Shown piece after piece: positions 1 through 57,494 of a stretch of 57,494 nt of DNA. The notes beneath the pieces are model-generated. The model saw only the letters and a program-made list of their open reading frames with translations, searched no databases and was not told where the DNA came from. Source of the stretch: Adlercreutzia sp. ZJ176 (GTDB lineage Bacteria; Actinomycetota; Coriobacteriia; Coriobacteriales; Eggerthellaceae); the NCBI RefSeq assembly GCF_011038975.1, contig NZ_JAAKEC010000018.1:1-57494 (forward strand). The letters run 5' to 3'. Position 1 is the first letter of the stretch. Each line of letters opens with the position of its first letter. A program made the translations under genes and the position numbers.

Positions 1-112
1 CGGAACCATGGAGCGGGGGATCACCCGATCCCATTCCGAACTCGGAAGTTAAGCCCCGCGTCGCCGAGAGTACTGCAGCGCCAGGCTGCGGGAGGCCAGG
101 GAGTTCCGCTCA
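1..112 (+). rRNA. rrf: 5S ribosomal RNA, a few bases missing at the 5' end
   Basis: The conserved 5S core is plain: the loop around CCCATTCCGAACTCGGAAG at 31-49 followed by TTAAGCCCCGC. The first bases CGGAAC pair with GTTCCG at 103-108 as helix I. Compared with the usual 115-120 nt, a few 5' bases lie before the window. It is presumably the last gene of an rRNA operon running in from the left. Confidence 0.93.
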
Positions 113-414
113 TGAGGGGTGCTTTCTCTTTTGCGGGGGGCCTTGCGGGGCCCCTTCTTGCTTTGGGAGGGCCTTGCGGCCCCCTTCGTTCTTTTGGGGG
201 AGGGCCGCGGGGTCCTTCTCGCTTTTACGGGGGCGGAGAGCCTCCTTGCTCCTTCATCGGCCCCTCGGGGCCTTTTCGCGTTTGGAGGCTTCTTTCCCTC
301 CTCATGCCTCGGTCCTCGCATCGCCCCGCGGCCCGGGTACCTCTCGCGCCGCCGCTTGTCGGTTGCGGGGGTGTTAATTCTTCGTGCCTTCCCTTCGCGC
401 CTCTGAACGGCACG
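113..414 (+). other. Non-coding spacer with a run of G/C-rich hairpins behind 5S rRNA
   Basis: No credible gene. Between 131 and 275 there are four or five successive G-rich/C-rich inverted repeats, for example GGGGCC...GGCCCC at 137-153 and GGGCC...GGCCC near 168-183, separated by T-rich bits such as TTCTTGCTTT and TTCGTTCTTTT. They look like degenerate copies of one terminator hairpin. Short open frames here follow the repeats and are not believed. Confidence 0.6.
259..276 (+). terminator. Rho-independent terminator of the rRNA operon
   Basis: GGCCCC-TC-GGGGCC followed by TTTT. It is the cleanest of the hairpins behind the 5S gene and is the likely end of the rRNA transcript. Confidence 0.55.
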
Positions 415-420
415 TATAAT
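415..420 (+). promoter_or_regulatory. -10 box for the HEAT protein / icd / acn unit
   Basis: A perfect TATAAT with no good -35 box 17 bp upstream. Transcription would begin near 427. That excludes the upstream ATG at 423 as the start of the next gene and supports the TTG at 468. Confidence 0.5.
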
Positions 421-467
421 GTGTGCGGACATATCTATCGCATGCAGAGCAGAGAGGGACGAGCACA

Positions 468-1073
468 TTGACTGGAAAAGCGCAGGATTCGACGTTGTCG
501 GCTGACGAGATCGCCGAGTATGAGAAGAAGGCGGAGAGCCTCGTCGAGGTGCTCTCGACTGGATCGCGAAGGGAGCGGCAGCAGGCTGCCCAGGTTCTCT
601 CGGCGATCGGCAAGGCGAAGGCGGAGCTTCTCGTTCCCTATGCGAACGCGCTCGTCGACGCGCTCAACCGGCCTGAGGCCCAGACGCGCTGGGAGGTCCT
701 TGACGCGTTGACCGAGCTCGTGCCGTACGAGTCGCGCACGTGTGACAAGGCGCTCGTCGGCGCCGAGACGGCGCTCTTCGACGAAGACAGCGGGCCTTTG
801 CGCCTTGCGGCCATGCGCTTTCTGTGCAAGCTGGGCGCCACCACTGAGAACCGCTCGGAGAAGACGTGGCCCCTCATCGACGAGGGCATCCAGTGCTACC
901 ACGGCGACTTGGAGTTCCAGGACATGCTGCTTGCCGTGATCGACTTCTCGAACGGCAAGCTCTCGCCGTCGGTGAAGGAGTCGCTCGCGGCGCGCATGAA
1001 GTTCGACGCCGCGAACAGCAAGGGCTCGCTCAAGAAGCGCGCAGCCCAGATCATCGAGAACGTTTCCCGTTAG
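468..1073 (+). CDS. HEAT-repeat domain protein, unknown function
   Basis: A 201-residue soluble protein made largely of paired amphipathic helices of HEAT/armadillo type, for example the segments around QQAAQVLSAIGKA and RLAAMRFLCKLGA. It has no catalytic motif and no signal peptide. I chose the TTG at 468 because GAGGGA lies 8 bases before it and the only -10 box (415-420) would start the RNA downstream of the in-frame ATG at 423. The gene is followed after 107 bp by isocitrate dehydrogenase and aconitase on the same strand, so it may be co-transcribed with them. HEAT repeats usually serve protein-protein contact; a role in this operon is only a guess. Confidence 0.75.
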   Translation: MTGKAQDSTLSADEIAEYEKKAESLVEVLSTGSRRERQQAAQVLSAIGKAKAELLVPYANALVDALNRPEAQTRWEVLDALTELVPYESRTCDKALVGAETALFDEDSGPLRLAAMRFLCKLGATTENRSEKTWPLIDEGIQCYHGDLEFQDMLLAVIDFSNGKLSPSVKESLAARMKFDAANSKGSLKKRAAQIIENVSR

Positions 1074-1180
1074 CTGTTGCTATAACGTGCCGGCGCGTGA
1101 CGCGTGTCGGCTTCGCTGCCTCGGAATCGCCGAGGCGGGCATCTTTCGCTGAAAAGAGCTTAGAGGTTAAGGAGAGTGAT

Positions 1181-2275
1181 ATGGCTCGGCATACAGTGAC
1201 CCTCATTCCCGGTGACGGCATCGGCCTGGAGACGTCGGCTGCCATGCAGCGGGTCGTCGCGGCGAGTGGCGCGGACGTCGAATGGGAGCTCGCCCCTGCG
1301 GGCGCGGCGTGCATGGAGGAGCATGGGACGCCCCTGCCGGAGAGCACGATCGAGGCGGTCGAGCGGAACAAGGTGGCCATCAAGGGCCCCATCACCACGC
1401 CGGTGGGCACGGGCTTCCGCAGCGTGAACGTGGCGCTGCGCAAGACGCTCGACCTGTACGTCTGCCTGCGTCCCGTGCTGTCCATCCCCGGCGCGGGAGG
1501 GCGCTACGAGGACGTCGACCTCGTGATCGTGCGCGAGAACTCAGAGGACCTCTATGCGGGCATCGAGTTCGAGGAGGGTTCCGAGGGCGCGCGCAAGCTC
1601 ATCGACTTCGTGGAGGAAAGCGGCGCGGGCTCGATTCGCCCCGACTCCGGCATCTCCATCAAGCCCATCTCCGTCACGGCGACGCGCAACATCGTGGAGT
1701 ACGCGTTCGAGTACGCGCTGAAGCACGGGCGGGCGAAGGTGACGGCGGCGCACAAGGCCAACATCATGAAGCACTCCGACGGGCTGTTTCTGCGCGAGGC
1801 TCGTGAGGTCGCCAAGCGCTACGAGGGCAAGGTCGCCTTCGAGGACAAGATCATCGACGCGTTCTGCATGAGCCTCGTGATGGACCCCTCCCAGTTCGAC
1901 GTGATCGTGTTCCCCAACCTCTACGGCGACATCGCGAGCGACTTGGCGGCGGGCCTGGTGGGCGGCTTGGGCATCGCCCCGGGCGCGAACATCGGCAAGG
2001 ACTGCGCGGTGTTCGAGGCGGTCCACGGCTCGGCGCCCGACATCGCGGGCAAGAACCTCGCCAATCCGACGGCGGAGATCCTCTCGGCGGCCATGATGCT
2101 CGACCACCTCGGCGAGCTCGAGGCGGCATCGCGCATCCGCCGCGCGGTGCGCAGCGTGTACGCGCGCGGGGAGCGCCTGACGGCTGACATCCGCCGCGCG
2201 ACGGGTTCGGACGCCACCGTGGCAAGCTGCACCGAGTTCACCGAGGCGCTCATCGCCGCGCTTGAGGCCGAGTAG
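1181..2275 (+). CDS. icd: Isocitrate dehydrogenase, NAD-type (isocitrate/isopropylmalate dehydrogenase family)
   Basis: A 364-residue cytosolic enzyme oxidising isocitrate to 2-oxoglutarate and CO2. It has the family substrate motif SVNVALRK and the strong signature VIVRENSEDLYAGIE that separates IDH from isopropylmalate dehydrogenase. The C-terminal nucleotide loop reads HGSAPDIAGKN. The Asp-Ile pair stands where NADP enzymes such as E. coli Icd carry Lys-Tyr, so NAD is the expected cofactor. Start ATG has AAGGAGAG 5 bp upstream. Aconitase begins 12 bp downstream, so the pair converts citrate to 2-oxoglutarate, probably for glutamate supply in an organism with an incomplete cycle. Homoisocitrate dehydrogenase is a weaker alternative. 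Confidence 0.9.
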   Translation: MARHTVTLIPGDGIGLETSAAMQRVVAASGADVEWELAPAGAACMEEHGTPLPESTIEAVERNKVAIKGPITTPVGTGFRSVNVALRKTLDLYVCLRPVLSIPGAGGRYEDVDLVIVRENSEDLYAGIEFEEGSEGARKLIDFVEESGAGSIRPDSGISIKPISVTATRNIVEYAFEYALKHGRAKVTAAHKANIMKHSDGLFLREAREVAKRYEGKVAFEDKIIDAFCMSLVMDPSQFDVIVFPNLYGDIASDLAAGLVGGLGIAPGANIGKDCAVFEAVHGSAPDIAGKNLANPTAEILSAAMMLDHLGELEAASRIRRAVRSVYARGERLTADIRRATGSDATVASCTEFTEALIAALEAE

Positions 2276-2287
2276 GGAGGACGTGGG

Positions 2288-4948
2288 ATGATCGAGACGT
2301 TTCAGGCGCCGCTCGCCGCAGGCGAGGCGCGCTACACCTATGTGCCCGTCTCGGGCGTCGAGGGGCACGAGAAGCTCCCCTTCGCGCTGACGGTCCTTCT
2401 GGAGAACGTGCTGCGCAACGCAAGCGACGAGGCGCAGGCGCGCGAGCTGGCGCAGCGCATCGTGAGCGCGGGCGTGGCGGGGCACACGGGCGAGGAGGTC
2501 GAGTTCTCCCCAGCGCGCGTGCTGTTCCAGGACTTCACGGGCGTGCCGGTGTTCGTCGACTTCGCGGTGATGCGCGAGGCGTGCGCCGAGCTCGGCGGCG
2601 ACGCGCGCAAGATCAACCCGCAGATCCCGTGCGATCTGGTGATCGACCACTCGGTCATCGCCGACGCGGCGGGCTGCGCGGGCTGCATGGACGAGAACAT
2701 GCGCCTCGAGTTCGAGCGCAACGCGGAGCGCTACGACTTTCTCAAGTGGGCGCAGGCGTCGTTCGAGAACGTGCGCATCGTGCCGCCGGGACGCGGCATC
2801 TGCCACCAGCTCAACATCGAGCAGTTCGCCCACGTGTGCATGACCTCGCCTTCTGGCGAGGCGGGCGCCGACGGCACGCCGCTCGTGTACTTCGACACGC
2901 TCGTGGGCACCGACTCGCATACGCCCACGGCGAACGGCATCGGCGTTTTGGGCTGGGGTGTGGGCGGCATCGAGGCCGAGGCCGCGGCGCTCGGCCAGCC
3001 CATCACCACGCTCGTGCCGCAGTGCATCGGCGTGAAGCTCACCGGCAAGCTGGCGCCGGGCGTGTCGGCCATGGACGTGTCGCTCACGTTCGCCTCCATG
3101 CTGCGCGCCCGCGGCGTGGTGGGCTGCTTCGTCGAGTGCTTTGGGCCGGGCGTGGCGGAACTCTCGGCCACGCAGCGCGCCTGCATCTCCAACATGACGC
3201 CCGAGTACGGCTGCACCTGCACGCTGTTCCCGGTCGACGACAACACGCTCGACTTCTTGCGCCTGACGGGGCGCACTGACGAGCAGGTGGCGCTCGTGGA
3301 GGCGTACGCGAAGGCGCAGGGGCTGTGGAACGACCCCGACGCCGCGCCGCGCGTGTACGCCGACGTGCTCGAGCTCGACCTCTCGTGCGTGCTGCCGTCG
3401 GTGGCCGGGCCCTCGCGCCCGCATGACCGCATCGCGCGCGACGCGGCGGGCCTGCGCTTCCGCGAGATCTGCGAGAAGCGCGGGTTGGGCGACGAGCACG
3501 TGGAGGTCGAGATCGGCGGCGAGACCTACGCGTTCACGCACGGCACGCTCGCGATCGCGGCGGTGACGAGCTGCACGACGGCGACCGATCCCGCCATGAT
3601 GCTGGCGTGCGGCCTGATCGCGCGCAACGCGGTGCGCGCGGGGCTCTCCACGCGCCCGTGGGTGAAGACCATCCTGGCCCCGGGCAGCCATGCCACCGAG
3701 CTTCTGCTCGCGCGCGCGGGGCTCCTTCCCGCGCTTGAGGCGCTCGGCTTCTACACCTGCGGCTTCGGCTGCATGAGCTGCATCGGCAACTCCGGGCCGC
3801 TCATGCCGGCCATGCACGACATCGCCGACGAGATCGAGCTGGCGAGCGTGCTGTCGGGCAACCGCAACTTCGAGGGGCGCATCTCGCCTGACGTGTCGCA
3901 GAACTACCTGACCGCGCCGGCGAACGTGGTGGCCTACGCGCTCGCGGGCACGATGGACATCGACCTGGCCGACGAGCCGCTCGGCTACAACGCGCAGGGC
4001 CAGCCGGTCTACCTGCGCGACATCGAGCCTGACGCAGACGAGCTCGACGAGCTGGTGCGCACCTACGTGACGGCCGACCTGTACGCCGAGGGCTCGGCGG
4101 GCCTGTACGAGGGCGACGCCGCCTGGCAGGCCCTCGGCGCGCAGCCGAGCGACGTCTTCACGTGGGACGAGGGCTCCACCTACGTGCGCCGCCCGCCGTA
4201 CTTCGACGGCATGACGCGCGCGGTGACCGCTCCCGCCGCGGTCGAGGACGCGGCCGCCATCGGGTACTTCGGCGACTTCATCACCACCGACCACATCTCC
4301 CCGGCAGGCGCCATCGCGCCCGACTCGCCGGCGGCGCGCTACCTGCGCGAGCGCGGCGTGGCCGACGCCGACTTCAACACCTACGGGAGCCGCCGCGGCA
4401 ACCACGAGGTGATGATGCGCGGCACCTTCGGCAACGTGAAGCTGGAGAACAAGCTGGCGGAGGGCCGCCGCGGCGGTTGGACGCTCGACGTGCTGCGCCA
4501 TGAGGTGGGCAGCATCTTCGACGTGTCCGAGCGCTACGCCGACCATGACGTGCCGCTCGTGGTGGTCGCGGGCAAGATGTACGGCAGCGGGTCGTCGCGC
4601 GACTGGGCGGCGAAGGGTCCGGCGCTGCTCGGCGTGCGCGCCGTGATCGCCGAGAGCTTCGAGCGCATCCACCGCTCCAACCTGATCGGCATGGGCATCC
4701 TCCCGCTGCAGTTCAAGGAGGGCGAGGGCGCCGAGAGCCTGGGGCTCGACGGCACCGAGCGCTACACGGTGGCGCCGATCGACTTCTCCGCGGGGCTGCC
4801 CAGCCCGCGCGTGGTGGGCGTGCGCGCCTGCCGCGCGGACGGCTCGTGCGTCGAGTTCGACGCCGTCGTGCGCGTCGACACGCCGACGGAGGGCCGCTAC
4901 TACGAGGGCGGCGGCATCCTGCAGTTCGTGCTGCGCAGCTTGGCGTAG
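2288..4948 (+). CDS. acnA: Aconitate hydratase, AcnA type
   Basis: An 886-residue enzyme isomerising citrate to isocitrate through a [4Fe-4S] cluster. The cluster cysteines are Cys429 (in TSCTTATDP), Cys495 and Cys498 (in GCMSCIGNSGP), with the expected C-x65-C-x2-C spacing. The N-terminal LPFALTVLLENVLRN and the C-terminal swivel domain with GSGSSRDWAAKGP fit the monomeric AcnA/IRP branch, and the length is normal. The start has GGGAGGA upstream and lies 12 bp after icd, so translation is probably coupled. A stem-loop follows the stop. Confidence 0.95.
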   Translation: MIETFQAPLAAGEARYTYVPVSGVEGHEKLPFALTVLLENVLRNASDEAQARELAQRIVSAGVAGHTGEEVEFSPARVLFQDFTGVPVFVDFAVMREACAELGGDARKINPQIPCDLVIDHSVIADAAGCAGCMDENMRLEFERNAERYDFLKWAQASFENVRIVPPGRGICHQLNIEQFAHVCMTSPSGEAGADGTPLVYFDTLVGTDSHTPTANGIGVLGWGVGGIEAEAAALGQPITTLVPQCIGVKLTGKLAPGVSAMDVSLTFASMLRARGVVGCFVECFGPGVAELSATQRACISNMTPEYGCTCTLFPVDDNTLDFLRLTGRTDEQVALVEAYAKAQGLWNDPDAAPRVYADVLELDLSCVLPSVAGPSRPHDRIARDAAGLRFREICEKRGLGDEHVEVEIGGETYAFTHGTLAIAAVTSCTTATDPAMMLACGLIARNAVRAGLSTRPWVKTILAPGSHATELLLARAGLLPALEALGFYTCGFGCMSCIGNSGPLMPAMHDIADEIELASVLSGNRNFEGRISPDVSQNYLTAPANVVAYALAGTMDIDLADEPLGYNAQGQPVYLRDIEPDADELDELVRTYVTADLYAEGSAGLYEGDAAWQALGAQPSDVFTWDEGSTYVRRPPYFDGMTRAVTAPAAVEDAAAIGYFGDFITTDHISPAGAIAPDSPAARYLRERGVADADFNTYGSRRGNHEVMMRGTFGNVKLENKLAEGRRGGWTLDVLRHEVGSIFDVSERYADHDVPLVVVAGKMYGSGSSRDWAAKGPALLGVRAVIAESFERIHRSNLIGMGILPLQFKEGEGAESLGLDGTERYTVAPIDFSAGLPSPRVVGVRACRADGSCVEFDAVVRVDTPTEGRYYEGGGILQFVLRSLA

Positions 4949-4967
4949 TTTCTTCCAAAAGGGTGAA

Positions 4968-5004
4968 GAACGCGCCCGTCCCCGACGAGGGGGCGGGCGC
5001 GTTC
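4968..5004 (+). terminator. Long stem-loop after aconitase
   Basis: GAACGCGCCCG (4968-4978) pairs with CGGGCGCGTTC (4994-5004), with further pairing inside. There is no T-tract on the plus strand, so it may be a weak terminator or an mRNA 3' stabiliser. A -10-like TATACT at 5008-5013 follows directly and probably serves the next gene. Confidence 0.5.
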
Positions 5005-5052
5005 GCGTATACTGGTCGGACAAGCTGAACTACGACGGAAGAAGGGGATGCC

Positions 5053-7146
5053 GTGAAGCAGACATCCGGATTAGAGGCCTTGCTCGAGGCGCTGAAGCAG
5101 TCAGGCATGAACACAGACGGCGTGGGAGGGTCGCCTTTCGGGGGGTCGCCTTTCGGCGGCGCGTCCGGTGGCGGCACGTCCGACGGCGACGAGGGGCCGG
5201 CGCGCCCCGCGGGCGGCGCGGGCGCAGGGCCGCACCGCGGCGGCGGGCATGGCGGACATGGCGGACACGGCGGCGGTGCCGCGCCGCACATCGACCTGTC
5301 GTTCATGGACAACATCAAGGGCCCGCAGAGCAAGGGCGCTGCCGTGGTGCTCGTCATCCTGGCGGTGGTCGTGCTGGCGGCGCTGTACTGGTGGTTCCAC
5401 CCAGCGATCAACATCCACTCGGTTGACACCTGGACCTTCGTGGCCGTCTTCATCCTGCTGCCCATCTTCCTGTTTTTCGCGAACAAGTCGCGCAACTACA
5501 AGGCGGGCAGCGCGAAGGTGGAGAAGAACGCCGGGAAGGCCAAGACCTACAAGGTGCTGGCGTTCATCCCCGTGGCCGTGGCGCTCGTGGGCGTGCTCGG
5601 CGCGGTGCTGTCGCTGTCCTTCATCCCGGGCAACGCCGAGAAGTACGCCAGCGTGCTGAAGACTGACACGCTCGACTTCGCGACGGACATCCAGGAGGTC
5701 AACTACTCTGAGATCCCCGTGATCGACCGCGACTCGGCCATCCTTCTGGGTAACCGCGAGATGGGCTCGATCCCCGACTACGTGAGCCAGTTCGAGGTGT
5801 CCACGCTCTACAGCCAGATCAACTACAAGGGCGAGCCGGTTCGCGTGAGCCCGCTGGTCTACGCCGACCTGTTCAAGTGGTTCACTAACCGCGAGGGCGG
5901 CATCCCGGCGTACTCGCTCGTGAACATGACCACGCAGGACGCCGAGATCGTGCGCTTGGGCGACGCTCCCATCCACTACTCGCAGTCCGAGCCGCTTGTG
6001 CGCAACATCGACCGCCACGTGCAGCTGAAGTACCCCTTCTACATGTTCGACGAGAAGTCCTTCGAGATTGACGAGGACGGGCGCGCATGGTGGATCTGCC
6101 CCGTGAAGGAGTTCACCATCGGCCTGTTCGGCGGCACCACCATCAGCCGCGTCGTCCTGTGCGACGCGACCACGGGCGAGTGCACCGACCTCGCGGTTGG
6201 CGACGTGCCCCAGTGGGTTGACCGCGTGTACCCCGCTGACCTGCTCATCCAGCAGTACAACTGGTACGGCACCTACCACAACGGCTGGCTGAACTCGTTC
6301 TTGGGCCAGGAGGGCGTCGTGCGCACCACGCCGGGCACCGACGGCACGCTCGGCTACAACTACATCGCCAAGGACGACGACGTGTGGGTGTACACCGGCG
6401 TCACCTCGGCCACGGCCGACAACTCCATCATCGGCTTCGTGATGGTGAACCAGCGCACGCAGGAGTCGCACTTCTACAGCGTGTCGGGTGCCACCGAGGA
6501 GTCGGCCATGCAGTCGGCCGAGGGCCAGGTGCAGAACTTGCGCTACACGGCCACCTTCCCCATCCTCATCAACGTGGCTGACCAGCCCACCTACTTCATG
6601 GCGCTCAAGGACGGCGCGGGGCTGGTGAAGAAGTTCGCCATGGTGGACATCCAGCGCTACCAGAACGTGGCGGTGGGCGACACGGTGGCTGACACGCAGA
6701 AGACCTACGAGGCGCTGCTCGCCACCAACGGCGTGGTGACCGAGGGCGAAGGCTCGGCGCTGGCCGACGCGCTCACGGCCTCGGGGACCATCCGCTCGAT
6801 GGCCCAGGCGGTCATCGAGGGCAACTCGCACTTCTACGTGACGCTCGACGGCAACTCCGCGATCTTCGACTTCGCGCTGCCGGGCCTGCTCGACATCGTG
6901 AGCTACCGCGTGGGCGACCCCATTGAGTTCACGTACGTCGAGGGCACGAGCGCGAACGTGGCGTACGAGATCCGCGGCGCGAACGCGGGCGGCTCGGGTT
7001 CGGGCGGCTCGGGAGCGACTGACGCCCAGGCCGAGCCTGCGGTGCGGGGCGCCTCGCAGGATGCCGGCGCGCCGCAGAACGCCGGCGCCTCGCAGGGCTC
7101 TTCGGGAGGCTCTTCGGGATCCTCGCAAGGAGCCGCGGGAGCGTAG
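5053..7146 (+). CDS. Large membrane protein of unknown function with Gly-rich disordered ends
   Basis: A 697-residue protein. Residues about 15-80 are Gly/Pro/His-rich and disordered, including a His-Gly run (HGGHGGHGGG). Three hydrophobic segments follow at about residues 96-115, 124-140 and 165-190. The next 400 residues form a probably extracytoplasmic domain, and the C-terminus ends in a Gly/Ser/Ala tail. The GTG at 5053 is preceded by GAAGAAGGGG; the nearby ATG at 5048 is out of frame. I do not recognise a catalytic motif. The soluble part contains text such as FYSVSGATEESAMQSAEG resembling PepSY-like or other conserved envelope proteins, but that is not a firm call. It is monocistronic between aconitase and the rplJ promoter. 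Confidence 0.8.
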   Translation: MKQTSGLEALLEALKQSGMNTDGVGGSPFGGSPFGGASGGGTSDGDEGPARPAGGAGAGPHRGGGHGGHGGHGGGAAPHIDLSFMDNIKGPQSKGAAVVLVILAVVVLAALYWWFHPAINIHSVDTWTFVAVFILLPIFLFFANKSRNYKAGSAKVEKNAGKAKTYKVLAFIPVAVALVGVLGAVLSLSFIPGNAEKYASVLKTDTLDFATDIQEVNYSEIPVIDRDSAILLGNREMGSIPDYVSQFEVSTLYSQINYKGEPVRVSPLVYADLFKWFTNREGGIPAYSLVNMTTQDAEIVRLGDAPIHYSQSEPLVRNIDRHVQLKYPFYMFDEKSFEIDEDGRAWWICPVKEFTIGLFGGTTISRVVLCDATTGECTDLAVGDVPQWVDRVYPADLLIQQYNWYGTYHNGWLNSFLGQEGVVRTTPGTDGTLGYNYIAKDDDVWVYTGVTSATADNSIIGFVMVNQRTQESHFYSVSGATEESAMQSAEGQVQNLRYTATFPILINVADQPTYFMALKDGAGLVKKFAMVDIQRYQNVAVGDTVADTQKTYEALLATNGVVTEGEGSALADALTASGTIRSMAQAVIEGNSHFYVTLDGNSAIFDFALPGLLDIVSYRVGDPIEFTYVEGTSANVAYEIRGANAGGSGSGGSGATDAQAEPAVRGASQDAGAPQNAGASQGSSGGSSGSSQGAAGA

Positions 7147-7183
7147 GAGCGCAGGAAGGAGCCTTTCGGGGGCAAATAAGCCC

Positions 7184-7211
7184 TTGACAGGCGAAACGCA
7201 GGCGGTACAAT
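7184..7211 (+). promoter_or_regulatory. Promoter of the rplJ-rplL operon
   Basis: TTGACA at 7184-7189 and TACAAT at 7206-7211 with a 16-bp spacer, near consensus for the housekeeping sigma factor. It lies 236 bp before rplJ, leaving room for the structured leader. Confidence 0.85.
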
Positions 7212-7218
7212 AGACAGG

Positions 7219-7380
7219 CTGCATCGCTTGTGCGTTGCAGTGATTCGGATACATTGTTCCGCTGCTTAAGACAGCAGGTACCCGCAAGGGTTTAATCGCG
7301 CAAGCGGCCCGCCGAGGTGGTTGCAAACACGTTGCTTGCCGACCCCCGCCGTCTTGAGATGTGCGGGGGTCGTTCTTTTC
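7219..7380 (+). ncRNA. Ribosomal protein L10 leader with attenuator
   Basis: The long untranslated leader before rplJ has the features of an L10 leader: a structured segment around 7300-7320, including CGCAAGCGGCCCGCCGAGGTGG, where L10(L12)4 is known to bind in other bacteria. It is followed by a clear terminator, CGACCCCCGC (7340-7349) pairing with GCGGGGGTCG (7363-7372) and then TTCTTTTC. This predicts autogenous attenuation: excess L10 complex would favour the terminator. Exact helix borders are not certain by eye. Confidence 0.75.
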
Positions 7381-7446
7381 TCAAGGAGCGATCCCACCCC
7401 GCAAGGGCGGAACGCGAGTTTGAGAAAAAGGAGGTGTACGTAGAAG

Positions 7447-7968
7447 ATGCCCAATGCTCAGAATACCGAGATGCTTTCCAACATCAAGGCCGACCTCGAC
7501 GGCGTGTCTGCCATGTGGATCGTAGACTATCGCGGCTTGACCGTGAAGGAGGTGCAGGCTCTGCGCGGTTCCATCCGCGAGGCCGGCGCAACCATGAAGG
7601 TCTACAAGAACACCCTCATGCACATCGCGCTGGAGCAGGCCGAGTTGCCCACGCTTGACGACATGCTGAAGGGCCCGAGCGCGTTCGTCTTCGCTGGCTC
7701 TGACGTGGCTGCTGCCGCCAAGGCCGTGAAGGAGTTCGCGAAGGGGAACGACAAGCTGGAGATCAAGGGTGGCTTGATGGAAGGCGCGGCAGTCACCGCT
7801 GCCGAGGTGGAGGCCATCGCCTCTCTGCCTTCTCGCGAGGAGCTCATCGCTCAGATCGCCGGCGCCATTTCCGGTGTCGCTCGTGGCCTCGCCGTTGCGC
7901 TCAACGGTGTGCCGCGTGGTCTGGCCCAGGTCACGAAGGCCGTGGCCGACCAGAAGGAAGCTGCCTAA
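7447..7968 (+). CDS. rplJ: 50S ribosomal protein L10
   Basis: A 173-residue protein with the family hallmarks: the N-terminal RNA-binding region with WIVDYRGLTVKEVQALR, the YKNTLMHIAL segment, and the long C-terminal helix that carries L7/L12 dimers. It forms the base of the ribosomal stalk with L11 and 23S rRNA. AAAGGAGG lies upstream of the ATG. rplL follows after 99 bp. Expression is probably controlled by the leader described above. Confidence 0.98.
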   Translation: MPNAQNTEMLSNIKADLDGVSAMWIVDYRGLTVKEVQALRGSIREAGATMKVYKNTLMHIALEQAELPTLDDMLKGPSAFVFAGSDVAAAAKAVKEFAKGNDKLEIKGGLMEGAAVTAAEVEAIASLPSREELIAQIAGAISGVARGLAVALNGVPRGLAQVTKAVADQKEAA

Positions 7969-8067
7969 GGGTGGCGAAGCGGGCGGCATAAGGTGTGCTG
8001 CCTGACGTGAAAAAACGCTATGGCCGAAGCGCAAAGGTGCGCCCGGCCGCTTTGAAAGGAAACTAAC

Positions 8068-8445
8068 ATGGCTGTTACTCGTGAAGAGATCATTGAGGCT
8101 CTGAAGGAGATGTCCCTGCTCGAGGCTTCCGAGCTCGTGAAGGACATCGAGGAGACCTTCGGCGTGTCCGCCGCCGCTCCCGTTGCCGTCGCTGCCGCTG
8201 CTCCTGCTGAGGGTGGCGCTGCTGCCGAGGAGAAGACCGAGTTCGACGTCGTGCTCGAGGGCTTCGGCGACAACAAGATCGCCGTCATCAAGGTTGTCCG
8301 CGAGATCACCGGCCTGGGCCTGAAGGAGGCCAAGGCCGCCGTCGAGGAGGCTCCCAAGGCCATCGTCGAGGGCGTCAACAAGGAGAAGGCTGACGAGGTC
8401 AAGACCAAGCTCGAGGAGGCTGGCGCGGCTGTCACCGTCAAGTAG
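8068..8445 (+). CDS. rplL: 50S ribosomal protein L7/L12
   Basis: A 125-residue acidic stalk protein. It has an N-terminal dimerisation helix ([21 protein letters not shown]), an Ala-rich hinge at about residues 38-55, and a C-terminal domain with [13 protein letters not shown] and [12 protein letters not shown] that recruits translational GTPases. GAAAGGAA precedes the ATG. The strong hairpin terminator at 8478 ends the operon. Confidence 0.98.
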
Positions 8446-8477
8446 CCCATCCGGGTTCGCTCAGGCAGACTTCAAGC

Positions 8478-8512
8478 GGGGCGCGCACCTTCGGGGTGCG
8501 CGCCCTTTTTTC
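8478..8512 (+). terminator. Terminator of rplJL
   Basis: GGGCGCGCACC, loop, GGTGCGCGCCC followed by six T. It is a strong intrinsic terminator directly before the tcdA ribosome-binding site. Confidence 0.92.
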
Positions 8513-8527
8513 TCAGGGAGGTGACAC

Positions 8528-9247
8528 GTGGCTTGCGAGGACGCGAAGAGCCGGCTGCGGCGGGTGATAGGGGACGCGGGCGTCGAGCGGCTCGACCGGG
8601 CGTGCGTGGCGGTGTTCGGCGTCGGCGGCGTGGGGTCGAGCTGCGCCGAGGCGCTTGCGCGCGGCGGCGTGGGCACGCTGGTGCTGGTGGACCGCGACGT
8701 GGTGTCGCCGAGCAACGTCAACCGGCAGGCCATCGCGTTCGCGAGCACGATGGGGCGCGCGAAGGTCGACGTGATGGCGGCCATGGCGCGCGAGATCAAC
8801 CCTGAGGTGCGCGTGGTGACGCGGGAGGCATTCGTGCTGGACAACGTGGACGAGGTGCTCGACGGCGCGCCGACCCCCGACTTCATCGTGGACGCGGTTG
8901 ACACGGTGACGGCCAAGATCGCGCTGGCTCGCTATGCGCAGGAGCGCGGCATCCCGCTCGTGGCCTCGATGGGCGGCGCGAACAAGCTCGACCCTACGCA
9001 GCTGCGCTTCGCCGACCTGTTCGCCACGCAGGGCTGCCCGCTGTGCCGCGCGGTGCGCAAGGCCGCGCGCACGGCGGGCGTCGAGGCGCTGCGCGTGCTG
9101 TACTCGCCCGAGCAGCCGGTGCGCGTGGAGGCGGCGGCGGGAGCGGCGCGCGCCGAGCGCACCGAGCTGGGCACGATGTCGTACATGCCGCCGATCATGG
9201 GGCAGATGCTGGCCGGGTACGTGATCCGCGAGCTGCTGGGCATCTAG
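8528..9247 (+). CDS. tcdA: tRNA threonylcarbamoyladenosine dehydratase (TcdA/CsdL, ThiF/MoeB fold)
   Basis: A 239-residue ATP-dependent E1-like enzyme that cyclises t6A37 of tRNAs to ct6A. The ATP-binding loop VFGVGGVGSSCAEALAR is at residues 29-45, followed by the SNVNRQ motif and DAVDTVTAK. The text CPLCRAVRKAAR near residue 165 is typical of the TcdA subgroup rather than ThiF or MoeB, and no rhodanese or MoaD partner is nearby. It starts at GTG with GGGAGGTG upstream. It lies alone between two terminators. Confidence 0.85.
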   Translation: MACEDAKSRLRRVIGDAGVERLDRACVAVFGVGGVGSSCAEALARGGVGTLVLVDRDVVSPSNVNRQAIAFASTMGRAKVDVMAAMAREINPEVRVVTREAFVLDNVDEVLDGAPTPDFIVDAVDTVTAKIALARYAQERGIPLVASMGGANKLDPTQLRFADLFATQGCPLCRAVRKAARTAGVEALRVLYSPEQPVRVEAAAGAARAERTELGTMSYMPPIMGQMLAGYVIRELLGI

Positions 9248-9277
9248 GACGCAGAGCGGCTTGTCGGCGCCCTGCGC

Positions 9278-9305
9278 GAAGAGGGACCCCGCGGGGTCCC
9301 TCTTC
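9278..9305. terminator. Bidirectional stem-loop between tcdA and the metal ATPase
   Basis: A perfect 13-bp inverted repeat, GAAGAGGGACCCC and GGGGTCCCTCTTC, between two converging genes. T-tracts are absent, so the strength is uncertain. Confidence 0.65.
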
Positions 9306-9345
9306 AGCTCTCTGGCTCTGCTCGCGTCTGGTTCGGTCGGATTCG

Positions 9346-11265
<1,920 letters not shown>

Positions 11266-11289
11266 GAGGCGGGTCCTTCGGGCGGCTGC

Positions 11290-11517
11290 TTAGCGCAGGA
11301 TGAGGCAGTCGGGCTCGTACTTGGAGCAGATCTGCTGGGCCCGGTCGACGATGGTGCCGAAGCTGGCGGCGTCGGGCACGTCGGCGTCAATCATGAGCTT
11401 CTGGGTCATGAAGTTGACGGTGGCCTTGCTCACGCCGTCAATGCTGTTGATGTCGGCCTCCATCTTGGCGGCGCAGTTGGCGCAGTCGAGGTCCTGGAGC
11501 TTGAATGCCTTGCGCAT
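11290..11517 (-). CDS. Free-standing heavy-metal-associated (HMA) domain protein
   Basis: A 75-residue ferredoxin-like HMA domain with the metal-binding loop LDCANCAAKM (Cys12, Cys15), an acidic residue before the first Cys, and the SIDGVSKATVNFMTQK strand. It would carry or sense the metal handled by the neighbouring ATPase, standing in for the N-terminal domain that the pump lacks. AAGGACAGC precedes the ATG. It could equally be a small metallochaperone; sequence alone does not decide. Confidence 0.9.
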   Translation of the reverse strand: MRKAFKLQDLDCANCAAKMEADINSIDGVSKATVNFMTQKLMIDADVPDAASFGTIVDRAQQICSKYEPDCLILR

Positions 11518-11587
11518 GGTGCTGTCCTTTCGGGTGGTTTGGTTGGCTGCGGGTCGCGGGCTGCGGGCTGCCTTCGGGCGACCCCTC

Positions 11588-11660
11588 GGTTGGTTGCTGG
11601 TTGGTGCTGGTTGGTGCTGGTCGGTTGGTCGGTTGGTCGGTTGGTCGGTCGGTTGGTTGT
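11588..11660. repeat. GGTTGGTC-type low-complexity tandem repeat inside the metal operon
   Basis: About 70 bases are built from GGTTGGT, GGTGCTGGTT and GGTTGGTCGGTTGGTC units on the plus strand, so the transcribed RNA is C-rich (CCAACCGACC). It fills most of the 187-bp gap between the regulator gene and the HMA gene. Two-G runs spaced by TT could form weak quadruplexes on the non-transcribed strand. Confidence 0.8.
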
Positions 11661-11704
11661 TGCTCGCCGTTGCTTGCGGACGCGTGGTGCGTGGGGCGTG
11701 CGCG

Positions 11705-12241
11705 CTACTCGCAGAGGTGCGTCATGCCCTGGGCGAGCATGGTGTAGACGTGGTTGTCCGACAGCGAGTAGATCACGTTCTTGCCGTCGCGCTGGAACTT
11801 CACGAGGCGCGCCTGCTTGAGCGTGCGCAGCTGGTGCGACACCGCGCTCTGCGTGGCGCCGATGATCTCGGCGATGTCAGCGACGCAGCGCTCGCGCTCC
11901 ATGAGCGCGTAGAGGATCTTGATGCGCGTGGTGTCGGCGAACACCTTGAACAGGTCGGCGAGGTCGTAGAGCAGCTCCTCGTCGGGCATGGTGTCGAACA
12001 GGCATGCGGTCTCCTCGCGGTTGCAGCCGCAGGGGCAGTCGATGGCGCGCGCGGAAGGGGAGCGCTCCACGATGCGCGCCGCCTCGCGGATGGCGCCGTG
12101 CGAGGCGGCGCCGCTTGCGGCTTCCGGGACTATGCCGCTCGCGCCGCTGTGCGAGGTGGTGGCATGTGAGGCTTCGGCGGCCGTTGCGCTCGCGCTGGCG
12201 TGTGTGGCAGCGGCGGCTGATGCGCTCGATGCGGTTGTCAT
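11705..12241 (-). CDS. ArsR/SmtB-family metal-responsive repressor
   Basis: A 178-residue protein with an Ala/Ser/His-rich, poorly ordered first 60 residues, then a winged helix with recognition segment ATQSAVSHQLRTLKQA. The C-terminal helix carries D-x-H-x10-H-x2-E (DNH...THLCE), which is the alpha-5 zinc site of SmtB/CzrA. An additional Cys cluster, CPCGC, lies before the helical core, and the alpha-3 region reads ERCVADIAE, close to the ELCV box of CadC. Two metal sites therefore seem possible. I used the ATG at 12241 (GGAGGCGAGC upstream) rather than a longer reading. It probably represses its own operon. Confidence 0.88.
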   Translation of the reverse strand: MTTASSASAAAATHASASATAAEASHATTSHSGASGIVPEAASGAASHGAIREAARIVERSPSARAIDCPCGCNREETACLFDTMPDEELLYDLADLFKVFADTTRIKILYALMERERCVADIAEIIGATQSAVSHQLRTLKQARLVKFQRDGKNVIYSLSDNHVYTMLAQGMTHLCE

Positions 12242-12271
12242 AGCTCGCCTCCGTTCAGATTTACAAGTAAA

Positions 12272-12293
12272 CATATGAGCAACTGTTCATAAG
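12272..12293 (-). promoter_or_regulatory. Probable ArsR operator upstream of the metal-efflux operon
   Basis: TATGA (12274-12278) and TCATA (12287-12291) form an imperfect inverted repeat around AACTGT, resembling the TGAACA-type half-sites of SmtB/CadC operators. It lies 31-50 bp upstream of the regulator ATG, where a self-repressing site is expected. Confidence 0.5.
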
Positions 12294-12301
12294 TATAGGG
12301 A

Positions 12302-12617
12302 CGAAAGCTTGCTTGTCAAGCACGCAGCATGATTATTTTCCGAAGGGAAGGGCGCCTTTTCGCGAAGGCATTCGCTGGCGCGTGCGGCGGAGGAATTCGC
12401 CGTCAGATGCTGGCCAGCGTTACGGAAGGATTCTCCGTCGGACGCTCGGGTGCGGCGAAGGTTCTTGCTGCCGGATGCAGCGGGGGACCCCGGCTTCGCA
12501 CGCCGCAGGACCTTCAAATAGGGCAGGCGCTTCGGACTGAGCCGCCCCAGCGCGCGACTCTTCGGGTAAACTTGTCTGAGAGACGGAATCGCCGCCACGT
12601 GAGTCAAAGGAGCAACT
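12302..12617. other. Spacer between the divergent metal operon and guaA
   Basis: No gene is supported. Short complementary segments such as GGCGAATTC... and TCTGACGGCGAATT-like pieces could fold. A weak -10-like TAAACT at 12567-12572 is the only candidate promoter for guaA. No purine-riboswitch core was recognised. Confidence 0.4.
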
Positions 12618-14255
12618 GTGAGCACTGTGCCAACTGATCAGAAAGTAATCGTCGTCGACTTCGGCGCCCAGTACGGACAGCTCATCGCGCGCCGCGTGCG
12701 CGACCTGAACGTATACTCGGAGATCGTGCCGTGTGACGTCTCCGCCGACGAGGTGCGCGCCATCGCTCCGGCGGCCATCATCTTCTCTGGCGGCCCGGCG
12801 AGCGTGTATGCCGAGGACGCGCCGTCCATCGATCCGGAGATCCTCGAGCTGGGCATCCCGGTGCTCGGCTTCTGCTACGGGCAGCAGATCATGGCCGTCA
12901 CGCTCGGCGGCAAGGTGGGGCACACCGAGAAGGGCGAGTACGGCCCGGCGCCGCTGACGCGCTGCGCGGACTCGGCGCTGTACGAGGGCACGCCCGAGGA
13001 GCAGACGGTGTGGATGAGCCATCGCGACGCCGTGACCGAGGTGCCCGAGGGCTTCGTCGTGACGGCGACCACCGATGTGTGCCCCGTGGCCTCCATGGAG
13101 TGCGCCGTGCGCAAGCTGTACGCCACGCAGTTCCACCCCGAGGTGCGCCACACCCCGCACGGCAACGAGCTGCTCGCGAACTTCCTGTTCGGCATCTGCG
13201 GGCTCGAGCGTAACTGGACCATGGACTCCATCATCGAGGACAGCGTGGCGGCCATCCGCGCGCAGGTGGGCGAGGACCGCGTGATTCTGGGCCTGTCGGG
13301 TGGCGTGGACTCCTCCGTGGTGGCCGCGCTGTGCGCACGCGCCATCGGCAAGCAGCTGACCTGCGTGTTCGTGAACCACGGGCTGCTGCGCAAGAACGAG
13401 CCCGAAGAGGTTGAGGAGGTGTTCTCGAAGCAGTTCGACGTCGACTTCGTGCACGTGCACGCCGAGGAGCGCTACGCTGGGCTGCTCGCGGGAGTCACCG
13501 AGCCCGAGCAGAAGCGCCGGATCATCGGCACGCAGTTCTGGAAGGAGTTCTTCGCCGTGGCGGAGGACCTCGCCGACGACGGCCGGCCGGTGAAGTTCCT
13601 GGCGCAGGGCACCATCTATCCCGACATCATCGAGAGCGGCGCACGCAAGACGGGCGGCAAGGCGTCCACCATCAAGAGCCACCACAACCTGATCCCGTTC
13701 CCCGAGGGCGTGCACTTCGACTTGATCGAGCCTTTGGACCACTTCTTCAAGGACGAGGTGCGCGCGCTCGGCACGGCGCTCGGGCTGCCGGACTACATCG
13801 TGCACCGCCAGCCGTTCCCCGGCCCGGGCCTGGCCATCCGCATCATCGGCGACGTGACGCCCGAGAAGCTCGAGATCCTCAAGGACGCCGACGCCATCGT
13901 GCGCGAGGAGCTCGACGCGTACAACGAGAGCCTGTTCGCGAAGACGGGCGAGCGCAACGGCGAGTGCGCGCGCGAGGCGGCGGGCGGCCCCGAGGTGGAG
14001 CGCGCCGTGTGGCAGTACTTCGCCGTGCTGCCCGACATCAAGAGCGTCGGCGTCATGGGCGATGAGCGCACCTACGCGCGTCCGGTCATCCTGCGCGCCG
14101 TGGAGAGCTCGGACGCCATGACCGCCGACTGGGCGAAGCTGCCCTACGAGGTGCTGGCCCGCGTGAGCGGCCGCATCGTGGCCGAGGTCCCCGGCGTGAA
14201 CCGCGTGGTCTACGACATCACGTCAAAGCCCCCCGCCACGATCGAGTGGGAATAA
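12618..14255 (+). CDS. guaA: GMP synthase (glutamine-hydrolysing)
   Basis: A 545-residue enzyme amidating XMP to GMP. The N-terminal class I amidotransferase domain has the nucleophile Cys86 in GFCYGQQ and TQFHPE for the His-Glu pair. The ATP-pyrophosphatase domain follows with LSGGVDSS, then the dimerisation domain ending IEWE. The GTG start has AAAGGAGC upstream. The 3' end is the prophage attachment site: the last codons ATC GAG TGG GAA plus TA form the att core, so integration restores the protein exactly and only changes the stop from TAG (still visible at 48,667) to TAA. Confidence 0.97.
   Translation: MSTVPTDQKVIVVDFGAQYGQLIARRVRDLNVYSEIVPCDVSADEVRAIAPAAIIFSGGPASVYAEDAPSIDPEILELGIPVLGFCYGQQIMAVTLGGKVGHTEKGEYGPAPLTRCADSALYEGTPEEQTVWMSHRDAVTEVPEGFVVTATTDVCPVASMECAVRKLYATQFHPEVRHTPHGNELLANFLFGICGLERNWTMDSIIEDSVAAIRAQVGEDRVILGLSGGVDSSVVAALCARAIGKQLTCVFVNHGLLRKNEPEEVEEVFSKQFDVDFVHVHAEERYAGLLAGVTEPEQKRRIIGTQFWKEFFAVAEDLADDGRPVKFLAQGTIYPDIIESGARKTGGKASTIKSHHNLIPFPEGVHFDLIEPLDHFFKDEVRALGTALGLPDYIVHRQPFPGPGLAIRIIGDVTPEKLEILKDADAIVREELDAYNESLFAKTGERNGECAREAAGGPEVERAVWQYFAVLPDIKSVGVMGDERTYARPVILRAVESSDAMTADWAKLPYEVLARVSGRIVAEVPGVNRVVYDITSKPPATIEWE
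14241..14254 (+). repeat. attL core (ATCGAGTGGGAATA)
   Basis: Identical to 48655-48668. It overlaps the final four codons of guaA and the first two bases of its stop codon. Flanking bases differ on both sides, so the identity is exactly 14 bp. Confidence 0.92.
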
Positions 14256-14525
14256 CCTGCTAGCAAAATGCACCCCGCCTGAACTGGCGTTTCCGCCCGC
14301 TGACCTGGGCAAACCTTACAATATATGATAGTCGCGCAGGTCAGGAGAGTGGTGTCATTGCCACCAGGTTGCCACCGCTTTTTGATAAAAATAATAATTT
14401 TGCACCGCGCAAGGCGGGCTGTATGTCAATAGGTTCTGCGCGCGGGTTTCGTGGAGAATGGGCTGATATAAAAAGAGCGCCGAAGGGGATTTCCTCCGGC
14501 GCTCTCGTGTGTTCTGTGGTTTTGT
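14256..14525. other. Left prophage end, non-coding
   Basis: Holds TGACCTGG at 14301-14308 and its inverse CAGGTCA at 14337-14343, a doubled TTGCCACC near 14376-14392, and an A/T-rich patch near 14395. These could be integrase or excisionase binding sites at attL. The end of the segment holds the terminator listed separately. No gene. Confidence 0.5.
14469..14505 (-). terminator. Terminator of the leftmost prophage gene
   Basis: AGAGCGCCG and CGGCGCTCT arms with a run of T on the minus strand (AAAA at 14471-14474). It directly follows the stop at 14526. Confidence 0.85.
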
Positions 14526-15326
14526 TTAGTAGCCGATGACTTCGCTTTCGACCTCTTGAATGACCTCCGCGGGAATCCTATCGACCGGGAGAGTATAGAC
14601 GGTGCCGAGCCGCGGGTTGAAGAAGCCGAGTTTTTTGACTTGCTGATACTCGGGATGGATGGAGTGGAGCCCCAGCCTCCAGTAAATCAGCAGCTGAAGC
14701 GTGTGCTTGTTGGTCGGCGGCTTGACCGACACCTTGAAGTCCCAGATGGTGTCGGCGGTCATGAAGTCTCCGTCGCCTGTCGCTATGGTCGGGGTGTATC
14801 CGCCTTCGAATGTTATGCCATCCATGATGACCGGTCCGTATTGCTGGAAGAACTTGCGGGAGCGGGAGACCATCTCTTGGATGTTGTATATGGTCGCTTT
14901 GTTGGGCAGTATGTCCTCGACGGGTTTGTACCCCATCGGACCCACGCGGAATAGGACGTCATAGCCAACCGCCTGGCAGGCAGCGGTGATAGACGCTTCA
15001 TCGTATCCGGTGATGTTTGCGAGTATGTTCTCGCATTTGTCGGTTTCGTCAATTTGCCCCGCGCCCGCATGGGATATTTTGAAGGCTTCTTTGACAGGCG
15101 AGCCCTCAAGGAATCGTGTCAGGTAGTCGACAGCCAGCCCGACGAGACCGGCATTGATGTTCTCTTCCGTGTGGTCGAGCAGCGGCTTCATATCGGGTAG
15201 CTCCACGCCGTCGAAGTCTTTGGGCTTGATATAGCCGCCTCGGGGCTGCTTGACTGCTGGGATTCCCATTCCCTTGATACCGTTGATTCTTTGAGTTACT
15301 GATACTCCATAAGCTGGTGCTGTCAT
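14526..15326 (-). CDS. Predicted PD-(D/E)XK-fold protein at the left prophage end
   Basis: A 266-residue soluble protein. The C-terminal half has the layout of a RecB/Cas4-like nuclease core: GDGDFM (Asp185/Asp187), then WDFKVS with Asp196-x-Lys198, then Gln211-x3-Tyr215 (LQLLIYW). The N-terminal half is helical and has no recognised domain. It stands with two hypothetical genes between the lysis region and attL, on the minus strand with its own terminator, a usual place for lysogenic-conversion cargo. It could be a phage exonuclease or a defence or counter-defence factor. Nuclease activity is inferred from motifs only. Confidence 0.6.
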   Translation of the reverse strand: MTAPAYGVSVTQRINGIKGMGIPAVKQPRGGYIKPKDFDGVELPDMKPLLDHTEENINAGLVGLAVDYLTRFLEGSPVKEAFKISHAGAGQIDETDKCENILANITGYDEASITAACQAVGYDVLFRVGPMGYKPVEDILPNKATIYNIQEMVSRSRKFFQQYGPVIMDGITFEGGYTPTIATGDGDFMTADTIWDFKVSVKPPTNKHTLQLLIYWRLGLHSIHPEYQQVKKLGFFNPRLGTVYTLPVDRIPAEVIQEVESEVIGY

Positions 15327-15395
15327 AGTGCTTCCTATCGTCGAACTAACTGGTTAATTATCTCACGATGGGTGAGGCGCGTGTAGTCTAAATAT

Positions 15396-15428
15396 AAAAG
15401 AACGGAGCGGCTTGCCTGCCCGCTCCGT
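15396..15428 (-). terminator. Terminator after the 15.5-kb gene
   Basis: ACGGAGCGG (15402-15410) pairs with CCGCTCCGT (15420-15428); on the minus strand it is followed by TCTTTT. Confidence 0.85.
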
Positions 15429-15457
15429 CGTCGTGTGATGGTGTCCATCTGCCCGGA

Positions 15458-15931
15458 TTATCCTTCAAGCCATTCTATCTGCTCGCGGGTGAGCTCGTAG
15501 ATGCGATGACGTCTGTCGAGCTTCGACGGGGTGTCGCGTCGCTCCCGTGGGGGCTGTGGTTGATGGTGCCAGACGCAGACGCATGGGTCCTCCATTTCCC
15601 AGTTGGTCTCCTCGAGTAAGCGCCGGGAGTTTTTAGCTGCTCGGGCGACATCGCGTATGTAGGTATTGTCGCTGGTAAGGAGGTTCGTCGTGGGCGGCAT
15701 CGGGGGAAGGTCGGCGAGAACGCCCTCCGTGATTTGGATGATTTTTCGTAGGTCCTTCTTGTACAGCTGTGCGATTTCGATGTCATAGCCTTCGAGGACG
15801 CCGATGCATACCATCAGCTCGTAGAGAAGGTTGTTATTGTGTAGGTCGGCGACCACTTTGCTGTTGTCTGTCGCAGCACTGGTCACGCCATAGCATTTGT
15901 TCGTCCTGAAATAGAGCATATCGAGTTCCAT
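15458..15931 (-). CDS. Hypothetical prophage protein
   Basis: A 157-residue protein, helical in the first half and Pro/Arg-rich near residues 120-145, ending in an acidic-aromatic tail (REQIEWLEG). A good ribosome-binding site (GAAAGGAAAG) precedes the ATG, within the leader type ACACGAAAGGAA that several prophage genes share. No motif recognised. Neighbours suggest accessory cargo rather than virion structure. Confidence 0.65.
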   Translation of the reverse strand: MELDMLYFRTNKCYGVTSAATDNSKVVADLHNNNLLYELMVCIGVLEGYDIEIAQLYKKDLRKIIQITEGVLADLPPMPPTTNLLTSDNTYIRDVARAAKNSRRLLEETNWEMEDPCVCVWHHQPQPPRERRDTPSKLDRRHRIYELTREQIEWLEG

Positions 15932-15960
15932 TTGACTTTCCTTTCGTGTCGCGAGGGTGG

Positions 15961-16263
15961 TTATGCTACGAGCGCCTCGAGCGCCGAGAGCTCGAGGAGG
16001 ATGCGGTGAACGACCTCTGGGGTCGTCGGGCGGACATCCATGTCGAATCTGCTGATGAATACCGAGCCCGCATCGTGTCCAGTGAAGTGGAGCAGGGTCG
16101 CCGCGCTATCCGCCGTCGCTCGAACCTCGTCTCTGGTGAGGTGCTTGTCATAGAAGACCATGAGCTCCACCTCGTTGCGGCAGCAGATATAGGCGCTGAT
16201 ATTGTTAATTGGGATGAATTTAACAGCATAGGTCAAGCACTGGTCATAAGTCATCTTCGTCAT
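15961..16263 (-). CDS. Hypothetical prophage protein
   Basis: A 100-residue protein without membrane segments. Two cysteines (YICC) sit near residue 27. An ACACGAAAGGGAAG leader precedes the start, the same kind as the neighbouring genes. It lies 29 bp upstream of the 157-residue gene in reading direction, so the two are probably co-transcribed. Function unknown. Confidence 0.6.
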   Translation of the reverse strand: MTKMTYDQCLTYAVKFIPINNISAYICCRNEVELMVFYDKHLTRDEVRATADSAATLLHFTGHDAGSVFISRFDMDVRPTTPEVVHRILLELSALEALVA

Positions 16264-16297
16264 TGACTTCCCTTTCGTGTGTAGTGTCCGAAGCAGC

Positions 16298-16328
16298 CCG
16301 GGCGGCTACCTCCTCTCGTGCCGCCCGG
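16298..16328 (-). terminator. Stem-loop between the XRE gene and the downstream hypothetical gene
   Basis: CCGGGCGGC (16298-16306) and GCCGCCCGG (16320-16328) are a perfect 9-bp inverted repeat. There is no clear T-run, so read-through into the next genes is possible. Confidence 0.5.
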
Positions 16329-16354
16329 TTGGTGATGTTGTTGTCGTCGTAGTA

Positions 16355-16594
16355 TTAGAGAGAGACGGTGCCAAGCACCATTTCGTTGAGATTGATGTTG
16401 ATGCCGTATGCGGCATGGAACGCATTGACGAGGTGGAATAGCGTCTCCGCGCTCGGCGAGCACTTGCCGCTCTCCCAGATGCCGACCATCTGCTTGGTGC
16501 GTCCGGTCATCTTTGCGAACTCGTCGCGGCTGAGGTTGTAGTGCTTGCGAAGGATTGCGATGTTGGTCGCGGTATTGTCGAGGCTCTTGCACAT
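16355..16594 (-). CDS. XRE-type helix-turn-helix regulator, candidate lysogeny repressor
   Basis: A 79-residue protein that is essentially one helix-turn-helix domain (LSRDEFAKMTGRTKQMVGIWESG), with a short C-terminal extension. I chose the ATG at 16594, which has AGGAG 8 bp upstream; two earlier starts would lie before or inside that site. Its promoter carries a 13-bp palindrome exactly between -35 and -10, and the same palindrome occurs in the integrase promoter and, with changes, in the divergent RHH promoter. It is a good candidate for the factor binding those sites, but the RHH protein is equally possible. Confidence 0.82.
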   Translation of the reverse strand: MCKSLDNTATNIAILRKHYNLSRDEFAKMTGRTKQMVGIWESGKCSPSAETLFHLVNAFHAAYGININLNEMVLGTVSL

Positions 16595-16631
16595 TGTCAT
16601 CACTCCTGTTCCTTGCTTACCTTGTGATTGT

Positions 16632-16660
16632 ATTATATACGAATGTATTACATTAGGCAA
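16632..16660 (-). promoter_or_regulatory. XRE-gene promoter with operator palindrome in the spacer
   Basis: Reading the minus strand: TTGCCT, 17-bp spacer, TATAAT. The spacer starts with AATGTAATACATT (16642-16654), the reverse complement of the integrase operator. A repressor here would block polymerase directly. Confidence 0.85.
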
Positions 16661-16689
16661 TAGGGAACGGGAATATATTTTGGAAATTC

Positions 16690-16717
16690 TTGCCGAATGT
16701 ATTACTTCCGGTAGAAT
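16690..16717 (+). promoter_or_regulatory. RHH-gene promoter with near-copy of the same operator
   Basis: TTGCCG (16690-16695), 16-bp spacer, TAGAAT (16712-16717). The spacer begins with AATGTATTACTTC, which matches the operator over 10 bases and then departs in the last half-site. A weaker site would give a graded response. Confidence 0.75.
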
Positions 16718-16737
16718 GGACTATGGAAGGAGGCGAT

Positions 16738-17178
16738 ATGACGAATAGCAGAGAAGAGAAGGTTCTCGACGCAGGCTCGGCGGAGCTGGTCAGCGTCGAG
16801 GAGAACAGACGGCACGGTCCTGCCGACGCCCGGGCGCGCGTTATGAATGACGCTAAACGGGGATACAGGAAGCGGGCTTCCACAGACGATAGCGTGATGG
16901 TGTCGTTTAGGATACCGCGGGAGCTGAAGGCTCGAGTGAAGGAGGAGGCGGACGCTAACGGACGTAGCCAGAGCGAGCAGATGATAAACAGCATTGAGGA
17001 CGGACTGTCGCTTGGTAATGCTGTCGAGGCTGTGCGTGGGTGTTTGAGTAAGTTCCCGCCGCCGTTCGCCGCCGGGGGCTGGGAGCCGTCATCGAATGAG
17101 TGTATGTCCTTTATCTTGGAGGCGGTTGATAATGCTATCCGCCGCAGGGAGAGTCAGCTCGGGGAGGAGCGGGCATGA
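16738..17178 (+). CDS. Ribbon-helix-helix DNA-binding protein
   Basis: A 146-residue protein with a basic, disordered first 50 residues, then a MetJ/Arc-like ribbon-helix-helix core (VMVSFRIPRELKARVKEEAD, then GRSQSEQMINSIEDGL) at residues 53-90 and a C-terminal helical region. GGAGGCGAT precedes the ATG at 16738; a longer reading would start upstream of its own promoter. It is divergent from the XRE gene and its stop overlaps the next start (ATGA). Probably a second regulator of the lysogeny switch or an autorepressor of this two-gene operon. Confidence 0.8.
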   Translation: MTNSREEKVLDAGSAELVSVEENRRHGPADARARVMNDAKRGYRKRASTDDSVMVSFRIPRELKARVKEEADANGRSQSEQMINSIEDGLSLGNAVEAVRGCLSKFPPPFAAGGWEPSSNECMSFILEAVDNAIRRRESQLGEERA

Positions 17179-17504
17179 GCATTTGGTTGAGTGTGTCCTA
17201 CGAGGATTGCGACTTGGAGAACGACGAGCCCGGCGAGGACTTCGACGAGGAGTACACCGTGGAGAGCGCGCGGGAGGCTGCTGACGCTGTCAATTCGTCA
17301 TTGTATAACCTAACGCCGGAGGGGCATTCCGTCATTCTCTCCGGCTTGGTTATGCGTGTTGATGATGGACCGCTGCTCGAGCTGGACGAGCTTGCCAGCG
17401 CGTGCGACCACGAGGAGTATCTATACGATACCATCGACTACTTCCCGCCGGAGGACATGGAGGACTTTGTCGCCGCCGCCCGCCGACTGTCGCAGTCATC
17501 GTGA
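17175..17504 (+). CDS. Small, highly acidic protein coupled to the RHH gene
   Basis: A 109-residue protein very rich in Asp and Glu, especially residues 10-30 and 85-100 (for example ENDEPGEDFDEEY and FPPEDMEDF). Its start overlaps the RHH stop by four bases, so translation is coupled. No domain recognised. Acidic partners of small DNA-binding proteins may act as antirepressors or DNA mimics, and phage anti-restriction or anti-CRISPR proteins are often like this, but that is inference from composition and place only. Confidence 0.7.
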   Translation: MSIWLSVSYEDCDLENDEPGEDFDEEYTVESAREAADAVNSSLYNLTPEGHSVILSGLVMRVDDGPLLELDELASACDHEEYLYDTIDYFPPEDMEDFVAAARRLSQSS

Positions 17505-17525
17505 GTCTCCTGTCGTCTTAAGCAC

Positions 17526-17568
17526 AAAAAGACCCCGCCGCTCGTTGATAGAGCAGCGGGGTCTTTTT
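17526..17568. terminator. Bidirectional terminator between converging regulator and holin genes
   Basis: AAAAAGACCCCGCCGCTC, loop, GAGCAGCGGGGTCTTTTT. It has T-runs on both strands and so ends the plus-strand RHH operon and the minus-strand late operon. Confidence 0.95.
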
Positions 17569-17574
17569 GGTTGG

Positions 17575-17823
17575 TTAGTCTTCGAGCGGGTTGAAGTCGC
17601 GGTCGAGGAATTCCTCGGCTTCGCCCTCTGCTTTGACCTCCGGCAGTCCTGCGACGCTCGTGAGCACGGAGAGGATGCCGGCGAGAGCGGCGGTGCTTGC
17701 GACTACTATCCAGTCGACGTCCGTCAGCGCTGCCGAGACGCCGATGGTCGCGACCGCTGTCTGTGCCATCGTCTTGACCGCCCGGACGCCAGCCGCTTTT
17801 GCCCATGCTTTGATGTTATCCAT
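17575..17823 (-). CDS. Holin, r1t type
   Basis: An 82-residue protein with two hydrophobic segments (about residues 18-36 and 38-60) joined by VDW, a positively charged start (KAWAKAAGVRAVKT) and an acidic tail. The text VASTAALAGILSVLTSVAGLPEV fits the r1t-like holin family. It would open the membrane so the amidase encoded at 20.4-21.2 kb can reach the wall. It is the last gene of the late operon before the bidirectional terminator. Confidence 0.85.
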   Translation of the reverse strand: MDNIKAWAKAAGVRAVKTMAQTAVATIGVSAALTDVDWIVVASTAALAGILSVLTSVAGLPEVKAEGEAEEFLDRDFNPLED

Positions 17824-17835
17824 TATTAACTCCTA

Positions 17836-17862
17836 ACAATAAAGAAGCAGCCGTCAGCTGCT
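17836..17862 (-). terminator. Weak hairpin terminator before the holin gene
   Basis: AGCAGC (17846-17851) and GCTGCT (17857-17862), with TTCTTTATTG on the minus strand. Read-through probably feeds the holin gene. Confidence 0.6.
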
Positions 17863-17891
17863 GTGAGTTTGTTCCCGTTTGCTTGGTGTGG

Positions 17892-18323
17892 TTATATGAC
17901 GCGCTGCCAGCCCGCCGGATATGCCGCGGGAGACCATACATTGTTGTTGATTAAGCTCATGTACTTCACGCCGTTGAAGAGAACGATGTCGCCAGACATA
18001 TATGCGTTCGTGCTGTCAGGCTGTTTCCACTCCGTCGGCTCGTCCTCTTCGACTACGAGCACGAGCGCAAAGAGGGACGGCGCGTCGGCGGGCGTCCAGT
18101 CCGTCTGCGAGGTGTGCTCTTGCAGGACTTTGTAGAACTCGCCATCATAGCGGACGCGGTCTCCTATTTTGTACTTGCTGCCGTCGGTCCATTCTGGGAA
18201 GGCTGTGGGCACGGTGAGTGCTGTCTCGTCGTCAAGCAGTTCGGCGTGCTCCTCGATGAATTGACGGAAGGTCCTTGCCATCGCGATTATCTCCTCGGGC
18301 GTCATGTCTTTGATGTTTGTCAT
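17892..18323 (-). CDS. Phage tail-associated protein with two carbohydrate-binding-like modules
   Basis: A 143-residue protein. After a helical start it has two similar Trp/Tyr-rich modules of the kind seen in chitinase CBM5/12 domains: first YKIGDRVRYDGEFYKVLQEH, then MSGDIVLFNGVKYMSLINN, each ending in a W-x-P motif. Such modules bind glycans and are common in fibre accessory proteins. The ATG at 18323 has GGGGGTG upstream and lies just after the previous stop, so the fibre genes are coupled. Confidence 0.65.
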   Translation of the reverse strand: MTNIKDMTPEEIIAMARTFRQFIEEHAELLDDETALTVPTAFPEWTDGSKYKIGDRVRYDGEFYKVLQEHTSQTDWTPADAPSLFALVLVVEEDEPTEWKQPDSTNAYMSGDIVLFNGVKYMSLINNNVWSPAAYPAGWQRVI

Positions 18324-18324
18324 G

Positions 18325-18558
18325 CTATTCACCCCCGAGCATTATCTCTGCCGCTTGGACGAACACCCTGTCATTGTCGATTGGGTCGGGCTCTGGGGCA
18401 ACCTCGATGATGTGCGTGCTCTCCGTGTAGGTGCGCGGGTAGTCTATCGGGTCCCAAGCCTCCTGGTATTCGGCGCCGTTCTCGTCCTGGATAATGTAGT
18501 ATCCAGCGTCCGAGTAGGTGCGGGTGAGCCCGTCGTGCTGTTCTATTTGTATAGCCAT
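18325..18558 (-). CDS. Small fibre-module protein
   Basis: A 77-residue acidic protein (starts MAIQIEQHDGLTRTYSDAGY). GGAGGC precedes the ATG at 18558, whose first base is the last base of the preceding stop codon (TAATG). It is short, probably beta-rich, and lies inside the adhesion cassette, so a structural or chaperone role for the fibre is likely. No family recognised. Confidence 0.65.
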   Translation of the reverse strand: MAIQIEQHDGLTRTYSDAGYYIIQDENGAEYQEAWDPIDYPRTYTESTHIIEVAPEPDPIDNDRVFVQAAEIMLGGE

Positions 18559-19694
18559 TATGCTGCCTCCTCGGTCGGGGGTTGCGGTGGGACCATTGCG
18601 TCGTTTATGCGTTGCCACAGCTCGTCTGTCATTTCGCTCTGGGGTTTTATGTGTTCGGCGTGCAGAACCCAGTTCGTTGCGTTTTTGTATTCTTCGAGCA
18701 GATGGTCCGGGACGAATATCTGTAAGCTGTCTGGTGTATAAGAGCCGGAAATGTAGACACCACCTTCGAGAGCGCATGCGCCGGTGCTGTTCTCGTTGCC
18801 GATGACTATGGTGAGTGATAAGCAGTTCGCATTATTTGTAAAGTTGGCGGCGAAGCTCTCGCACTTCGGTATGTATATGCAGCAGTCCTTTGTCGTCGTG
18901 GTGCCGGCATTATAATAGTAAACGAGCGGGCAGGATGCGTAATGTCTTGCCCTTACTTGCTTTACGAGTTCGGGATAGCAAGCGGTTTTGAAGTTATCGA
19001 CTACCATCATCTGTCCGCCTGTTTGATACATCAATTTTGGAAAGCATGCAATTTCGAGTCCGAATTTATACCCGCCGGTAAAGGTGAAATAGCCCCGTTC
19101 GGTGCCTGTAGTTGCTGTAGCCGTACCGTCGCCAACGCGTTCGAGGTTTTCGAGATACAAGTTCTTGAGACCGGGGCAGTTATAGAGCAGTGGTCCGCCG
19201 CTAATTTTGGCAGACTCCAAGACGGTTATTGCCGGAAGTGATAGGTATTTTAGATTCAGGCAATCGCTCACTAATGTGTCGTTGTACCCGGTTTCGTTAA
19301 GGCTCGGCAGCGTTAGAGACTCTATCGGAGCGTGTGATAATAGAGCAGTATTACCGATACGTTTCAACTTCGGAAGATTGACATGCTTGACTGATTTAAA
19401 TGTAGTTAGGGCGTCTGTATCGACTGTCTCCACGTTTGGTAGGTTGATGCTTATTATATTGCTACCAGATAAAGCAGGTGAAAGTGATGTCAATGCTCCG
19501 CAGTTTGTTTCATTCAGCTCGGTGAGTGTCCCTCGTGCATATTCTGCTAGATAGTTCTCGCCCCCGCCGGTCTCTATGCCGGCGATTTCCGTCGCCATGT
19601 CAGCGGGCGACATCTGTGCCGTGCCGCCGGTCTTCTCGCGGATAGCGTCGGCGATGTCCTGATAGTGTTGGCTGTCAGTGATTCCTATGGTCAT
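18558..19694 (-). CDS. Leucine-rich-repeat (BspA-like) tail fibre or receptor-binding protein
   Basis: A 378-residue protein. The first 40 residues carry the phage-fibre motif IADAIREKTGGTAQMSPADM, found at the base of many Firmicute and actinobacterial phage adhesins. Residues 60-300 form irregular leucine-rich repeats of BspA type (LPNVETVDTDALTTF, VNLPKLKRIGNTALL and similar units), and the C-terminus is Pro-rich. Probably the host-contacting part of the tail tip. The body of the repeat domain is less GC-rich than its neighbours, which suggests exchange between phages. Confidence 0.75.
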   Translation of the reverse strand: MTIGITDSQHYQDIADAIREKTGGTAQMSPADMATEIAGIETGGGENYLAEYARGTLTELNETNCGALTSLSPALSGSNIISINLPNVETVDTDALTTFKSVKHVNLPKLKRIGNTALLSHAPIESLTLPSLNETGYNDTLVSDCLNLKYLSLPAITVLESAKISGGPLLYNCPGLKNLYLENLERVGDGTATATTGTERGYFTFTGGYKFGLEIACFPKLMYQTGGQMMVVDNFKTACYPELVKQVRARHYASCPLVYYYNAGTTTTKDCCIYIPKCESFAANFTNNANCLSLTIVIGNENSTGACALEGGVYISGSYTPDSLQIFVPDHLLEEYKNATNWVLHAEHIKPQSEMTDELWQRINDAMVPPQPPTEEAA

Positions 19695-20057
19695 TTAGAA
19701 CACCCCCGCGTCGAGGTTGTTGAGCCGTGAATAGACAGCGTCGGCGATGGTGTTCGTGTCCTCCTGGGTAAGCACATAGGCAGGTCCCTGCGGACCGGTT
19801 TCTCCCCGTGGTCCCGGCTCTCCCTGGATACCTTGGATACCCTGGATACCCTGCTCGCCGCGCGGTCCCTGCTCGCCCGGGATACCCTGGGGTCCCTGGG
19901 GTCCGGGCTCTCCCTGCGGTCCCTGCTCGCCGCGCTCGCCCTGTGGTCCTTGTGGTCCGGGCGCGCCGTCAATTCCGTCTCGTCCGTCCTTACCGGGCAG
20001 TCCAGAGGCGCCGAGCTCGAGCAGCGGGTCCTTGCTAACTGTTAGTTCTATCTGCAT
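19695..20057 (-). CDS. Collagen-like fibre protein
   Basis: A 120-residue protein with about 24 Gly-X-Y triplets at residues 19-92 ([15 protein letters not shown] and similar), flanked by a short beta-rich head and a C-terminal helix ([15 protein letters not shown]). Collagen-like triple helices act as stiff spacers in phage fibres. Overlapping readings on the opposite strand are artefacts of the triplet repeat. Confidence 0.88.
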
Positions 20058-20069
20058 ATCTGCCGCCCC

Positions 20070-20384
20070 CTATAATATCTCTTGGTAGTTGAGTATTTCG
20101 TCGATGGATATGCTGCCGATGTTCGTGGCTATGACTTCCTCTCCCTTCGAGGCGCGGAGCTGAACCTTCGCCTGCGTGCCGGGTATCAGCGCGCGCGTGT
20201 CCTCCTGTGGGAGCGTACAGGTGATGAGACATCCGTTCTCCGTCGCCTGTGCCGTCAGCTGGTCGGCAGCATATACGAGCTTGATGTGCTTGTTCTGGAC
20301 CGTGAGCTCGAGCTTGTAGGAGGTTATATCCTCATCAATAGATACATAGAGCGTCGGCGTGGTTGTCGGTCTTATGCTGTTCAT
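20070..20384 (-). CDS. Phage fibre/baseplate accessory protein
   Basis: A 104-residue beta-rich protein, with the opening MNSIRPTTTPTLYVSIDEDI and the ending SISIDEILNYQEIL. This pattern is familiar from small proteins near the fibres of Clostridium- and Eggerthella-type phages, thought to form an upper baseplate or fibre collar domain. The family link is from memory. Confidence 0.6.
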   Translation of the reverse strand: MNSIRPTTTPTLYVSIDEDITSYKLELTVQNKHIKLVYAADQLTAQATENGCLITCTLPQEDTRALIPGTQAKVQLRASKGEEVIATNIGSISIDEILNYQEIL

Positions 20385-20393
20385 GTCGTGCTC

Positions 20394-21209
20394 CTATCGG
20401 GTCTTCTTCTTCTCGAGGGCGTCGAGTCGCTTCAATATCTCATTGAGCGTGCCGACCATGCGAGCGGTGTCGAGGTTCGTCCAGGACTCATAGTCCTGTG
20501 CCCACATTTTTTGCCGAGAGCCGTCTTTCTTCTCGATTTGGTACTTCCAGACCGCATCGGCGGTCTTCTCGGGGGTGCGGTTCGCTCGACTCCATGCGCC
20601 GTCCTGGTGCGCCCAATAGAGATGTGCCCAGGCTGGTTCATTGTTGATGATGTGGTTCCATACCGCGTCGGATATGCGGTTGATGTCCTCCGGTGTCACG
20701 ATGTCCTCCTTGCTCGTGATGGTCCTCCATAAGTTGAGCCATTTCTGCTCATTAGCGGGTCCGGCATACGGTGCCGGGCATAGCTTCCTTGATGCGTCGT
20801 AGTGCCGGACGACGCGGTGAGCCGGCACGCTGTAGTCCTCCATGAGTGCTACGACGAGAGCATGGAGGCTGTTGACCTGCGCCTGGGCGAAGTCCTCGCC
20901 GGCGCTTACGACTTCGATGCCGACTGAATAGGCGTTCGATATGCCGTAGCGCCCGCCGCCGTCTCCGCAGTGCCAGGAGTAGAAATTCCTGGGGTCGGCA
21001 TTGAACTGCCATATGCTGCCGTCCTTGTCGATGAACCAGTCCGCCGACGCATTCCTGTTCGTCGAAGAGAAGTAATTGACATTGTTCTCTGCGGGTGCTG
21101 TCGTCCCGGTGTAATGGACGACTATATGGTTTATCTGCCTGCCGGGCTTGCTGCTGAGGTTGTACTTGGTCTGGGCTCGTGAGCGGTTAATGGGTGGATA
21201 GTTCGCCAT
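20394..21209 (-). CDS. Endolysin: N-acetylmuramoyl-L-alanine amidase (Amidase_2)
   Basis: A 271-residue lysin without signal peptide, so it needs the holin. The zinc-binding and catalytic residues of the PGRP/T7-lysozyme fold are visible: His32 in VVHYTGT, His136 in VVRHYDAS, Cys144 in KLCPAPY. Residues 168-245 hold two imperfect repeats starting ISDAVW and TADAVW, likely a wall-binding part, then a C-terminal coiled coil. It cuts the bond between muramic acid and L-alanine. Confidence 0.92.
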   Translation of the reverse strand: MANYPPINRSRAQTKYNLSSKPGRQINHIVVHYTGTTAPAENNVNYFSSTNRNASADWFIDKDGSIWQFNADPRNFYSWHCGDGGGRYGISNAYSVGIEVVSAGEDFAQAQVNSLHALVVALMEDYSVPAHRVVRHYDASRKLCPAPYAGPANEQKWLNLWRTITSKEDIVTPEDINRISDAVWNHIINNEPAWAHLYWAHQDGAWSRANRTPEKTADAVWKYQIEKKDGSRQKMWAQDYESWTNLDTARMVGTLNEILKRLDALEKKKTR

Positions 21210-21244
21210 TTCTGTGCTCCTATATAAAATTATTCAGGCAATGC

Positions 21245-21283
21245 GAAGCAACGCCCCCAGGGCTCGCTGCCTGCCGGGGGCGT
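21245..21283 (-). terminator. Stem-loop before the endolysin gene
   Basis: ACGCCCCC (21251-21258) pairs with GGGGGCGT (21276-21283), then TTGCTT on the minus strand. Probably a partial terminator within the late transcript. Confidence 0.6.
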
Positions 21284-21307
21284 CGTCTGTCTGGTGTGAT
21301 GTTGTTG

Positions 21308-21604
21308 CTATTCGTGCGAGTGGTAGAGCCAGTCGATTCGCTGCTCGCAGGACATGATGCGCTCGTCGAGTTTGGCTATTGCGATACTGTGCTGGTCGTG
21401 GTTGTCATTCTTCTTCTCTTGCTTTTCCAGCTTCTTGTCTATCTCGTCGAGGCGATGCAGGATGAGTTCGTTGTTCTGGGTCATTGCGATTTGGTTGGTT
21501 TCTGCCTGGTTCTTCGCTTGCAGGTACATCGGTATGGCGCCTATCAGCGCGCCGAAGAGCGCGGATATGCCGCCGATGATTGCAACGATTACGTTCGCGT
21601 CCAT
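21308..21604 (-). CDS. Small membrane protein with coiled coil, possible second holin or lysis regulator
   Basis: A 98-residue protein with one N-terminal hydrophobic segment (VIVAIIGGISALFGALIGAIP), a Gln/Asn-rich stretch and a charged coiled coil (LDEIDKKLEKQEKKND). GGAGC precedes the ATG at 21604. The layout resembles haemolysin/XhlA-like or holin-like proteins and its place beside the endolysin supports a lysis role. Confidence 0.65.
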   Translation of the reverse strand: MDANVIVAIIGGISALFGALIGAIPMYLQAKNQAETNQIAMTQNNELILHRLDEIDKKLEKQEKKNDNHDQHSIAIAKLDERIMSCEQRIDWLYHSHE

Positions 21605-21633
21605 ATGCGCTCCTCGTGGTCGTTTGCTGTTGG

Positions 21634-23082
21634 TTATTCCGAGCTGATGTAAGTGAAGCCGCCCGTGATGACGCCGTTCGCGGCTATCGAGGTTTCGCGG
21701 GATACTATTTTCAGGTTGCCGTTCGTATCTACATTGGGAAAGCATGTTCCTGTGGTGTTGTCGATTTTCAGGATTCCGGTCTCGCCAGCCCTGATTGCTC
21801 TCGGGAGATTCGTGGCGACTGTGTTCAGTGCGGAGTAGGTTGCGAGCGCCTGTTTGAGTTTGAGCCATATAAAGACCTGAACGATATGTCCGCTCTTGAC
21901 CCATCTTACTGTTCCAGATGAGAAGTATGCTGTCGATATGGTGCCATCGCCCTGCGTGATAGTGTCGAGCACCTGCCCGCGCGTGATATACAGGTCGTTG
22001 TCATATAGGTCTATACCTCCATCCGTAACGGAGAGCGTGTTCCTTCTGTCGGTGTTGCTTGTACCGCTTCCGACGGTGAAATATGCGCCGCCTATCGGCG
22101 TTGCGTTGTATTGCCCTACGACCATTCCCGTGCTTGCGTTTATGCCCGTGCCGTGAGCCCAGGCGCCTGAGCCGGTCGCCTTACTGTCGATGCCTGATGC
22201 ATGTGAGAACGCGCCCGCTGCCGAGCAGTCCGCGCCGAATGCTTGTGCGTATGGTCCTTCCGCCTTGCAGCCCGCGCCGCCGACGAACGAGCCGCTGCCA
22301 GGACTTCCGTCTCCGTAGTCGACCTGCTCGCCAAAATGGAAGAACGGAATCCATTCGCCGCTCCTGGTGCCGTTGGCTGTCATTGCGTTGCCGATATGAG
22401 CTAGGAGCCCGTAAGCGCTGAACATGTCAATGCTGTCTTTATCAAGTATGACGCGCGGACCTGTCTTACGTCCGATTGTTGTGATATCCCCGAATAATGC
22501 GACGATGTTGCCATCCTCGTTGCCAACACCGTCATATACTGCGAACCCGCTCGGCGTCATAGCCGTACGAAGGATAGTACCGTCGCGAAGCATAATGCCG
22601 ACCGAGTTCGCCAACAGGTTGGGTCCCTGGTCGGGCTCGCTCGGCGTGGTAGCAACATGCACGCCGTTATCATCAGTGAAGAAGTGCTGGTCGGTAGCCT
22701 TGGCTGCTGCCTGCGCTTCACCTGCGACCTTCTCCGCCTGCTCTGCCGCCTGTGCTGCTGCGTCGATGTCCGCCTGCGTCCTGTCCCCTCCGCCGATGAC
22801 ATCGGTGACCAGCGGAGTGGTGATGACCTTGTTGCCGCTCGTGGTGATGGTGACGGTGTCTCCTTCGATGACCTTGACGCTCGTCGGTACTTCGACTATG
22901 TTCCCGTTGTTGTCGTCGGTAATGACGGTGCCGTCGATTTTGACCTTGACCAAGCCGCCGGCGCTGTCGCTTACGGCGGTTCCGACGATGGTGTCAAGCG
23001 TCTTTGCCGACGACCTGCCTTCGAGCCTGCTGCCGCCGACGAGTGGGAGCACGTCGGCGATGGTGTTTTTTCTATTCGCCAT
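21634..23082 (-). CDS. Tail fibre protein with YadA-like head repeats
   Basis: A 482-residue protein. The N-terminus (residues 1-105) is a beta-rich baseplate attachment. An Ala-rich helix follows (AAAQAAEQAEKVAGEAQAAA). Residues about 265-315 contain repeats of the left-handed beta-roll seen in YadA heads (GPYAQAFGADCSAAGAFSHA). The C-terminus is a beta-rich tip. Such proteins trimerise and contact the host. It starts 11 bp inside the preceding gene. Confidence 0.75.
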   Translation of the reverse strand: MANRKNTIADVLPLVGGSRLEGRSSAKTLDTIVGTAVSDSAGGLVKVKIDGTVITDDNNGNIVEVPTSVKVIEGDTVTITTSGNKVITTPLVTDVIGGGDRTQADIDAAAQAAEQAEKVAGEAQAAAKATDQHFFTDDNGVHVATTPSEPDQGPNLLANSVGIMLRDGTILRTAMTPSGFAVYDGVGNEDGNIVALFGDITTIGRKTGPRVILDKDSIDMFSAYGLLAHIGNAMTANGTRSGEWIPFFHFGEQVDYGDGSPGSGSFVGGAGCKAEGPYAQAFGADCSAAGAFSHASGIDSKATGSGAWAHGTGINASTGMVVGQYNATPIGGAYFTVGSGTSNTDRRNTLSVTDGGIDLYDNDLYITRGQVLDTITQGDGTISTAYFSSGTVRWVKSGHIVQVFIWLKLKQALATYSALNTVATNLPRAIRAGETGILKIDNTTGTCFPNVDTNGNLKIVSRETSIAANGVITGGFTYISSE

Positions 23083-24166
23083 AGTCGCCTCCGCTCGTCT
23101 CCTTTAATACCAGCTCCATGTCAAGGTAAGGTCCGTCGATAGTGATGGACCTTACCAGGCACTTTCTTATGCCGGTGTAGTCGTCCAGCTCGTCGTCAAG
23201 CTCGAGCTCGATGACGTCGCCCTCCCATAGTCCTGGGATGTACTTCGTGCTTATCGTCCATTCGTTGCGCTCGTTCGCCTGCTCCGTCAGCCGCTGCTTG
23301 GCTATCGCTTCCAGCCGCTCGGTAGTCCTTGGCGAGAGCTCGCTTACCGTCTCGTACTTTGCGACGACGAAGCCGCGTGCGGGAGCCGCCTGGTTGTTCG
23401 CGATGGCGAACATGTGGTGCTCGCTTGTCTTGCCGTCCTCGCTCGTCGTGTAGTCGTGGGCGACGATGTACTTCGATGGTATCTCCGCCCAGCGTGATTG
23501 TCTGCTGATGCCGTTCTTTATGACACCGCGCTCGTCGTTCTGTGCGAGCCGAAGCCTGGGGGACTTGCTGTCGGGTGATACATATTTATCAAGCCGGACG
23601 CGCCCGTGCCCGTCGACTTCGAGGCGGTTGCCGGATATGGAGCAGAGCTCGTATAGCCGAGCCAGCCTGGACGCTCCCGGCGGCAGCACCTGCGTGCTGC
23701 TGAATCGGTAGTCGTTCGCCTCCGTGAGCACGCTGTCCTGCTCGCTCTTGCCGCCCTCCTGCAGTGTCGTCCTTACCGCGTCGAGCAGGCGAGCACCGCT
23801 GCCTACGACCAGGTTGTCAGGACAGAAGTCGAGGGAGAGAGCATGGAGCTGTGATATGAGGTCGAGGGTTTGGATATATGCCCCGTTGATTCTCTGTCCA
23901 CTGTCGTTATCGACGGCGAATGTGCCGAGCTCGTCCTCGTTGCCGTCCTCGTCCTCCACCGTGATGCGGATATAGCTGCCCCTGATGTAGTTGCCGTCGA
24001 CCGTCGTGAGCGTCGCTGATACTCTCGTGTCCGTGTAGTAGTCGGCGTCGATGGAGAGAGATGACCAGTCGACCCCGGTCATCTCCTCGTAAATGTCATC
24101 GAGGTTCGTGGGCGGTATCATATAGGCGTGGAGCGTGTAGGTGATGGTCGTGTCTTTGTAGTCCAT
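23072..24166 (-). CDS. Baseplate/tail protein (prophage endopeptidase-like tail hub)
   Basis: A 364-residue beta-rich protein. It has the style of siphovirus tail-hub proteins placed directly after the distal tail protein, such as the text SGNRLEVDGHGRVRLDKY followed by a long region rich in E and Y. No peptidase motif was recognised, so this is by position and fold style. It overlaps the fibre gene by 11 bp. Confidence 0.65.
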   Translation of the reverse strand: MDYKDTTITYTLHAYMIPPTNLDDIYEEMTGVDWSSLSIDADYYTDTRVSATLTTVDGNYIRGSYIRITVEDEDGNEDELGTFAVDNDSGQRINGAYIQTLDLISQLHALSLDFCPDNLVVGSGARLLDAVRTTLQEGGKSEQDSVLTEANDYRFSSTQVLPPGASRLARLYELCSISGNRLEVDGHGRVRLDKYVSPDSKSPRLRLAQNDERGVIKNGISRQSRWAEIPSKYIVAHDYTTSEDGKTSEHHMFAIANNQAAPARGFVVAKYETVSELSPRTTERLEAIAKQRLTEQANERNEWTISTKYIPGLWEGDVIELELDDELDDYTGIRKCLVRSITIDGPYLDMELVLKETSGGDYGE

Positions 24167-24178
24167 CGGCGCTCCCTC

Positions 24179-26476
24179 CTATATGGTCTCTTCTATCATT
24201 GAGATGTTTATCTCGTCGTATTGGCTATGTCTGCTGATGGACACGCCGGTGACCGCCACGTTGTGAATGCCGCCATATATGTCCCTGAATACCGCGTGCT
24301 TGCCGGTCAGTCCCTCGAAGTCTTCGACGGTCTCCGGGTCATCGTCGTCTTTGATGAGAATGCCGTATGCCATCAGGTCGTTCGAGTTGGTCCTGCTGAA
24401 CGAGACCGAGCTGAACTTCCTGCTGTCGAGGTTGTCCGCCTGGTAGTTCGCCGAGCTCGTATATGAATAGGTCGGTCGCTCGTCGATGAACTTGCGGAGG
24501 TATATCGTGCTGTCGTCGGTCGTCCATGCGTAGGAGATATGCCGGAAGCGCGCCGTGGAGACATCCGTTCCCCATTGCGTGCCGTCAGCACTCCTCGCCT
24601 CCGTGTGGGCCTTGAAGTCGTCGCCGTTGGTCGGGTATAGGACTTCGAAGACGGTGTATGTCTTGCCGTTCTCCGTCCTCGTGTCGATGACCGAGCATTC
24701 GACCGTCGCATTGTTGTGGAGCACCCACAGCCGTTCCTCGCCGAGGTGAGGAACGTAGGCGAACAGGTGTGCCCCCTGCGCTTTGAATGTAGGCTCGACT
24801 GATACCGTGCCAGCGTCATATGTTGCCGTGATGGTGTCGTGGTATGTGCCGTCGCATGTCCGCTGCTGGTCGTATCCCGTGCGGTAGGTGATTTCGAGCG
24901 CCGCCCCGTCTGCTATGAATGACAGGCACTTGTCCCTGTTGATGACGCCAGAGAGCGTCGTGCCCTGCCCCGACAACTCGACGGGTTCCCGAAGGACTTC
25001 CGTCCCGTCGCATTTGATGCTGTCGATGGTGAGGTAGGTCATGCCGTAGGGATAGTCGGTCGAGAACTCCATCAGTATTCCGCCGGGCGTCCAGCCCGCC
25101 CGAGTGATATCCACGACGGGCTTGCGGTATATGTTGATGGTCTGGGTGAGGCTCTTCGAGTGTAGGAGGGACAGCTCTTCCGCTCCGACGCTCCGGAGCT
25201 CCAGCTCGATTTGCTGGTTCTTCGCCGCCTGCCATTGGTACTCGTCGAGGATATCCTCCGCGTATGCCAGCACGCGCTGTCCCGTTGCCTCTATCGCAGG
25301 TATCGTCCATGCGGTCCAAGCCGACCACGACCTCCATGCGGAGGTGAGTGGGTTCATCGTGCGGGTGCGATACCTGATTTCGTAGTGGTTAGCCCCGTTG
25401 TCGGAGCACCAAGCAGCCGAGCACCCCCATTTCAAATAGGCGTCGTCCGTCGTATATCCGTAGGACTTCTGCGCGCCGCCCCTGCCGTCGGCTATACCAA
25501 GGGAATGGGGGACGGGCATATGGGAGTCTTCTGCCGTTGTTGGGAGCAGGACGAAGCGCTGTGCCTGCGAGTTGTTCGCTTCGAATATCTGCAGGTTGGT
25601 TCCAATGGTCGTGCCCGCGGCGAGGACGTCCATCATGTAGGTGTTGCCGTTGCCGGAGACCATCGAGCCGAAGGATACTATCTTCCCTTCCGTGCTGCCG
25701 ATAGTCTGCTTACCGTATTCGGGCACCCGCCAGTCTTGTGCTCGTGTGCTGTTAGCGTCCCATATTTGGACATTGGTTCCGTTCTGCGCCCGGGCGCTGT
25801 CGACATCGAGGTATCTGCCCGAGCTGATGTCTCTTATCGTGTAGATGTCCCCCGATTTCTTGCTGATGTGAAACTTCTGGGCGTTCGTGCCGTTAGCCGT
25901 CCATATGCGGACATTGGTTCCGTTGTATTGCCCCGCCGCCTCTACATCAACAGCCATGTCTGTTTTGAGGGAGGAGCGTATCTCGTAGAGCCCGCCGTCG
26001 TCGATTTGACCAATTGGGATAAAGTACCATTGGGAGTTAGTTCCCGTGCTCGAGGACATCCTTATGACCGAGCCGTTCGACGTGCCTGCCGCGTATAGGT
26101 AGTATGCGCCGGTCTTCAAGGTGAAGCAGTTGTAGGAGACGCCGCCGTGGGTTGCCGTCGTGCTCGTCGCGCCGACCTCCCATTTGATGTTGGTCTCGAC
26201 GCCCGTCGCTCTTACATTGAGCTTGACCTCCGCCGTCGAGCTTGACGATATGGGACCGAAGCGGTTGCCGTAGAGGCGGGAGGTGATGATGAGCCTCCCG
26301 CCTGAATTGCGGACCTGGAATGCCTGCGCGTTGTTGCGAAGCATGTCATATAGTTGAACCTTCGCGTTCTCTTTCAGCAGCTGCGAGCCGCTGATGTCTA
26401 TGCAGCGGGGAGAGCCAGCGATGTTGGTGGCGGCATTGAGAATGTAGTACTCGCCGTCCGGTATCAAGTTAGCCAC
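24179..26476 (-). CDS. Distal tail protein with N-terminal ricin-type beta-trefoil lectin domains
   Basis: A 765-residue protein. Residues 1-310 hold two ricin B-like trefoils with repeated Q-x-W/F motifs (NAQAFQV, NSQWYF, NAQKFHI, RAQDWRV, QAQRFVL) and the linked DVEAAGQYNGTNVRIW units. The rest is beta-rich and ends in a segment typical of distal tail proteins. A GTG start overlaps the tape-measure stop by 8 bp. The lectin part should bind sugars on the host surface during adsorption. Confidence 0.82.
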   Translation of the reverse strand: MANLIPDGEYYILNAATNIAGSPRCIDISGSQLLKENAKVQLYDMLRNNAQAFQVRNSGGRLIITSRLYGNRFGPISSSSTAEVKLNVRATGVETNIKWEVGATSTTATHGGVSYNCFTLKTGAYYLYAAGTSNGSVIRMSSSTGTNSQWYFIPIGQIDDGGLYEIRSSLKTDMAVDVEAAGQYNGTNVRIWTANGTNAQKFHISKKSGDIYTIRDISSGRYLDVDSARAQNGTNVQIWDANSTRAQDWRVPEYGKQTIGSTEGKIVSFGSMVSGNGNTYMMDVLAAGTTIGTNLQIFEANNSQAQRFVLLPTTAEDSHMPVPHSLGIADGRGGAQKSYGYTTDDAYLKWGCSAAWCSDNGANHYEIRYRTRTMNPLTSAWRSWSAWTAWTIPAIEATGQRVLAYAEDILDEYQWQAAKNQQIELELRSVGAEELSLLHSKSLTQTINIYRKPVVDITRAGWTPGGILMEFSTDYPYGMTYLTIDSIKCDGTEVLREPVELSGQGTTLSGVINRDKCLSFIADGAALEITYRTGYDQQRTCDGTYHDTITATYDAGTVSVEPTFKAQGAHLFAYVPHLGEERLWVLHNNATVECSVIDTRTENGKTYTVFEVLYPTNGDDFKAHTEARSADGTQWGTDVSTARFRHISYAWTTDDSTIYLRKFIDERPTYSYTSSANYQADNLDSRKFSSVSFSRTNSNDLMAYGILIKDDDDPETVEDFEGLTGKHAVFRDIYGGIHNVAVTGVSISRHSQYDEINISMIEETI

Positions 26477-29400
26477 GGTTCATCCCTGCCCTTCGATTTA
26501 CCTCGACAGCAAAGTCAATTGCCGCCTGTCTCATCGCTTCGTTGTCGTTTGCTATTAGGTCGCCGTCGATGATTATTTGGAGCGTCCTGCTGTTGTCGGT
26601 GTTGCCCGCCGTCATCTGTTGGGCGACTGCCCGGGCGAACGGGCTTACATACTTCGCATTAGTCAGCGGTATGATTGCTTCCGCTCCTGCCTCGCCGACC
26701 CAGCCAGCCTTGGTGAGCGTTGGGTGGGCGATGATGCCACCATCAGCGTGCTTTGGAATGACTATGCCGCCGGCGGCGTTTTGAGGGACCATTATCGGTC
26801 CGAGGAATGGAGCACCAAGTCTTTGTGAGTAGAGGTCATATAGCTTCTGTATCTTTGTTTTTACATCGTCGGCGTTCGTCGTTATTTCGAGGTATTTTTG
26901 CTGGAACTGCTGTTTATCGACCTCTTGAAGCTTCTGTATCATTAGCCCGACATCGCCGTTGCATTCCTCATACATTTGCTGAAAGTTCTCTTCCGACATA
27001 TCTTTCAGCACTTGCGTATTCACGCCGGCATTGATGAGCTTCTGGGCGAAGTCCTGTATAGATAGACCGCTGTTCTCGAATGCCGTTCTCGTGTCGCCCT
27101 CGAAGGTATTGAACTTCTCTGTGAGCAGCTGGGTTGCCCCTTGAAGTTGTTGCTGCTGGAGCGTGAGTTCGGCTACTTTGTCGGTGCCGTCTTTGACGGT
27201 AGTATTAGCGTTTCGAAGCCCCGCCTCCGCGTCCTTAACCGCTTGGTCGCATTTTGCGAGCTCCATCTGCGCGGTCATCAGCACGCCATAGTATCCTTCG
27301 CCGTAGAGCGCGGCGTCTTCCATGACTTGGTTCAGGTACTCCTGCGCCCGCTGCTGTGCCGACTGGGCATCGACGAGGTTCTCCTCCGCTGTTATGCGTT
27401 CTTTGATAGCGTCTTTGATTCGCTCCTGATATATTTCTATTTCTGCCTGTGCGAGGAAGGCATTAGTGTTCGCTATGACCTCGTCAGTGTTCTTTGAGAG
27501 CGCTCCCTTCTGCTTGTCGATTATCTCCAAGGAGTCGCCCGTGATATCGTTGTATCCGCTTACTGCCAGCGTAAGCTGTGCCTGCTGCTCGGCGGTGAGC
27601 GGTATCGCCGAGTTCCCGAGCTCCCTGATGGTGTCGAGGTATGTGCCGAGCATTTCTTTGTCGACCGTGAAGTCCTTGAAGGAGTTAATGAAGGTGTCGT
27701 TGGACTTTGCCTGGTTCTCCCGGAGCTCGTCTATCTTGCCTATGGTGTCGTTGATGTTTCCCTGATAGGTTTTTAGCCCGTCGCCGGCAGTGCCGAGAGC
27801 GTCCTGCGAGTTATCGAGCTCGCCCCGGACCTGTGCCTCCATATCCCGGAAGGACATGGCGGCTTTCTCCGTCTTCTCGAGCTTGTCCTTGTAGTCCATC
27901 CACTTGCTGATAGCAAACGCTGCGACCGCTGTCGCGGCTGCGACTCCTATGCCGATTAGCCCGCCTTTCAGTCCGCCGAACGCACTCGACATCGTTGTCG
28001 TGCCGTCCTTGACCTCGCCGAGTTTTTTCGCGAAGTCGCCGAACGCCGCCGTCGCGCTGCCTATGCCCTTAACCGCCGCGCCGCCCACCGTGCCGACTTT
28101 TCCGAGGATAGTCAGCAGCGGTCCCAGTGAGGCGACCATTGCGATGTTCTTCAGGACGGTCTGCTGCTCCTCTTTCGACATATTGGAGAAGGCTTCCGCG
28201 CCGTTCTCGACGATTTCAACGAGCGGTCCCGCCGCGTCCACCGCGTCGAGGAGAGCGTCCGCCAGAGGTTCGCCAACCTGGTCGGCGACGGCGGTCACCT
28301 TGTTCTTCAATATCTCAAATTTCGAGGCGAGAGACTGGTTCCTGTTATCGACCTCACTTTGAAGCGCCGAGTTCTTGTTCCAGCCGTCGTTAGCAGTCTT
28401 CAACGCGGCCGATACCAGGTCGGTGTTGCCCGCCAGTCTCTTTAAGATATCGCTCTGCCGGATGCCCTCGACGCCCATCGACTCCAGGGCGAGCGTCATG
28501 TTTTCGGCGCTGTCCACGCCGGAGAGAAGCTCCTGGAATGCCTGCGTGGAGTTGCTTCTCCATGAGGCTGCGAACTCCTCGGATGACTTGCCGGCTATCT
28601 TGGCGAACCTCTCCAGGTTCTCGCCGCCGGTCGCTACCGCCGCGTCAATAGTTGATATCGTCGTGGAGAACGCCGTGCCGCCTGCCTCCGCTTCGATGCC
28701 GAGGGAGGACATAGCGCCAGCCCAGCCGAGGATATCGGCTTGGCTCATCTTGGTTTGAGTGCCCGCTGCCGCTATGCGCTGCGACATCGAGGAGACCTTG
28801 GACTCGGTCGTCGCCATATTGTTTCCGATATTGACGATAGCAGAGCCGTAGCGTTCGATATCCCCGTGCGCCATTCTGGTGATGTTCGCGAACTGTGCCA
28901 TCTCCGTGGACGCCATCTCGGCGTCCATATCGGTTGCTATGTCGAGACCGGAAGCAACCTGCCCGAACAGCTCGAGCTCGTCGATGGTGAAGCCCAGCTG
29001 CGCGCCAAGGGCGTCGATTTCCAACATCTGTGCGGCTGATACCGCGTTGGTCTTTGAAAAGTCGATAGCCGCCTGCTTCAGCTGCGAGTATTGCTCCTCG
29101 GTTCCATCGACCGTCTTCTTCACGCTCGTGAGCCCGCTGTCGATATCGGTCGCCGCTTTAACCGTCGCCGCGCCTGCCGCCACGATTGGCATGGTCACAG
29201 CAGCGGTGAGAGCGCCACCGATGTTTGACACGCCGCCGCTGATTCCCTGAATCTTCTCGCCAGCAGTCCGCGCCTTGTCGCCAGCCGCGTCGAGCTTCTC
29301 TCCCAGCGCATTGGCTCCGCTCGCTGCGAGATGCTCCTGCCTTGCCGTCTCGGCGAGCTCGGCTTTCAACTTGGAGAGTCCCGTCTCCGTCCGGGATATA

Positions 29401-29696
29401 TCCGATATCAGCTGCGTCCACTGCTCGCTCGTGATGTCCTCTTTGGATACCTGCGACATCGTTTCTTTTAGGATTTCGAGCTTCTCTGTCGACGCCGCTA
29501 TTTGCCGGGTCAGCAGCTCCTGCTTCTTCTTCAGCAGGTCCGCGTTGGTGGGGTCGTTTTTGAGTGCTCCGTTGATTTGCCGGAGCTCCTTGTAAGTCCC
29601 TTCCGCCGCCTTGCCAGCCTGCCGGAGAGCCGAGGTCAGTTTCGTGGTGTCCGCGCCGATTTGTATGGTGAGCCCCTTGTATACGGTTGCTGCCAT
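26469..29696 (-). CDS. Tape measure protein
   Basis: A 1075-residue protein that sets tail length. The start (YKGLTIQIGADTTKLTSALR) matches TP901-type tape measures, followed by long coiled coils. Residues 140-470 contain the family's conserved core, and hydrophobic segments lie at about 520-590. The ending HPTLTKAGWVGEAGAEAIIP is a common tape-measure C-terminal motif. At about 0.15 nm per residue the tail would be near 160 nm. Confidence 0.95.
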   Translation of the reverse strand: MAATVYKGLTIQIGADTTKLTSALRQAGKAAEGTYKELRQINGALKNDPTNADLLKKKQELLTRQIAASTEKLEILKETMSQVSKEDITSEQWTQLISDISRTETGLSKLKAELAETARQEHLAASGANALGEKLDAAGDKARTAGEKIQGISGGVSNIGGALTAAVTMPIVAAGAATVKAATDIDSGLTSVKKTVDGTEEQYSQLKQAAIDFSKTNAVSAAQMLEIDALGAQLGFTIDELELFGQVASGLDIATDMDAEMASTEMAQFANITRMAHGDIERYGSAIVNIGNNMATTESKVSSMSQRIAAAGTQTKMSQADILGWAGAMSSLGIEAEAGGTAFSTTISTIDAAVATGGENLERFAKIAGKSSEEFAASWRSNSTQAFQELLSGVDSAENMTLALESMGVEGIRQSDILKRLAGNTDLVSAALKTANDGWNKNSALQSEVDNRNQSLASKFEILKNKVTAVADQVGEPLADALLDAVDAAGPLVEIVENGAEAFSNMSKEEQQTVLKNIAMVASLGPLLTILGKVGTVGGAAVKGIGSATAAFGDFAKKLGEVKDGTTTMSSAFGGLKGGLIGIGVAAATAVAAFAISKWMDYKDKLEKTEKAAMSFRDMEAQVRGELDNSQDALGTAGDGLKTYQGNINDTIGKIDELRENQAKSNDTFINSFKDFTVDKEMLGTYLDTIRELGNSAIPLTAEQQAQLTLAVSGYNDITGDSLEIIDKQKGALSKNTDEVIANTNAFLAQAEIEIYQERIKDAIKERITAEENLVDAQSAQQRAQEYLNQVMEDAALYGEGYYGVLMTAQMELAKCDQAVKDAEAGLRNANTTVKDGTDKVAELTLQQQQLQGATQLLTEKFNTFEGDTRTAFENSGLSIQDFAQKLINAGVNTQVLKDMSEENFQQMYEECNGDVGLMIQKLQEVDKQQFQQKYLEITTNADDVKTKIQKLYDLYSQRLGAPFLGPIMVPQNAAGGIVIPKHADGGIIAHPTLTKAGWVGEAGAEAIIPLTNAKYVSPFARAVAQQMTAGNTDNSRTLQIIIDGDLIANDNEAMRQAAIDFAVEVNRRAGMNRG

Positions 29697-29716
29697 GCGA
29701 GCTCCTTATGTGAATA

Positions 29717-29762
29717 ATCCGCGGGGCTCCACTCGTCATGTAATGAGTAGAGCCCCGCGGAT
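29717..29762 (-). terminator. Strong 13-bp hairpin between tail chaperone and tape measure
   Basis: ATCCGCGGGGCTC (29717-29729) pairs perfectly with GAGCCCCGCGGAT (29750-29762), with inner pairing of ACTC and GAGT. It has no T-run, so it may work as an RNA stabiliser or a processing site rather than a stop. Confidence 0.6.
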
Positions 29763-29783
29763 GCTGTTGTCTTTGTTAGGTTG

Positions 29784-30371
29784 TTAGAAGAAGAGACGGT
29801 CTATCGCCGCCTGGTCCGCCTCGACGACGGTGTCCTGTTGTTTGCCGCCCGGATACTCCGCTGCGATGAGGTCCGTGTAGCCGATGAAGTCCTTCATCGG
29901 CATGTGCTTGATATCGTCGAAGGAGAAGCCGAGCCGAAGGAGGGAGAGGATGTTCTTCCACTCGACCCATTCTGTTGAGTCGTGTTTGCCCGCCCTGCCC
30001 GCTCCGTCTTGCTTGTCGGCGTCCGGGCATGGGCGCTCGTAGACCATCAGCTCCTGCTCGACCGCTGTCCATATCTGGTCGAGGGCTATCACTGCCTCCC
30101 CGATATCGTCAGGAATTTCGCCGCCCTTGAAGTTGAAGTCGGCATACCATTGGTCGAAGCCGGGGGTGTTGTGGTCGTCGAATGACTTGCACATAGCCCA
30201 GCAGATGCCGAGCAGCGACGGGATATCAATCTCCTCTGCCGTCGCATACCGAAGCTGAACGAGCCTTGCGATATTGGGAAGGCTCTCCCCGAACTCCCGC
30301 TTGAATGCGAGGAGAGCATAGGGAGAGCCAGCCATGCAGAGGTCCCGCCCGTAGACGATGCCCCTATACAT
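29784..30371 (-). CDS. Tail assembly chaperone
   Basis: A 195-residue protein directly between major tail and tape-measure genes, the fixed place of the G/GT-type chaperones. The end contains FSFDDIKHMPMKDFIGYTDLIAAEYP (given here in two parts: FSFDDIKHMPMKDF, IGYTDLIAAE), reminiscent of the T-part. Here one frame seems to encode both parts, and I saw no clear slippery heptamer. The first ATG is weakly supported; a second one 12 codons on is possible. Confidence 0.7.
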   Translation of the reverse strand: MYRGIVYGRDLCMAGSPYALLAFKREFGESLPNIARLVQLRYATAEEIDIPSLLGICWAMCKSFDDHNTPGFDQWYADFNFKGGEIPDDIGEAVIALDQIWTAVEQELMVYERPCPDADKQDGAGRAGKHDSTEWVEWKNILSLLRLGFSFDDIKHMPMKDFIGYTDLIAAEYPGGKQQDTVVEADQAAIDRLFF

Positions 30372-30381
30372 TTTTATTCAC

Positions 30382-30957
30382 CTATTCAGTGGGGGTTGTG
30401 GGGGTCTCCGCTGCGGGGAGGACGACCGTCTTGTAGAAGTCGGCGTACTCCTGGTCGCCTTCATAGCACCAAGTCGAAACGACCTTTTTGTCGATATCGG
30501 CGAAGTGCTTCGGCACCACGGTAAGGTTCAGGGTGTCGGTGTCAGGCTCGACGTTCTCCTGGACTCCGTTCGCCGTCTTGGAGGGACGGGAGAGCAGGCA
30601 GTCATAGCACCAGGTCCGGCGGTTCTTCTCGTCGCCCTGAATACGATATGCCATAGCGAAGTGGCGAGGCTTGCCGTCGGCGACCTCGACATACTTGCCT
30701 TTGTTGTCCTTGTACCAGCCGAGCGCTTCGCAGAGGAAGTCGTCCGGGAAGACGTCAGCGTTCACGCTGCCGGTGTAGCCGTTGTTGGTGTTAATTTCGG
30801 CAATTTTGCTGTCATCGCCGTAGACCGCCTGGGAGGAGCCTTCCGGGTCGAGCGTCAGGGACAGCACATTGGGAATGCTGATGGGCGTCTCGTAGCCCTC
30901 CTCGGTTGCGAAGGCGACGTGAAGCTCTGCGAAGCCATACTTGTAGAGGTTAGCCAT
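30382..30957 (-). CDS. Major tail tube protein
   Basis: A 191-residue protein in the style of phi13/TP901-1 major tail proteins: opening NLYKYGFAELHVAFATEEGY, beta-rich core with PNVLSLTLDPEGSSQ, and a Thr/Pro-rich tail. It polymerises into the tail tube. GGAGACAAC precedes the ATG and a terminator-like hairpin lies just upstream, which may separate the tail transcript from the connector genes. Confidence 0.82.
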   Translation of the reverse strand: MANLYKYGFAELHVAFATEEGYETPISIPNVLSLTLDPEGSSQAVYGDDSKIAEINTNNGYTGSVNADVFPDDFLCEALGWYKDNKGKYVEVADGKPRHFAMAYRIQGDEKNRRTWCYDCLLSRPSKTANGVQENVEPDTDTLNLTVVPKHFADIDKKVVSTWCYEGDQEYADFYKTVVLPAAETPTTPTE

Positions 30958-30967
30958 TGTTGTCTCC

Positions 30968-30995
30968 TTAAAAAGAAAAGACCCTCGAGGGGTCT
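30968..30995 (-). terminator. Terminator between connector genes and tail tube gene
   Basis: AGACCC (30979-30984) and GGGTCT (30990-30995), followed on the minus strand by TTTTCTTTTT. It is a clear intrinsic terminator inside the late region. Confidence 0.85.
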
Positions 30996-31041
30996 GCTGG
31001 TTAGTTATATATTCACCGCGCCTTGTGGCTCGGGAGTTGGT

Positions 31042-31377
31042 TTAGCGCGGGAGCGTCATCGTGTAGATGCAATACATGCAGTCATCGAAAAGGATGTCCC
31101 CGCTCCGGGAATAGGACAGGCGGCGAGCATCGAGCACATCCTCCAGGTCGTTCATCTTGCCCCAGAATTCAAATGCGTCTTTCTGCTTACCATACAGGGA
31201 GAGCTCCCAGATATCCCTCTTCGCCGCTATACCGTCATCACCTGCGACATCATCAGCGTCTTGCCGGTGGTATTCGAGGTATGGCTCGTTGGGAACGATT
31301 TCATCTTCCTGCCAGGACCCGATGCAGGTCGGCATGTTCAGCTCTTCGAGGATATCGTCGAGTGTTGTGTTAGCCAT
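31042..31377 (-). CDS. Tail terminator / tail completion protein
   Basis: A 111-residue protein located between the HK97 gp10-like gene and the tail tube, where the tail terminator normally lies. The text CIGSWQEDEIVPNEPYLEY and a mixed alpha/beta pattern fit such a protein. Start overlaps the previous gene by 8 bp. Confidence 0.62.
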   Translation of the reverse strand: MANTTLDDILEELNMPTCIGSWQEDEIVPNEPYLEYHRQDADDVAGDDGIAAKRDIWELSLYGKQKDAFEFWGKMNDLEDVLDARRLSYSRSGDILFDDCMYCIYTMTLPR

Positions 31378-31762
31378 CGCCGAGCCTCCTCTTCAACTCT
31401 TTCATAGCGGTTTCAGCCGCGGGAGCGATGTGTGGAAAGGCTCGTGCCCGCCCCTTGCCGTTGGCATTGACATGCCCCTCTTCGAGCAGGTGAGTGAGAC
31501 TTGCTTTCTTCTTATTGCCGATGGTTATCGTCAAGTCGCCGAGCGCGCTCTTGTCCGCATGCATGGAGAATCCCCGTTGGTATTCTCCCCAGTCGTGGTA
31601 TTGTCCCGCGCCCTCCGGCGTGTCGCTCCGTAGTTGCTTTTTTGCTTGTAGTCCCGCCTTGCGAACCTCTTCGTTCACCGCTTCCTGTTCCTGCTTTTTG
31701 AAGTCAGTGAGTATCGCGTCAAATTCGCGGAGGAAGCCGTCATAGCTTACTTTGTTAGCCAC
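31370..31762 (-). CDS. HK97 gp10-like neck protein
   Basis: A 130-residue protein with the gp10 signature LTHLLEEGH...GRARAFPHIAPA near the end and an N-terminal helix. It joins head and tail. I chose the GTG at 31762 (giving MANKVSYDGF) because AGAGGTG lies 6-7 bp upstream; an in-frame GTG three codons earlier lacks this spacing. Confidence 0.85.
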   Translation of the reverse strand: MANKVSYDGFLREFDAILTDFKKQEQEAVNEEVRKAGLQAKKQLRSDTPEGAGQYHDWGEYQRGFSMHADKSALGDLTITIGNKKKASLTHLLEEGHVNANGKGRARAFPHIAPAAETAMKELKRRLGDG

Positions 31763-32381
31763 GCAATTCACCTCTCAATATCGCGGTCTCGTTCTTCTCG
31801 TCCTTGTTCTCGACGCTCGTTATGTCGTAGGTCTTGCCGTCATAGTCGACAAACAGCTCCTGCGTCTGGTAGTCGTTTAGAGCGTCCAGCCAGTCCATGA
31901 CGAACACGTAGCCCGTAAGGGAATTCGTTCCGCCTTCTTCATCCGCTTCTGCTCCTGAACTCTTGCGAGCCTGCAGTAAGCCCTCATATAGCGTCACGGT
32001 CTCTTCCGTGCGCCTACCGGTATGGTCGCGCCGGACTGTCTTCGCATATACGCGCGCGTGCTCTGCCGGGACGCCGATAATGCGCCGGACCCTTACGGGC
32101 ATATCCCACTTGCCGCGCCATCGCCTGCCGAAGACCTGCTCCGGGCGCTGGTGGTCAGGGTGTCCAAGGACATCGCATAGAATGCCCCGGACGAGAACCT
32201 GCCTGCCTGTGAGGTCGTTCTCGTAGGTTGCCGGGAAGTGTAGGGTGTAGTCCGCTATCGCCCCCTGATACTCGTCGAGGTTGCTCTGTTGTGAGTTGGT
32301 CTCGCCGACCTGGACGACGACATCGAGGACCGGCTCCGTGCCGTCCACGAATACTGTCTCTCCGTGTATCATCGACATCAC
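31755..32381 (-). CDS. Head closure / connector protein
   Basis: A 208-residue beta-rich protein between the gp6-like connector and the gp10-like gene, the place of the head-closure (stopper) protein. The two halves look like separate domains, the first ending near VRVRRIIG and the second including FVMDWLDALNDYQTQELF. Length is about double the usual stopper size, so a fusion is possible. Confidence 0.6.
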   Translation of the reverse strand: MMSMIHGETVFVDGTEPVLDVVVQVGETNSQQSNLDEYQGAIADYTLHFPATYENDLTGRQVLVRGILCDVLGHPDHQRPEQVFGRRWRGKWDMPVRVRRIIGVPAEHARVYAKTVRRDHTGRRTEETVTLYEGLLQARKSSGAEADEEGGTNSLTGYVFVMDWLDALNDYQTQELFVDYDGKTYDITSVENKDEKNETAILRGELRG

Positions 32382-32744
32382 CTACCACATCGGGAGGAGT
32401 CTCATGCTCCGCTTGGATATGCCGAGCAGTCTCTTGTCCTCGTCAGTGAGCCGCCATGAATACGAGCCCTTGACACCGTAGTTGGTGGTCTCCGAATAGG
32501 TTCCGGTCGTCATCGTCTCTGATACGATGCGAGCTGATGTAGCGTGTTCCATCCGGCGCTGTGTCAGGTCGCAGCAGACTATCCGCAGGGCGTCCGCCTT
32601 CTCGCCGGTGTCGATACCGTATTGCTCGACTATCGTGTCGAGGTATATCGACGACCGCATGAGCAGCTCTTCCGCCTGTGAGACCTCGTCTGGGTCCATC
32701 TCGCGCCACCCAGCCTCTAAATCCGTTATTTCCGCGTACATCAT
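32382..32744 (-). CDS. Head-tail connector, Gp19/Gp15/Gp42-like
   Basis: A 120-residue mainly helical protein opening MMYAEITDLEAGWREMDPDE, which fits the small adaptor family following the capsid gene in actinobacterial phages. AGGAG lies 8 bp before the ATG at 32744. Ends one base before the next gene. Confidence 0.8.
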   Translation of the reverse strand: MMYAEITDLEAGWREMDPDEVSQAEELLMRSSIYLDTIVEQYGIDTGEKADALRIVCCDLTQRRMEHATSARIVSETMTTGTYSETTNYGVKGSYSWRLTDEDKRLLGISKRSMRLLPMW

Positions 32745-32779
32745 CGTCTCTACTCCTAAAGGGGGCTTAAAACGCGACG

Positions 32780-32818
32780 TGGGACCTCGTAGAGGCATTC
32801 GAGCCGCAGGAGGTCCCA
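32780..32818 (-). terminator. Perfect 9-bp hairpin after the capsid gene
   Basis: TGGGACCTC (32780-32788) pairs with GAGGTCCCA (32810-32818). No T-run follows. It may hold the 3' end of the abundant capsid message rather than stop transcription. Confidence 0.55.
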
Positions 32819-32843
32819 TCTATTCGCGCTGCTTTCGTTATTC

Positions 32844-33728
32844 CTATGCGCCAGCCGTCGTGTCAGTGCCGTCGGTGAGCACGACGAATGCGTCCTCGTC
32901 AGCGATAGCGAAGCCGAGCTCGGCGGTCACCTTCACGGCGAACATGCCCTGCTCGAACAGGTTCACGCCGTTGACGGTCGCGGACTTGTCAATTTCGACA
33001 TTGATGTCGTCGACGGTTCCATACATAGCCTTCGTCCAGTCGCCGAATACGCCGCAGATGTTGGCGTGAGTTTCATCGCCCGCGCCATAGACGCCACGAG
33101 CCACGACTGCCTTGTTGCCGAGAATCATCGGGATGGCTCCCTCGGCGGTGTTGTTGATGAACAGCGGACGCTTGTTCCCGTCCACAGCAGAGAGCAGGAT
33201 GCCCTTCGCCTGGGGAGCGAGAGCGTAGCCGTCGCCCATGTAGCCAGCGACAGCGACAGCGGTGTCAGCGTCGACGAGCGACTGGTAAGTCTTGTCAGCG
33301 ATGTTCACGCGGGTGCAGCCGGAGAGGTTATCGAAGTTGTTGTTAGGCTTCTCAACCGTGCCGATGACCGTCTCGTCGAATTTCTTGGAGAGAGAGTAAG
33401 GAAGCCTACGAGCGAGCTCGCCATAGAGACCAGGAAGGTCGCGGCGGAACTCGTTGGAGAATACCTCGATGACGGATATCTTCGAAGCCTGGATGTGCTT
33501 CAAGGTCCCGGTGTGCTCGGAGGTGGGAGCCTTCTCCGTCTCGCCTATCCACTTTGCCTCGGGCTCGCCGGTGATTACCGGAATTGCCGTGCCATTAGAC
33601 GGCAGGGAGATTTGACGAGCCAGCTGCATGAATGCCGAAGCCTCGACGGTCTTCGCGATGATATCGCTGGACAGCTCCTCGGGGAGCTGCCCGAAGGAAT
33701 CAGTGTTCAGTTCTACTTTGGTAGCCAT
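32844..33728 (-). CDS. Major capsid protein, HK97 fold
   Basis: A 294-residue protein with the usual course of Phage_capsid family members: N-terminal arm, the P-domain text ASKISVIEVFSNEFRRD, spine helix, and a C-terminal A-domain with GDWTKAMYGTVDDINVEID. It follows the scaffold gene and starts with AAAGGCTAT upstream. No separate protease gene was found, in keeping with a scaffold-using capsid. Confidence 0.9.
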   Translation of the reverse strand: MATKVELNTDSFGQLPEELSSDIIAKTVEASAFMQLARQISLPSNGTAIPVITGEPEAKWIGETEKAPTSEHTGTLKHIQASKISVIEVFSNEFRRDLPGLYGELARRLPYSLSKKFDETVIGTVEKPNNNFDNLSGCTRVNIADKTYQSLVDADTAVAVAGYMGDGYALAPQAKGILLSAVDGNKRPLFINNTAEGAIPMILGNKAVVARGVYGAGDETHANICGVFGDWTKAMYGTVDDINVEIDKSATVNGVNLFEQGMFAVKVTAELGFAIADEDAFVVLTDGTDTTAGA

Positions 33729-33759
33729 TTTGATAGCCTTTCGTTAGTGAGTTTTGTGG

Positions 33760-34269
33760 TTACAGTTGCCCGTTGAAGAAGTCCTCGAAGATTTGCCCTT
33801 TCGTCTTCTTCGTCCTGGTTTCCGCGGGCGGTTGCCCTTCGTTGAGCGAGGGCTCGGCGAACCTCTCGGCGAGCTTTGCGGCTTGCTCCGTCAGCCCGTC
33901 CTCGTCGTCCGCCGTCAGGAAGCAGCGATAGTCTGTTGGCACCTTGTGCTCGTCTGCTATGCGAGCGACGAGCTCTGCTCTTTCATCAGCCGCTTTGCGT
34001 GCCGCTATCTGGGATTCCAGTTCGGCTATACGCTCCGTTGCTTTCTGCAAGTCCGTCTTGTTCGCGTCCTCTATCTCGTCGAGCTTCTCCGCCTTCGCGC
34101 GGAGCTCGTCGTAGTCAGCGAACTTCTTCTTCTCGCGGGCGAGCCGTTCCTTGATTGCTGCGTCCAGCAGTCGTTGGTGCTCCTCCTGCGTGTAGGTCTT
34201 GCCCTGCTCCGCCTGGGGCGTTGTCTCCGCTCCAGTCGATTCAGTCGTTGCCTGTGTCGTCTCTTCCAT
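33760..34269 (-). CDS. Capsid scaffold protein
   Basis: A 169-residue, highly charged coiled-coil protein (LDAAIKERLAREKKKFADYD...), with a disordered Thr/Glu-rich start and a basic helix near the C-terminus (RTKKTKGQIFEDFF). It is of DUF4355-like scaffold style and immediately precedes the capsid gene. Confidence 0.82.
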   Translation of the reverse strand: MEETTQATTESTGAETTPQAEQGKTYTQEEHQRLLDAAIKERLAREKKKFADYDELRAKAEKLDEIEDANKTDLQKATERIAELESQIAARKAADERAELVARIADEHKVPTDYRCFLTADDEDGLTEQAAKLAERFAEPSLNEGQPPAETRTKKTKGQIFEDFFNGQL

Positions 34270-34379
34270 CTCTGCCTGCCTTTCCGCCCGTACGGGCGTA
34301 AGAAAGGGGCGCCAGCTCCGCCGCCGAATGCGCCCCGTTTTCCCCGGCGATTGACCGCTCGCCGTCCTGCGTAGATATG

Positions 34380-34402
34380 AAAAGAGCGCCCGGAGGCGCT
34401 CG
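34380..34402 (-). terminator. Terminator after the portal gene
   Basis: GAGCGCC (34385-34391) and GGCGCTC (34396-34402), then TTTTCA on the minus strand. It separates the packaging genes from the capsid genes. Confidence 0.8.
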
Positions 34403-34433
34403 AGTCATCTATATGCTGTTGAGTCTTGTGTCG

Positions 34434-35816
34434 TTAGCCGACGAAGCCAGCCGGCAGCCTGTCGCCGCCCCGCTCCTTGTTCTCTTTGATTTCTGCCATG
34501 ATGTCCGTTATCTGGGAATCGTTATAGCCGAGCATATGCCAGTAAGTTGGCGTGCCAGCGAAGCCCTCGACGGTGGAAGCCAGCTTTTGGGCAGCATCAG
34601 CAGATGCTGCGAGAGAGGGCAATGTCGGGTTCTTCCACTGAACAGAGAACGTCCTCTCGGTATCGCCGAGCAGCTCGACGGGAACCTCCTGCTGAATGCT
34701 CATGCATAGCAAGGCAAGCTTCTTTATGGTCGCCCCAGCCAAGCGGTTCAGCCTGTCGATTTTTTCAACAAGGTCATGCCGTGAAGCGTCCATCGCCTCC
34801 GCGCTCGCCGGATTTGCTTCCGTATAGAGCAGCGAGTGAATGGGAATGCTCGCCTCCGCTGCGAACTGGTTCGCCAGCTGCCGCTCGTAGTTGATGAGCG
34901 GCTGGAGGTCTTGCCCGTTCAGCTGCCCGACCGTTGGAATGTTGCCGTCCTCGTCGATAGGCGGGAGGGCGAGCCACTTGTTCAGCGCTACCTTTGCGTC
35001 AGCGCCGAGCACGTCCTCGTTCGCCCCTGATATGTATTTAGTCGGGTAAGTGTATACCTCGCTCGCTACGACGAGCCGGAGGGCAGTCCTGTTCGCCTCG
35101 TCCTCGATGTCCTTGATAGCTTTGGTTATCATCGACTTGCCGAGCGGGTGCCGTTTGTCGGGGTTGTTCCTGAATGCGACTATGCATGGACGCCCCGTCC
35201 CGCATTTGATGCGCCTGGTCTTCACGGTGTCGCCCGTCGCGTCCACCTCGACGATATCCCCGCACGGGGTATGGAAGTTAACCACGGTCGGCACCAGCAC
35301 ATCGGTGGTCACGTCGATATCTACGATGACTATGCCGCATAGCTCGCGGTCTTGACGATAGTCCCACAGGACGCCAGCGTGGTTAGCATCGTAGGTCGAT
35401 ATGACGAAGTCTGGTTCTCCATCAGTCCCCTTCGTCGCCGTAGCGAATGCGACGCCGTGCGTCCCCAGCGAGGGAAGCGTCTCGTCATACTTCTCTATGA
35501 AGTGATTCCTGTCCATCGCCTCCAGGAAGCCGCTGGGCGCGCTCCCGGAGAATTTGTAGCCGTCGATGACGCTGCCGTTGACGACACGGTCGACCGCTTG
35601 CTGGGACCACATCATGAGCGGCATGTTGATTAACTTCGCCACCTCGGGCGGGATTGCTATGCCGAGGTTCTTCACCTTGAAGTTCCCGTCATAGCGTTCA
35701 GTGAGCTCGTCGTTGCGAGCAGCGACCGACCTCCATTTATCGACGCATGCGATGAGGAGCCTCGACTCGTAGTCAGTCATAAAAGGAAAGCGAATGTAGT
35801 CTGTGATATTAACCAT
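34434..35816 (-). CDS. Portal protein, SPP1 Gp6-like
   Basis: A 460-residue protein forming the dodecameric DNA gate. Recognised by length, by place after the terminase, and by family-like segments such as NMPLMMWSQQAVDRVV and PIHSLLYTEANPASAEAMDA, followed by helical stem and crown. It overlaps the terminase end by 8 bp. Confidence 0.9.
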   Translation of the reverse strand: MVNITDYIRFPFMTDYESRLLIACVDKWRSVAARNDELTERYDGNFKVKNLGIAIPPEVAKLINMPLMMWSQQAVDRVVNGSVIDGYKFSGSAPSGFLEAMDRNHFIEKYDETLPSLGTHGVAFATATKGTDGEPDFVISTYDANHAGVLWDYRQDRELCGIVIVDIDVTTDVLVPTVVNFHTPCGDIVEVDATGDTVKTRRIKCGTGRPCIVAFRNNPDKRHPLGKSMITKAIKDIEDEANRTALRLVVASEVYTYPTKYISGANEDVLGADAKVALNKWLALPPIDEDGNIPTVGQLNGQDLQPLINYERQLANQFAAEASIPIHSLLYTEANPASAEAMDASRHDLVEKIDRLNRLAGATIKKLALLCMSIQQEVPVELLGDTERTFSVQWKNPTLPSLAASADAAQKLASTVEGFAGTPTYWHMLGYNDSQITDIMAEIKENKERGGDRLPAGFVG

Positions 35817-37317
35817 GCGAGAACCCCTTCGGTCGTCCCGGATTTCGTTTAGTTGTACGGACAGCCCAATGAGCAGCAGCCATAGCCTCGACGGGAAGCT
35901 CTTCGCCCCCTCCGAACCCGTAGCCGTCCTGTCCTATCTTTCGTTTCTTGGAGGTCATCGCCGACTTGTCCAAGCACGGGTCTTCCACATGCTTGAATTT
36001 GTTCTCGTCGATGTAGGAGTTGAGCATCGTCGCAGCCGCCACAACCTCCGCTGTGGTCATTACGGTGAGCGCTTTCTTGCTCATGCCCCGCTTGATGAGC
36101 CTGTTTTTCAAGTCCTCCGCGCCACTCTTGCCGTCGATAGCGACGAGCGCCACCTTGTCCTTCTGCCTGTATATGTCATTGACAAGCCATTCGATGCCCG
36201 TCGCCGTCTCCTTGGTTTCGTATTTAATTAGCGCGCCGTAAGCCTCATCGCCTGCCAGCGTCGCCGTCGTGATGGCGACCGCCGAGCCGCCTGGGGCGAA
36301 CTTGACACCGACGCACATCTTGTCAAAGTCTGTTGGGATTTCCTTGACGCTTGCGATGCGAGTGTCCAGCCAGCCGGACTTGCTGATAGCGTCCTCCGTC
36401 GCCTTGCCAGCCCACCAGCCAAGCCGTTCGCGGGCGAATTTCTCCTCGCCCATCGAGTAGAGCTCCTGCTCCTCGATGTATCGAGCGGAGAGCGTGAAGC
36501 CGAGCATGGGGTTAGTCGCATACCATCTGGTTTTGTCGTAGATGTCGCCTATCTCTTCGACTCCCCATTCGTGCCAGCAAGTCGAGGGTCGTGGGCTCTT
36601 GATGACGCTCCGTCTGATTTCACTGATGACCTCGCCGGGAGCGTCCTCGTAGTCCGGCGGGGTGAATGCGTATATGGTCTGGGGGTTGCCCAACTTCGCC
36701 GCTGACTGGGACGGAGCGATGTCAGCTTGCTGCCGGAAGGTCAGGTATTGTGCCTCGTCGATGATGTTCACGTCGACCGTCTTGCCGCGCGTGTTGCCTT
36801 TCGAGCGAGCGACGAACGAGCAGGAGCCGCCGTTCTTCATCTCCAATTTGAGGTGCCCGTTCGCATAGTTTCGACGCTTGACGAGCTTCGCGAGCTCTGG
36901 GTAAGGAAAGTCAGTATTGTTGTTTCTGGTGTCGCCGAATATCTCCATGACGATGTCGAAGACGTCCGTCATCGTATCGACGATGTGGGAGGAGAAGCGA
37001 ATGGTCTCTCCGTAGATAATTAAGCCGATGAGGATGCGAGCGACGAGAATCGCCTTCGACTTGCCATTCTGTCTTGGAACCTGTAAGCAGCACATCGAGT
37101 GGGCGTATAGTCCGTCATCGCGCTTTGCCAGCCAGCAGAGGATAATGTCCTCCTGCCAGTCGAGCAGCACGACCCCGCAGTAAGCGTTAGCGAGTTCGAG
37201 GCATATGCGAGCCTCCTCTATGCTCGCGCCGACCGCGACGTTCCTAATCCTCGGCGGGCATTTCAGTGCCAGTTCTTCCAGGCTTTTTAGCGTTGAGGAA
37301 TCGGAGAGCGATGTCAT
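35809..37317 (-). CDS. Terminase large subunit
   Basis: A 502-residue packaging motor. Walker A-like PRQNGKS is at residues 81-87 and Walker B VNIIDEAQ around 183-190, followed by a C-terminal RNase-H-like nuclease domain. The first nuclease strand reads MCVGVKFAPGGSA: the Asp normally present in VGVDFAPDG is Lys here, and the second Asp is also changed. Other acidic residues may serve, or cutting may depend on the HNH protein nearby. It overlaps the small-subunit gene by 74 bp. Confidence 0.93.
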   Translation of the reverse strand: MTSLSDSSTLKSLEELALKCPPRIRNVAVGASIEEARICLELANAYCGVVLLDWQEDIILCWLAKRDDGLYAHSMCCLQVPRQNGKSKAILVARILIGLIIYGETIRFSSHIVDTMTDVFDIVMEIFGDTRNNNTDFPYPELAKLVKRRNYANGHLKLEMKNGGSCSFVARSKGNTRGKTVDVNIIDEAQYLTFRQQADIAPSQSAAKLGNPQTIYAFTPPDYEDAPGEVISEIRRSVIKSPRPSTCWHEWGVEEIGDIYDKTRWYATNPMLGFTLSARYIEEQELYSMGEEKFARERLGWWAGKATEDAISKSGWLDTRIASVKEIPTDFDKMCVGVKFAPGGSAVAITTATLAGDEAYGALIKYETKETATGIEWLVNDIYRQKDKVALVAIDGKSGAEDLKNRLIKRGMSKKALTVMTTAEVVAAATMLNSYIDENKFKHVEDPCLDKSAMTSKKRKIGQDGYGFGGGEELPVEAMAAAHWAVRTTKRNPGRPKGFSHG

Positions 37318-37714
37318 ATAGCGGTGCCTCCTCGTCCTCGTTGCTGCCGTCGTCCTCGACAGAGACGGCGATGTCCTTGTTGTCGTTCTGCCCGAGGTAT
37401 TGCTTGCCCAGCCATATCAACATTGTCGAATTGCCGGAGAGCGCCTTCTCGAATTGTGCCTCCCGTAATGCCTGCCGTCCTGCCTCTGAATAGACGGCGA
37501 ACGCCTCCTCAAAGGTGAGGGGGCTGTCGTCGTCAGGTTTGATTTCGTCGTGTAGGTGCTCGTTGATGAGCTTGTTGAGTGTCTTCGGCGAGATGCCGAA
37601 TATCGCCGCTATGCCGTCCCGTGTCCCGAAGCGGGAGCACATTCTCTTGAACATATCGACGTCCTTCTTGGTCCAGGTCGCCGCGGGGCGTCCTCTCTTT
37701 GCGATGGGGACCAC
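37244..37714 (-). CDS. Terminase small subunit
   Basis: A protein of about 156 residues: basic start (AKRGRPAATWTKKD), a helix-turn-helix with GIAAIFGISPKTLNKLI, then a helical part including GRQALREAQFEKALSGN and a Gly/Asp-rich tail. It recognises the packaging site. The start is unclear: GTG at 37714 is close to AAAAAGGGGG, and no ATG fits between it and the GC-rich hairpin upstream; a longer reading would run through that hairpin. Confidence 0.8.
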   Translation of the reverse strand: MVPIAKRGRPAATWTKKDVDMFKRMCSRFGTRDGIAAIFGISPKTLNKLINEHLHDEIKPDDDSPLTFEEAFAVYSEAGRQALREAQFEKALSGNSTMLIWLGKQYLGQNDNKDIAVSVEDDGSNEDEEAPLYDIALRFLNAKKPGRTGTEMPAED

Positions 37715-37812
37715 CCCCTTTTTACTCGGTAAATTCTTTTTATAGAGCGGGGAGAAAAAGACCCCCGCCGCCGGTCCCCCAAGGGGGACAGGGAGGGGGC
37801 TACCCCCACCCA
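37715..37812 (-). other. GC-rich structured spacer between HNH and terminase genes, candidate cos region
   Basis: Contains GTCCCCCTTGGGGGAC on the minus strand, a perfect 16-bp palindrome near 37777-37792, flanked by G- and C-runs, then TTTTT. HNH-terminase pairs of this kind belong to phages with cohesive ends, whose cos site usually lies beside these genes. It may also be a terminator for the HNH gene. Confidence 0.45.
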
Positions 37813-38142
37813 TCAGCACCAAAAAGACGGCAACTCCCTCGGCTGATAGCTCTCTCTTGTCATATGGTTCTCCTCGAACCATTCGGCGAGACCATACTGC
37901 GGGAGAATCCGTCCGCTTTTCTCGTTGTTGCAGACGCGGTGGACCAGATGGCACGGCGTATAGACTCCATATACATCGCCGCCGAGGGAAGCGGGAACCT
38001 CCTCATCGACCTCGGTCGCGTAGTCAGTCATCGGCTCCGCGTCCGGCACGAGAGCATAGCCGCATAACCAGCAGGTGTCCTCGACCTGCTCCAGCCGGCG
38101 CTTCAACGCTCGCCGCTTGCTATCGCTGCCCCGGTTGCCCAT
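37813..38142 (-). CDS. HNH endonuclease of the packaging machinery
   Basis: A 109-residue protein with zinc-binding Cys pair CWLCGY, a degenerate nuclease motif EVDEEVPASLGG in place of the usual VDHIVP, and HLVHRVCNNEKSGR with the second metal site. The E-V-D-E variant is known from several actinobacterial phages. It lies directly upstream of the terminase small subunit; HNH proteins there assist cos cleavage. GGAGCAGACTC precedes the ATG. Confidence 0.82.
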   Translation of the reverse strand: MGNRGSDSKRRALKRRLEQVEDTCWLCGYALVPDAEPMTDYATEVDEEVPASLGGDVYGVYTPCHLVHRVCNNEKSGRILPQYGLAEWFEENHMTRESYQPRELPSFWC

Positions 38143-38154
38143 GAGTCTGCTCCC

Positions 38155-38274
38155 TTATTTCTTCTTGTCTTTCTTCCTGTCCTGCTCGTCGTCATCATCG
38201 AAGACGCCGAGCGTCCAGAGCAGGAACAGAATGGCGGCGGCGATAGCGCAGGCGTCAGCGAAAGATATGTCCAT
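38155..38274 (-). CDS. Tiny single-span membrane protein
   Basis: A 39-residue reading: start MDISFADACAIAAAIL, one membrane helix, and a charged tail with DDDDE and RKKDKKK. GGAGTAGGTC lies before the ATG at 38274. It fits neatly between the methyltransferase and the HNH gene with gaps of only 3 and 12 bases, so it is probably real. Function unknown. Confidence 0.55.
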   Translation of the reverse strand: MDISFADACAIAAAILFLLWTLGVFDDDDEQDRKKDKKK

Positions 38275-38277
38275 GAC

Positions 38278-39597
38278 CTACTCCTCTATGACCTCCGCCG
38301 TGTCGCCCGTCAGCTCCTCCCAACGCTTGATGATGACATCGCAGTAGTGGGGGTCGAGCTCCATCAGGTATGCCGTCCGCCCCATCTGCTCGGCGGCGAT
38401 GAGTGTCGTGCCGCTGCCACCAAACGCGTCATAGATGACCTCGCCGGGTTTGCTGCTATTGCGTATCAGGTGCGCGAACAGCTTGACTGGTTTCATTGTC
38501 GGGTGGAGGTCATTGACCAGCGGCTTGTTGTATCGCAGGACGTCCGTCTGTATGCCGGCTTCGAGCAGGCGGTGAATCTCGGCGATGAGCTCGCCGCGGG
38601 ACATCTTGTTGAGGTCTGTGTCCTCGATGATGTTAGTCTCTTTGCGCGTCGGGGCGAAGTAATGTGCCTCGCCGAGCTTCCAGCCATACACGCACGGCTC
38701 GCTCTTTGCTTGGTAATCGCACCTGCCGATGACGATGTTATTCTTTATCCAGGTTATTTCCTGTGCTCGATATAAAGATGGTATGCCGTCTATCACGCTT
38801 GCGGTGGTGATATCGCCGCCGCCATACCAAGCATAGAGCGCACCGCCCGGTTTCAAATGCGCGTCAATTTGTATAAAAACCGAGGAGAGGAACTTGTGGA
38901 ATGCCTCGTCGGTCATCAGGTCGTTCTCGATATCAACCTCAATGCGATTGCCACCGTATGCCTTGTTTAGATGTTCGTTCTTACTTGCGTAGTCGCAATT
39001 GTACGGCGGGTCGGTGAGAACCATGTCGGCGAGTCGTCCGGCGAAGAGCTTGTCCACGTCGTCTTGCCTTGTGCTGTCGCCGCACATCAAGCGATGCTCG
39101 CCGAGTCGCCAGACCTGCCCGGGCTGTGCCGTCGTCGGTTCGTCATAGTCAGGCTCGGGAGGCGTGTCCTCGTCAACCGCTTCATAGTCCTCGAGCGTCT
39201 CGCCAGCGCCGAAGCCGAACTGCTCCATATCGAAGTCACCGAGAGCCTCGAGCTCGGCGGCGAGAATATCCTCGTCGTATCCCGTGTTGGTCGTCAGCTT
39301 GTTATGAACCAGCGTGTATGCCCGCCGAGCCTCGTCATCAAGGTGGTCGAGACGGATGCAGGGAACGGTGTCAATACCAAGTTGCCGGGCGGCGAGCAGT
39401 CGTCCGTGTCCTTCGACGATGACCGTCTCTCCGTCCTCGTTAGTCCAGACGGCGATGGGGTCGTCGAAGCCGAACTCCTCGATGGAGTTGCATATCTGGT
39501 CGACCTGCCATTCCGGGTGCTCCTTCGCGTTACCTGCGTAAGGGACGAGAGCGTCTGTTGGAATGCTCTCAACTTTGAGCCTCGGCGTCATTGTCAT
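38278..39597 (-). CDS. ParB-domain / DNA adenine methyltransferase fusion
   Basis: A 439-residue protein. Residues 5-120 form a ParB/Srx-like domain with VEGHGRLLAARQLG. Residues 165-430 are a class beta N6-adenine or N4-cytosine methyltransferase: DPPY at 196-199 and, near the C-terminus, YDAFGGSGTTLIAAEQ for S-adenosylmethionine. Such fusions are frequent in phages and protect DNA from host restriction. No cognate nuclease is near, so it is an orphan methylase. Confidence 0.9.
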   Translation of the reverse strand: MTMTPRLKVESIPTDALVPYAGNAKEHPEWQVDQICNSIEEFGFDDPIAVWTNEDGETVIVEGHGRLLAARQLGIDTVPCIRLDHLDDEARRAYTLVHNKLTTNTGYDEDILAAELEALGDFDMEQFGFGAGETLEDYEAVDEDTPPEPDYDEPTTAQPGQVWRLGEHRLMCGDSTRQDDVDKLFAGRLADMVLTDPPYNCDYASKNEHLNKAYGGNRIEVDIENDLMTDEAFHKFLSSVFIQIDAHLKPGGALYAWYGGGDITTASVIDGIPSLYRAQEITWIKNNIVIGRCDYQAKSEPCVYGWKLGEAHYFAPTRKETNIIEDTDLNKMSRGELIAEIHRLLEAGIQTDVLRYNKPLVNDLHPTMKPVKLFAHLIRNSSKPGEVIYDAFGGSGTTLIAAEQMGRTAYLMELDPHYCDVIIKRWEELTGDTAEVIEE

Positions 39598-39616
39598 ATG
39601 TTTCTCCTCAACAAAT

Positions 39617-39643
39617 GAAAAGACCCGCCGTTGCCAGCGGGTC
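39617..39643 (-). terminator. Terminator before the methyltransferase gene
   Basis: GACCCGC (39622-39628) pairs with GCGGGTC (39637-39643), then TTTTCATTT on the minus strand. Confidence 0.82.
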
Positions 39644-39670
39644 GTGTTGATGTTTGTGGTTTTGGTTTTG

Positions 39671-39991
39671 CTATACGAGCCAGCTCGGGAAGCCGTTTGC
39701 CTGCCGCTCGGGCTCGCGCATAGCGTCTAACCGCTCCTGTGTTGCGAGGTATGTCTTCCAGAGCTTCTGGTATGCGACGAGCGCCGGGTTCTCGCGGATG
39801 CCCGCCTGCCCGCCGCCATTGTTATAGGAGATGGCGACTCCGGTCGACCCGATGAGCTGCTTCGCGTTGCTTATCTTGTCCTCCATGTAGATAAGCTCCT
39901 CAGCGAGGCGTGTCGCCTCCTCCTTGCGTTCTGCCGGTATGCGATACAGCAGGCGCTTGACGCGCGTGCTCTGCGTAATCTTCCGCGCCAT
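39671..39991 (-). CDS. Phage protein resembling P27-type terminase small subunits
   Basis: A 106-residue basic protein (MARKITQSTRVKRLLYRIPAE at the start, listed to 20: MARKITQSTRVKRLLYRIPA). It contains NNGGGQAGIRENPALVAYQK, a text typical of small terminase-like P27 proteins. Another small subunit lies beside the large terminase, so this copy may instead act in transcription or be a relic. CAGGAGGCACC precedes the ATG. Confidence 0.6.
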   Translation of the reverse strand: MARKITQSTRVKRLLYRIPAERKEEATRLAEELIYMEDKISNAKQLIGSTGVAISYNNGGGQAGIRENPALVAYQKLWKTYLATQERLDAMREPERQANGFPSWLV

Positions 39992-40011
39992 GGTGCCTCC
40001 TGGTGTGTCGC

Positions 40012-40095
40012 CTATATCGTCGAGCAGATGACGGCAGCGGCGATGGAGAGCCAGCAGCCGGCGAAGCATACGATGGCGAATACTTGGTGCCTCAT
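40012..40095 (-). CDS. Very small hydrophobic peptide
   Basis: A 27-residue reading (MRHQVFAIVCFAGCWLSIAA...) with one membrane helix. AAGGAGAAATAG lies before the ATG, and the previous gene's stop ends at the base just before it, so it is coupled. Likely a toxin-like or membrane peptide; unknown. Confidence 0.4.
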   Translation of the reverse strand: MRHQVFAIVCFAGCWLSIAAAVICSTI

Positions 40096-40425
40096 CTATT
40101 TCTCCTTGAATTTGCTGATGGTTTCCACATTCTCGCGCTTCCACTTGAGCGCGTCGATGCGAGTCCCCTCGAAGAGGACCTCCCCAGTCGCTTTCAGCTT
40201 GTATCGCACGGTGTCGCCGTCCGCGCTGCGCTCCACCTCGTCCGGCTTGTATTTCTTATTGTTGCCGCTGCTTGACTTCTTTGATGCGGCGCCGCCTCCC
40301 GCGCATATTAGGAGAAGCAGGAGTCCGCCGAGGAACATCAGCCAGGGATTGCTGGTATCGACGGGAATGCCGCCCGGTGCGCCGACGCTTGTCAGCTGCG
40401 AGACCATTATGTCGAGTCCGTTCAT
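40096..40425 (-). CDS. Membrane protein of unknown function
   Basis: A 109-residue protein with one hydrophobic segment (PWLMFLGGLLLLLICAGGG) at residues 27-45 and a basic cytosolic part ending in KENVET-like charged helices. GGAGGAG precedes the ATG at 40425. No family recognised. Confidence 0.65.
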   Translation of the reverse strand: MNGLDIMVSQLTSVGAPGGIPVDTSNPWLMFLGGLLLLLICAGGGAASKKSSSGNNKKYKPDEVERSADGDTVRYKLKATGEVLFEGTRIDALKWKRENVETISKFKEK

Positions 40426-40646
40426 ATGCTTCTCCTCCGTGTCTTGTTTGAGATAAAGAGACTTTGAGGCGATGGTTTCGTTGCGCATGATGGTTAATAT
40501 TGATGACATCACGCTGTTGAGCAGCGTGTGTCCAGAGTAAAAGAAGCGGCGAAAGCACCGCCTCGCCTCTTTGACATGAAATGTCAATTTAATGTATAGG
40601 AGAAACAGAGGCGGCAGATACTGCCACGGACCGCCAAGTTGCCGTG

Positions 40647-41138
40647 CTATGCCGCGCGCTCCCTGTTTATGCGATACTCCGCTGGGAGTCCAGCGTCATA
40701 TAGGTTCGCCAGCCCGTCGTTGATTCGCCGTGCGGCGGTGCGCTCCGACATATACAAGCCCGTCGCTATCTCTTTAACGGTAAGACCAAGGATGTATCTC
40801 ATGCGAAGCACGGATGCTTCCTCGAAGCTTAAGCCGCTGATGAGATTCAGCGCCGTATCGACCGCTTCCTCCGCTATTGCTGTTAGCTGGATAGCGGTGT
40901 CAAGCAGGTCATCATATTTGATTATCGCGTTGGGGATAGCGTCAGGAGAAACGCTTGTCATCACCTTGTCACGCGCGTAGTCGATACCAGAGACCCCGCC
41001 TGCGTGCTCGACGGCGAGACGGTATTCTGTCTGCGCCTGCTCGGCACGCTTATGGAGTCGGACGACATCGTTGAGATAGGAGCGTGCCGCGTCGGTCTTT
41101 GCGATGCGCATCTGCTCTGCGTTGCTTGCGATATGCAT
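40647..41138 (-). CDS. Late transcription activator with sigma-region-4-like HTH (ArpU/DUF1492 style)
   Basis: A 163-residue helical protein. The C-terminal part holds LSFEEASVLRMRYILGLTVK and EIATGLYMSERTAARRIND, the layout of sigma70 region 4 as seen in phage late regulators ArpU and RinA. Lying right before the terminase-structural block and after an early terminator, it is the expected switch from early to late genes. The ATG at 41138 has CCGGGGTGA upstream; an earlier reading lacks one. Confidence 0.82.
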   Translation of the reverse strand: MHIASNAEQMRIAKTDAARSYLNDVVRLHKRAEQAQTEYRLAVEHAGGVSGIDYARDKVMTSVSPDAIPNAIIKYDDLLDTAIQLTAIAEEAVDTALNLISGLSFEEASVLRMRYILGLTVKEIATGLYMSERTAARRINDGLANLYDAGLPAEYRINRERAA

Positions 41139-41279
41139 GTGTATCACCCCGGAGAAGAAAGAGAAGCGGCGGAGATACGAAAGGAAAGAAGAAACTCCGC
41201 CGCCTGTCATAAAGTTTCAGCGAATTGAGGGCATAAAATGGAAATATATAAAATTATTTGGAAATATTTTTGCAAAGAG

Positions 41280-41303
41280 AAGAGCCCCCTCACGGGGGCT
41301 CTT
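41280..41303 (-). terminator. Terminator separating early genes from the late activator
   Basis: AAGAGCCCCC (41280-41289) and GGGGGCTCTT (41294-41303), loop TCAC, then CTCTTT on the minus strand. Just downstream lies an A/T-rich stretch with TTGCAA and TATATA, a possible promoter for the activator. Confidence 0.85.
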
Positions 41304-41328
41304 CGTGTCGTGTCTTTTTGCTTATGTG

Positions 41329-41718
41329 CTATGCGAGTATATCTTCGAGAGGCACCCCAGCTGCGAGAGCGTCCAGCATTGACTCCACTCCCGCGTCTAT
41401 CGCCTCGCCGGTGTCGATGATGTTGGAATAGACGACGAGCCAGTGTAGTGGCGCCTCGAGGAATACATCCCTGCCGTTGAGAAACAGCGCGGGCACCTGT
41501 GTTGCTTTCCCGCCGATTCTTGCGACGAGGTAGTGCTCGCGGACGAAGTGCTCGAAGGTGTAGGAGAGGCAGGTGCTGTATAACTTGATGATGTTGCGGT
41601 AGTTAGTCATACCGCTCTCCCGGTCGAAATAACCGAGAGCGAGCGAGACTGCGCTCTCGGCAGCTCGTGCCTCCGCGTCTGCTTGCGTCATGATGTCCTC
41701 CTGTTTTATGCGTCCCAT
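41329..41718 (-). CDS. Hypothetical early phage protein
   Basis: A 129-residue mostly helical protein (starts MGRIKQEDIMTQADAEARAA). GGAGGTGG lies upstream of the ATG at 41718. Segment YSTCLSYTFEHFVREHYLVA is unremarkable. It overlaps nothing and is the last gene before the early terminator. Confidence 0.62.
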   Translation of the reverse strand: MGRIKQEDIMTQADAEARAAESAVSLALGYFDRESGMTNYRNIIKLYSTCLSYTFEHFVREHYLVARIGGKATQVPALFLNGRDVFLEAPLHWLVVYSNIIDTGEAIDAGVESMLDALAAGVPLEDILA

Positions 41719-41720
41719 CG

Positions 41721-41951
41721 CTATTCCACCTCCTCGTCCTCGATTTCGCTGATGATGACGGGGGCGGACTCTGTGATGACGCCGGCGGCTTCCAGGCAGG
41801 CATTGTAGGTTGCGAATGCGCGGAGGAAGGCTGTCGCGTTTGTGCCGCATGTCCTGTCGACGATGACAGGGAGTTCTTGGGAGAGAGCCGCTTCCAGGTT
41901 GTCGAAGTCGGTGTAGTCGATGTCCAACTCTGTGTCTATCCGGATTTTCAT
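41721..41951 (-). CDS. Hypothetical early phage protein, acidic
   Basis: A 76-residue protein with an acidic N-terminal strand (MKIRIDTELDIDYTDFDNLE) and acidic tail (ISEIEDEEVE). GGAGACC precedes the ATG. Stop and next start are 2 bp apart, so the pair is co-translated. Unknown function. Confidence 0.62.
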   Translation of the reverse strand: MKIRIDTELDIDYTDFDNLEAALSQELPVIVDRTCGTNATAFLRAFATYNACLEAAGVITESAPVIISEIEDEEVE

Positions 41952-41985
41952 TTTGGTCTCCTTCGCGTTTTGGGTGGTAGTGGTC

Positions 41986-42504
41986 TTACAGCGCGCCGAG
42001 GTCGCGGCTGATATCTACGTCGAGGTCGCAGAATGAGAATGCTGGTGGAGTATCACGCGGTTCGGACGAATAATCGTATCCATCATCAGGGACTTGTGCT
42101 TGCTCGTAGTCCTCGGGGGATACTCCATGCTCGAGCGCCTTCTCGTATGCTGTCCGCGCGTTCTTCTCGTCGCCAGCGTCGTGGAATTGGTGGAACTTGC
42201 GCGCGTAGTAGTCGCCCTTCGGCTCGCCCTCTGGGCGGCGCCCCCACCCGCTGCCGGACTTGCCTTTGAGATAGCGCCCGCGTCCTTCGTCGATGTTCCA
42301 GCGGCAAGCCTCGAATATCGCCTTGAATGCGATGGCAGGGAAGGTCTTGGTGTCGACGAACTTCGGCTCCTTCCCGAGCGCGCCATACTCGACGATGGCG
42401 AGGGCGAGCATTGCTTTATCTGTCGTCGACGGCAGGCTCTCGAGAGCGTTGGTGTAGGTCTCCAGCCATGTAAATTGCGCCAGCTCTTCGTTCTTCTTCG
42501 TCAT
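41986..42504 (-). CDS. Early phage protein, DUF6291-like
   Basis: A 172-residue protein with the text FTWLETYTNALESLPSTTDK and FPAIAFKAIFEACRWNID, reminiscent of the DUF6291 family that replaces classical replication genes in some phages. A Gly/Arg-rich linker follows (KGKSGSGWGRRPEG), then an acidic tail. GAAGGGAATG lies before the ATG at 42504. A link to replication is not shown. Confidence 0.55.
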   Translation of the reverse strand: MTKKNEELAQFTWLETYTNALESLPSTTDKAMLALAIVEYGALGKEPKFVDTKTFPAIAFKAIFEACRWNIDEGRGRYLKGKSGSGWGRRPEGEPKGDYYARKFHQFHDAGDEKNARTAYEKALEHGVSPEDYEQAQVPDDGYDYSSEPRDTPPAFSFCDLDVDISRDLGAL

Positions 42505-42538
42505 TTTTATCATTCCCTTCGTTTTTTTTGTCGGCAAG

Positions 42539-43627
42539 TTAGTGACAGTGAGGGCAGTCAGGGTGCTCGTCGCTTGCGATGAATCCCTTCTTGCATTTCT
42601 TACAGGTGTGGAAATGCGCCGGGCGCATAGTCGCTCCGTGAAGGCGCTCCGTGATGAACATCCCTTTTGGTGTCAAAAAGACGAACGCGTCGATGGGTGT
42701 CTCTTTGTCCGCCGCGTGCCGGACGAGCGCCTGGATGAGCTCCTCGTCGCGCTCGGGGTCGGTAAAGATACCGATGTGGGTTTGGAGCTGCGGGGTGTTG
42801 TTGTAGCTCCGGCAGGACCTGTCCTGCGAGATGTAAGCAAAATCTGATTCGTAGTATTGCGACGGGAATTCAGGGAGCTCGATGCGGAGCAGTTTCTGCT
42901 CGACGGCGAGCTTGCGGTTAGACAGGTCATATGCGTCGATGTTGTACTCCCTGCAGCGCTGGACGAAGCGGGCGCGATACTTGTCGGTCAGTTCTGTTCG
43001 CGTAGCGTCGCGCCGGGCATACTGGACCATCGCCTCTGCTGGCGAGCAGAACTGGTCGTCGATGTCATATGCATGCCCGCATTTCGTACAGACGAGACGG
43101 TGTGCTGGTAGTATTTCCACTTTGCCGCATGAGGGGCACTTGTATATGCGCGCGGGAACGCCGTCCGGGTCGTCGGTGGTGGTGTCGTAGTAATACAGAC
43201 GGGACGCTGTTGCGATGATAAATGCGCGCGGGTAGATGGACTTGTTCGCGCGCTTGTAGTCGTGGATATTGCCGAGGATTCCCGCCTGGACGTCGACGGC
43301 AAGCTGCTGAACTTTGTGGTCAGCGTCAGGTCCCTTTGCTTTGATGTCGACGAGGTCGGCGATGATGTTGCCGCTCGCGTCCTTACCGTAATACATATTA
43401 AAGTCCGGCGTATACCGCGGAGAGGATACGGGAATGGAAGGGTCGTAGGCATACTCTACGGTGTCCGTGTCGTAATCGAGATGGAGTCTGCCGTGGTCGC
43501 CGAGAAACTTTCCGAAGGGAGCCTCCGACATCGAGTGGTAGTAGCCGCCGGTATGACGGGAGAGAATGCGCGCGGGCTTAATGCGCGGATAGAAGCAGGG
43601 GTTAAAGAGGTCGTGAGTGTTAGCCAT
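42539..43627 (-). CDS. Nuclease-like early protein with PD-(D/E)XK core and two zinc ribbons
   Basis: A 362-residue protein. Residues 70-95 have the layout of a TnsA-like or Holliday-resolvase-like core: YTPDFNMYY, then ADLVDIKAKG (PD followed by D-x-K). A zinc ribbon with CPSCGK and CTKCGH lies near residues 165-190, and a second with CKKCKK and CPHCH at the very end. This suggests a DNA- or RNA-cutting enzyme of the early programme, perhaps replication or host takeover. ATG at 43627 has AAGGAGTG 8 bp upstream. Confidence 0.65.
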   Translation of the reverse strand: MANTHDLFNPCFYPRIKPARILSRHTGGYYHSMSEAPFGKFLGDHGRLHLDYDTDTVEYAYDPSIPVSSPRYTPDFNMYYGKDASGNIIADLVDIKAKGPDADHKVQQLAVDVQAGILGNIHDYKRANKSIYPRAFIIATASRLYYYDTTTDDPDGVPARIYKCPSCGKVEILPAHRLVCTKCGHAYDIDDQFCSPAEAMVQYARRDATRTELTDKYRARFVQRCREYNIDAYDLSNRKLAVEQKLLRIELPEFPSQYYESDFAYISQDRSCRSYNNTPQLQTHIGIFTDPERDEELIQALVRHAADKETPIDAFVFLTPKGMFITERLHGATMRPAHFHTCKKCKKGFIASDEHPDCPHCH

Positions 43628-43784
43628 TTTTATCACTCCTTGGATGGCTAACGCTCGCTGCTATGTCATTACCTTGACTCCTGTTCTTTGCTGTTGCTTA
43701 CCTTGTCGTTATTTCACTTACCGTGTGCGAGCTGGCTGGTAGAATCTCCGGCGCGTTTAGCCTCCTGCCGGTCAGAGGAGGTTG

Positions 43785-44033
43785 TTATGCTGTGATGACG
43801 CTCCTTTCCTTGCGCCCGCTCGGGGCGAAGATGAACTTGGTGTAGTAGCTGTTATAGAGACGGAAGAGCTTGTTGAACGCTTCGACGCTCGGCGGCGTGA
43901 TACCGTTTTCATAGCGGTAGATGTCATCAGGTGTCAGTCCAGTCTTGTATGCTGCCGAGGGGATTGATAGACCGACTGTCTTGCGTGCCGAGCGGAGGTT
44001 GCTGGCGATGGTTGCGTAGTCATTGCTGTTCAT
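43785..44033 (-). CDS. Second small XRE-type regulator
   Basis: An 82-residue helix-turn-helix protein (LRSARKTVGLSIPSAAYKTG, then LTPDDIYRYENGITPPS). It lies in the early operon between the acidic duplicated protein and the nuclease-like gene. It may act as a Cro-like early repressor in balance with the XRE/RHH pair at the left end. Confidence 0.78.
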   Translation of the reverse strand: MNSNDYATIASNLRSARKTVGLSIPSAAYKTGLTPDDIYRYENGITPPSVEAFNKLFRLYNSYYTKFIFAPSGRKERSVITA

Positions 44034-44062
44034 GGTTCTTCCTTCCGTGCTGGTGCTGGTGC

Positions 44063-44815
44063 TTACAGGCGCTCGAGCTCGCGGCGGATGGCGTGTGCGA
44101 GAGCCTGCTCGAAGTCCTCGCGGTCGCAGGCACCGTCGGTTGCCGTGCTGATAGCCTCGGAGAGGTCGATGTCTGTGTCGGTCTCGTTGCGATATAGGTC
44201 ATTGTCGCCGGCAAGCTGCCACTCTCCGGTCTCCGTGTCGATGACGAGCGTCTGGTTGTTGGTGCTATCAAATCCCCAGACGCATTCGCCGAGCTCCTCG
44301 ATGTCGTACATGATGTTGCGGACGATATCGTTGATATACTCGTCGGTGATGTTGATTCCGCTCTCCGCGGTTTCTGTCTCCTCGTCGTCCTCTGCGTAGT
44401 CGAGCTCGCGGCGGATAGCCCCGGCGAGGTCGCTGTCATCGTATGCGACTTCCTCGTCCTGCTCGCGGGCGATGAAGTCATAAATGTCTTCCCTCCAGTC
44501 CGGGAGGTCCATATCATAGACGGCGCGGCAGATGTAGTTCGCGAGCTCGCGCTCGAGGTCTTCTGGGTCCCAGTGCTCCTCGTTCGCCGTCCGGATGGCT
44601 TCGTCGATGTTGAAATACCCTTCCGTGTCGAAGCAGTAGTCGTCTTGTTCCTCTGCGGTCCTCCACTCGCCCGAGCGCCGGTTGAGGACGACGGTCATCG
44701 GTGCGTCGGTCCAAGCGTAGTCGTAGACGCCGGCGCTGTGGTAGATGTCAGGCACGATGTTGCGGACGATGTCCTTGATGTATGTGCTGATGTAGATGGT
44801 GTCGTAGTTCTTCAT
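44063..44815 (-). CDS. Acidic protein made of two tandem copies of one domain
   Basis: A 250-residue, strongly acidic protein without membrane segments. Two halves are alike: STYIKDIVRNIVPDIY with VVLNRRSGEWRTAEEQDD and NIDEAIRTANEEHWDPEDLE in the first, TDEYINDIVRNIMYDI with LVIDTETGEWQLAGDNDL and DLSEAISTATDGACDREDFE in the second. No known domain recognised. High acidity and an early position would suit a DNA-mimic or host-takeover protein, but this is inference. Its upstream leader is a near copy of the leader of the next gene upstream. Confidence 0.72.
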   Translation of the reverse strand: MKNYDTIYISTYIKDIVRNIVPDIYHSAGVYDYAWTDAPMTVVLNRRSGEWRTAEEQDDYCFDTEGYFNIDEAIRTANEEHWDPEDLERELANYICRAVYDMDLPDWREDIYDFIAREQDEEVAYDDSDLAGAIRRELDYAEDDEETETAESGINITDEYINDIVRNIMYDIEELGECVWGFDSTNNQTLVIDTETGEWQLAGDNDLYRNETDTDIDLSEAISTATDGACDREDFEQALAHAIRRELERL

Positions 44816-44821
44816 TTTTTA

Positions 44822-44987
44822 TTTCCTTTCGTGTTTGCGAGGTTCCTTCTCTCTCGCGCTTACATTTTTAAGTTTAGGTGGATTTCGCTTGATATTTACT
44901 TGCTTGCGATTTCCCCGACAGTTTTATTAAATATTGCTCTTGACCTGGTCTTTCTTGCCTTTGATTGCTTTCAGGTTTCTTTCAGGT
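44822..44987 (-). repeat. Duplicated promoter-leader unit, copy 1 (copy 2 at 45378-45541)
   Basis: Both copies, read on the plus strand, share in order CCTTTCGTGTTTGCGAGGTT, the CTCGCGCTTACAT motif, an A/T-rich middle, TTGACCTGG plus CTTTCTTG, and CTTTCAGGTTTCTTTC. In the RNA sense the GCGAGG...CCTCGC bases can form a short hairpin just before the ribosome-binding site ACGAAAGGAA. Each copy drives one early gene. Confidence 0.75.
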
Positions 44988-45371
44988 TTAGCACCCGAGC
45001 AGTAAGGCACAGGCGCGGGCGGCGGCTTCTTCTTTTTTCCTGGCGACTGCCGCGCGCTCGTCGTCCGTCATCGTCGCCTGCTTGTAGATGCTGTCAAAAC
45101 CACGGTCGCGTCCATCAATCCACGCCTTGGCGCTGGTGATGGCGATGGCTTTGTCAGCGTTGCTGTCGCTTACCATTCCGCGGCGGATGTCGCGTGCCCA
45201 GGCGATTTGCTTCTCGCTGCCCTCGAGCTCCGGCAGGTGATGACGAGCCTCGAAGCAGTCCAGGCACTCGCAGGACTCCTCCTGCTTGATGATGTACTCG
45301 CGCTTGCTGCCAGGTCCGTAGAGCTCGATGGTCTCCGTGCATCCGCAGGTGTGTGTGATTTCGTACTTCAT
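44988..45371 (-). CDS. Small Cys-rich early protein of accessory-element type
   Basis: A 127-residue protein. The start MKYEITHTCGCTETIELYG and the pairs Cys9/Cys11 and ESCECLDCFEA make a small zinc-binding head. The later text LEGSEKQIAWARDIR is a motif I recall from many phage and plasmid hypotheticals. The end is an Ala-rich helix. Start ATG at 45371 has CGAAAGGAAC upstream, in the duplicated leader. Function unknown. Confidence 0.7.
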   Translation of the reverse strand: MKYEITHTCGCTETIELYGPGSKREYIIKQEESCECLDCFEARHHLPELEGSEKQIAWARDIRRGMVSDSNADKAIAITSAKAWIDGRDRGFDSIYKQATMTDDERAAVARKKEEAAARACALLLGC

Positions 45372-45541
45372 GGTTCCGTTCCTTTCGTGTTTGCGAGGTT
45401 CCTCTTCCTCGCGCTTACATATACAAGTTTCGGCGAATTTTGGTAATAACCGGCATACCTGAAAAATCCCCGACAAAAATAATTTTTATAGGGTTTGACC
45501 TGGGCTTTCTTGTTTAAGGTTTCTTTCAGGTTTCTTTCGGG

Positions 45542-46059
45542 GTAGTGTTTGGACGCTGTTTATCACCGGCACCTCCTCGACCGTCGGAGGCTGTGATGTG
45601 TTTGACTACGAGATGACGAGACTGATGTATATGTCCCGCCCGCGCCTGGTGCTCGCGGACTGGTGGAGCGCCGGCAGCGGAGAGGGCGAGCACGAGCATA
45701 TATTGTGTTATCTATGATGGAAATAATTCCATCGGCTCGGGGCTCTCGTCAGTATGTTGCCGGATATGGAGAGTATCGACGGCTGTGTGCTTGCTAATAC
45801 ATCTACTTCTTCCTCTCGCCAGCCCTAAAAATCGAGCTACATATACGCGCGGGCAGGATACAGAGAGTCGGGTGTGATGTTGTTTCTGGTTTCGGTTTCT
45901 TTTCTTTTCTTTTCGGATAATCCGTCCTTTGAAACGGGGATAAAGGGGGTTTATAAAGGGGTTTAAAGGGGTTTATTAAAGGGGTTTACCTTGTAGGTTA
46001 ATTAAAGGTATTTATGCCCGCGCGGTATCGCCGCCGGCGAGTTTATTGTCATCGAATGC
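45542..46059. other. Non-coding region between early genes and integrase, possible origin region
   Basis: About 520 bp without a firm gene. A 39-codon reading at 45598-45717 (plus, GTG start, GGAGG upstream, text DYEMTRLMYMSRPRLVLADW) is open but weak. A polypyrimidine run (TTTCTTTTCTTTTCTTTTC) at 45896-45914 precedes the AAAGGGGTTTA repeats, then an A/T-rich patch. The combination of repeats, A/T-rich DNA and divergence of early genes from integrase is typical for an origin. Confidence 0.5.
45942..45988 (+). repeat. Iteron-like tandem array of AAAGGGGTTTA
   Basis: Four copies at 45942-45953 (with one extra G), 45955-45965, 45965-45975 and 45978-45988, and a damaged fifth (AAAGGTATTTA) at 46004. 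Starts are spaced 10-13 bp. No spacers of CRISPR type. Confidence 0.85.
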
Positions 46060-46088
46060 TTGCTTAATGTATTACATTGGTATATAAT
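46060..46088 (+). promoter_or_regulatory. Integrase promoter with operator palindrome in the spacer
   Basis: TTGCTT (46060-46065), 17-bp spacer, TATAAT (46083-46088). The spacer starts with AATGTATTACATT (46066-46078), a perfect 13-bp palindrome, followed by GGTA. The same arrangement occurs in the XRE promoter 29 kb away. Confidence 0.9.
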
Positions 46089-46105
46089 ACAGGAGGACGA
46101 AGGCA

Positions 46106-46234
46106 ATGTCAAAGAGGAGTGAGCATGGCGACGATATCACCTACCGAAAAAGGCAAGTCCCGGAGCAAATGCCGGAAATGGCGCATTTTTGTGTCCTGCG
46201 GGACCGACGAGTATGGTCGGCGCATACAGCGTAG
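46106..46234 (+). CDS. Possible 42-residue leader peptide overlapping the integrase start
   Basis: ATG at 46106 has the best ribosome-binding site of the region (AGGAGGACGAAGGC). It reads MSKRSEHGDDITYRKRQVPE and stops at 46234, in the +1 frame relative to integrase. It could regulate integrase translation or be chance. The downstream integrase ATG has its own site inside this frame. Confidence 0.35.
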   Translation: MSKRSEHGDDITYRKRQVPEQMPEMAHFCVLRDRRVWSAHTA

Positions 46235-47312
46235 CAAGCGGGTTAGGGATATGACCTACTCGGAGGCGAAGGAGGAGGCAGTCCGCTTCGAATGCGAATG
46301 TCTTGGTATCAGCAAAAGGGACACGACTTTCGCTGACTACGCCCGGAATTACCTCGAGCGCCGGCGCCCGTTGCTGAAGGAGAGCACCTACAATAACCGC
46401 CGGAGCGTGGTGGCGACCCTCGTCAAAATCTTCGGCGAGTCTGTCAAAATGAGCGGCATGACGAGCGAGCTCGTCGAATCAAAGATGAACGAGTTGCTGG
46501 TGAGAGGAGTCAGGTCGAATACCAAACCTAAACCATGTAAAGCGTCCTATGTATCGTCGCTATACACCTACCTGTCCTCCATTATGATGGACGCTGTGCG
46601 CGCTGGTATTATCACCCGCTCGCCGCTGGACGGTATCAAGCGCCCCAGCGGTAAAATCGAGAAGCGGGAAGCGCCGACGATGAAGCAGCTCGCGGACCTG
46701 GTCGATGAGATGGATGTCTCTAACGCGCACGAGATGGCCATCATCTTGCAGTGCTTGCTGGGCGTCCGTCGCGGGGAGGCGTTGGCACTCCGCTGGCAGG
46801 ATATTGACTTCGACGAGAGTATTGTCCATATCCGTCATAACCTGGCGCCGAATTGCGTGCTAACATCGACGAAGACGGAGAGCAGCCGCCGGGACCTGCC
46901 GATGCCGGCGACCTTGGCGGAGAAGCTGCGGGAGAGACAAAAGGTTGTCAAAAAGGGGCTTCGCCGCGCCGTCCGGGGCGGAATGCTGGACGAGATGCCG
47001 GAGCTGGGCGATGTGTTTGTATGCTGTGACGAGATGGGACGCCCCGTCGGTCCGGGGAGTCAGACCTGCTGGTGGGCTAACCATCGTGATAGGTTTGGGA
47101 TGGAAGGCTATACGGAGCACGACTTGCGGCACGGGTATTTGACGGCGCTCGCCCGCTCGGGCGTTCACCCGTCTGTTGCCCAGGCGCTCGCCGGGCACCA
47201 GACGAGCGCCATAACGATGGAGATATACACAAGTGTTGATATGTCGGCGAAGGCAAGCGGCGCGGAGGTCTTTGACGGCGCGCTGGGCGAGTTGATGGAC
47301 GGAGAGGAGTAA
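46125..47312 (+). CDS. int: Tyrosine-family site-specific integrase
   Basis: A 395-residue recombinase. The first 60 residues form an arm-binding domain (WRIFVSCGTDEYGRRIQRSK), then a SAM-like core-binding domain. Catalytic residues in the C-terminal domain are Arg215 (GVRRGEAL), Lys250 (TKTESSRRD), His332 and Arg335 (EHDLRHGY), His358 (AGHQTS) and Tyr368 (EIYTSVD). It joins attP to the 3' end of guaA. The start ATG at 46125 follows GAGGAG by 5 bp. Transcription probably is held down by the palindrome in its promoter. Confidence 0.95.
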   Translation: MATISPTEKGKSRSKCRKWRIFVSCGTDEYGRRIQRSKRVRDMTYSEAKEEAVRFECECLGISKRDTTFADYARNYLERRRPLLKESTYNNRRSVVATLVKIFGESVKMSGMTSELVESKMNELLVRGVRSNTKPKPCKASYVSSLYTYLSSIMMDAVRAGIITRSPLDGIKRPSGKIEKREAPTMKQLADLVDEMDVSNAHEMAIILQCLLGVRRGEALALRWQDIDFDESIVHIRHNLAPNCVLTSTKTESSRRDLPMPATLAEKLRERQKVVKKGLRRAVRGGMLDEMPELGDVFVCCDEMGRPVGPGSQTCWWANHRDRFGMEGYTEHDLRHGYLTALARSGVHPSVAQALAGHQTSAITMEIYTSVDMSAKASGAEVFDGALGELMDGEE

Positions 47313-47314
47313 GC

Positions 47315-47710
47315 ATGCCGAACTGGGCTTGGAATCAGGTGGAGGTTAGGACGCGGGAGGAAGCGGAGTTTGTCAAGGAGTTCTTGGAGGCTCGCCTCGA
47401 CCGCCCGCAGGTACAGGGTATCGGCGGGTCGGACGGTAAGTGGAACTACACGGTGGAGACCCGCTGGAATATCGCGGAGGACGAGATACAGGAGCTCGTG
47501 GAGCAGCGTCCTGACTTGGAGTTCATGGTGTATTTCGAGGAATGCGAGGACCGTGTCGTCGGCAGCATATACGCGCCGGGCGACGGGAGTGCTTGGATTG
47601 TCGCGGAGTATGAGCCGGACTTTGGCGATGATGACGCCGCACGAGACGCTTGGTGGGCAGACGATGAGCGGGATGCGAGGAGGAGCAGCAGGCGAGAGCG
47701 CTTTGTGTAG
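47315..47710 (+). CDS. Api92/YubB-like ferredoxin-fold protein
   Basis: A 131-residue protein opening MPNWAWNQVEVRTREEAEF, as in Api92/YubB-like proteins of phages and plasmids (usually MPNWC-N-x-V). Acidic Trp-rich end with a basic tail. It begins 3 bp after the integrase stop and is thus coupled. Role unknown. Confidence 0.7.
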   Translation: MPNWAWNQVEVRTREEAEFVKEFLEARLDRPQVQGIGGSDGKWNYTVETRWNIAEDEIQELVEQRPDLEFMVYFEECEDRVVGSIYAPGDGSAWIVAEYEPDFGDDDAARDAWWADDERDARRSSRRERFV

Positions 47711-47731
47711 CGACGATAAGGAGAGGACGAA

Positions 47732-48031
47732 ATGATAAGCATCAAGATTTACATAAATGCGAGCGACAGGGAGTGCGACATAAGTCCGGCTGATTGCGAT
47801 TACTTCGAACGGTCGTTTGACGATGTCGCCGGGCTGGTTAGTTTCATAGGCGAGCAGACGGCGGAGCCGATGCGTACTGTCGAGCATTTGAGCATATCGG
47901 TTGATGGCGGGGAGATGATAGACGCGTACGACATATGCGAGTGCTGGGACGGTCCCGGCATTGACGAGTGGGAATTCACGGAGCAAACGGTGACCGAGCT
48001 TATCGAGGACTACCGGAAGCGGGTTTCGTAG
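47732..48031 (+). CDS. Small acidic hypothetical protein
   Basis: A 99-residue acidic protein (starts MISIKIYINASDRECDISPA) of probable alpha/beta fold. AAGGAGAGG precedes the ATG. It is the third gene of the integrase transcript and stops before a strong terminator. No family recognised; lysogen-expressed cargo is possible. Confidence 0.65.
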   Translation: MISIKIYINASDRECDISPADCDYFERSFDDVAGLVSFIGEQTAEPMRTVEHLSISVDGGEMIDAYDICECWDGPGIDEWEFTEQTVTELIEDYRKRVS

Positions 48032-48055
48032 CGTTTGCTATCCATTATTGTGATG

Positions 48056-48086
48056 ACCGGCGAGCCGTTGGTGCTCGCCGGTTTTT
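48056..48086. terminator. Terminator of the integrase operon
   Basis: ACCGGCGAGC (48056-48065) and GCTCGCCGGT (48073-48082) followed by TTTT. It lies between converging genes. Confidence 0.92.
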
Positions 48087-48088
48087 GT

Positions 48089-48463
48089 TTATGCGTTCTG
48101 CTCGCAGGCACTGATGATGTCCTCGAGCTCGTCCGTCAAGATGTTCTCGTCCTCGGTGACCTCGCGGAGATAGTCCGGGTCCCAGGTGTCCTCGTCCTGG
48201 ACCGCGGAGAATTGCTCGTCGTATGCTTCGAGCCAGCGGCAGAAGTCCCAGCCGTCGGCTCCCGTGGCTTCGAGAGCGGCGGCGACGCTCGTCCCGCTGC
48301 CAACTTCTTCGCCATCGAAGGAGAGGACGGTGTAGGTGTCGCCGTCGTTGGTGATGTATACCTCGCGCTCGCCGGTGCTCGTGAAGAGCTGCCCGTCGGC
48401 GATTCCTTGCTCGGGCTCGCCGAAGACGGCATGCATTGCTTCGTATGGCTTGTAGTCTGTCAT
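48089..48463 (-). CDS. Acidic hypothetical protein near attR
   Basis: A 124-residue acidic protein (starts MTDYKPYEAMHAVFGEPEQG), with text ALEATGADGWDFCRWLEAYD, ending in an acidic helix. GAGAGCAGG is the likely ribosome-binding site. A TATAAT at about 48506-48511 on the minus strand is a plausible -10 box. It is transcribed alone, away from attR, and could be expressed in the lysogen. Confidence 0.65.
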   Translation of the reverse strand: MTDYKPYEAMHAVFGEPEQGIADGQLFTSTGEREVYITNDGDTYTVLSFDGEEVGSGTSVAAALEATGADGWDFCRWLEAYDEQFSAVQDEDTWDPDYLREVTEDENILTDELEDIISACEQNA

Positions 48464-48654
48464 TTTGGGACCTGCTCTCGTTCGACTTTGATGGTATTAT
48501 ATTAGTACCTGTGCTTACTGGTTGAGTATGTCATCAGGTTTCTTTGATAGTGTCAAACGAGGGATGGAGCGAGCAGTGTCTTTCTGCAACCGACTTGCAT
48601 CCTCCTCGGGCATTTATTCCCGTTTTGACCTGGGGTTATATCCCGTCTATGTTA
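48464..48654. other. Right prophage arm, non-coding
   Basis: Holds TTTTGACCTGGGG at 48624-48636, the same TGACCTGG word seen next to attL and in the duplicated leaders, 20 bp before the core. It is a good candidate for an arm-type integrase site. No gene. Confidence 0.5.
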
Positions 48655-48668
48655 TCGAGTGGGAATAG
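48655..48668 (+). repeat. attR core (ATCGAGTGGGAATA)
   Basis: Exact copy of 14241-14254. Continuing with G gives the original guaA ending ATC GAG TGG GAA TAG, so the uninterrupted host gene used a TAG stop. Confidence 0.92.
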
Positions 48669-48681
48669 AACATTTGTTCTA
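48668..48681. promoter_or_regulatory. SOS-box-like palindrome beside attR
   Basis: AGAACATTTGTTCT fits the GAAC-N4-GTTC pattern of Gram-positive LexA sites. It starts on the last base of the att core and lies in host DNA, originally just behind guaA. A LexA role is inferred from pattern only. Confidence 0.4.
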
Positions 48682-48722
48682 AAACTGCTGTTTAAATTAG
48701 TAGAAAGATGGTGACAATAGGG

Positions 48723-49058
48723 TCAGGTCATTTTGTCGCACACACATTTCGCCCGACTGGTGATGTCTCTGCCAATATCTGCGATTCGCTCGATCTGACG
48801 AACTGGCATACCGAATGCACGAAGGGTTGCAAGAGCGTGATTCCTTGCTTCTTTGGGTCGTTCCTTTAGATGGCAGAAGGCTTCCTTTCCGAGAAGGGTA
48901 ATGGCGTGTTCTATCAGCTCATTGTTTCCGAGTTCTCGGTGACTCTGTGGCAAAATACCCCCATTGTCACCGCTAAGGGCGGCGCAACTTCGAAGATGTT
49001 CACAGCAACGATAACAACGGGCTTCAAGTGCAAGGCACCACCATCGTGCTGCTATCAT
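48723..49058 (-). pseudogene. C-terminal remnant of an IS200/REP-type transposase
   Basis: An open stretch of 111 codons whose end reads LKERPKEARNHALATLRAFG and MPVRQIERIADIGRDI, matching in style the C-terminal helix-turn-helix of REP-associated tyrosine transposases. The catalytic HUH and Tyr part is absent, because the upstream DNA now encodes the divergent SRAP gene. The first codons have no ribosome-binding site. I read it as a decayed fragment; a small intact DNA-binding protein is the alternative. Confidence 0.45.
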
Positions 49059-49065
49059 GTGCGCT

Positions 49066-49689
49066 ATGTGCGGAAGATGCGTCATACTCACCTTCGACGA
49101 GGTGCTCGAAGTCATCCGGGAGATCGAGGTCAACTCGCCCGTGAACATCGAGCCGGATTGGCCTGCCCGAAGGCCTCTTGCATACCCGAAGGCATCTGCC
49201 CCGCTCATCGTTCCTAAGTTCGACACTGCCCTTGCGTCGCCCGCCCTCGCTTCCGAAGCGCTTTCCGCCCGTGAGCTCTCGTGGGGGTTTGAGGAGTCGT
49301 GGAAGCCCGGCGTCGTGTTCAACACGCGCATCGAGAGCACGGAAAAGCCCACGTGGCGCGACTCCATGGAACATCGCCGCTGCGTCATCCCGGTGCGCGC
49401 GTTCTTCGAAACGCACCGCGAGGAGACCTATCCTTCGCCGAAGACTGGCAGGCCCGTCAAGCGCCAGTACGAGTTTTGTGTTCCTGGTCAAAACGTCGTC
49501 CTCATCGGCTGCATCTGGAGGAGCAGCACGTTTTCCATGGTGACCACCGAGGCGAACGCCGACATGGCGCCAATCCACCACCGCATGCCGCTCATCGTGC
49601 GTCAAGAGGAGCTTCCGCTGTGGTTTGGCCCCGGCTATCGCAAGCTCGCCGACCGCTCTTCCATCAGGCTCGAAGCCAAGCGCGCCTAG
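49066..49689 (+). CDS. SRAP (HMCES/YedK-like) abasic-site DNA-protein crosslinking protein
   Basis: A 207-residue protein starting MCGRCVILT: Cys2 becomes the N-terminal nucleophile that links to abasic sites. Further family marks are WPARRPLAYP, VVFNTRIES (the conserved Asn), FFETHRE (the acidic residue, normally YEW), and PIHHRMPLIV with the catalytic His. I started at 49066, not the in-frame ATG at 49057, so that Cys is residue 2. The promoter is unclear and the 5' flank is a transposase fragment. An SOS-box-like site lies 390 bp upstream. Confidence 0.85.
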   Translation: MCGRCVILTFDEVLEVIREIEVNSPVNIEPDWPARRPLAYPKASAPLIVPKFDTALASPALASEALSARELSWGFEESWKPGVVFNTRIESTEKPTWRDSMEHRRCVIPVRAFFETHREETYPSPKTGRPVKRQYEFCVPGQNVVLIGCIWRSSTFSMVTTEANADMAPIHHRMPLIVRQEELPLWFGPGYRKLADRSSIRLEAKRA

Positions 49690-49965
49690 ATCGCAACTGA
49701 CGACTGCGCTCTACGCCCACCTCTTCTGATCACCATTCCCTTCACCCGCCCCCACGCAGAGCACTCTCGCATGGAGTCGGCTCGCCGCAAGGCGCGGCTT
49801 CCTGCGCAAAACCCGCACAAGCACGGTTGGCATTGTGCAGGTTGCGGGCGAGGCCGCCCTTTGCGAAGAAGGCGCTTTGGCCCTTGCGGCTTGCGCCAGC
49901 TCCATGCCGTGTCTGCCATGGGGCGGAAGCGAAGGGCATGCCGCCAGGAAGAAGGAGGTACTTCC

Positions 49966-50208
49966 ATGAACAGTTCGACAATCGCAAGCAACGCGCACGT
50001 AGACTTTCGCAGGATGGAGCGACAGAGCGCGCCTAAGGGCCAGGTGCAGCTCTTGAGCCCGGAAGAGGTCGCGTTACTTCTCCAGGTCTCGAAGAGCATG
50101 GTCTACAAGCTCGTTCGCGGAGGCAGGCTTGAGGCCGTGCATGTGGGACGCCTCGTGCGCATCGCGCCGAAGAGCTACGAAGACCTGCTCGCAAGACGCG
50201 GCGCCTGA
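49966..50208 (+). CDS. Excisionase-like HTH_17 DNA-binding protein
   Basis: An 80-residue protein: disordered start, then a MerR/excisionase-type winged helix (LLSPEEVALLLQVSKSMVYK, LVRGGRLEAVHVGRLVRI). GAAGGAGGTACTTCC precedes the ATG at 49966, a strong site. The last third of the gene and about 90 bp behind it are repeated at 52.8-53.0 kb. It may be the excisionase of a lost element; the integrase stub at 55.6 kb could be its old partner. Confidence 0.8.
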   Translation: MNSSTIASNAHVDFRRMERQSAPKGQVQLLSPEEVALLLQVSKSMVYKLVRGGRLEAVHVGRLVRIAPKSYEDLLARRGA

Positions 50209-50300
50209 GGGCGTCAGCTGGCGCGCCGATCGCGGCGAGCCAGCCATTTCTCAAGCATCATCCCAGTTCAGACCAACGGTGCCAATTTGTCACCGTAGTT
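50131..50300 (+). repeat. Direct repeat copy A flanking the AbiE island
   Basis: Begins GAGGCCGTGCATGTGGGACG inside the excisionase gene and ends after GGTGCCAATTTGTCACC (50278-50294). Matches 52833-53000 closely over the coding end and again over the palindrome, with a more divergent middle. Confidence 0.8.
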
Positions 50301-51020
50301 TTCTGATTCGCGCCACTGGCAGTATGCGCTCTTCCCGAAATCACCGATGCGCCTTGATGACGAGCTTCTGCGAAGCTTGGTTTGCGCATAGTTGCAACTG
50401 TAGGTTGCAGATTGATTGTCAGAGCAAGCGTGTCGGGGCTGTTGCGGAATACCATGCGCAACCAATAGAAACATTTATGGCTGCATGACTCTGCTTGCAG
50501 CATGAAGTTCGTCGAGTGCGTATCGATACGCTAAGTGTTTGCGGCCGCTGACAGAAGAGATCAACGAACGGGTGCTTCCGATGTGCCCATCAGGGTCATG
50601 ATCTCCTTCGTCGTTCGGCATGCGTCGGCAAGGGAAATGCCCCCCACGTAAGAATGCTCCGCAGCGTAATCGTCACATCTGCGAGTCATGGCATCATTGG
50701 ATTCGATGGTGCCTAGTATCTTCTTGTAATATCGAATGACATCTGTGCTGCCACGAGAACCTGTCTTACTCCGCCTTACTCCGCCTTACTCCGTCATTTC
50801 GCGAGCATGTAGCGCTGCGAGGGGTTGTTTGATGTTGTTTCGTGCCAGGCAAGGGTCTGTTTGTTGACGAGTCGCCGCAAAGTTCGGGCGTATAGTTTGT
50901 TGCCTTTGCCGGTTCGGCCGGAGAACCCCTTCGTCGTGATGTGCCCGCGTGCCATGACAAACTGCACAACAGAGATCCCATACGGCCAATTGAACTATTT
51001 GAAGTTAACCACTGTAGTTT
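50301..51020. other. Mostly non-coding segment before the AbiE pair, with an ORF remnant
   Basis: On the minus strand 50561-50790 is open and reads like worn coding sequence (VIRYYKKILGTIESNDAMTR, then DDYAAEHSYVGGISLADACR), with no start codon in context. It begins at a triple 10-bp repeat CCTTACTCCG (50768-50797 on the plus strand), which shifts frame and places a stop directly after a possible ATG. Probably a decayed gene. The rest shows nothing clear. Confidence 0.4.
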
Positions 51021-51056
51021 CTATGTCACAAAAATGATATAGTATTTGTGACATAG
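51021..51056 (+). promoter_or_regulatory. AbiE operon operator-promoter
   Basis: A perfect 12-bp inverted repeat, CTATGTCACAAA (51021-51032) and TTTGTGACATAG (51045-51056), encloses a -10-like TATAGT (51038-51043). AbiEi antitoxins of known systems bind inverted repeats over their own promoter, so this is the expected autoregulatory site. Confidence 0.8.
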
Positions 51057-51069
51057 AAAGGATTACGGA

Positions 51070-51675
51070 GTGCGCGAGCGAAGAACAATAGCGGAAATAC
51101 TTTACGAAGCAGAGCCAGGAGAGGTTTTTGTGCCAGCCGATTTTATTGAGGCGGGATCAGCAGATGCTGTCCGTAAGGCGCTGTCTCGAATGGTGGAGAC
51201 TGGTGAGTTGGAACGGCCCATACGTGGGCTTTATCGTAAGCCGCGGCGGAGCGTGTTTTTGGATGAGGCGGTACCGGCGAGTCCAGATGAGATAGCGGAG
51301 ACCCTTGCTCGGAAGTTCGGGTGGCATATTGCTCCGTATGGGGATACGGCTCTTAATCGACTAGGCGTTGATTCTCAAGTACCTTCGATTATGCGCTATG
51401 TGAGCGACGGGCCGTATCGGACTTATCAGTACGGTCCTTATACGATTGAGTTTCGGCATGCAGCAAATCGCGACCTTTCGAGATTGAATCCGATTTCCGC
51501 TACCGTGGTACAGGCGTTGAAGGCGCTTGGCAAAAACGGCGTGACGAAGGACAAGCTCGACATCATCTCGTCCCGGCTTGACGATTCTCAGATGGAAAAG
51601 CTTGAGTACGAGACTCGTAACGCCACGGCATGGGTGCGGGAGGCAGTAAAGGATATGAAGAAAAGGAGGGAGTAG
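51070..51675 (+). CDS. AbiEi-like antitoxin, type IV TA system
   Basis: A 201-residue protein with an N-terminal winged helix (AGSADAVRKALSRMVETGEL, IRGLYRKP) and a C-terminal domain with NPISATVVQALKALGKNG. The layout of DNA-binding start and helical C-terminus is that of AbiEi/DUF6088 antitoxins. It starts at GTG. It should repress its own operon and counter the toxin without direct binding, as in other AbiE systems. The toxin gene begins 1 bp after its stop. Confidence 0.85.
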   Translation: MRERRTIAEILYEAEPGEVFVPADFIEAGSADAVRKALSRMVETGELERPIRGLYRKPRRSVFLDEAVPASPDEIAETLARKFGWHIAPYGDTALNRLGVDSQVPSIMRYVSDGPYRTYQYGPYTIEFRHAANRDLSRLNPISATVVQALKALGKNGVTKDKLDIISSRLDDSQMEKLEYETRNATAWVREAVKDMKKRRE

Positions 51676-51676
51676 C

Positions 51677-52687
51677 ATGCGTGAGTTTGCGGTATTGCCG
51701 CAGCAGGATCGTGCGGATGCGCTAATCATAGCTGCGCGAAAGAAAGGAATGCACCCTGCCATTGTCGAGAAGGATTTCTGGGTTTGCTGGACTCTCGATT
51801 ACCTGTTCGGGAAGTCTGCATACAAGGACTCGTTCGCTTTCAAAGGTGGCACGAGCCTGTCAAAGGGCTTTAACCTCATCGAGCGCTTTTCGGAAGACAT
51901 TGACCTGATTTTTGATTGGAGACTTCTTGGGTATGGAGCTGAAGAGCCTTGGGAGAAAAGGAGCAACACCAAGCAGGATGCGTTCATAAAGCAGATTAAC
52001 GAGGATGCCGCATCGTTTCTGCGCGAAAAGTTGATGCTCGAAATGCAGACGTACCTTGAGGAGCAAAATATCGCCAACTCTACGCTGAGGATCGACGAAG
52101 AAGATTCTCAAACGCTCAGATTCTTTTACCCCCAGTCCTTTTCTGATGATTCCATTCTGCAGGAGATAAGGCTGGAGACGGGCGCTCTCGCAGCATGGAC
52201 GCCCACGACAGTGGCACGTATCAGCCCTTATATTGCCCAAGAGTTCCCGGAAGCTTTTGCGCAGTCAGAAACATCCGTGCGTACGGTATCTCCCGAGAGG
52301 ACGTTCTGGGAAAAGGCGACTATCTTGCACAAGGAGGCATTCCGCACAAACGGCAGGTTCCCTTCCAGGTATTCCCGTCACTACTACGACCTCTACAGGC
52401 TGGCGCATTCCAATGTCAAAGAGAGGGCGCTAAGTGATACGGGTCTCCTTAAGAGCGTAGTTGATTTCAAGATGACGTTTTGGCGGTCGAACGCCGCTCG
52501 ATATGATCTATGCGCTCCTGGAACGTTGAGGCTTGTACCTCCGGAAATTGCCATGCCTCTGGTTGAGCAAGACTATGCATCCATGCAAAACATGATATTT
52601 GGCAGTGCTCCTGATTTCAGTGAACTGATGTCGGGCATTTCGGAGCTTGAATCAGAGATCAATGACCTTGCGTCTGCAGAGGATTAG
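51677..52687 (+). CDS. AbiEii-like nucleotidyltransferase toxin
   Basis: A 336-residue protein of the DUF1814/AbiEii family. The nucleotidyltransferase core is complete: KGGTSLSK (Gly57-Lys63), FSEDIDLIF with Asp74 and Asp76, and the later RTFWEKATIL and SRYSRHYYDLYRL motifs. Family members transfer nucleotides to tRNA or other targets and stop growth, giving abortive infection. AAGGAGGG precedes the ATG. Both genes are intact, so a working anti-phage or maintenance module is likely. Confidence 0.9.
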   Translation: MREFAVLPQQDRADALIIAARKKGMHPAIVEKDFWVCWTLDYLFGKSAYKDSFAFKGGTSLSKGFNLIERFSEDIDLIFDWRLLGYGAEEPWEKRSNTKQDAFIKQINEDAASFLREKLMLEMQTYLEEQNIANSTLRIDEEDSQTLRFFYPQSFSDDSILQEIRLETGALAAWTPTTVARISPYIAQEFPEAFAQSETSVRTVSPERTFWEKATILHKEAFRTNGRFPSRYSRHYYDLYRLAHSNVKERALSDTGLLKSVVDFKMTFWRSNAARYDLCAPGTLRLVPPEIAMPLVEQDYASMQNMIFGSAPDFSELMSGISELESEINDLASAED

Positions 52688-52832
52688 TTTTATGCGTATA
52701 TCCGATGCCGATGTTAATTCCTAAGCGCTGTTTCGCAATGTATTGAGCGGTATGGAGTTAATCCTTGAGCACGGGTACGTCAATTCCTGGGCACTCTCAT
52801 GATCATCCTGCATGGTAAAGACGACCGTGCTC

Positions 52833-52910
52833 GAGGCCGTACACGTGGGACGCCTCGTGCGCATTGCGCCGAAGAGCTACGAGGACCTGCTCGCAAGGCG
52901 CGGCGCCTGA
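52833..52910 (+). pseudogene. 3' fragment of a second excisionase gene
   Basis: Encodes EAVHVGRLVRIAPKSYEDLL then ARRGA and stop, almost the same residues as the end of the gene at 49966. The helix-turn-helix part is missing; the preceding sequence is unrelated. Most changes relative to copy A are at third codon positions, so copy B was probably once under selection and is not a fresh duplicate. Confidence 0.75.
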
Positions 52911-53000
52911 GGGTGCGAAGGGGCCTGCGAAAGCGTGCAGCCCTCATTTTCTCGAAGAATCACCAGGTCAGACCAGCGGTGCCAATTTGGCACCGTAATT
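52833..53000 (+). repeat. Direct repeat copy B flanking the AbiE island
   Basis: Counterpart of 50131-50300. It contains a complete 17-bp palindrome GGTGCCAATTTGGCACC at 52978-52994, where copy A has one mismatch. Confidence 0.8.
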
Positions 53001-53240
53001 TCGAAGTCATTAGGATCTTCTGCTAATCGCTCGCATAAACTCAACCTGGACTCACTACCTCACGTTTTCATCTACATAGCACTCGCGCTTCTCTTATGTG
53101 AGGCGATTGTATAATTCGACTACCTCAAGATACAGTTGTGTCCGTGGGACATCGATTGTTCGTGCAGGTATTATCCGGTAGCTTGAGGTAGGGCAAAAGA
53201 CGCTGCTCGTCTGATGAACACTCCGATTGAAGGATTATCA
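53001..53240 (+). promoter_or_regulatory. Leader with TATAAT box and 10-bp inverted repeat
   Basis: TATAAT lies at 53110-53115. CTACCTCAAG (53120-53129) pairs with CTTGAGGTAG (53182-53191), and TGTCC-GTG-GGACA lies between them near 53139-53151. ACTACCTCA occurs once more at 53054. The RNA could fold into a nested hairpin in front of the next gene. Confidence 0.45.
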
Positions 53241-54029
53241 GTGGCAAAATACGAAATGCTGACACTTATCATTTCCTGTATCGCGATCATTACCTCTATT
53301 GCGATTCCCTTGGCTGGCCATATCTACAGAAAGCTACAGAAGCCAAAGCTCGATATCTACGAGTTCGAGCATCAGCCATTGACGGTTATGTATTCGACAT
53401 TGGGCAATCGCATAAGGTTCAATTTCTCGATACTATGCCAAAACGCCCCATGCGTAGTCCGGAGCATAGAGGCAGAGGTTTTTCATGAGGCTAGTGGCGA
53501 GCTTATGAGGATGCGATGGGTCATCATGGAGCCCGTTCGTTCGGACTGGGCAAACGGCATGGGAAGCATTATCAACCTCAATAGCATGACCCCTGCTCAT
53601 CCATTGCTGATAGACGCTAATGCTCTAGTTCCGCTCTCTGTCCATTTTGAGCCTCTCGATAATTCAGCGTTCCACGATGCCTATAACCGCAGGCTAGCTT
53701 TGGGCGATGTCGAACTGCCCGAAACCCTAGAAAAGCAGAGACCAAGCGATCGGTTCGATGGGCTTCCGCATGCTGGCGGTATTGATGCCCTGATGCGACA
53801 GCTAAAGGAGTTGTGCTTTTGGGATCACGGACGTTATAGATTACGCGTAAGGTTGATCTATGATGCAAACAAATCACACGAAAAGGACTTCTACTTCGAT
53901 CTAGCCGCTGAGGAATCGGATCAGCTTCGCTCCAATGCGAAGAAGCTGCTTCTTTGCGAAGTATGCCCCAGGAGCTCCAATCCCGTGGTGGCGCAGTGCA
54001 TTTCGATTGCAAAGGATGTCGAGAAGTAG
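53241..54029 (+). CDS. Membrane-anchored protein of unknown function
   Basis: A 262-residue protein with one N-terminal membrane helix (LTLIISCIAIITSIAIPLAG) followed by a basic stretch and a soluble, mainly beta domain, for example RIRFNFSILCQNAPCVVRSI. Near the end are two Cys (LLCEVCPR). GAAGGA lies 7 bp before the GTG at 53241; an ATG 9 codons earlier (53214) has no such site. No family recognised. Codon use is less GC-rich than in the core genes and it neighbours the AbiE island, so accessory origin is likely. Confidence 0.65.
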   Translation: MAKYEMLTLIISCIAIITSIAIPLAGHIYRKLQKPKLDIYEFEHQPLTVMYSTLGNRIRFNFSILCQNAPCVVRSIEAEVFHEASGELMRMRWVIMEPVRSDWANGMGSIINLNSMTPAHPLLIDANALVPLSVHFEPLDNSAFHDAYNRRLALGDVELPETLEKQRPSDRFDGLPHAGGIDALMRQLKELCFWDHGRYRLRVRLIYDANKSHEKDFYFDLAAEESDQLRSNAKKLLLCEVCPRSSNPVVAQCISIAKDVEK

Positions 54030-54879
54030 AGTGAGGCAAGATATTTGCGCTCAAATAACCTCAATCGATCTCGTTGGCGCCACGTCTTTCATGCAGCTGT
54101 CGGTGCCGCGGGTAAGCTTCTCCGATGACATACCTGCATTGCTTGCAGGGGCGAACTCAATCTGAACTCACTTTGAACTCAGCGTTTCTCGTTTGAGCTG
54201 GTCGTCGTTTTACTCCGCTATGCGGAATTTACTCCTTAGCTATTCCAGGAGAGTTAATCTTCGGGAAATAGGAGCCCTCCTTCTGAGCCGTGAACTCAGA
54301 TAGCGGGAAGACATAGTAAAAATACCAGCTCAGAGAACTGGTATTGATGCTTGGAATTTATTCCGGTGTCGTGCCGTCTTGCTAGCTGATCTGGGTGAGT
54401 TCAAAACGATACTGTAACATCTGAACACGCATAGGAATGAGCGATACGAGATAGACGAAGTAATACGCATAGCACGGAAATCAAACGTTGCGACGATCGA
54501 ATGGGAATGAAATTCCCAGGCCAGAACCGCAATCCACCATCGTTGACTCCTAGTGAACACAAGTGAACATGGGTGAGCATAGGGCATGAAAGCTATCTGC
54601 AACTTGAAGGAGTAAAACGCCTTGAGAACCCTCCGAATCACGCCGATACGGAGAGTTTCTTCATGCTCTCTCACCAGGGGAAATGATTCGTTTTATCCTA
54701 AAAAGGTGTTAGCGGTTCGTGTCGGTTGTCCACCCATGCGCACCCATGCACAACCATGTTGGGCGATGCAAGCCACCCTCGACTATCCCTTTTGGCGATT
54801 TCGGCCGCCTTGCCCGGATTTGTAATCACTTTGTAATCACCCCCGGTTCCTTTGGGTGGCTTGCAGAGGAAAGCCCTGC
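54030..54879. other. Non-coding stretch with helically phased short repeats
   Basis: No convincing gene. Tandem groups: GAACTCA three times at 11-bp steps (54153, 54164, 54175), GTGAAC/GTGAGC three times at 10-bp steps (54553-54580), CACCCATG-like three times at 10-bp steps (54732-54758), TTTGTAATCAC twice in tandem (54819-54840). GTTTTACTCC (54207-54216) and its inverse (54609-54618) face each other. The pattern suits arm-type integrase sites or an old origin. Confidence 0.5.
54316..54345 (-). terminator. Hairpin terminator without a matching gene
   Basis: AATACCAG (54321-54328) and CTGGTATT (54338-54345), followed on the minus strand by TTTTAC. The upstream gene it once ended is not recognisable. 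Confidence 0.6.
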
Positions 54880-55530
54880 TCAGCGTTGGGGGATAAATGA
54901 TGCGCCGCAACTTGCAGAATAAGACCGACCTGGATGGGCTCGGAGCGGAATGATGAGCAGTTCCGAGGGTGTTTTTACTCCAAAAACGGCTTGCTCTTGG
55001 CATGACGAGTCGCCGCTCTTTCCCTTCGTGTGCTCGCGTATCCCGCAGTTTTCGGCGTCATGGCTGCGCATGCCCTCGGCCTTCGCCGCCTCGCAGATGT
55101 CGCAAACGTCTTGGACGCGCTTGAGAAGCTCGAAGAGAGCGGTATTCCGTTCGAGTTCTGCAGGGTCGGCGAGAGTTGGGATGACATAGAGTTCAGAACG
55201 GTCGGCGGCTACGATGAACTCACGATGCACGTCGAGCCTTCCGTTGGCATCGATGTTTTCTGATTGCGCGGCGTGCATCTTCGGAGCCTTCTTGTTGGAG
55301 CGGTCCAGCGCCAGCGACATGCTCCCGTCTTCTTCGAGCCGCGGGCGCAACCCGAACGCCTCGTCGATCCTGAACAGGTATTCGAGCGCCTCCCTGCCAG
55401 ATGCCACGGTGATGCCCATGAAGGCCTCGGGGGCCATGTCCAGGGCATCGGCGATCTTCCCTATGTGAGTCTCGCTGGGCGCTCTGTTCCCCAGCTCGTA
55501 GTTCCTTATCGCAGAGTCCGTTTGCTGCAA
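54880..55530 (-). pseudogene. XRE-family regulator lacking its N-terminal part
   Basis: From about 55521 downwards the frame reads TDSAIRNYELGNRAPSETHI, the second half of an XRE helix-turn-helix, followed by a long regulator body (ALEYLFRIDEAFGLRPRLEE). The first two helices and a start are missing; upstream in this frame the text is Arg/Ser-rich and unlike the family. The end is uncertain. It was probably truncated where the integrase leader (55530-55608) joins. Confidence 0.6.
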
Positions 55531-55608
55531 GCTGCACCGGAAGGGTGAGCAACGACTTCTTCGAGGAGAGGTTCTTCGGAGGCTCACCGACGAGAGAGGA
55601 GACTGGCA

Positions 55609-55866
55609 ATGACCGTTAGGGAAATGCCCAACGGCACATTCACCGTGCAGTTCAGATGCAAGGACAAGGAAGGAAACGAGCAGCACAAGTTCCGCCGCGG
55701 ATTCGAGACTGTGGAAGCTGCGGCAGCCTGGGAGGCCGACTACAAGGCGACCAGGGGACAGTCGATGGCGATGACCTTCTCGTCCTTCCTGTATATCTAC
55801 CACGAAGATCTCGGGCCTCGCATCTGCGAGACTTGCCGGGGGATAGCCCCCGGCGCTTGGAAGTAG
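55609..55866 (+). pseudogene. N-terminal stub of a tyrosine integrase
   Basis: 85 codons opening MTVREMPNGTFTVQFRCKDK with the arm-binding domain of phage-type integrases, then the beginning of the core-binding domain (FSSFLYIYHEDLGPRI). After that the text breaks off and the hairpin GCCGGGGG-ATAG-CCCCCGGC (55835-55854) and a stop follow. All catalytic parts are missing. GAGAGGAGACTGGCA precedes the ATG. Confidence 0.75.
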
Positions 55867-55956
55867 CGACGAATCGCCACCGATGGATTTATACCACGAA
55901 GCGCTCCGTCTTGAAACAAGTGGTCGGACAGAGGCCGACAGAATCGCCTCCCTGGG

Positions 55957-57249
55957 CTACGGCGCAAGCGCCGTTACGGGTATCACGTACGCTCCCGCCT
56001 CTTTGTCGTAACGCGCCACCTCGCCGGCGCCCGTCAGCACGGCGAGGAACTCCGGGCTCGGATTTCGGGCAGCTGGGTTCAAGGAGACCTTCCTCTTCAG
56101 CCTCAGCAGCGCATCGATGCCGGCATCGACCCCAGCCTCCCCGAGCTTGACCTCGAACGCCGCCCACCTGCCGTCGCGAAGCTCGATGACGGCGTCCACC
56201 TCGAGCCCGTCGGAGTCGCGATAGTAATGGAGAGCGTCGCGCGGGGCCTCGGGCAATAGGGAGGCGTACGCGGAGAGGTCATGCATGCACAGGGACTCGA
56301 ACAGGATGCCGAACAGCTGGCCGTCTTCCAATAGCCGCGTGTCGTTCGTGCGCAGGAGGTTGGCTGCCAGCGACGGGTCGGAGAAGTACCGCTTGGGCTT
56401 CACCCTCAAGCGGCTCTTGGAGCGGATCGGGGCATCCCATCCCCTTATGGGACGTATTAGGTACAGGCGCTCGAAAGCGGTGATGTATTCCGAGACCGCG
56501 TTCTTCATGGCATCCGTCGGCCTTTCGGAGAACACGTCCTCTGCGATGGTCTCCAGCTTGGCGGACGTGCCCACGTTCCTGGCCAGCGAGAGGGCGACCC
56601 TTCGTGCGATCTGACCGCCCAGCCCCCTCTTCGGGATGTTCACATCGAAGACGGCGTCGAAGTACGAGTCGATATAGGCGGTCGCGGCTCTCTTGCTCTT
56701 TCCCTGAAGTGCCGGCCAGCCGCCGCGGCAGATTATCGATGCGAGCTCGGGAAGCTTCTGCTGGACGAGCTGCGGTTCGAACCGCCCCTCGAACAAGCCC
56801 GAAAGCGACACCTTGCCCGAAGACTCGCCGGTCTCCGCAAGCGTCATCGTGCTCATCGGCACTCTCAGGATGCGACCTGCGCCGCTATGGGCGACGGCGT
56901 CCCGCTTTAGTGACGATGATCCCGTCAAGATGAACAGGCCCGCTTCGCCCCCTGAGTCGTCCACGAAGTTGCGGACGGCATCCCACACGGACGGGACGTC
57001 CTGCCACTCATCGATGACGTGCGGCCTGTCGCCCAGCAAGGCGATCGACGGGTCCGCTTCTGCGACCCTTCGCACGTCTGGCTCAGCTAGTCGCGTGACG
57101 CTTCGCCCGAACGAGAGGGAGGTCCACGTCTTCCCGCACCACATGGGCCCGTAGACCTCCACCGCCCCGAAATCGTCCAGCGCACGCGACAGCAACCTGT
57201 CGACCAGCCTGGGCATGTACTTCTTGGGCTTGAGGCTTCCCTGTTCCAT
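55957..57249 (-). CDS. AAA_14 / DUF4143 ATPase
   Basis: A 430-residue protein of the AAA_14-DUF4143 type. Walker A GPMWCGKT is at residues 34-41, Walker B HVIDEWQ with Asp80-Glu81. The C-terminal DUF4143 part includes LEVDAVIELRDGRWAAFEVK, a PD-(D/E)XK-like core with E-x-D and E-x-K. Family members are common in gut bacteria, often several per genome, with no settled function; nuclease or TA-like roles are proposed. The length is normal and the gene intact. Confidence 0.88.
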   Translation of the reverse strand: MEQGSLKPKKYMPRLVDRLLSRALDDFGAVEVYGPMWCGKTWTSLSFGRSVTRLAEPDVRRVAEADPSIALLGDRPHVIDEWQDVPSVWDAVRNFVDDSGGEAGLFILTGSSSLKRDAVAHSGAGRILRVPMSTMTLAETGESSGKVSLSGLFEGRFEPQLVQQKLPELASIICRGGWPALQGKSKRAATAYIDSYFDAVFDVNIPKRGLGGQIARRVALSLARNVGTSAKLETIAEDVFSERPTDAMKNAVSEYITAFERLYLIRPIRGWDAPIRSKSRLRVKPKRYFSDPSLAANLLRTNDTRLLEDGQLFGILFESLCMHDLSAYASLLPEAPRDALHYYRDSDGLEVDAVIELRDGRWAAFEVKLGEAGVDAGIDALLRLKRKVSLNPAARNPSPEFLAVLTGAGEVARYDKEAGAYVIPVTALAP

Positions 57250-57268
57250 GCGTCGCGCTCCATCTGCG

Positions 57269-57293
57269 GTAATGACATTACAAAGCCATTATA
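57269..57293 (-). promoter_or_regulatory. Promoter of the AAA_14 gene with 13-bp palindrome
   Basis: TATAAT on the minus strand at 57288-57293. Downstream of it GTAATGACATTAC (57269-57281) is a perfect 13-bp palindrome placed at the expected transcription start, so a repressor may bind here. Confidence 0.5.
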
Positions 57294-57494
57294 GCTTTCA
57301 GAGGATTTGCGGAATAGTTTTTAGAGGCGACTTTGTATAGATTTTAGAGAAAAGCGTTGATTGGTTGATTGTCATCTTTAATGCCAAACACCAGGCATTA
57401 GGTCTGTCAGTGTCGCAGAATGCGGGCACATCCGATGTCATAACATAGTCCCATGTGCCTTCTCGCCATGCGAGACAGGAGGCAATCATGGGAA
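57294..57494 (+). other. Intergenic end of window with the first codons of a further gene
   Basis: AATGCC/GGCATT form a small hairpin at 57380-57399. At the very end AGGAGG (57477-57482) is followed by ATGGGA (57489-57494), almost certainly the start of a plus-strand gene whose body lies outside the window. Confidence 0.55.

Follow-up and report, generated by a model that had tools for sequence, protein, structure and literature searches.

A tandem repeat array downstream of a predicted early promoter in an Adlercreutzia prophage, a possible operator

The window analysed here is a stretch of 57,494 nucleotides from Adlercreutzia sp. ZJ176, holding a prophage that occupies 14241-48667, is inserted at guaA and continues beyond its own integrase gene. 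The attL core ATCGAGTGGGAATA lies at the 3′ end of guaA (14241-14254, + strand), with the left boundary of the prophage based on where the match to guaA of a sister genome ends (at 14255), and the attR core, again ATCGAGTGGGAATA, lies at 48654-48667 (+ strand), similarity to the relative L008 stopping at 48668 in a query that ran to 48700. By our estimate a 14-bp att repeat is expected about 0.1 times by chance alone in the searched ranges; what gives it weight is that it coincides with the end of guaA and agrees with the boundaries seen in the L008 and sister-genome matches. The tyrosine integrase (46125-47309, + strand) was assigned from matches to phrog_1 (7.6e-55) and Pfam Phage_integrase (1.7e-16); elsewhere in the bacterial family an integrase 55% identical to it adjoins a similar guaA-like end sequence (judged by eye), four remote integrase relatives were found among the genome contigs and a further match is L023. 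Copies of the TGACCTGG type occur around both att ends (14301, 14335, 48626) and in early leaders (44941, 45496). To the right of the prophage, parts of 48640-49700 recur at three main places on host contig C49 (96, 87 and 76% identical). A different integrated element on host contig G000:C45 carries TTCGCCCC triples adjoining its integrase (L053 12252-12292) and TCGCCCCA triples near its other end (L054 2903-2951), which look like integrase arm sites. Within the prophage, 38281-39597 encodes a ParB-type N-terminal domain fused to a DNA methyltransferase.

Between the early genes and the integrase gene, where the sequence-only reading had placed it, lies a repeat array whose unit is the 12-bp quasi-palindrome TAAAGGGGTTTA, present in three exact copies within 45954-45988 (+ strand): unit 2 at 45954-45965, unit 3 at 45964-45975, which alignment shows to be TAAAAGGGTTTA in L008, and unit 4 at 45977-45988. 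These are preceded by unit 1 (TAAAGGGGGTTTA, 45941-45953, + strand), which has one extra G, such that the four tandem copies reported earlier are three exact copies and one near copy, and a further, degenerate unit 5 (TAAAGGTATTTA, 46003-46014, + strand) follows 26 bp from unit 4 with its outer arms intact and its centre altered. A poor match with four mismatches at 45931-45942 (GAAACGGGGATA) does not keep the TAAA/TTTA arms. The units are dyad-like, of the form TAAA-N4/5-TTTA, and the start-to-start distances of units 1-5 are 13, 10, 13 and 26 bp, about one or two helical turns. Both flanking features of the earlier description were found again, namely a polypyrimidine run at approximately 45888-45915 (+ strand), which is purine-rich on the leftward transcript and resembles elements upstream of two early genes, and A/T-rich DNA, only one 100-bp stretch of the prophage being less stable than 45916-46015.

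The exact core AAAGGGGTTTA occurs three times in the window and three times in the 2,723,730-base host assembly, in each case within the array (exact matches only), with the reversed sequence, taken as a control, giving 0 occurrences in the genome count. The array is the sole exact 11-mer triple within 40 bp anywhere in the prophage, and dinucleotide shuffles produced such a triple in 0/60 cases at k = 8, 9 or 11 and in 3/60 at k = 7. When clustering was not demanded and up to two mismatches were allowed, nine unit matches were found in the window against 4.2 expected, with 4 of 100 shuffles reaching nine; it is the clustering of the units, not their number, that is improbable. An origin of the array in chance or low complexity was ruled out by the shuffles together with conservation in L008, and the array is real and phage-specific. 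Sites for a host regulator were considered unlikely, the exact 11-mer being confined to the array within the host assembly and a host regulon thus being improbable.

Among 138 genomes of the bacterial family the tandem pattern was found in one, the window's own. Seven loci with the pattern were found in IMG/VR, including a contig (L027) identical to this phage over the compared stretch; none of the other six (L024, L025, L026 and L028-L030) appears related by eye, as judged from the surroundings and reading frames of L024, L026 and L028-L030 and from the match surroundings of L025. L008 is missed by a search for the exact pattern because its third unit is changed. In L024, an unrelated phage contig, two abutting TAAAGGGGTTTA units at 2643-2664 lie in a gap between open reading frames with promoter-like sequence adjoining (by eye), a pair that chance could have produced, given the 2.9 million contigs searched. 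In the unrelated viral contig L026, four or five tandem units of the AAGGGGTTT type stand in a noncoding gap around 8634-8653.

Just upstream of the array is a strong predicted leftward early promoter, which had no place in the earlier account. This promoter, P_L (46084-46112, - strand), has the form TTGACA-17-TATTAT with 11 of 12 consensus positions and an inferred start at about 46077. A consensus scan of 44700-46200 returned it as the one promoter-like site where shuffles average 1.4, and the scan alone therefore cannot tell P_L from chance. Its support comes from the comparison of 46057-46112 with L008 (placed by eye in the alignment, with the count computed), in which all eight differences fall within the 17-bp spacer, such that the hexamers and the distance between them are unchanged although 8/17 spacer bases differ. 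Overlapping P_L is a possible weak rightward promoter for the integrase (TTGCTT-17-TATAAT, 46060-46088, + strand), noted by eye and not picked up by the consensus scan of 44700-46200. The inferred start of P_L falls on a palindrome, AATGTATTACATT (46066-46078), which also lies within the weak rightward promoter and recurs at 16642-16654, with a variant at 16696-16708, in the divergent region of the repressor and Arc-like genes; matches at up to three mismatches number 13 against 2.8 expected (0/100 shuffles). The palindrome is a likely operator. That the array is the same operator as that of the repressor region was rejected, the palindrome there differing in sequence.

The array lies some 60-137 bp downstream of P_L, corresponding to about +63 to +137 of the leftward early transcript, and is included in a leader of about 700 nt (45372-46076, - strand) that holds no convincing gene, the reading frames wholly inside it being at most 57 aa, with the first gene of the transcript beginning near 45371. 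The leader also contains an inverted repeat, GATGGAA-ATAA-TTCCATC (45716-45733), which by eye is the same in L008. Upstream of two early genes, 44823-44986 and 45379-45541 form a duplicated pair, piecewise about 73-86% alike, which carry GAAAGAAACC elements on the transcript strand. The L008 matches to the leader fall in three places, one of just 47 bp.

Conservation was assessed against one relative, L008, which is 90-92% identical; searches found only two close relatives of the prophage, a near-identity phage search gave no match, all terminase relatives (1380 records) were below 60% identity and the protein of 44991-45413 had eight weak matches. At fourfold-degenerate sites of nine genes, the window and L008 differ in 146/703 cases; because the region is rearranged in L008, two early genes close to the leader were not counted. 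By comparison, 43 of 752 aligned sites differ across 45372-46124, 1/63 in the array segment (45928-45990) and 1/40 in the polypyrimidine stretch (45888-45927). Against the fourfold sites these give p = 5e-18 for the leader, 2e-5 for the array alone and 1e-7 for the array with the polypyrimidine stretch (Fisher). Set against the remaining leader (41/649), the array and polypyrimidine run together (2/103) give p = 0.11 (Fisher), such that constraint appears to extend over the entire leader, within which the array is not shown to stand out. The fourfold differences are unevenly spread between genes, from 0/30 (47732) and 9/85 (the sigma-like gene) to 25/81 (the DUF6291-like gene), with 48/180 in the neighbouring integrase gene, and for this reason local recombination could mimic constraint. 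Conservation in this one relative suggests that the array is functional DNA, and it may be one part of a larger constrained element.

Two phage proteins are candidates for binding the array. The leading one is an Arc/Mnt-like ribbon-helix-helix protein (16690-17175, + strand), encoded divergently from the repressor gene (16358-16600), with a Pfam Arc match of 3.8e-05 that lies above the cut-off, a match to the Mnt repressor (1mnt, 1.1e-4) and, as its top PHROG, phrog_795 ('partition protein ATPase', 1.5e-10). The second is a helix-turn-helix protein of the early operon (43788-44033, - strand), with matches to HTH_31 of Pfam (2.6e-08) and to PezA (2p5t, 0.0098). No copy of the unit at up to two mismatches was found in the Arc-like gene's own region (16300-16900), and one copy with three mismatches lies inside the gene.

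The reading we favour, at a probability of roughly 0.43, is that the array is a cooperative operator for a phage-encoded dimeric DNA-binding protein, perhaps of the Arc/Mnt type. Several dimers of such a protein would align side by side a short way downstream of P_L, on DNA that also precedes the integrase gene, and accumulation of the protein would lower early transcription, integrase expression or both; the binder would be the Arc/Mnt-like protein in the first place and the early-operon helix-turn-helix protein in the second. The array, its uniqueness, its conservation in one relative, the sequences of promoter and palindrome and the candidate genes are observed, and from them we infer binding, the identity of the binder, its dimer symmetry and the effect on transcription. 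The array stands within the first transcribed stretch of P_L, a promoter predicted from its sequence and its conservation in L008. In the only two base-changed units, unit 5 and unit 3 of L008, the TAAA/TTTA arms are intact and the centre is altered, but the poor match at 45931-45942, if taken as a unit, does not keep them. The abutting TAAAGGGGTTTA pair of L024 was also counted for an operator. With a strong predicted early promoter immediately upstream, an operator is no less likely a role than an origin, and the operator reading is favoured over a replication origin, with which it is compatible, the two not being exclusive. The helical spacing of the units is counted for an operator because cooperative arrays with such spacing are known between phage promoters: for Apl of phage 186, the direct repeats stand 10-11 bp apart in the interval from pR to pL, and binding was seen only where at least three operators were present (PMC7498355).

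Among known systems, the Apl, Cox and Xis regulators of 186, P2 and lambda have short tandem direct repeats near one turn apart that adjoin early promoters (for Apl, PMC7498355), an arrangement that the array roughly resembles, but here there are no copies at att and the spacings are 13/10/13 rather than 10-11. No excisionase-like gene was recognised in the Pfam and PHROGs scans of the prophage proteins. The array may resemble P2 Cox boxes and the Arc operator. For the Arc and Mnt repressors of P22, and the ParR/omega-type proteins that bind tandem sites, the likeness lies in the phage encoding an Arc/Mnt-like protein and in units that are quasi-dyads with A/T arms, whereas the sites are not found at the Arc-like gene's own promoter region and binding here is predicted. 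The iteron origins of lambda O, P1 RepA and the V. cholerae RctB 12-mers likewise have tandem repeats with an A/T-rich flank in noncoding DNA, an arrangement found here in the early region, but for the present array, a putative member, no linked full-length initiator, loader or nearby DnaA box was found. Operator and iteron arrays are thus already known; for this array, no described relative was found among the searches named here. RdfS is treated in PMC11963761.

Evidence on replication comes chiefly from a DUF6291-like early protein (41989-42510, - strand), which is akin to replication-linked proteins over their N-terminal part and lacks their C-terminal part. Its DUF6291 match (0.009, 16.6 bits against a cut-off of 27.2) falls under the Pfam cut-off, as does every DUF6291 match of its relatives, and it also matches phrog_15768 (function unknown) at 2.5e-4. 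A literature search for DUF6291 found no paper. Relatives were found in six of 138 family genomes, including the window's own and G078, and those of the same family are 31-38% identical over the matched N-terminal part; the G078 match was dropped as a phage relative, being located in a cellular gene region (L048). In L043 and L045 the relative is flanked on one side by an SSB gene, assigned by a Pfam scan in the former and by similarity in the latter, and on the other by a DnaC/IstB-like ATPase, while in L044, and judging from the sequence also in its near copy L047, the relative comes after RecT. A Phg_2220_C domain is present in the L044 relative, the C-terminal part of which matches phrog_428 ('replication initiation protein', 2.4e-6), and two Porphyromonas phage records contain proteins, annotated as 'replication initiation protein', that match the L043 relative in its C-terminal part. 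A tblastn search of phages with the DUF6291-like protein and that of 42542-43627 gave no match. The structure prediction that had been proposed for the early proteins was carried out, and the AlphaFold models were too poor for use (mean pLDDT 40 for the 42542-43627 protein and 52.5 for the DUF6291-like one), a Foldseek search of the PDB returning nothing at E ≤0.001. A second A/T-rich gap, at 41172-41282, adjoins the sigma-like gene and contains, at 41233, the 50 bp of lowest stability in the prophage; it is a possible further origin or control site.

That the array is a phage replication origin, its units being iterons bound by the DUF6291-like protein or by the product of 42542-43627, which has nuclease-like and zinc-ribbon features, is the nearest rival, a serious alternative held somewhat less likely than the operator. 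The A/T-rich flank would melt and host helicase and polymerase would be recruited, with transcription from P_L running through the site and perhaps activating it. Such a role would suit some 750 bp of conserved DNA without a convincing gene, the low stability of the flank, and an array of at least three tandem repeats that is the only exact short-repeat triple in the prophage, but the stretches at 16617 and 41172 melt as easily. The term iteron-like, used in the sequence-only reading, is a fair description that does not by itself make an origin: there is no initiator gene alongside, and no DnaA box TTATCCACA within one mismatch was found near 45.9 kb, the nearest being at 39886 and 29709. Such a box is common at iteron origins, not universal. 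The claim that the prophage has no recognisable replication genes held for the 38 proteins in the PHROGs scan (E limits 1 to 0.001), which did not include the tape measure or some of the small proteins and showed no helicase, primase, polymerase or loader; it is qualified by the relatives of the DUF6291-like protein, whose neighbours and initiator-type C-terminal parts give the suggested link of that protein to replication some substance, though the C-terminal part is absent here and 3.4 kb separate the gene from the array. Nor was an array like this one found near the genes of the relatives, where the tandem-like repeats are short and coding, two lying inside the relatives' own gene (L043 9788-9842, L045 9276-9325), a place where phage origins may also sit. 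A bolder version, in which the P_L leader and the array form a new, loader-free origin where the single-domain DUF6291-like protein, perhaps its nuclease-like/zinc-ribbon operon neighbour, and the leader transcript would start replication with host helicase and polymerase only, is improbable.

The leader may alternatively act as RNA, the transcript of about 700 nt being regulatory or a replication primer and the C-rich copies functioning at the RNA level, which we hold to be unlikely. The whole leader is conserved, and two of 12 folding windows of 130 nt on the transcript strand beat shuffles (45611-45740, z -2.5; 45671-45800, z -2.2), but the windows with the array are not more stable than shuffled sequence (z +0.5 and -0.7), the opposite strand of the same leader stretch is comparable (z -2.3 and -1.7, other windows up to +2) and an Rfam search of 44700-46200 gave no match up to E = 1. 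RNA-primed origins have been described for some mycobacteriophage prophages (PMC7157519), which provides a precedent. A G-quadruplex switch formed by five G tracts of the + strand, blocking transcription or replication, is very improbable even with the G4Hunter maximum of the prophage at the array (1.7 over 40 nt, one of two regions at 1.2 or above), given that the four main tracts are separated by loops of 8, 6 and 9 nt, that one GGGG tract is GGG in L008 and that unit 5 lacks the tract (GGTA) where the TAAA/TTTA arms persist. Least probable of all are arm-type sites of the integrase or excisionase sites, for which speak the short direct repeats about one turn apart beside the integrase gene and the precedent of the other element in the same host, where a TTCGCCCC triple stands between the integrase and a tRNA-like sequence (by eye). 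The position of att largely refutes them: att at 48654 is 2.7 kb from the array, which is therefore not taken as an integrase arm site, no unit at up to three mismatches was found near either att (14100-14700 and 48300-48900), and it is TGACCTGGG copies, not array units, that flank att (14301, 48626).

With the operator reading still preferred, what had been a vague repeat becomes a delimited and conserved cis element, together with a predicted promoter, a likely operator and a few candidate binders. If the array were an origin, replication of this phage would begin without any recognised loader; if it is an operator, control of the early genes would have a second level.
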